From a virus: a stretch of DNA of 20,345 nucleotides. The stretch lies in the IMG/VR virus record IMGVR_UViG_3300047562_003853, positions 1 through 20,345 of that record. One strand, written 5' to 3'. Below, in pieces: positions 1 to 20,345 of the stretch. The position numbers and the translations under genes are program-made. Under the pieces are notes generated by a model, which did not search any database, was not told where the DNA came from, and saw only the letters and a list, made by a program, of their open reading frames with translations. The number at the start of each line of letters is the position of its first letter. Position 1 is the stretch's first letter.

Positions 1-332
1 GCAGTACCACCAGCACCTCCAGAATTAAGAGCTCCATTACTACCATTTACTCCAGATACAGCAGCACCAAGAGAAATCCAATCAAATAAATCTTGATATG
101 ATCCACCAATACCAACAGAATTTTTTGAAGTTGTGCCAGCACCACCTCCACCCTTTGCTACTAATCCAATAAAAGTGGTATCTCCCCCAGTTGAACCAGA
201 AAAGTTAGTACCATCAGAAATTCTTAAATGTTCTCCTCCACCACTTCCTCCCCACATTTGAATAGTCATCGAATAAACTTTCGATGGAATAGTAACATTT
301 GTAGTACTTGTTACGTTTTGTATTACTGGCAT
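1..332 (-). CDS. Glycine-rich virion or tail-fibre protein, N-terminal part (runs off window)
   Basis: About 110 residues are visible, starting MPVIQNVTST; the gene continues past the window edge. The N-terminus is Thr/Ser/Val-rich with a short beta-like stretch (YSMTIQMWG). It then becomes strongly glycine-rich, with GGSGGGE, VAKGGGGAG, GIGGS and GGAGG runs. Such glycine-rich tracts occur in phage fibre-tip adhesins and in glycine-rich domains of cyanophage structural proteins. The ATG lies 3 nt after the stop of the preceding collar-type gene, in an A-rich stretch with no Shine-Dalgarno, so it probably relies on coupling to that gene. Last visible gene of the fibre operon. The structural role is inferred from composition and position; the specific function is unknown. 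Confidence 0.7.
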   Translation of the reverse strand, partial: MPVIQNVTSTTNVTIPSKVYSMTIQMWGGSGGGEHLRISDGTNFSGSTGGDTTFIGLVAKGGGGAGTTSKNSVGIGGSYQDLFDWISLGAAVSGVNGSNGALNSGGAGGT

Positions 333-335
333 TTT

Positions 336-1211
336 TTAAAATTTAATAATGTACTCTACTAATATAAAAGGTGTTACTACCTGATCCAAACTTCTAATAT
401 TATCATTAACATCAATATCTAATTCACTATATAGTCCATCTATACTTATAGAAAATTGATTATAATTATACTGAAATGTGGAAACATATTCAAATGGTTT
501 TTCTATTCGATGTTTATGAACAGAAGCAGTGCTAGAACTTGGATTTGTAAATTCTAATAAAGTTCCAGCTCCACTATTACCAGTTGCTCTACCATTATCT
601 TTACCATCACCACCAACTCGGTGAGTATATGAAATATTTAACTGAGAAGCATTGGTATTGTGTGCATGTCCTTGAAAATTTACGATATCTAAAGTTTCTT
701 CTTCTACATTTCTAGGCATAATCATTTTTGGATTTGATCTCATATCTTGTAAAGATCCATCAGCTGCACTAAAGTTTCCACTAAAATCAACTCTTAGCTT
801 ACTTCCAGCATTCGATAATACTTCAATTTCTGGTCCAACTTTTGTAGTAATAGTGTCAGTTATTCTATCCCCAGAGTAATTTCCAGTTGCTAAACCTGGT
901 ATTACAACTTTAGATCCCAAATCAGGTAATTGAAATTGACCATAATCATTATTTTCTAAATTTTCTTCTCTTAGTGTAACATTTTCTTTCCTGAATCTAG
1001 AATTAGATCCCACACCCAAAATTCTAGATAAAGCTAAAAAATCACTAGCATTTCTAACACTACCATCACACCTTAAAAATCCTGCTGGTAATGTATCTCT
1101 AAACACAAATGAATTAGGATTATTTGTGTTTGCCAACAAATGAGTAGAATGAATCTGGATTGATCCAATGTACCCACCATATCTAGATCTTTCTTTTGTG
1201 TAATTTGACAT
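336..1211 (-). CDS. Collar-type tail-fibre/receptor-binding protein (291 aa)
   Basis: Residues 40-106 (TLPAGFLRCDGS ... FLALSRILG ... FQLPDLGSKVVIPG) match the pattern of phage tail collar domains (Pfam Collar type): a P-x-G-x-L-x-C-[DN]-G turn followed by an LPDL strand. Two His-x-His motifs, H182/H184 and H232/H234, resemble the metal-binding HxH motifs of T4 short and long fibre tips (gp12, gp37). The C-terminus, FILVEYIIKF, resembles that of the preceding 413-aa protein (LTCVYIIRAY), and both have the order collar, HxH, HxH followed shortly by PFE, so the two are probably divergent paralogues. The start lies 1 nt after the previous stop, with only a weak purine stretch upstream. Likely a baseplate or fibre-attached host-recognition protein; the exact T4 counterpart is uncertain. 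Confidence 0.75.
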   Translation of the reverse strand: MSNYTKERSRYGGYIGSIQIHSTHLLANTNNPNSFVFRDTLPAGFLRCDGSVRNASDFLALSRILGVGSNSRFRKENVTLREENLENNDYGQFQLPDLGSKVVIPGLATGNYSGDRITDTITTKVGPEIEVLSNAGSKLRVDFSGNFSAADGSLQDMRSNPKMIMPRNVEEETLDIVNFQGHAHNTNASQLNISYTHRVGGDGKDNGRATGNSGAGTLLEFTNPSSSTASVHKHRIEKPFEYVSTFQYNYNQFSISIDGLYSELDIDVNDNIRSLDQVVTPFILVEYIIKF

Positions 1212-1212
1212 G

Positions 1213-2454
1213 TTAGTAAGCTCTTATTATATACACACAAGTTAAAGAAGGTTGTGTATTATTGAAGTTAATTTGTAAAACACCTTGATTTGAAGCATTA
1301 TCTAAAAATACATTAGTTGTTGGAGCAGTTACGGGAACTGTTAATGATGTTAATGGTCTCATACTAGCTGTATCAAATTCAACTTCAAAAGGTTCGTGAG
1401 CATGAGCAATAATTTGATCTTGAGCTCCAGCTGCAGATGGAGAAGTTAATTGAAAATTAGTTCCTTTATTACTAAGAAAAGTTCCATAATTAAGAGCAGA
1501 ACCAGAATCTGGATAATAATTTTTTTGTCCAGCAGGAATTGTAATTGCCCCTCCAAACAATCCAGTATTTAAAATATCTCCACCATCAAATCTGTTATCA
1601 TTAATAAAACTACCAGTAATTGGGGTATGGGTTACATTAAAGGGTGTTGCATTAATTGGAGGATTTTCTCCTTCGACTCCAGCAACGATTCTACCTGGCA
1701 ATCCACTTCCAAATCCACTTTTACCAACCTGTTCACCTGTAATTTCCCATTCAAAAATCCATTGGTCTTCGTCAGGACTTCCTCCAGGAGGTTGTGGACT
1801 TGGTTGACTAACAAAAGTCCTAAATCTATATTCAATTTTATCCCAAGGTAATACTCCCCTACCTGGCAACGCACTACCAGCACCAGATAATGTCTCATAA
1901 CTTCCAGAATGATTATGAGCTTTTATATGATCTCTACCTAATTTTCTAGGTCCAACATAAACAGTTTTTGTTCCGAATCCTGGTTCTATTGTGTTACCAG
2001 TAATTTTTCCACTATATCCAACTGTATCATTTAGTTCAAATACTACATCAGTTAACGCATCATTAACAATAATTTCAACACCATTATCAGTATTTGTTCC
2101 AATTAATGGTTGTATAAGAGAAGCAGCTATGCTATCTACATCAGCTTCAAATCCAGTAGATCCAGCTCCAGTACCAAAATAACTGCTTTCAATATCAATT
2201 AAATTTTTATCATTTAAATTTGGTATAGTTATATTTCCAGTATAATTTGGGAATGAACCGCCAAAATCACTAGTTGCACTTTCATTATAAGAGTCACCAA
2301 CTGCTTTTGCCAATAATGGAAACTGTTTCGCACTGACAGTACCACCATTACATAATATCCATCCTTCAGGAATTTCAGAAATGCCTCCAGTCCAAGGCAT
2401 AATAGTTCCCATTGCAGCAGCTTTTGCAGTTTTTAGTGACTGATAAAATCCCAT
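1213..2454 (-). CDS. Phage tail collar domain protein, gp12-like fibre (413 aa)
   Basis: The N-terminal collar domain is clear: GTIMPWTGGISEIPEGWILC followed by NGGTVSAKQFPLLAKAVGDSY and ITIPNLNDK (residues 16-84), a typical tail collar arrangement. Two His-x-His motifs follow, H180/H182 (KAHNHSG) and H351/H353 (AHAHEPFEV); such motifs coordinate metal in T4 gp12 and gp37. The centre is Gly/Pro/Asn-rich beta structure, and the chain ends with a hydrophobic strand (LTCVYIIRAY) shared with the next gene. The ATG is supported by a strong Shine-Dalgarno, GGAGG 8 nt upstream, which lies inside the last codons of the giant gene; the gap to its stop is 3 nt. Probably a fibre or baseplate adhesin. 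Domain confidence is high; receptor and exact role are unknown. Confidence 0.82.
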   Translation of the reverse strand: MGFYQSLKTAKAAAMGTIMPWTGGISEIPEGWILCNGGTVSAKQFPLLAKAVGDSYNESATSDFGGSFPNYTGNITIPNLNDKNLIDIESSYFGTGAGSTGFEADVDSIAASLIQPLIGTNTDNGVEIIVNDALTDVVFELNDTVGYSGKITGNTIEPGFGTKTVYVGPRKLGRDHIKAHNHSGSYETLSGAGSALPGRGVLPWDKIEYRFRTFVSQPSPQPPGGSPDEDQWIFEWEITGEQVGKSGFGSGLPGRIVAGVEGENPPINATPFNVTHTPITGSFINDNRFDGGDILNTGLFGGAITIPAGQKNYYPDSGSALNYGTFLSNKGTNFQLTSPSAAGAQDQIIAHAHEPFEVEFDTASMRPLTSLTVPVTAPTTNVFLDNASNQGVLQINFNNTQPSLTCVYIIRAY

Positions 2455-2457
2455 TTA

Positions 2458-5400
2458 TCAAACCTCCATTAGATACCAGCCTACTTTAGAAGCTGGTGTT
2501 GCTGTATTATTATTTAAGTCAGCTGCAGCAGCGTAAACTAGTGTAAATGCTGCTCGTGGAGTTTGAACTACAAGTTCACCAGCATTTGTTGTATATCCAG
2601 CAAGTGTATCAGTAACACCAGTTAATAATTCAGTACCAGTATTTGTATTATCTCCTTGTACACCAGTGTTATCAGGAGCACGAACAATCATGCTAACAGT
2701 ATTCGAAAGATTTCCACCAATGTCAATAATGTGAACTGTATCTCCCATTTGAGCGTTTGAAGGTAATTTAATGAGTGTATTAGCTGAAGTATCAACAAAA
2801 TAACCAAAGTTTGCTTGTGCAGAAACAACTGAGGTATTTACATATTGCCACCTTCTACCACCACTACTGCTAAAGAAGTTTTCAACACCAGCAATTTTGA
2901 CAGAACCATTATTAGAAACTTTGAATATTTCAGTTCCGTTCGTATTATTGATAGATAACTCAGCATCTGCAGTTGTTTTTCCAGCTCCATCTTGGAAATT
3001 AAGTTCCAAGCCACCATCTGCTTTAATAGAACCTCCAAATGTGCTCAACCCAGTTCCTAAAGCAGAAAGAGATCCGTAAGTAGTAAAATCACCAGAAGAA
3101 TTAACAAATTTCAGAACTTGTGTTGTTCCGTTGTTTTGGAAAATATCAATATTTCCACCATTGATAACTAGATTACCAGTAGCACTATCAACAGAGAATT
3201 TAGTATTAGTACCATCAGTTATTATAAATTTTTGAGTTCCTACGATTGTAGAACCATTTAATGTAATTGAATTTTCTGTAGTTAAAGTTCCAGCAATATT
3301 AGTATTACCATTTGAACCATTTACAGTAAATTTATTATAACCAGCTCCTAAAGCAAGACTACCAAGAGAACTAATATTACCAGTTGTTGATTCTACAACA
3401 AATGTTCTAACCTCAGGATTTGCATCTCCAGTTGTTATAATTAAAGATTGAATATCAGTAGAAATTAATTCCTGAATTGATAAAATTTCATTTCCATCAA
3501 TAAACAGATAATCACTTGTTGTTAACACACCTCCAAATTCAGCAACGCCAATTCTCAAATCCGTATTACTATTAGGCATTCCAGCAGATGGAACATCTAA
3601 ATTACCATCTTGATTTGTATCAATACCCGTTAAATAGCTAGCATTTGGTTGTCTATCAATTTTTGCAATTACTGTATCTTCTGGGTGATTAGTCCATGCT
3701 GTTGTCCCAAATAATCCTCTGGTAACTTCAAGGGCATAGCCACCAGCTGCATTTGGATCAGTTAAATTAATAATTCTAACTACTCTAACTAACTCACTAT
3801 ACTGTTGATTACGGAGACCAGTAGTGTATCCAGGCTGACCAACAACACCAATAGTATCTGGAGAATTGATATTTCCTCTATCAAGAAGAAGTAGATCATC
3901 AATAGAAAAATCAGAAACTGAAGATGTACTAATTGGTAGTACATAATTCACGCCTGGTAAAGTAACATCAGCGATAGTAAATTCAACATCTACTGCACCA
4001 CCATTACCTAATGCAGAATCTGGAATTCTCAATACTTCTGATTGAGCGTACCCACTTCCACGCTCTACAATATCAGTAATTGTAACTCCACCATTATCAT
4101 CAACAACTATATTAAGTAGCAATCCAGATCCAGCTCCTTGTGCTCCAGAATACACTGGAGCAACATTTGGATAAGTTCCAGAATTTCTATTCGAATCTTC
4201 ACCACTTATACCTGTAATAATTACGACTCCACCACCAGCTACCTTGAAAGATTCTCCTCCCCATACACCTTCACCACTAGTATTAACAAATCTTCCTGTA
4301 GAAACATATTTAAATACATCAATATTTTGATTAGAAAGATCTCCAACAGAATGGGTAGAAACTGTTGTTGAGAATCTTCCACGTTGTACTTCTACAATGC
4401 CAGCATTTAATCCACCAATTAATTTGATATTTGAATCAACATTAAGTGAAGATTGTACCTTTAAAGCATTTCTAATAACAGTAGATCCACCAAGACCACC
4501 TAATCTTAAATCTGGACAAGAAGTTGCAATTGATACCTGAGTGTTTAAATCACTAGTAAATAAATCTACTTCAGCAACTCTACTTCTTAATCTTGCAGGA
4601 TTTCCAGTACTTCCTTCAGAATAATAATTACCAATTGTTAATTCACCGTCAAGAATTACATTTTTAGTAGCAATTTTTAATTCACTCACTCTACCAGCTC
4701 CACCAGCAGAGAAAGCTCCACCAATTTCAATATCACAACTGGATGTTACTTCATCTGGAACCGTAGCAATTTTTACTTCGGCATTTGATGATGCATTATG
4801 AATTAATAGTTTTGTTTTTTGTGTCGCAGAAGATCCAATATAAACATCTTGTCCTAGACTTTTTGTTCCAAATTCAATTACTTGGCTAGATGTAGTAGTA
4901 CCAGAAAAAGCTTTTACAACTTGAGCGTCATTTGCAAAGTTTAAATTCTTAACATTTGCTTGAATTAAATTAAAAGTTTCTGATGTACTGTTTACATCTC
5001 CACCATCAACACTAATATCTTTTTCAATTAAGAAGTTTCCAGTAATTCTACCATCACCAATTACAACAAAGTTTCTATCAAGACCAAAAGTATTACTATC
5101 TGCTTTCGTGTTAATACCAACTCTTCCACCAGTTCTATAAGTAATTCCTTGATCTGCTACTACTAAATCAGTTGTAGAAACTCTAAAAGTAGAAAAATCA
5201 TCTGGATTATCACTATCGCCACCAACAATTAATGCGTTATCTTGAGCAGTTTCAGTTTTTGTTGCACTGGGTTCTGTTAAATATGAAAGAATTTTTTTAC
5301 CACTGATAAAAACATTACCAACAACATCTAAGTTTGCTCTTGGATCAACTAAATCAGAAGTAAAACCTCTTAAACAATCACTATGAAGTGATCTAGCTAC

Positions 5401-8400
5401 AGTGTTAACGCCAAGTTTGTATTCTCCAATCGCATCCGTATCTGTCCTAATTGCCTCAACGCCAAGTAAACCAGCTTCTTTCCATACAGAATTTCCAACT
5501 TCTAATTTACTTCCACCTTGCCATGTATAAGATAAAGCAGAAATAGTACTGCCTATAATAATAGTTACTTCTTCTGCGGCTGGATCATAAGTAGCAGAAT
5601 CAACATCCCAAGTACCATTAATAGCTGGATTAGGGAATCCATTAATTCTAATTTTAGATGATTTTGAAATATTTAATGCAAAATTAGTAGCACTTCCTTT
5701 CCAGTTAATTTTTACTTTATTAGTTCCATCAGTAACGACAGTATCAACTGCAGCACTTTCATTAGTATAACCACTCGCAAAAATCCACCCTAGAGATCCA
5801 GTTCTCCCAACTTCAGAACCTTTTAATAAAATATCACCTGCTTTTGGATCTTCTGAATCACCATACACAACAAACTGAGTAGCACTAAATCTAGATGAAG
5901 TTGGATCATTAACATTCAGTTCAAGAGTTTGATTTGGTGTTGTATTTGATGGGGAAGAATTTGTAAAATGAGATCTTATTGTATAAGATTGTCCAATTAA
6001 TCCAGGAATACTTCTTCCAGTTAACTCGTAAATAGCAGATTTAACTCTGTTATTTCCTAATGTAATATCACCAGAATCAAATGGTCTATAACTAGATCTA
6101 TCTAATGTTATATCATCGCCATTTTCAGAATCAACTTTACTATAAACTCTAATTGGCGTTCCTTCATCTACTGGTACATTAACAAGTATTGGATTATTAA
6201 AAGTAGATTCACCATTAACTGTAATATTATTATTAAATGTAACAGGAGTATCAAACGTAGTTACAAGTGCTCCACCAAGATCATCATCTTCATCATTTGA
6301 GTCTAAAAGATCTGCTTTTTCTAGGAATGTTTCTTCACCAGTAATAGCGTTAATTTTACGATTACCAATGTAAAGATCTCCATTTGAATTTAGACCTGTG
6401 TAGAATACAATACCACCATCTTCTTTTTTAGACTGTGCATAGAAGTCTTGTAAATCAGAAAGAATAACTTCTTGTCTTAATGGGAAACCAGTTGAGTAGT
6501 TACCAGGACCAAAACCAAGATATTCGAATGTGTGATTACCAGAACGAGCAATAGATGGTCTACGTAATTCTACATAAACTTTTGACTGTGATGGATATTC
6601 GTTGTCTCCTTTAATCGGAATTAAACGATCTTCAGATCCAGAAACAGCATTCCCTAAGCGAGCTTCAATTTTGTTATCAAGAGTGTAAGAAGATCCGCCA
6701 AATGCAGCAGTTTCAACTAAATCGTAAATAACTTCTTTAGTTTCGCTATTTTTAGCATCATTAGTTCTAACTAAACCATGAACATAATTATCAGCAGCAC
6801 AAATAGTTGCTGGTGGATCATTAAATGAGGTATTGAGTTCCTTATACCATAAAGGATCATTTTTATAATTTAATGGATATAATTGAGAAATTGGCTGAGA
6901 AAACTTAAAGTTTCTAAAATTGGTTCCAACTCCAGCACCAGTTGGATATGGAGAAATATTACCCTTAACGCATGTTAAGTAATAAATTCCATCTTGTTGA
7001 CCAGGAATTCTTTCTTGAATTTCATCAATATCAAAAATGTAGAAAGTATCTTCAATTTCACCTACATCTTCAACTTGACTAATCAGGTAAACATTATCAG
7101 CATCGTCAGTAATTTCGTCACCAGGAACTAACGTATAAGCATTTGCTCCAGCAACTCTATACAAATAATCATTTCTATCAGACTTACTCTTACCATCTAC
7201 ACTTCCAACACTATCAGGAGCAGCATCTAGATCAGCAAAAGTAGATCCTTGTTCAAATGTTGTCGCTTGAATTTTATTATACTTAATAGATCCAGAAATT
7301 TGCTTAAGAATTAAATAATATTCAGATTCATATTCTAAGAATGCGTGAACATATCCAGTTCCAGAAGAATATCCAGTCCACGTAACTAATGTTGTCGAAT
7401 CAAATGTAAAATCTTTTGCATTAAATGAGCCACCTTGTGGAGATTTAATTTTAACTACAGTAAGATTTTCATTTTTAATTTGCTGATTATTAATACTATA
7501 ATTGAATGCAACAATTTCTAAATTACCATCATCATTTTTAAATGCAGATTGAATATCAAATGCAATTCTACTCTTTGTTTTAGAGCTATTTACAGTTTTT
7601 GGTAGTAAGTATGGATCGTATGATGGGACAATACTTAAACCTTCATATTCATCAGAAGTTAATCCAAGCTGCTCATTAGCATTTTCTGGATTAGAATTAA
7701 AGAATATAGCTAAATCAGGTGATTGATCATCTTTGGGAACTAAAGTAATTTTTTGGGGAAGTAATCTTCTAGTATCATCAGTTCTAATTTTTAGAACAAA
7801 TCCATTTAATGGATCTCTAACTGTTGTCAAATACTCAGGAATTACATAACGTAATCTATAAACTCTGTCTTTTTTATCTCTATTATCAATTACTCTTTCG
7901 AACCAAGTATCATTTGTCCTAATTTTTCCACTATCATCAGCATAATCGCCAATAGTACTTTGCAATCTACTAATAATATTTTGAGTGTTGTCTATGCTAT
8001 CATCTTTTACATTTAGATACCACAATCCACTATTATTTGTATCATCTGTATAAGTAGGATCAAATCTTAGTGGAGAATTTCTCTTATTTGCATATACACG
8101 GAAATTTTTACCAGTATTAGTAACAAAGTTAAGAGCTTTTATATTAAAGATAGCATCAGATTGAGATTCATGTACACTAAACTTATTTTTATCGATATAT
8201 CTGGCATAATAAAATGTATTTGTATCAACTTCTCCCGATGCAGTTTGTGGGAGAGTAGATGTATCATCACCTAATCTAAAGAAAATAAGTTGTGGCGTTA
8301 CTCCAACTGCAGGAACATCAAAAATATGAGCTACATCAGTTTCTACTTCAATTCCAGTTGCAGTACACTTATAGGTATGCAAATCATAATCATCATCAAG

Positions 8401-11400
8401 TACAAATTTTTGTAATTGAATTTCTACATCTGGATCAATAGAATCTGTTTCAGGCGAATAAATGTAGATACCAGCTGCAGCATTCTCCTTACTGCTAGCA
8501 AGCATAAATTTAGTTTGATCTGAACCATTGAAAACACTTTGTTTTGTTTGATCTCCAGCAAAACCATAGTTTTCTGGATAGGTATTTCTTCCAGGTGCAA
8601 TAATATAATATTTTTTATTAGTTTCAAATCCATCAGGAAGTCTAATAACTCTCTTATCAGGAATTGTGCCTGGTTTCGCTTTAGGAACAAGTCTTACTGG
8701 TGTTCCTGTTTCAAAGTTTGTTGGATTTCCTCCAGCAAGAGTAAATACAGTTGCCCTTGATGCTAAACTAGAGATATTAATTTCTGGTTCAATTTTTTCT
8801 ACATTATTATCAAGACCAACAGAAAGTATTTGGATAATATCAACAAAATACTGATCAATTGTGCTTGCAATATCATTACATTCTGGAACAGTAGTGTCTT
8901 GAACAAGGGTATCATCTTTAGATACCTCATCAAAAATTCCAGTCAGAAGTTCAAAATACAAATAAGCACTACTAGAAGATAATTTTGCATTTACTACACT
9001 ACCAGAATTTAAGAAAGATCCAATCGAACCTAATTCAATAGTTTGAGAATCAATAATTCGCTTGATATATGTATCAGCTTGAATATTTGTTACGATAGGA
9101 TTTGATCCATCTTTTGGCTTCCCATCCTCAAACGATGTAGATGCATATTCTTGAACTCGCATTCCAATAACAAGACCAGAAGTATCACCAACATTAACTA
9201 CTGCACTGTTTTGTACAGTTGTACAATTTTCAATAAGAAAATCATAATTACGCATTGCAGCAATACAATGATCTTTAGTGTATCGTAAAGCTTCTGTAGT
9301 TTCTGTTAACTCATTTTCAATATAAGTCAATTCTCCAGCTACGTAATAAGATTCTGCAGCTTGAATAGTGTTAATATTTCCACCAAGTCGTAAATCTTTT
9401 ACAACAGCATCTACATAATAACCAATATCTCTTCTACATTTTTCAATGTTTATTGTAGTTTTTTGAGTTAATGTTGGATATTTTCTAGTAATGTATTGAT
9501 AAACTTCGTTTTGAATTAAAATTTTATTGGCTTCAATTCTATTAGCAGAGTCTTGTCTTTTGTTAAATGAACTATCGCTAATAATTTCTGGTGGATTTAA
9601 AATATCCATAGAAACTGTATAAGTTTCAAAACCAGATGGCTCAAGTATAGAATAGAACTTATCAGAACCACCAGAAGATGCTGGATCAAGTTTTACAAAA
9701 AGTCTTTCATCACTTCTAGCGCCAATACGATATCCACCTAAAGATGCTGCAGGTCTATTTGCAGGATTAGTTAAATCATCTCCAGATAAGTATAATTTTG
9801 TTTTATTTGTACTATCATTAGTAGCAAGAATATCAATAGTATAATATGGAATTTTTTCAGAATTTATAGAATCTTTGTTAGGATCATCTACATAACCACC
9901 TACAATCTCTTCTGGAGGAACGATATGAGATATATAACCACCTTTATCTTGATTAAATGAATAACCCTTATGACCAATGGCATGAAGTGAAGTATTACCA
10001 AAGTTTGAGTTCGAGTTGGTGATCGACATGTCACCACCAGACTCCATTAAGAAGTGATCAAAAAATCCAACGGCAAAAACAGAAACACACTGAATAAATG
10101 AATCTTCCGAAGCACGAATATGGAAGTTTCTCCAGTCATCTTTCCAGTATGCATCTCCCTTAGTGTGATAAGGGACAGTTGCAAATGCATCAGTTAATGA
10201 TGCTTCATTCCAGGTGTTAGTAAATCTATCATATCTGATAAATGCTCTATCGTCTTTTTGTAGGGAAACACCAGTGTACTGTGCAACAACCATGGATTTA
10301 AATCCAGTTGCTTTTGCTCCATTTGCCCACATTCCACACTGACCCCATGTAGAACGAATAGAGCAGTTAAAGACATATGGTGATGCTGATTCAACTGAGT
10401 CAATTTCTGCTTGGGCTACACAATTAGTATCAAGACCATTTGATGTTGTGTATACTTGATTATCTACTAGTCCAAACGCACCAGCTACTTTTCCAACAAT
10501 TTCATAAGTAAATACTTTTGGATTTAAATTATCAATGGAAGTAATTTTAACCGTTCCATTTAATTCTTCATCAAGACCAGTATTTAAAATTGCAACATAC
10601 TGACCTTCAAAATATCCATGATTGATTTTTGTAGTAACAGTAAAAGTAACGCCAGTCCCAGTATTAGTTGGTTTGATACTTTCAATAACTCTAGTATCAG
10701 AAAGTGGTCCAACAATTCTATTTTCTTGTACAAGTGGTTCAAATTCACCTTCATCAATAGAAGGTTGATACTTAGAAAATGCTGTACCAACTTTTTCATA
10801 GAAAAGATCTAGATCACTATTATCTGCATATTCCATAATGCAGATTTTATGGTGAGAATATTCTGGAATTTGCTTTTTGCTGCTATCATCAGCTTTATAA
10901 TATACTTCACCAACATTTTTTTGTGTATTAAACAATGGAGAATTTTCTGATAAATCACCATCCTTAATTGTAAATTGCCACAGATAGCATCCACCCGTTA
11001 AATTAAAGATAGAAGTTCTACCTTCATTGCCATCTGCTGGATCTGGTACAAATAATGGGCGAATAATAGTTCTACGAAGATCATAACCAACTAATGAACA
11101 GCCTCTAGGTACAATAGCACCACCAGTAGAAGCATTAAATTTATAAAGTACATTATTAGAATTAGAAAGATCAAGAATGGAGTTATCATCCCATTCTCCA
11201 TTAGTTTGATCAAAATTAAAAATAGGTAAATCCGATTCTAATGTTGGATTTGTTGTTGCAGTATAGTTTACAAGTCCAGGACGATTATCAATATAATGAT
11301 CACCAGGCATCAACATGATGCTAAATTGATCAAATCTATCATTATTTTTACCAGGAAGATAAGAATAACGTGCTACTTCAATAAAAGCTCTTTGAATTGT

Positions 11401-11529
11401 TTTAAATGGTCTTAGAGGAGAATTTCCTCTATTATCTAAAGCATCTGTAGCGTTAAAGTCATCAGGTGAGACATATAGATATTTTCCTGTCTTACTTGAG
11501 TAAAGATTATCAAGTCTTGTAAGAGCCAT
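2458..11529 (-). CDS. Giant virion structural / tail-fibre-like protein (3,023 aa)
   Basis: The start chosen is the ATG of MALTRLDNLYSS. An upstream in-frame TTG (11580) would translate through the TATAAATA late-promoter motif and is rejected. The N-terminus (about residues 10-90: LYVSPDD, RPFKTIQRAFIEVARYSY, IMLMPGDHYID) has the pectate-lyase-like parallel beta-helix style of cyanophage fibre proteins. Residues about 400-560 continue it (STWGQCGMWANGAKATGFKS, HLRV-type turns, SGGDMSITNSNSNFG). A helical patch follows near 690-770 (CRRDIGYYVDAVVKDLRLGG). Residues about 2460-2510 (SGAQGAGSG ... ITDIVERGSGY) form a Gly-rich beta module also seen in the gp5-like protein. Residues about 2650-2890 carry fibre repeats of the F-x-V-x-x-x-TGN-x-x-x-xG type, and the last ~110 residues look like a tip domain (YFVDTSANTLIKLPSNAQ). 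First gene of a late operon. A structural role is well supported; which fibre or appendage is not known. Confidence 0.85.
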   Translation of the reverse strand: MALTRLDNLYSSKTGKYLYVSPDDFNATDALDNRGNSPLRPFKTIQRAFIEVARYSYLPGKNNDRFDQFSIMLMPGDHYIDNRPGLVNYTATTNPTLESDLPIFNFDQTNGEWDDNSILDLSNSNNVLYKFNASTGGAIVPRGCSLVGYDLRRTIIRPLFVPDPADGNEGRTSIFNLTGGCYLWQFTIKDGDLSENSPLFNTQKNVGEVYYKADDSSKKQIPEYSHHKICIMEYADNSDLDLFYEKVGTAFSKYQPSIDEGEFEPLVQENRIVGPLSDTRVIESIKPTNTGTGVTFTVTTKINHGYFEGQYVAILNTGLDEELNGTVKITSIDNLNPKVFTYEIVGKVAGAFGLVDNQVYTTSNGLDTNCVAQAEIDSVESASPYVFNCSIRSTWGQCGMWANGAKATGFKSMVVAQYTGVSLQKDDRAFIRYDRFTNTWNEASLTDAFATVPYHTKGDAYWKDDWRNFHIRASEDSFIQCVSVFAVGFFDHFLMESGGDMSITNSNSNFGNTSLHAIGHKGYSFNQDKGGYISHIVPPEEIVGGYVDDPNKDSINSEKIPYYTIDILATNDSTNKTKLYLSGDDLTNPANRPAASLGGYRIGARSDERLFVKLDPASSGGSDKFYSILEPSGFETYTVSMDILNPPEIISDSSFNKRQDSANRIEANKILIQNEVYQYITRKYPTLTQKTTINIEKCRRDIGYYVDAVVKDLRLGGNINTIQAAESYYVAGELTYIENELTETTEALRYTKDHCIAAMRNYDFLIENCTTVQNSAVVNVGDTSGLVIGMRVQEYASTSFEDGKPKDGSNPIVTNIQADTYIKRIIDSQTIELGSIGSFLNSGSVVNAKLSSSSAYLYFELLTGIFDEVSKDDTLVQDTTVPECNDIASTIDQYFVDIIQILSVGLDNNVEKIEPEINISSLASRATVFTLAGGNPTNFETGTPVRLVPKAKPGTIPDKRVIRLPDGFETNKKYYIIAPGRNTYPENYGFAGDQTKQSVFNGSDQTKFMLASSKENAAAGIYIYSPETDSIDPDVEIQLQKFVLDDDYDLHTYKCTATGIEVETDVAHIFDVPAVGVTPQLIFFRLGDDTSTLPQTASGEVDTNTFYYARYIDKNKFSVHESQSDAIFNIKALNFVTNTGKNFRVYANKRNSPLRFDPTYTDDTNNSGLWYLNVKDDSIDNTQNIISRLQSTIGDYADDSGKIRTNDTWFERVIDNRDKKDRVYRLRYVIPEYLTTVRDPLNGFVLKIRTDDTRRLLPQKITLVPKDDQSPDLAIFFNSNPENANEQLGLTSDEYEGLSIVPSYDPYLLPKTVNSSKTKSRIAFDIQSAFKNDDGNLEIVAFNYSINNQQIKNENLTVVKIKSPQGGSFNAKDFTFDSTTLVTWTGYSSGTGYVHAFLEYESEYYLILKQISGSIKYNKIQATTFEQGSTFADLDAAPDSVGSVDGKSKSDRNDYLYRVAGANAYTLVPGDEITDDADNVYLISQVEDVGEIEDTFYIFDIDEIQERIPGQQDGIYYLTCVKGNISPYPTGAGVGTNFRNFKFSQPISQLYPLNYKNDPLWYKELNTSFNDPPATICAADNYVHGLVRTNDAKNSETKEVIYDLVETAAFGGSSYTLDNKIEARLGNAVSGSEDRLIPIKGDNEYPSQSKVYVELRRPSIARSGNHTFEYLGFGPGNYSTGFPLRQEVILSDLQDFYAQSKKEDGGIVFYTGLNSNGDLYIGNRKINAITGEETFLEKADLLDSNDEDDDLGGALVTTFDTPVTFNNNITVNGESTFNNPILVNVPVDEGTPIRVYSKVDSENGDDITLDRSSYRPFDSGDITLGNNRVKSAIYELTGRSIPGLIGQSYTIRSHFTNSSPSNTTPNQTLELNVNDPTSSRFSATQFVVYGDSEDPKAGDILLKGSEVGRTGSLGWIFASGYTNESAAVDTVVTDGTNKVKINWKGSATNFALNISKSSKIRINGFPNPAINGTWDVDSATYDPAAEEVTIIIGSTISALSYTWQGGSKLEVGNSVWKEAGLLGVEAIRTDTDAIGEYKLGVNTVARSLHSDCLRGFTSDLVDPRANLDVVGNVFISGKKILSYLTEPSATKTETAQDNALIVGGDSDNPDDFSTFRVSTTDLVVADQGITYRTGGRVGINTKADSNTFGLDRNFVVIGDGRITGNFLIEKDISVDGGDVNSTSETFNLIQANVKNLNFANDAQVVKAFSGTTTSSQVIEFGTKSLGQDVYIGSSATQKTKLLIHNASSNAEVKIATVPDEVTSSCDIEIGGAFSAGGAGRVSELKIATKNVILDGELTIGNYYSEGSTGNPARLRSRVAEVDLFTSDLNTQVSIATSCPDLRLGGLGGSTVIRNALKVQSSLNVDSNIKLIGGLNAGIVEVQRGRFSTTVSTHSVGDLSNQNIDVFKYVSTGRFVNTSGEGVWGGESFKVAGGGVVIITGISGEDSNRNSGTYPNVAPVYSGAQGAGSGLLLNIVVDDNGGVTITDIVERGSGYAQSEVLRIPDSALGNGGAVDVEFTIADVTLPGVNYVLPISTSSVSDFSIDDLLLLDRGNINSPDTIGVVGQPGYTTGLRNQQYSELVRVVRIINLTDPNAAGGYALEVTRGLFGTTAWTNHPEDTVIAKIDRQPNASYLTGIDTNQDGNLDVPSAGMPNSNTDLRIGVAEFGGVLTTSDYLFIDGNEILSIQELISTDIQSLIITTGDANPEVRTFVVESTTGNISSLGSLALGAGYNKFTVNGSNGNTNIAGTLTTENSITLNGSTIVGTQKFIITDGTNTKFSVDSATGNLVINGGNIDIFQNNGTTQVLKFVNSSGDFTTYGSLSALGTGLSTFGGSIKADGGLELNFQDGAGKTTADAELSINNTNGTEIFKVSNNGSVKIAGVENFFSSSGGRRWQYVNTSVVSAQANFGYFVDTSANTLIKLPSNAQMGDTVHIIDIGGNLSNTVSMIVRAPDNTGVQGDNTNTGTELLTGVTDTLAGYTTNAGELVVQTPRAAFTLVYAAAADLNNNTATPASKVGWYLMEV

Positions 11530-11569
11530 AATTACCGAAACCCTGGGCTGCGTGTATTCTTCTTCAAAG

Positions 11570-11577
11570 TATTTATA
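11570..11577 (-). promoter_or_regulatory. T4-type late promoter TATAAATA
   Basis: On the minus strand this reads TATAAATA, a perfect match to the T4 late promoter element used by a gp55-type sigma factor. It lies just after the terminator hairpin and about 40 nt before the ATG of the giant fibre gene, giving an expected leader of roughly 30-35 nt. It is the only perfect copy I noticed in the window's intergenic DNA, and it decides the start of the giant gene. Confidence 0.8.
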
Positions 11578-11580
11578 CAA

Positions 11581-11604
11581 TAAAGCCTCCCTGTTAAGGA
11601 GGCT
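11581..11604 (-). terminator. Hairpin terminator closing the tRNA island
   Basis: On the minus strand the arms AGCCTCC and GGAGGCT form a perfect 7-bp GC-rich stem around a 7-nt loop (TTAACAG), followed by a short T-rich run (TTTATT). It sits between tRNA-Asn and the late promoter of the giant gene, so it would stop island transcripts before the late operon. The U tract is short, so termination may be partial. Confidence 0.65.
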
Positions 11605-11629
11605 CTATCGCACACGGAAGGGTAGGTTC

Positions 11630-11645
11630 TTGGCAGTATCGCCAA
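11630..11645 (-). other. Hairpin abutting the tRNA-Asn 3' end
   Basis: The minus-strand arms TTGGC and GCCAA pair around a 6-nt loop (GATACT), starting immediately after the tRNA discriminator base. Five base pairs could arise by chance, but hairpins at the same place follow four other tRNAs here. Possibly a processing signal or 3'-end protector. Confidence 0.45.
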
Positions 11646-11717
11646 CTCCACAGCCTGGATTCGAACCAGGGACCAAGTGATTAACAGTCACCGACTCTAC
11701 CGCTGAGCTACTGTGGA
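11646..11717 (-). tRNA. tRNA-Asn (GUU)
   Basis: 72 nt. Acceptor TCCACAG pairs with CTGTGGA, discriminator G. D arm GCTC-AGCGGTA-GAGT; anticodon stem GGTGA/TCACT with loop CTGTTAA (anticodon GTT); T arm has the canonical GGTTCGAAT loop. CCA is not encoded (the next bases are TTG). Last tRNA of the island in transcription order; 4 nt separate it from the hairpin at the end of orf46. Confidence 0.96.
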
Positions 11718-11721
11718 ATAT

Positions 11722-11745
11722 AAGTCAAAAACTATCTTTTGACTT
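11722..11745 (-). other. 9-bp hairpin over the orf46 stop, just 5' of tRNA-Asn
   Basis: The minus-strand arms AAGTCAAAA and TTTTGACTT form a perfect 9-bp stem with a 6-nt loop. The stem contains the TGA of orf46, and its 3' end lies 4 nt before tRNA-Asn. There is no T-run, so it looks more like a processing or stability element than a terminator. Confidence 0.5.
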
Positions 11746-11865
11746 AATTTTAACCCACTGCAAAAGATTTAAATATTCAAAGCGATTATCTTCATCTTTT
11801 TTTTCAATTAATGCCTCAAGTGCTTCGATAACCATTTCGTGATCTTTTTTAGAAAGTAACGTCAT
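11725..11865 (-). CDS. Small hypothetical protein, orf46 (46 aa)
   Basis: The reading frame starts MTLLSKKDHEMVIEALEALI and ends QWVKIKSKDSF, between tRNA-Leu(UAG) and tRNA-Asn. A good Shine-Dalgarno, GAGG, stands 7 nt before the ATG, which is the main reason to accept so short a gene. The chain is almost wholly helical in character: an amphipathic first helix (residues 6-22), a charged turn (EKKDEDNR), then a second helix (FEYLNLLQWVKI). It resembles the many small helical-hairpin proteins of T4-like cyanophages, but I cannot assign a function. No membrane segment or Cys motif. The stop codon is inside a 9-bp hairpin. Upstream, CTATAAAAATC could serve as an AT-rich promoter element, though no -35 partner is clear. 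Confidence 0.7.
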   Translation of the reverse strand: MTLLSKKDHEMVIEALEALIEKKDEDNRFEYLNLLQWVKIKSKDSF

Positions 11866-11935
11866 TTTCTTACCTCGACTTTTTGGCGATTTTTATAGCG
11901 GAGAATTTTTTCCCCGTTTAGTGGATTTGAAAAAC

Positions 11936-11956
11936 GAATTTGAAAAAATCAAATTC
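11936..11956 (-). other. 8-bp hairpin 1 nt after tRNA-Leu(UAG)
   Basis: The arms GAATTTGA and TCAAATTC form a perfect 8-bp stem with a 5-nt T loop on the minus strand (5 A on plus), 1 nt after the tRNA 3' end. Same arm and loop size as the hairpin after tRNA-Leu(UAA). No T-run follows. Confidence 0.55.
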
Positions 11957-11957
11957 A

Positions 11958-12039
11958 TGTCGATGAGAGGACTTGAACCTCCACGTCCGAAGACACTGGA
12001 ACCTAAACCCAGTGCGTCTACCAATTCCGCCACATCGAC
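11958..12039 (-). tRNA. tRNA-Leu (UAG)
   Basis: 82 nt, class II. Acceptor GTCGATG/CATCGAC, discriminator A; D arm with the Leu-type GGCGGAATTGGTAGACGC signature; anticodon arm CTGGG-TTTAGGT-TCCAG (anticodon TAG); long variable arm; T loop TTCAAGT. CCA is not encoded. It lies between orf70 and orf46. Confidence 0.96.
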
Positions 12040-12042
12040 ATA

Positions 12043-12255
12043 CTATGGGTTTGAACTTACAAAAGCATTAATGACTTCTGCTTGCTTCAAAACTTTTCGT
12101 AGAGATGGAAACTCTGGAAGGTCCATCTTAACTTGGTTCATAGAATTTTCATTCCATGTTCTTGCAAAGTCATAATCAACGCAGAACTCATCGTTCAACA
12201 TATTATATGCTTGCTTGAAAATTTCGAAACGAAGTTCGTAAGGTGTTTTACTCAT
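12043..12255 (-). CDS. Conserved-type small cyanophage protein, orf70 (70 aa)
   Basis: Starts MSKTPYELRFEIFKQAYNML and ends VLKQAEVINAFVSSNP. From memory, a family of small T4-like cyanophage proteins begins MSKTPYEIR and ends with a helix leading to an xLNxFVSN-type tail; this protein fits both ends, with a shortened middle (PEFPSLRKV corresponds to the usual Pro/Phe-rich linker). No function is known to me. The open frame extends upstream to 12327, but that would read through the tRNA-like element, so the ATG at 12255 is preferred. The upstream region is a purine-rich AAGAGAAAAAC without a classic Shine-Dalgarno. It ends 3 nt before tRNA-Leu(UAG), so gene and tRNA are probably on one transcript. 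Confidence 0.75.
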   Translation of the reverse strand: MSKTPYELRFEIFKQAYNMLNDEFCVDYDFARTWNENSMNQVKMDLPEFPSLRKVLKQAEVINAFVSSNP

Positions 12256-12282
12256 TGTTTTTCTCTTGTGTGTTTGTGTGTT

Positions 12283-12355
12283 ACCCCTGGCTGGGAATCG
12301 AACCCAGTTCCCATGTGTGTTGTCCACCCGTCCTTACCAATAGACCACGCAGGGG
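12283..12355 (-). pseudogene. tRNA-like element, degenerate anticodon arm
   Basis: Length (73 nt), T arm (CTGGG-TTCGATT-CCCAG) and acceptor (CCCCTGC/CCAGGGG, six pairs plus a C-C mismatch, discriminator T) are tRNA-like, and the D region (GGTCTATTGGTAAGGAC) looks like Glu/Gln tRNAs. The anticodon arm does not fold: canonical positions give GGTGG opposite ACATG and a loop ACAACAC that lacks U33. The only local hairpin is GTG-GACAACA-CAC, shifted from the standard register. I cannot assign an amino acid. It may be a decayed or recombinant tRNA, or a tRNA mimic with another role. Confidence 0.6.
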
Positions 12356-12516
12356 GAGTGACCCCTCTGTTTGAGCATCATCTGGCGTCCCAGGATAGGC
12401 TTGAGGGGTGTTGCTGATGGAGTAAGCGTAATATACCTCAAGGATATAACAGAGACTTACCCTCTATCTACGACGCTACGGAAGATACCCGTAGTAGAAG
12501 TTGGTATTACTACCAA
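12356..12516 (-). other. Structured intergenic region with several inverted repeats
   Basis: No credible gene lies between tRNA-Thr and the tRNA-like element. Instead, the 161 nt hold several small inverted repeats: TTGGTA/TACCAA (12501-12516), CTACGG/CCGTAG with a 7-nt loop (12476-12494), AGAG/CTCT (12451-12465), a bulged ATATCC/GGTATAT (12431-12447) and a long-range 7-bp ACCCCTC/GAGGGGT (12361-12409) enclosing CTGG/CCAG. This could be spacer RNA with processing signals, remains of lost tRNAs, or a small structured RNA. No TTCRA T-loop signature was found. Confidence 0.4.
12501..12516 (-). other. Hairpin abutting the tRNA-Thr 3' end
   Basis: Perfect 6-bp stem, TTGGTA and TACCAA, with tetraloop GTAA on the minus strand, starting directly after the tRNA-Thr discriminator. 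No T-run. Confidence 0.5.
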
Positions 12517-12590
12517 AGCCTACGGTCGGACTTGAACCGACGACCTACGGTTTACAAAACCGTTGCTCTATCCAGCTGAGCTACACAGGC
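12517..12590 (-). tRNA. tRNA-Thr (UGU)
   Basis: 74 nt. Acceptor GCCTGTG/CGTAGGC (two G-U pairs), discriminator T; D arm GCTCAGCTGGATAGAGC; anticodon loop TTTGTAA (anticodon TGT) on an ACGGT/ACCGT-type stem; T arm GTCGG-TTCAAGT-CCGAC. CCA is not encoded. Its first 10 nt overlap the end of cpeT, including the cpeT stop codon. Confidence 0.95.
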
Positions 12591-13105
12591 ATTCTTGCAA
12601 ATTCAAATCTACCATATTTAGATCCCCAAATTTGATGATTATGCTTAACACATATCCCTTTATCTATAACATAATAAAAATTCTTAGTCAATTCAACATT
12701 AGTTTGAAGATAAGTTTCTCTACCTCTCCAGTTTACAAAACATTCGCATCCAGTGGTTCCTCCAATAAAACTTTCGTTTACATATTCAAATATGGTATCA
12801 CATCCTTCTTTTTTTGTCAACTGGTTTCTAGTCAATAATTCTAAATTTTTTCCATTCCTATAATTTTGTTTATCAAGAATTTCATAATTTAAAACAGTAA
12901 TTTTATTATTAGATAAAATTGGTTCTAAAACAAATTGACGATAAGGAAGACCTGGTTGATAATTATAAGCTTGTTCACCATAGTATAACCCATCACCTAT
13001 ATCTATATGAGTAATGTTTATATGTGCATAACGACTTGGATACGAAAATGCTTGTATTTTGTTACTAAATTTTCCAGAAAGATATTGTTTAAAAAGTTCA
13101 ATCAT
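12581..13105 (-). CDS. cpeT: CpeT/CpcT-family phycobiliprotein lyase (174 aa)
   Basis: CpeT/CpcT (T-type) lyases attach or chaperone phycobilins for conserved cysteines of phycobiliprotein beta subunits. The family pattern is present along the whole chain: YLSGKFSNKIQAF (8-20), a YAHINITHIDI strand, then GLYYGEQAYNYQPGLPYRQF with the conserved PYRQ, then LELLTRNQLTKKEGCD, TTGCECFVNWRGRETYLQTN, and the C-terminal D-x-G ... WGS-x-x-G-x-FEF motif. Length is normal for the family. The ATG overlaps the end of orf90 by 8 nt, implying translational coupling. The last 10 nt, with the stop, lie inside tRNA-Thr. CpeT proteins are known from Prochlorococcus phages. With pebS in the same operon it probably handles phycoerythrobilin; the target protein cannot be read from sequence. 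Confidence 0.93.
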   Translation of the reverse strand: MIELFKQYLSGKFSNKIQAFSYPSRYAHINITHIDIGDGLYYGEQAYNYQPGLPYRQFVLEPILSNNKITVLNYEILDKQNYRNGKNLELLTRNQLTKKEGCDTIFEYVNESFIGGTTGCECFVNWRGRETYLQTNVELTKNFYYVIDKGICVKHNHQIWGSKYGRFEFARMPV

Positions 13106-13370
13106 CTGTTGGTAATAAATTAGGATTATCTACATCAATTTGAAACATCAGTGGATGTGCTTCTTCTGTTACCAAATAACTAGAACACAAATAAAGATCT
13201 TCATCAGTATAATCTCTACTGGCGAGAGCTTCTGTTTGTATTGTTGGATGATCTTGTACAATTTGAGGAAGCTCATCAAAAGTATATGGCATTCCTTGTA
13301 TAAAGTACATTCTCACAACTTGCCCCATGTAGAAACAATATGATTGAGTGAGTTTGTACTTGTATTTCAT
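13098..13370 (-). CDS. Hypothetical protein between pebS and cpeT, orf90 (90 aa)
   Basis: I do not recognise this protein. It starts MKYKYKLTQSYCFYMGQVVR and is rich in Tyr, Met and acidic residues, with a short hydrophobic patch (YFIQGMPYTF) and an acidic C-terminus ending in NPNLLPTDD. It has two Cys, no evident signal peptide and no membrane segment. It starts 1 nt after the pebS stop and overlaps cpeT by 8 nt, so it is almost certainly co-translated with both pigment genes. That position suggests, without proving, a role linked to bilin synthesis, transfer or the lyase. It could equally be an unrelated small phage protein caught in the operon. Confidence 0.75.
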   Translation of the reverse strand: MKYKYKLTQSYCFYMGQVVRMYFIQGMPYTFDELPQIVQDHPTIQTEALASRDYTDEDLYLCSSYLVTEEAHPLMFQIDVDNPNLLPTDD

Positions 13371-13371
13371 T

Positions 13372-14016
13372 TTACTCTACCTTTGCGTAAGAAAACAAAA
13401 AATTATTTACATAATTCTTTGCGAATTCTTTACCAAATCTTATTTCCATAAATCCAATAACTGGATCTAATTTATGCATATAAGTGTCAAAATCTATGAA
13501 TTCGTTTTCTTCATTGTTAATTGGTTTACTACTATCTAGTAATTTATTATAGACTTTTACATATTTTGTAAAATCTTCTAAGTAATTATCTACTTCATGT
13601 ATAGTACATTTTTTAACGTAGATATATCTAGAAAAATGATTTCCTGGTTGAAAAAATCTAATGTCCTTAGTTATACCAGCATAATCTTTTAATGATTCTT
13701 CAACAATCGAATGATTGAAGTCATAATTTTCAGTTGGATGCTGGAAATCAAAAACAATGATAACTTTTTTCTCCATAAAAGCCATAAGATCTATACCAAA
13801 ACATGGCAAATTTTTACCAGTTTTTGGATAAATTATATTATTGTAAATATATTCATTTTCACCAGATTCAACATAAGTTTCTCTGGACTTTAAAATATAT
13901 TTTCCAGTATATAATTTAGATTCTAATTTAGAATCTTTATTTGAATGATTACTGGAATGAATTACATTCATATCCAAAGTATCATATAAAATGTTTTTGT
14001 AATTATTCCAAATCAT
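13372..14016 (-). CDS. pebS: Phycoerythrobilin synthase PebS (ferredoxin-dependent bilin reductase, 214 aa)
   Basis: PebS reduces biliverdin IX-alpha in two ferredoxin-dependent steps to phycoerythrobilin. The core closely follows P-SSM2 PebS as I recall it: IWNNYKNIL (2-10), TGKYILKSRE (37-46), IYPKTGKNLPCFGIDLM (62-78), KKVIIVFDFQHP (83-94), FFQPGNHFSRYIYV (121-134), DFDTYMHKLDP (175-185) and NFLFSY at the end. The two catalytic aspartates (Asp105 and Asp206 in P-SSM2 PebS) correspond to D76 and D184. The protein is about 20 residues shorter than P-SSM2 PebS (233 aa), lacking its N-terminal lead and part of the following loop. The start is the ATG before IWNNY; the frame stays open upstream, but only through tRNA-Leu. 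No clear Shine-Dalgarno. First gene of pebS-orf90-cpeT. PcyA or PebA is less likely given the PebS-like core. Confidence 0.93.
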   Translation of the reverse strand: MIWNNYKNILYDTLDMNVIHSSNHSNKDSKLESKLYTGKYILKSRETYVESGENEYIYNNIIYPKTGKNLPCFGIDLMAFMEKKVIIVFDFQHPTENYDFNHSIVEESLKDYAGITKDIRFFQPGNHFSRYIYVKKCTIHEVDNYLEDFTKYVKVYNKLLDSSKPINNEENEFIDFDTYMHKLDPVIGFMEIRFGKEFAKNYVNNFLFSYAKVE

Positions 14017-14030
14017 ACAAATAAAGTAGT

Positions 14031-14051
14031 CAACAATACTATTTATTGTTG
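14031..14051 (-). other. 8-bp hairpin 2 nt after tRNA-Leu(UAA), in the pebS leader
   Basis: The arms CAACAATA and TATTGTTG form a perfect 8-bp stem with loop AATAG on the minus strand. It lies between the tRNA 3' end (2 nt away) and the pebS ATG (14 nt away), so it could act in tRNA 3' processing, pebS mRNA 5' stability, or both. Confidence 0.55.
14040..14047 (-). promoter_or_regulatory. Possible late-promoter-like motif before pebS
   Basis: Reads AATAAATA on the minus strand, one mismatch from TATAAATA, 23 nt before the pebS ATG. It overlaps the hairpin above, so its AT-rich match may be incidental. Weak evidence. Confidence 0.25.
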
Positions 14052-14053
14052 AA

Positions 14054-14138
14054 TAGGGACGGGGGGACTTGAACCCCCACGGGCTTAATGCCCAACAGAT
14101 TTTAAGTCTGGTGTGTCTACCGATTCCACCACATCCCC
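14054..14138 (-). tRNA. tRNA-Leu (UAA)
   Basis: 85 nt, class II. Acceptor GGGGATG/CGTCCCT, discriminator A; Leu-type D arm (GGTGGAATCGGTAGACAC); anticodon arm CCAGA-CTTAAAA-TCTGT (anticodon TAA); variable arm stem GGGC/GCCC; T arm GGGGG-TTCAAGT-CCCCC. CCA is not encoded. Preceded by a terminator-like hairpin and followed by the 14031-14051 hairpin. Confidence 0.96.
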
Positions 14139-14157
14139 AAAAAAAGCCTTTCGGCTT
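14139..14157 (-). terminator. Rho-independent-type terminator before tRNA-Leu(UAA)
   Basis: On the minus strand, AAGCC-GAAA-GGCTT is a 5-bp stem closed by a GNRA tetraloop and followed by five more T (seven T in a row in all). It sits 5 nt upstream of tRNA-Leu(UAA), so it would limit transcription from the island promoter into pebS-cpeT. The upstream GGCTT at 14188-14192 could compete for the AAGCC arm. Confidence 0.6.
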
Positions 14158-14239
14158 GTATATGAATCCAAACCATGAACAACGAGGAAGCCTAAACCTC
14201 GCTTCGACAAGCTTAACACAGAATGCTAGGCTTGTCAAG
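14158..14239 (-). promoter_or_regulatory. Leader with possible promoter and competing hairpins
   Basis: Between tRNA-Met and the terminator hairpin the minus strand carries TTGACA (14233-14238), a 17-nt spacer and a weak -10, TAAGCT (14210-14215). GACAAGC/GCTTGTC (14206-14236) pair starting 3 nt after tRNA-Met. Two mutually exclusive stems follow: CGAGG/CCTCG (14183-14201) and GAAGC/GCTTC (14187-14205). A GGCTT at 14188-14192 can also pair with the terminator's 5' arm. Together this resembles an attenuator, but that is inference. Confidence 0.35.
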
Positions 14240-14312
14240 TGCAGGTTGTGGGGATCGAACCCACCTTAGCCGAATTATGAGTTCGGTGCTTTCGCCAGAG
14301 AGCTAAACCTGC
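14240..14312 (-). tRNA. tRNA-Met (CAU)
   Basis: 73 nt. Acceptor GCAGGTT/AACCTGC, discriminator A; anticodon arm CCGAA-CTCATAA-TTCGG (anticodon CAT); T arm GTGGG-TTCGATC-CCCAC. The D stem is weak (GCTC/AAGC). The paired first acceptor base and the lack of three consecutive G-C pairs in the anticodon stem favour an elongator Met tRNA; a lysidine-modified Ile tRNA is unlikely because a tRNA-Ile(UAU) lies next to it. CCA is not encoded. Confidence 0.93.
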
Positions 14313-14318
14313 AACAGG

Positions 14319-14390
14319 TAGGACCGCCGAGAATTGAACTCGGTTCTGCCGCTTATAAGGCGACGGCTTTAACCAATAAGCAACGGTCCC
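14319..14390 (-). tRNA. tRNA-Ile (UAU)
   Basis: 72 nt. Acceptor GGGACCG/CGGTCCT, discriminator A; D arm GCTT-ATTGGTTA-AAGC; anticodon arm GTCGC-CTTATAA-GCGGC (anticodon TAT, reading AUA); T arm CCGAG-TTCAATT-CTCGG. CCA is not encoded. Six nt separate it from tRNA-Met, so the two are probably cut from one precursor. Confidence 0.95.
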
Positions 14391-14396
14391 ATGAAC

Positions 14397-14417
14397 TGAT
14401 ACGAGCCTATCGTATCA
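14397..14417 (-). other. 8-bp hairpin at the orf43 stop, 6 nt before tRNA-Ile
   Basis: The arms TGATACGA and TCGTATCA form a perfect 8-bp stem with loop TAGGC on the minus strand. The first three bases are the TGA of orf43. There is no T-run, which argues against simple termination and fits a cleavage or stability signal separating the mRNA from the tRNAs. Confidence 0.55.
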
Positions 14418-14546
14418 TATTCGTCCTGTTGCTGTCAAGCGGTTCTTTAAGGCTTGCCTACGCTTCCTAGCATCCCTCAAAGCTTGTGGTTTGAGGTGCC
14501 TTTTCTGTTCTTTTTTACTATGATGTTGCCAATTTGGAACAGTCAT
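14415..14546 (-). CDS. Small highly basic protein, orf43 (43 aa)
   Basis: The chain starts MTVPNWQHHSKKEQKRHLKP and contains 13 Lys/Arg and 3 His against only 2 acidic residues. From about residue 20 (QALRDARKRRQALKNRL) it looks like one basic helix. The ATG has a strong Shine-Dalgarno, GAGG 7 nt upstream, and promoter elements just before it; longer TTG-started versions would overlap the promoter and are rejected. The base composition is visibly more GC-rich than the adjoining structural genes, which may mean a different origin. A nucleic-acid-binding role is likely from charge alone. I do not recognise a family; any likeness to ribosomal protein bS21 is compositional only. It leads the tRNA transcript. 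Confidence 0.7.
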   Translation of the reverse strand: MTVPNWQHHSKKEQKRHLKPQALRDARKRRQALKNRLTATGRI

Positions 14547-14569
14547 TAGACTTCCTCGACCTGTGTATG

Positions 14570-14577
14570 TATTTATG
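14570..14577 (-). promoter_or_regulatory. Late-promoter-like motif overlapping the sigma70 -10
   Basis: Reads CATAAATA on the minus strand, one mismatch from TATAAATA, and overlaps the TACCAT -10 element, so one site could be used by both host and phage late RNA polymerase forms. It lies 23 nt before the orf43 ATG. Confidence 0.35.
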
Positions 14578-14603
14578 GTAGCACGCCAATCCTGTGCTGT
14601 CAA
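14575..14603 (-). promoter_or_regulatory. Sigma70-type promoter for orf43 and the tRNA island
   Basis: Minus-strand TTGACA (14598-14603, perfect -35), a 17-nt spacer and TACCAT (14575-14580, 4 of 6 to TATAAT). It precedes the Shine-Dalgarno and ATG of orf43 and is the first promoter after the needle gene, so it probably drives orf43, tRNA-Ile and tRNA-Met. Confidence 0.55.
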
Positions 14604-14662
14604 CCCCCTTGACAAATCCCAAGAACCTGAGTAGGATGGCTCTGTCAGGGTTCAGAATCATT

Positions 14663-15742
14663 CTATGCATTTAAATATATCTGTTTACCTTGTATCTGTA
14701 CTTTAGCAGTAGCTTTAATATCAATATTTTTTCTAGCAGTGGCTACTATATCTCCAGCTACAGAATCTATATTAATATTAGAAGAAGATTTAATTTTAAT
14801 AGAATCTTTTTCAGATGGTCCTACATCAAGAACATATGTTTCTAATTGATCTTGACTTTCAGATCTTCCAAATATTTTTTCAGTTTTCTTTCCAATAATT
14901 TCTTCATATGAATTTCCTTTAAACTTAGCAGCATATCCTGCTTTACCAGAAAGTAAAACATTACCATCACTACTTAATTGGAAATCTTTTCTTACAGCTA
15001 CTCTATATTCACCGTTAACGACATAATTAATTCCTCCAATAGTATTAACTGTAGTTAATGCAGCAGGATTTTGCTTTTGATTAACTGTTACTTCACCAGC
15101 TCCATCAGTATATTTTCCTCCAGTAATAGTTTCATTTAAAAATGATGTATTAAGATTGTAATCATTTGTTATTACGTTTACTTTTCCTCCACCTTCTCCA
15201 GCTTCAAGATTAATCATTTCTCCAGCTTTTAAAGTCAATACATTAGCAGCATTTATAGTAATATTGGAACCACCAAGAACTATTTCTCCTCCTTTGGATT
15301 CAATTGCTACATCTCCTTCAACAAATAAAGAATATGCTGGAGTCTTTTCTACCTCTTCTTTACCACCATTATTTGTTTTAGTTCTTTCATTATCGTTTCC
15401 TTTTACATGAATAGATACTGATCTAGAAGTTTCCATTCTATCATCAGCTTTTATAATTACTTTACCTCCACAACCACTTTGTCCTGTTTTACCAGAAGCT
15501 AGTATAATATTTCCAGCTGAATCAAAATGAAAAATTGATTGTCCATTGGTTAAAATATAACCACTAGATCCATCTTTATTTGTATATGTTCCCATTGTCC
15601 AGCCATGCTGAGTAGCTAATACATGGAAATCATCATTACATATTTGACCTTCTTCTAATTCTTCTTTTCTTCCATCTGTTGGGTTAGCAACAGAGTCTAC
15701 CTTTACATTTGAAGGTTTTTGTGTGTAGGAATCTTTTGACAT
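14663..15742 (-). CDS. Baseplate central spike/needle protein, gp5 C-terminal-like beta-helix (359 aa)
   Basis: The C-terminal third is a run of short beta repeats (about residues 310-359: SIKIKSSSNINIDSV, KNIDIKATAKVQIQGKQIYL) of the I-x-I-x-[AG] type that forms the triple-stranded beta-helix of T4 gp5C and VgrG spikes. Residues about 40-95 (GWTMGTYTNKDGSSGYILTN, SIFHFDSAGNIILASG) and 140-190 (GDVAIESKGGEIVLGGSNIT) continue the repeat pattern. The ATG overlaps the stop of the gp5-like gene (TAATG), so translation is coupled; a TTG three codons earlier is ignored. No lysozyme domain. It probably forms or extends the membrane-piercing needle with the gp5-like hub protein. T4 makes these parts as one polypeptide that is later cleaved. 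Fold assignment is good; exact assembly is inferred. Confidence 0.75.
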   Translation of the reverse strand: MSKDSYTQKPSNVKVDSVANPTDGRKEELEEGQICNDDFHVLATQHGWTMGTYTNKDGSSGYILTNGQSIFHFDSAGNIILASGKTGQSGCGGKVIIKADDRMETSRSVSIHVKGNDNERTKTNNGGKEEVEKTPAYSLFVEGDVAIESKGGEIVLGGSNITINAANVLTLKAGEMINLEAGEGGGKVNVITNDYNLNTSFLNETITGGKYTDGAGEVTVNQKQNPAALTTVNTIGGINYVVNGEYRVAVRKDFQLSSDGNVLLSGKAGYAAKFKGNSYEEIIGKKTEKIFGRSESQDQLETYVLDVGPSEKDSIKIKSSSNINIDSVAGDIVATARKNIDIKATAKVQIQGKQIYLNA

Positions 15743-18648
15743 TATGGACAATCAATATATTTACCAGTACCAATTTTAGCATAACCAAGTCTTTCTAACT
15801 CAGTAGTTTCTAGACACGAGAGATTTGGTATAACTCTAGCTCCAGATCCACCACCACCAATAATAATTATTTCGGGAATTGATTCGTAACTAATAGTTCT
15901 ATCTAAAGATTCAACACTAGTTACATATCCATCTTCATTTATAATTGCTCTAGCAACATTTGAATTGCCATCAACATAAACTTCAGGTGCTTCAATATAT
16001 TTTTTACCTGGTGATAATAATGTAAATGAATCAATAATACAAATTAAATTAGTAGTTTTAGGTGTATTTCTAGTATAATTAATTCCATTTCTAGTCAATC
16101 TTATTTCAGAAACGAACCCATTATTATTTAACAATGCTATACCAGTGGCTCCATAACCTTCTCCTGTTATAATAACAGTAGGTGGTTTTTCGTAGGGAGA
16201 TCCTGGATTATCTATTGGTATGTCAATAATTTCCCCATCATCTGTAGTAACAGGATCATTTACTGTTGGCTTTTCATATGTTGGAACATCTACTACTGGA
16301 TCTTCTACTATTCCAGTATCTTTTTGATTTGCTTTAATAGTAAGATCTACAAATCTGGAAGTATTTTCTACAACAAAAGTAAAAGATTCTTCATCTTCTA
16401 TATTAGTATCTTCAGCAATACCTAAAATTATTTTAGCTTTATTTGATATTACTTGAAAAGATCCACTTAAAGTATTGCTAATAAAATCAGATGGTGTAAT
16501 TTTAGATCCAAATATTGTATAATTAAATTCAGTTCCATCAATAATATTGGTAGTTTCAAATGTAATCATTACATCTTCGCCTTCATTATATACCGATTTA
16601 TCTGCATATAATTTATAAGTTGGTAATTGCTCTGTAACTATTTCTTCAAATTGAGCAGTAATAATAACATCAGCAAATTCTCCAGACTCATCTAAAGTAA
16701 ATGTTAATAATTCAGAACTTTCTATTGTACTATCATTAGCTATTTCAATATAAACTTCAGCTTTATTTGACATTATTGTTAATGTCCCAGTCAAAGATTC
16801 TGTGTTTAAATCAGATAATTCTATATTATTTCCAGATAAAGTATAATTTAATACAGTCTGATCAGATACATTTGTAGTGTTAATAGTATATTTTATTGTT
16901 TCACCTTCTGAATATAAACGTTTGTCTGTGATAACTTCATAAGTTGATAATGATGTTGGAATTTCTGGAACAGGATCTAATGGAGTGTTTGGAGTTTCTG
17001 GCGAAGGATTATTTGTAGTTGGTGTTGGAACATCAACTTCTTCGATTGGTTCTTCATCTGGTAAATCTTGATCAGATTCTGGTAAAAAATCTTTTCCAAT
17101 ACTTTCGTCATCTGTTACAGCTGTTGGTACAGATGGTGTAGATGAACTAGGTGAAGGATCTTTAAATATTCCTCCAATAAATTGTACACTAGTTTTTTTC
17201 TTTTTAGGATTTTTCTTTGCCTCATCACAAATTCCAGAAGAACTATATAATTCTCCATCTTCTATGGCTGCAATTAATTTATCTAAATCATCTTGATTAG
17301 ATTCTACAGAGCAATCTGTACATTTAACTTGAATTTTTTCACACTGCTCTTCTGGTCCTGTGCAAGAAATTCCAAGAAGACTTAATATTTTATTGATTAC
17401 ACTCCCAATAAGATTAAGAGGAGATTCTATAAATGATAATAATTCCTGTATTGGTCCTAATACAGTATTTACTAATGTATCTAATAAAGATAATATTTGA
17501 TTTAAAATTCCATCAATTAAACTATCAATTAAACAAGTAGCATTATTAAATGCATCCATTAAATATCCTAATAACAAATCAGTTAACCATTGAGCTATTT
17601 TATCTGTTAGATCTTCAATAGTACATCCTAATTCTTTAAAAATTTCATCAAATATTTTTTTGACTGCTTTTAATCTATTTCCTTTCTCACGTATCGGTTT
17701 GAAAGCTTTTTCTGGATCAGCTAATGGTCCAGTATTTCCAATAATTGCTCCTTCTGGATCTTCAGTTAGTAATGCTGCATCAATTAATTTTTTAATTGCT
17801 TCTTTCAATTGTTTAATAATTTCTCCTTTTATTCTCGCTATAAAAGATTTTACTAATCTAATAACTCTACCAATGTGATATCTAGCAATCTCCTCCGCAT
17901 CATATAGTAATCCATTTACTTTACTAACATAATATGTTCCAATATTTCCAGAAGATGCTTGGTTTGCTGCAAAAAAATCTCCCATTATTCTAGTTAAACC
18001 AGACTTAAGATTTTTATCTTGTCCGCATTTTGGATTTGCAATAACATTACAAATTTTTCCACCAATTGGATTAGTTTCTGTATTATTTGCCAATGCAGCT
18101 GCTAAAATTGGAGGAGCTCCACCTGGTTTATTTGATTTTGTTGCTGCAGGAAGACCACCATTTACATTAGCTTTTGTTTTCGGATCTTTTCCATCTTGCG
18201 ATTCCAAAGATCTATTTTGTTGTGGATTTACTTTTGGATCTGTGTATGTAGTAAAACTTTTTTCAGGACTACCTGGATTTGGATCTTTATTTTCTACTTC
18301 AGTTGCTCCAGCTGTATGACCAATAGATCCCATGATAATTGGTTTTTGCTTATCATTATCTAAGTAAAAACCAATTACCCAATTTCCTTGATTTAATCCT
18401 ACAGAAGCACCAGTAACTCCACCATCAGAAAATGGTGTGGTTACTGGTAGCATAACTTGAGCCCAAGGTAATTGATCAGTTGGAGTTATATCTCCAGATT
18501 TTAAGTGCTGACCAACAATACGTACACGATACCTACCAGAATTCTTAGGATCATCACCTTTTTTGCTTTCAACTTGTCCTACCCACCAGTTGAAACCATC
18601 TGATCCTATTTGATGTATTGGAAATAGCGAAGATAATACTGGATCCAT
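15742..18648 (-). CDS. gp5-like baseplate hub protein with OB-fold and Calx-beta-like repeats (968 aa)
   Basis: Residues about 20-115 match the T4 gp5 N-terminal OB-fold: NWWVGQVES, GRYRVRIVGQH, DQLPWAQVMLPVT, GVTGASVGLNQGNWVIGFYL, IIMGSIG. A Pro/Gly linker follows, then a long amphipathic helical stretch (about 235-435), a Cys cluster (ISC, EEQC, KCTDC) and an acidic Pro/Ser/Thr linker (490-565). Two ~95-residue Calx-beta-like repeats come next (about 566-664 and 676-772), both with EGE, TTN, NYT and SNKA positions shared. Two Gly-rich beta modules of the P-x-V-x-I-x-G-x-G-x-GA type end the chain (about 800-950). No T4-type lysozyme is visible where gp5 has one. It follows the gp27-like gene by 16 nt without a clear Shine-Dalgarno. 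Hub role is well supported; the repeats' role is unknown. Confidence 0.82.
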   Translation of the reverse strand: MDPVLSSLFPIHQIGSDGFNWWVGQVESKKGDDPKNSGRYRVRIVGQHLKSGDITPTDQLPWAQVMLPVTTPFSDGGVTGASVGLNQGNWVIGFYLDNDKQKPIIMGSIGHTAGATEVENKDPNPGSPEKSFTTYTDPKVNPQQNRSLESQDGKDPKTKANVNGGLPAATKSNKPGGAPPILAAALANNTETNPIGGKICNVIANPKCGQDKNLKSGLTRIMGDFFAANQASSGNIGTYYVSKVNGLLYDAEEIARYHIGRVIRLVKSFIARIKGEIIKQLKEAIKKLIDAALLTEDPEGAIIGNTGPLADPEKAFKPIREKGNRLKAVKKIFDEIFKELGCTIEDLTDKIAQWLTDLLLGYLMDAFNNATCLIDSLIDGILNQILSLLDTLVNTVLGPIQELLSFIESPLNLIGSVINKILSLLGISCTGPEEQCEKIQVKCTDCSVESNQDDLDKLIAAIEDGELYSSSGICDEAKKNPKKKKTSVQFIGGIFKDPSPSSSTPSVPTAVTDDESIGKDFLPESDQDLPDEEPIEEVDVPTPTTNNPSPETPNTPLDPVPEIPTSLSTYEVITDKRLYSEGETIKYTINTTNVSDQTVLNYTLSGNNIELSDLNTESLTGTLTIMSNKAEVYIEIANDSTIESSELLTFTLDESGEFADVIITAQFEEIVTEQLPTYKLYADKSVYNEGEDVMITFETTNIIDGTEFNYTIFGSKITPSDFISNTLSGSFQVISNKAKIILGIAEDTNIEDEESFTFVVENTSRFVDLTIKANQKDTGIVEDPVVDVPTYEKPTVNDPVTTDDGEIIDIPIDNPGSPYEKPPTVIITGEGYGATGIALLNNNGFVSEIRLTRNGINYTRNTPKTTNLICIIDSFTLLSPGKKYIEAPEVYVDGNSNVARAIINEDGYVTSVESLDRTISYESIPEIIIIGGGGSGARVIPNLSCLETTELERLGYAKIGTGKYIDCP

Positions 18649-18664
18649 TATTTAAACTTTATTA

Positions 18665-20059
18665 TTATTTAACAGAACTTTTATAATTTTTGATGCCATA
18701 ACTATCTCTTATCAATTCCAACTTAGTAACGAACTCTGGAATATTAGATCCATTTATAACTTGATAGTTGTGAGATAATTTTGAGATTAAATATGTTCCA
18801 CTAGATTCCTCATCATATTTTTTTACAGACCTTTCAGCTTCTGCTACCATATTTGGAATAAAAACCTCTATCTTATCTCCAACAACTAAGTTAGAATTAC
18901 CAGGTATACTTAATTCCATTTTTTGATTTTCCATTAAGTATCTTCTGGCAATCCCTTGACTAATATAATATTTTTGATAGTCTGGAAAAGAAGCTTTTCC
19001 TTTTTCATCTGGATTAGCTATTTCTTCTCCAGAAAACCATGTTTCGTGATCTAATACCATAGACATAACACGAGTAGGATTTTCTCCCATTTCTGTTTGG
19101 AATTTAGGAAGTATAGCTTGACTTCCTAAATGGGACATATTTTTAAATGTGTCTGCCATGTTATAAATGTATTCTTCATATTGTCCAGTAGAATAATTAT
19201 AAAATACCATGTAAGTAGAAAAAATACCGTTACGCATTTGATCTACCATATCTATTTCATTTTCAAATCTATATTCTTCTACAATGAATAAATTTTGTTC
19301 TGATCCAGGATCTCCAGCTGGTTTAGCATAATATTTTTCTTTTGGTGGTGTTCCTCCAAAGTTATCGGAACCATCTGAGCATAATTTATCCATCGATTTA
19401 AAAACAAAACCATTTTTATTTTCAAAAAATAAATACCCAGCAGTTCCAGAAGCCTTCTTAGTTTTTTGTGATATAGAACTATTAGAACTATTTGATTTAG
19501 AATTTTTTGATGACTCAAATTTAGAATTTTCTGGTACACTCTTCATCATAATATTTTGTATGATGGAGTGAGCTTTCTTTCCATTAGGATAGAAATTAAT
19601 TTTAAATTTTGATTTCTCTACATCGATTGGTTTTTTTGTTTTTAAATATTGCTTTAAAATTTTATTAACAATTTCATTAGGAAGACCGTTTAAATTTTCA
19701 AATATTCTAACACCTTCGTTGTATAATGCTTCTCTAGATATTAAAGCTAAATTATACATTTGAATACTTTTTGTAAATATTCTATTATAAACTTTGAATA
19801 CATGCATATCATATTCAACAACTTCATTTTTAATATTTTTTATCTTAATTAAAACTCTTTCTCCACCTTGTATTGGCATTTCTGCAATTAAATTTGTTCC
19901 ACTATCTAACATATTCAATACTGCAGTTATAAATGGAGAATAAATGTCTTCATAATATGAAAATACAGTAACTGCATCTGTTATATTATACTCAGAACCA
20001 TTAACATCAAATATAGATGCCTTTACTAGTTCAAAATGTTTAATAGATGGATTAGCCAT
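18665..20059 (-). CDS. gp27-like baseplate hub protein (464 aa)
   Basis: T4 gp27 trimers form the hub cylinder that carries gp5 and joins the tail tube. The N-terminal half here is a tube-like beta domain (ITDAVTVFSYYEDIYSPFIT, ERVLIKIKN, YDMHVFKVYNR). The middle has a Ser/Lys/Asn-rich insertion (about 172-205) before GYLFFENKNGFVFKSMDKL. The end (about 395-455) follows the gp27 pattern: GNSNLVVGDKIEVFIP, TYLISKLSHNYQ, VTKLELIRDS, against gp27's GNFNLTPGVKIIF, FYVDEVIHEL and TKLE. It is longer than T4 gp27 (391 aa), mostly through the insertion. The ATG directly follows the stop of the upstream gene. The next gene carries the gp5 OB-fold, the natural partner. Assignment rests on motif order and neighbourhood, not on strong identity. 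Confidence 0.72.
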   Translation of the reverse strand: MANPSIKHFELVKASIFDVNGSEYNITDAVTVFSYYEDIYSPFITAVLNMLDSGTNLIAEMPIQGGERVLIKIKNIKNEVVEYDMHVFKVYNRIFTKSIQMYNLALISREALYNEGVRIFENLNGLPNEIVNKILKQYLKTKKPIDVEKSKFKINFYPNGKKAHSIIQNIMMKSVPENSKFESSKNSKSNSSNSSISQKTKKASGTAGYLFFENKNGFVFKSMDKLCSDGSDNFGGTPPKEKYYAKPAGDPGSEQNLFIVEEYRFENEIDMVDQMRNGIFSTYMVFYNYSTGQYEEYIYNMADTFKNMSHLGSQAILPKFQTEMGENPTRVMSMVLDHETWFSGEEIANPDEKGKASFPDYQKYYISQGIARRYLMENQKMELSIPGNSNLVVGDKIEVFIPNMVAEAERSVKKYDEESSGTYLISKLSHNYQVINGSNIPEFVTKLELIRDSYGIKNYKSSVK

Positions 20060-20345
20060 TTAATATAAACCTTGTTGATATCCTAAGTTAAATGGAGATT
20101 GAACCCTCCAAATAGATGGAACATTGGAAGCAGAAGATGTTCTCTCTACATTATTTAATCCAGCAGTTGGCAAAGTTAATCCAATAGTTTGCATTGGTTG
20201 TGCTTGTTGTGGTGTTAGTCCAGGTAAAGGAGAAATTCCTGTCGGCTGAGCTGGTAATCCCGCAGGAGCTGCAGCAACTGGAGCATCAATTGTAACTTTA
20301 CCACCTCCTCTAACATAATTATCAACATATGGAGCTGGATTTACT
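20060..20345 (-). CDS. C-terminal end of an unidentified virion protein (partial)
   Basis: Only the last 94 residues are in the window. They begin VNPAPYVDNYVRGGGKVTID, pass through a Pro/Ala/Gln-rich stretch (APVAAAPAGLP, LTPQQAQPMQ) and end WRVQSPFNLGYQQGLY. The composition suggests a flexible linker and C-terminal tail of a structural protein. The stop TAA is followed at once by the ATG of the gp27-like gene, so the two are co-transcribed and probably coupled. A baseplate or tail protein is likely from position; I cannot say which. Confidence 0.7.
   Translation of the reverse strand, partial: VNPAPYVDNYVRGGGKVTIDAPVAAAPAGLPAQPTGISPLPGLTPQQAQPMQTIGLTLPTAGLNNVERTSSASNVPSIWRVQSPFNLGYQQGLY

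Follow-up and report, generated by a model that had tools for sequence, protein, structure and literature searches.

A tRNA array within a known cyanophage cargo hotspot probably carries orphan antitoxin RNAs directed at two host AbiF systems

The window analysed here is the whole stretch of 20,345 nucleotides from IMG/VR record IMGVR_UViG_3300047562_003853, and our attention was on the block at positions 11581-14660, all of whose features lie on the minus strand (Table 1). The original prediction, made from the letters alone, had placed in this block six tRNAs, one tRNA-like element, four small ORFs, pebS and cpeT, lying between a baseplate gene and a giant fibre gene, and our analysis confirmed both inventory and placement. 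Two points had escaped it: positions 12355-12500 hold three conserved non-coding modules (A, B and C), and the tRNA-like element, here RNA D, is a widespread conserved RNA.

Table 1. Island features and flanking genes, in window positions, listed from the needle gene towards the fibre gene
Feature	Position	Strand	Evidence
Upstream flank, conserved: baseplate hub/tail lysozyme-like (needle) gene, 362 aa	14663..15751	-	phrog_4540, 2e-97
Promoter-like site TTGACA-17-TACCAT, island head	14575..14603	-	10/12 matches
Small ORF, 66 aa	14415..14615	-	phrog_3309, 2e-15; homologues at equivalent place in relatives
tRNA-Ile(TAT)	14317..14390	-	above Rfam gathering cut-off
tRNA-Met(CAT)	14239..14312	-	above Rfam gathering cut-off
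tRNA-Leu(TAA), hotspot backbone	14053..14139	-	above Rfam gathering cut-off; locus comparison
pebS, phycoerythrobilin synthase, variable cargo	13372..14016	-	PF05996 (Fe_bilin_red), 3e-22
GC730 ORF, 90 aa, constant cpeT partner	13098..13370	-	phrog_4134, 3e-40
cpeT, bilin lyase-like	12581..13105	-	PF06206, 3e-35
tRNA-Thr(TGT), backbone	12517..12590	-	above Rfam gathering cut-off; locus comparison
Module A, short hairpin	12469..12500	-	8 core copies in fetched loci
RNA B, relative of RNA preceding second AbiF subtype in hosts	12416..12468	-	R3, 81.7 bits
RNA C, orphan abiF antitoxin RNA (by sequence)	12355..12414 (Rfam core 12361-12408)	-	host-only model R2; RF03085
RNA D, conserved non-decoding tRNA-like RNA, GACAA pentaloop	12283..12356	-	R1, 89.2 bits
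Small ORF, 70 aa	12043..12255	-	no family match in profile searches
tRNA-Leu(TAG), backbone	11957..12040	-	above Rfam gathering cut-off; locus comparison
Small ORF, 46 aa	11725..11865	-	homologues at equivalent place in Sf-FR1, L016, L017
tRNA-Asn(GTT), backbone	11645..11718	-	above Rfam gathering cut-off; locus comparison
Downstream flank, conserved: giant short-tail-fibre gene	2458..11580	-	phrog_4527

By their Rfam matches the tRNAs span 11646-11717 (Asn), 11958-12039 (Leu-TAG), 12517-12590 (Thr), 14054-14138 (Leu-TAA), 14240-14312 (Met) and 14319-14390 (Ile). Structural comparison agreed with the assignment of the pigment genes, the best solved structure for PebS being 2vck, a cyanophage phycoerythrobilin synthase (5e-52), and CpeT matching the CpcT structure 4o4o (6e-23). 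The 5' end of the fibre ORF is at 11580, with an alternative ATG near 11526 that is more likely the true start, since the S-PM2 protein begins at the equivalent methionine. The block had also been credited with its own promoter and terminator. A promoter is plausible, as the site at the island head is accompanied by a second one at 14438-14409 on the minus strand, also with 10/12 matches, but promoter-like sites are overall no more numerous than chance predicts (18 vs 13.5 +/- 4.1). Immediately ahead of the fibre gene there is a GC-rich hairpin with a T-rich stretch behind it, although the terminator scan raised no flag there.

A search of IMG/VR with a flank gene as a single protein returned no match, and relatives were reached instead with an alignment of four flank proteins. 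Comparison of 20 loci showed conserved flanks and variable content between them, including pebS, pcyA, several 2OG-Fe(II) oxygenases, glutaredoxin, SAICAR synthetase and differing tRNA/RNA modules, which supports the hypervariable half of the earlier proposal of a mobile or hypervariable hotspot; the locus alignment revealed no invariant gene order that would speak against it, because the content changes while the flanks do not. Every one of the 20 loci has the GC730-cpeT pair, and tRNA-Leu-TAA, Thr, Leu-TAG and Asn recur in most of them, and therefore cargo appears to be swapped into a stable backbone. The mobile half of the proposal received no such support, as the backbone is stable and profile searches gave no recombinase-like match among the island ORFs. 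The suggestion that tRNAs act as exchange points stood in part: module junctions fall exactly at tRNA ends, and some inserted genes adjoin tRNA-Thr, but recombination explains such junctions no better than selection on RNA processing does, and the loci compared showed no recent exchange at tRNA ends. The hotspot itself is already known. The part of Sullivan et al. 2010 (PMC3037559) that deals with it gives 'near gp5 with tRNAs' as one of four cyanophage hot-spots, sharing with our locus the position next to gp5, the tRNAs, cpeT and sporadic cargo genes; the non-coding modules are not described in that part, and pebS at the window's locus represents a further cargo variant.

RNA D is called Leu-CAA by ARAGORN and reaches only 24.4 bits in Rfam, where the cut-off is 29. 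Its anticodon arm has a GACAA pentaloop and a bulged A, not a seven-base loop with U33 on a regular five-pair stem, and in the test against decoding tRNAs the paired cells of this arm stood at 60% vs 87.6%, so that loop and stem rule out a tRNA-Leu. Covariation was observed in 55 sequences of RNA D. No copy was found in 399 host genomes, which is weak evidence because scoring was limited to 12 candidates per genome, and the exact pattern had no match in GTDB contigs; from its position, our guess is that RNA D could be a processing mark. Module A folds as a hairpin with too little variation for covariation, and module E had no match in 299 host genomes. Folded as single sequences, B, C and D have energies indistinguishable from those of shuffles (z about -0.9 to -1.4) and, for this reason, the structural claims made here rest on covariation.

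AbiF proteins (Abi_2) are HEPN ribonucleases that act as 'suicide' toxins guarded by an RNA antitoxin. Two structured RNAs, B and C, lie between tRNA-Thr and the tRNA-like element. A covariance model (R2) trained solely on seven picocyanobacterial RNAs situated upstream of AbiF genes found its best match among 100 phage loci in RNA C of the window (49.4 bits, E 7e-13), with the same score and an E of 1.6e-14 when the window was searched alone. Against RF03085, RNA C obtained 32.6 bits, below the gathering cut-off of 37, a threshold that excludes true picocyanobacterial members, since host copies located beside AbiF score only 29-34 bits; ten phage relatives exceed it. The conserved stem, the AGC/GCU inner stem and the CAAA stretch are all present in the RNA C alignment, and host and phage abiF RNAs have sequence in common beyond the Rfam motif as well as paired changes. 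A gene-blind search of hosts recovered abiF RNA in three genomes, each time just upstream of AbiF, and a permissive scan placed it upstream of 9 of 10 AbiF genes. Judged by sequence and pairing, RNA C is a member of the abiF antitoxin RNA family.

RNA B has no family in Rfam. A model built from its phage copies was searched against 399 host-order genomes and matched in three, always some 70 nt ahead of an AbiF-type (Abi_2-type) frame. Compensatory changes between host and phage extend across the whole stem, with double changes at eight pairs, a result that none of 500 shuffles equalled. The toxin linked to RNA B is damaged in two of its three host copies; in Cyanobium sp. Cruz CV13-4-11, RNA B lies beside a damaged AbiF gene. 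These data make RNA B a relative of the host RNA that lies ahead of a second AbiF subtype, and a candidate RNA antitoxin for that subtype.

The abiF RNA occurs in 18 of the 20 phage contigs, once per contig, counts that overstate independence as the contigs are related. The AbiF protein was found in none of these 20 contigs and in none of 10 complete phage genomes (30 records), the window has no Abi_2 gene, and tblastn gave no Abi_2 gene fragments in the fetched loci. Only some 3% of the host-order genomes sampled encode AbiF. Each of the 35 phage abiF RNAs examined stops 0-4 nt short of a tRNA or, in the window, of RNA D, an abutment with a chance of 0.9% per RNA.

We consider it quite probable that the tRNA array of this known cargo hotspot also carries orphan antitoxin decoys against two host AbiF systems. 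As the two small RNAs closely match antitoxins guarding AbiF toxins in likely hosts, the virus is probably equipped with an antidote to each of two variants of one host defence. The steps that we infer are co-transcription, processing, binding and neutralisation: the array would be transcribed during infection as a single long RNA, RNase P would cleave at the 5' end of whichever tRNA follows, or at that of RNA D in the window, thereby freeing the small RNAs, and the released B and C would bind host AbiF proteins and hold them inactive, sparing the infected cell growth arrest or death. An abiF-motif RNA neutralises AbiF in trans, the RNA of the C. difficile pair binding and neutralising the toxin protein (PMC12373285), and ToxIN is overcome by a phage RNA that imitates ToxI (PMC3475682).

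The locus might instead be a plain hotspot of cargo and tRNAs only, with tRNA genes as recombination points and the non-coding modules as spacers or remnants with no decoy role. This would fit the constant flanks, the variable content, the earlier description of the hotspot and the coincidence of module junctions with tRNA ends, but a spacer would keep neither its paired bases across host and phage nor a once-per-contig presence in 18/20 contigs, and we regard this account as unlikely. Shared membership of host and phage RNAs in one family, together with the occurrence of AbiF-type systems in prophages of other bacteria (PMC12373285), would also suit a remnant addiction module, that is, a complete AbiF system once present in phages that lost its toxin, the RNA persisting by inertia or protecting against toxin-carrying sister phages. 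We find this very unlikely: the 30 phage records and the tblastn search of the fetched loci yielded no Abi_2 gene or fragment, and two different subtypes stand side by side, each at a tRNA boundary.

It is highly improbable, in our estimation, that the modules serve as conserved 5' leaders assisting the folding or cutting of the downstream tRNA, with a likeness to AbiF antitoxins that would stem from recognition of such RNA by AbiF itself. Many tRNAs in the arrays lack such a module, and the host counterparts of B and of C are in each case specifically tied to an AbiF-type gene, even if exact abutment to tRNA 5' ends and the GACAA loop of RNA D, a known protein-binding pentaloop, are what leaders of this kind would be expected to display.

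The decoy reading can be set against three known systems. RNA C has the motif and fold of the abiF RNA in AbiF systems such as RCd22 of C. difficile (PMC12373285; RF03085), and the picocyanobacterial host copies likewise precede an Abi_2 toxin gene, whereas the phage RNA stands alone, in single copy, without toxin and at a tRNA boundary. The related cyanophage S-CREM1 has an abiF sRNA of the same family beside tRNA-Gly (PMC9964418); in that report it was neither linked to host AbiF nor given a proposed role, and the phage's copies of RNAs B and D have no annotation. Pseudo-ToxI of phage PhiTE (Blower et al. 2012, PMC3475682) offers a parallel in that an RNA mimicking the antitoxin lets the phage evade a protein-RNA toxin-antitoxin system, but it arose in rare escape mutants against ToxIN, whereas the window RNAs are standing, widespread AbiF-antitoxin relatives in tRNA arrays. 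The new part is the non-coding RNAs of the island; the pigment-gene hotspot around them is known.

It has long been asked why phages carry tRNA arrays, and part of the present one has the look of a frame that delivers and processes RNA antidotes to abortive infection. This gives a testable role to the abiF RNA, earlier reported in a cyanophage without explanation, while RNA B adds a candidate RNA antitoxin, absent from Rfam, for the second subtype; if the decoy reading is true, orphan RNA modules in phage tRNA arrays could be used as bait for host defence genes. More tentatively, and with a probability that we would place somewhat below even, cyanophage tRNA arrays may be general RNA counter-defence libraries: modules A, B, C, E, F, G and D would each counter, as antitoxin or decoy, a different host toxin that is guarded by RNA, the tRNAs would mark where RNase P cuts to free the modules, and modules of unknown role would then lead to host defences not yet known.

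The phage isolates S-CREM1, S-RIM32, S-RIM8, S-SRM01 and S-SZBM1 each carry at least one of these RNAs. Regarding the cargo, the pebS of the window does not group with the other hotspot pebS copies (moderate support), a placement that argues against a common origin of these copies and because of which separate gains of pebS at the hotspot are likely.

The window is a virus fragment of 20,345 bases whose main genes lie on the minus strand, where the order is tail protein, gp5-like hub protein, baseplate/tail-lysozyme protein, island, giant short-tail-fibre gene, short tail fibre and tail collar protein. The island content listed in the original prediction (six tRNAs, one tRNA-like element, four small ORFs, pebS and cpeT) was borne out. 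Two promoter-like sites lie on the minus strand at the island head, the count of such sites in the window not exceeding that of shuffled sequence. A GC-rich hairpin ahead of the fibre gene, followed by TTTATTGTATAAATA, resembles a terminator and then a T4-type late promoter.

Next, we compared 20 loci from isolates and IMG/VR contigs, 19 of them with both flanks. Common to the 20 loci are the flanks and the pair formed by cpeT and the small ORF GC730, and most share the surrounding tRNA-Leu-TAA, tRNA-Thr, tRNA-Leu-TAG and tRNA-Asn, and the flank matches lie 1.9 to 7.1 kb apart. The cargo includes pcyA in Sf-CH3, SAICAR synthetase in Syn1 and, in S-PM2 and S-RIM32, a 2OG-Fe(II) oxygenase adjoining the fibre gene, a place where the window has none. 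pebS lies between tRNA-Leu-TAA and GC730 in the window, after cpeT in three other loci (L055-L057) and after tRNA-Thr in another (L054), and the window copy falls apart from the other hotspot copies in the PebS tree with moderate support. The comparison shows flanks kept and content differing between them, so the proposed hotspot was right in kind but not new, since a hot-spot "near gp5 with tRNAs" is already named in Sullivan et al. 2010 (PMC3037559). A stable backbone into which cargo is swapped describes the island better. Two cyanophage hotspot proteins bear the annotation "DNA endonuclease V", but their Pfam matches are to 2OG-Fe(II) oxygenase families.

Coordinates of the RNA elements and of associated features in the window and in compared loci (L handles)
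Feature	Location	Strand
Module A	12469-12500	minus
RNA B	12416-12468	minus
RNA C	12355-12414	minus
Element D	12283-12356	minus
tRNA-Leu-CAA call within D (ARAGORN)	12283-12355	minus
manA RNA, S-CREM1	L276:5242-5456 (record 10215-10429)	
Module E	L017:10936-10981; L070:2481-2526; L071:4493-4538; L112:1230-1275; L141:7400-7445	
Module F	L070:3653-3696; L083:1388-1432	
Module G	L016:7605; L059:3722; L076:6875	
"DNA endonuclease V" proteins	L010:5966-6493; L015:4435-4989	
HNH endonuclease gene, phage DSL-LC03	L277:3452-3862	

Directly 5' of D, RNA C matches the Rfam model of the abiF RNA, the antitoxin that guards the Abi_2-family toxin AbiF, with 32.6 bits against a cut-off of 37, which ten close phage relatives pass. 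The RNA is found in 18 of 20 D-bearing contigs, always as a single copy, and no Abi_2 protein was detected in these 20 contigs or in ten complete cyanophage genomes. As presumed hosts we sampled 399 genomes from the order to which Synechococcus sp. WH 5701 belongs; 12 of them (about 3%) carry Abi_2 above cut-off. A gene-blind search of the 399 genomes for the abiF RNA gave three matches, each directly upstream of one of the 12 toxin genes, and a more permissive scan placed the RNA upstream in nine of ten host AbiF loci. Agreement between host and phage RNA C, AACACC...GCCT...ATGC-CAAACAG...GGTCACT, extends past the Rfam motif and includes paired changes (C-G to T-A, G-C to A-T). A covariance model built from seven host RNAs only, applied to 100 phage loci, had the window as its top match (49.4 bits; E 7e-13 over the 100 loci, 1.6e-14 in the window alone). 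Two host-order loci (L255 and L256) hold a third AbiF type, with a weaker abiF-like RNA upstream (29 bits) of other inner sequence.

RNA B, a 53-nt hairpin RNA between module A and RNA C known from 38 copies, is matched in the window by no Rfam family. Of the 399 host-order genomes, a model built from phage copies picks out just three (59-61 bits), each with an AbiF-type reading frame that starts about 70 nt downstream. One frame is intact (Abi_2, 6e-48; HEPN-type motif RNRCAHH), and its locus is the sole one of the ten AbiF loci without the Rfam abiF RNA; that of Cyanobium sp. Cruz CV13-4-11 is frameshifted and the third is cut short. RNA B is thus retained in two host genomes beside a frameshifted or cut-short gene (L274 and L275; contigs G029:C2 and G201:C4). 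Between phage and host a whole stem is replaced (GGUAAG/CUUACU versus CUCAAG/CUUGAG) with the fold kept. Here, as for the other RNAs, structure was judged by covariation, not folding energy: 99.5% of cells are paired across host and phage copies, eight pairs have double changes, and none of 500 shuffles was as good. B-type and C-type toxins are just 27% identical. The window thus carries two RNAs, separated by 1 nt, that are related to the RNA antitoxins of two AbiF subtypes.

All 35 phage abiF RNAs checked end 0-4 nt ahead of D, in the window, or else of a tRNA, the tRNAs being of five kinds (Leu, Gly, Arg, Met, Ile), kinship among the contigs making such counts overstate independence; the chance of this abutment at a random position in these arrays is 0.9%. 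RNA B likewise has a tRNA at most 4 nt downstream in most copies, or else RNA C. The simplest mechanism would be that the tRNAs, and D in the window, mark an RNase P cut setting the 3' end of a decoy RNA. C. difficile AbiF is inactivated in trans through direct binding of its abiF-motif RNA (PMC12373285), and antitoxin RNA mimicry is a known phage escape from ToxIN (PMC3475682). We propose that RNAs B and C, once expressed and cut, would bind and neutralise host AbiF. The abiF RNA of S-CREM1 has been reported without host link or suggested role (PMC9964418); the literature searched, which includes only a minority of subscription papers and preprints, does not describe the match to host antitoxins, a second antitoxin family represented by RNA B, the constant abutment to tRNAs or the tRNA-like RNA D.

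ARAGORN calls D a tRNA-Leu-CAA, with an Rfam score of just 24.4 bits. A D-derived pattern is present in 116 IMG/VR stretches and has no match in GTDB contigs; GenBank phages carry D unannotated. The 55 distinct copies compared have almost invariant D and T arms and a covarying acceptor stem. In the "anticodon" arm a stem containing a bulged A carries the pentaloop GACAA, and double changes are seen at four of the five stem pairs (6, 6, 28 and 19 sequences). The alternative, a stem around the usual 7-nt loop, fitted much more poorly (60% versus 87.6% of cells). By this structure and its covariation, D is a conserved non-decoding tRNA-like RNA. The boxB RNA loop of phage P22 is also GACAA, with a GNRA-like fold bound by peptide (PMC12550061). 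Two D copies with differing anticodon-arm variants lie 1.1 kb apart on one contig (L130 and L133).

Other non-coding modules occur in these arrays. In S-CREM1 a manA RNA, of a class that Rfam lists as a cis-regulatory element, exactly fills the gap that separates tRNA-Leu from tRNA-Asn (the tRNAs end at 10213 and start at 10429 of the record) and may be a free-standing array RNA like the abiF RNA. Module E has an invariant core, TTGCGCTGGAAAGATAAACCAGAATGCCG, within a terminal stem that varies on both sides among copies (TTACCAC/GTGGTAA, TTGCTAC/GTAGCAA, CATCAT/GTGATG), and had no match in 299 host-order genomes. Of 11 copies of the recurrent module F, all but one abut tRNA-Val, and module G, also recurrent, lies directly 5' of D. 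In phage DSL-LC03 an HNH endonuclease gene sits just upstream of the tRNA-like element D, ahead of a tail fibre gene; exchange here could be driven by homing endonucleases.
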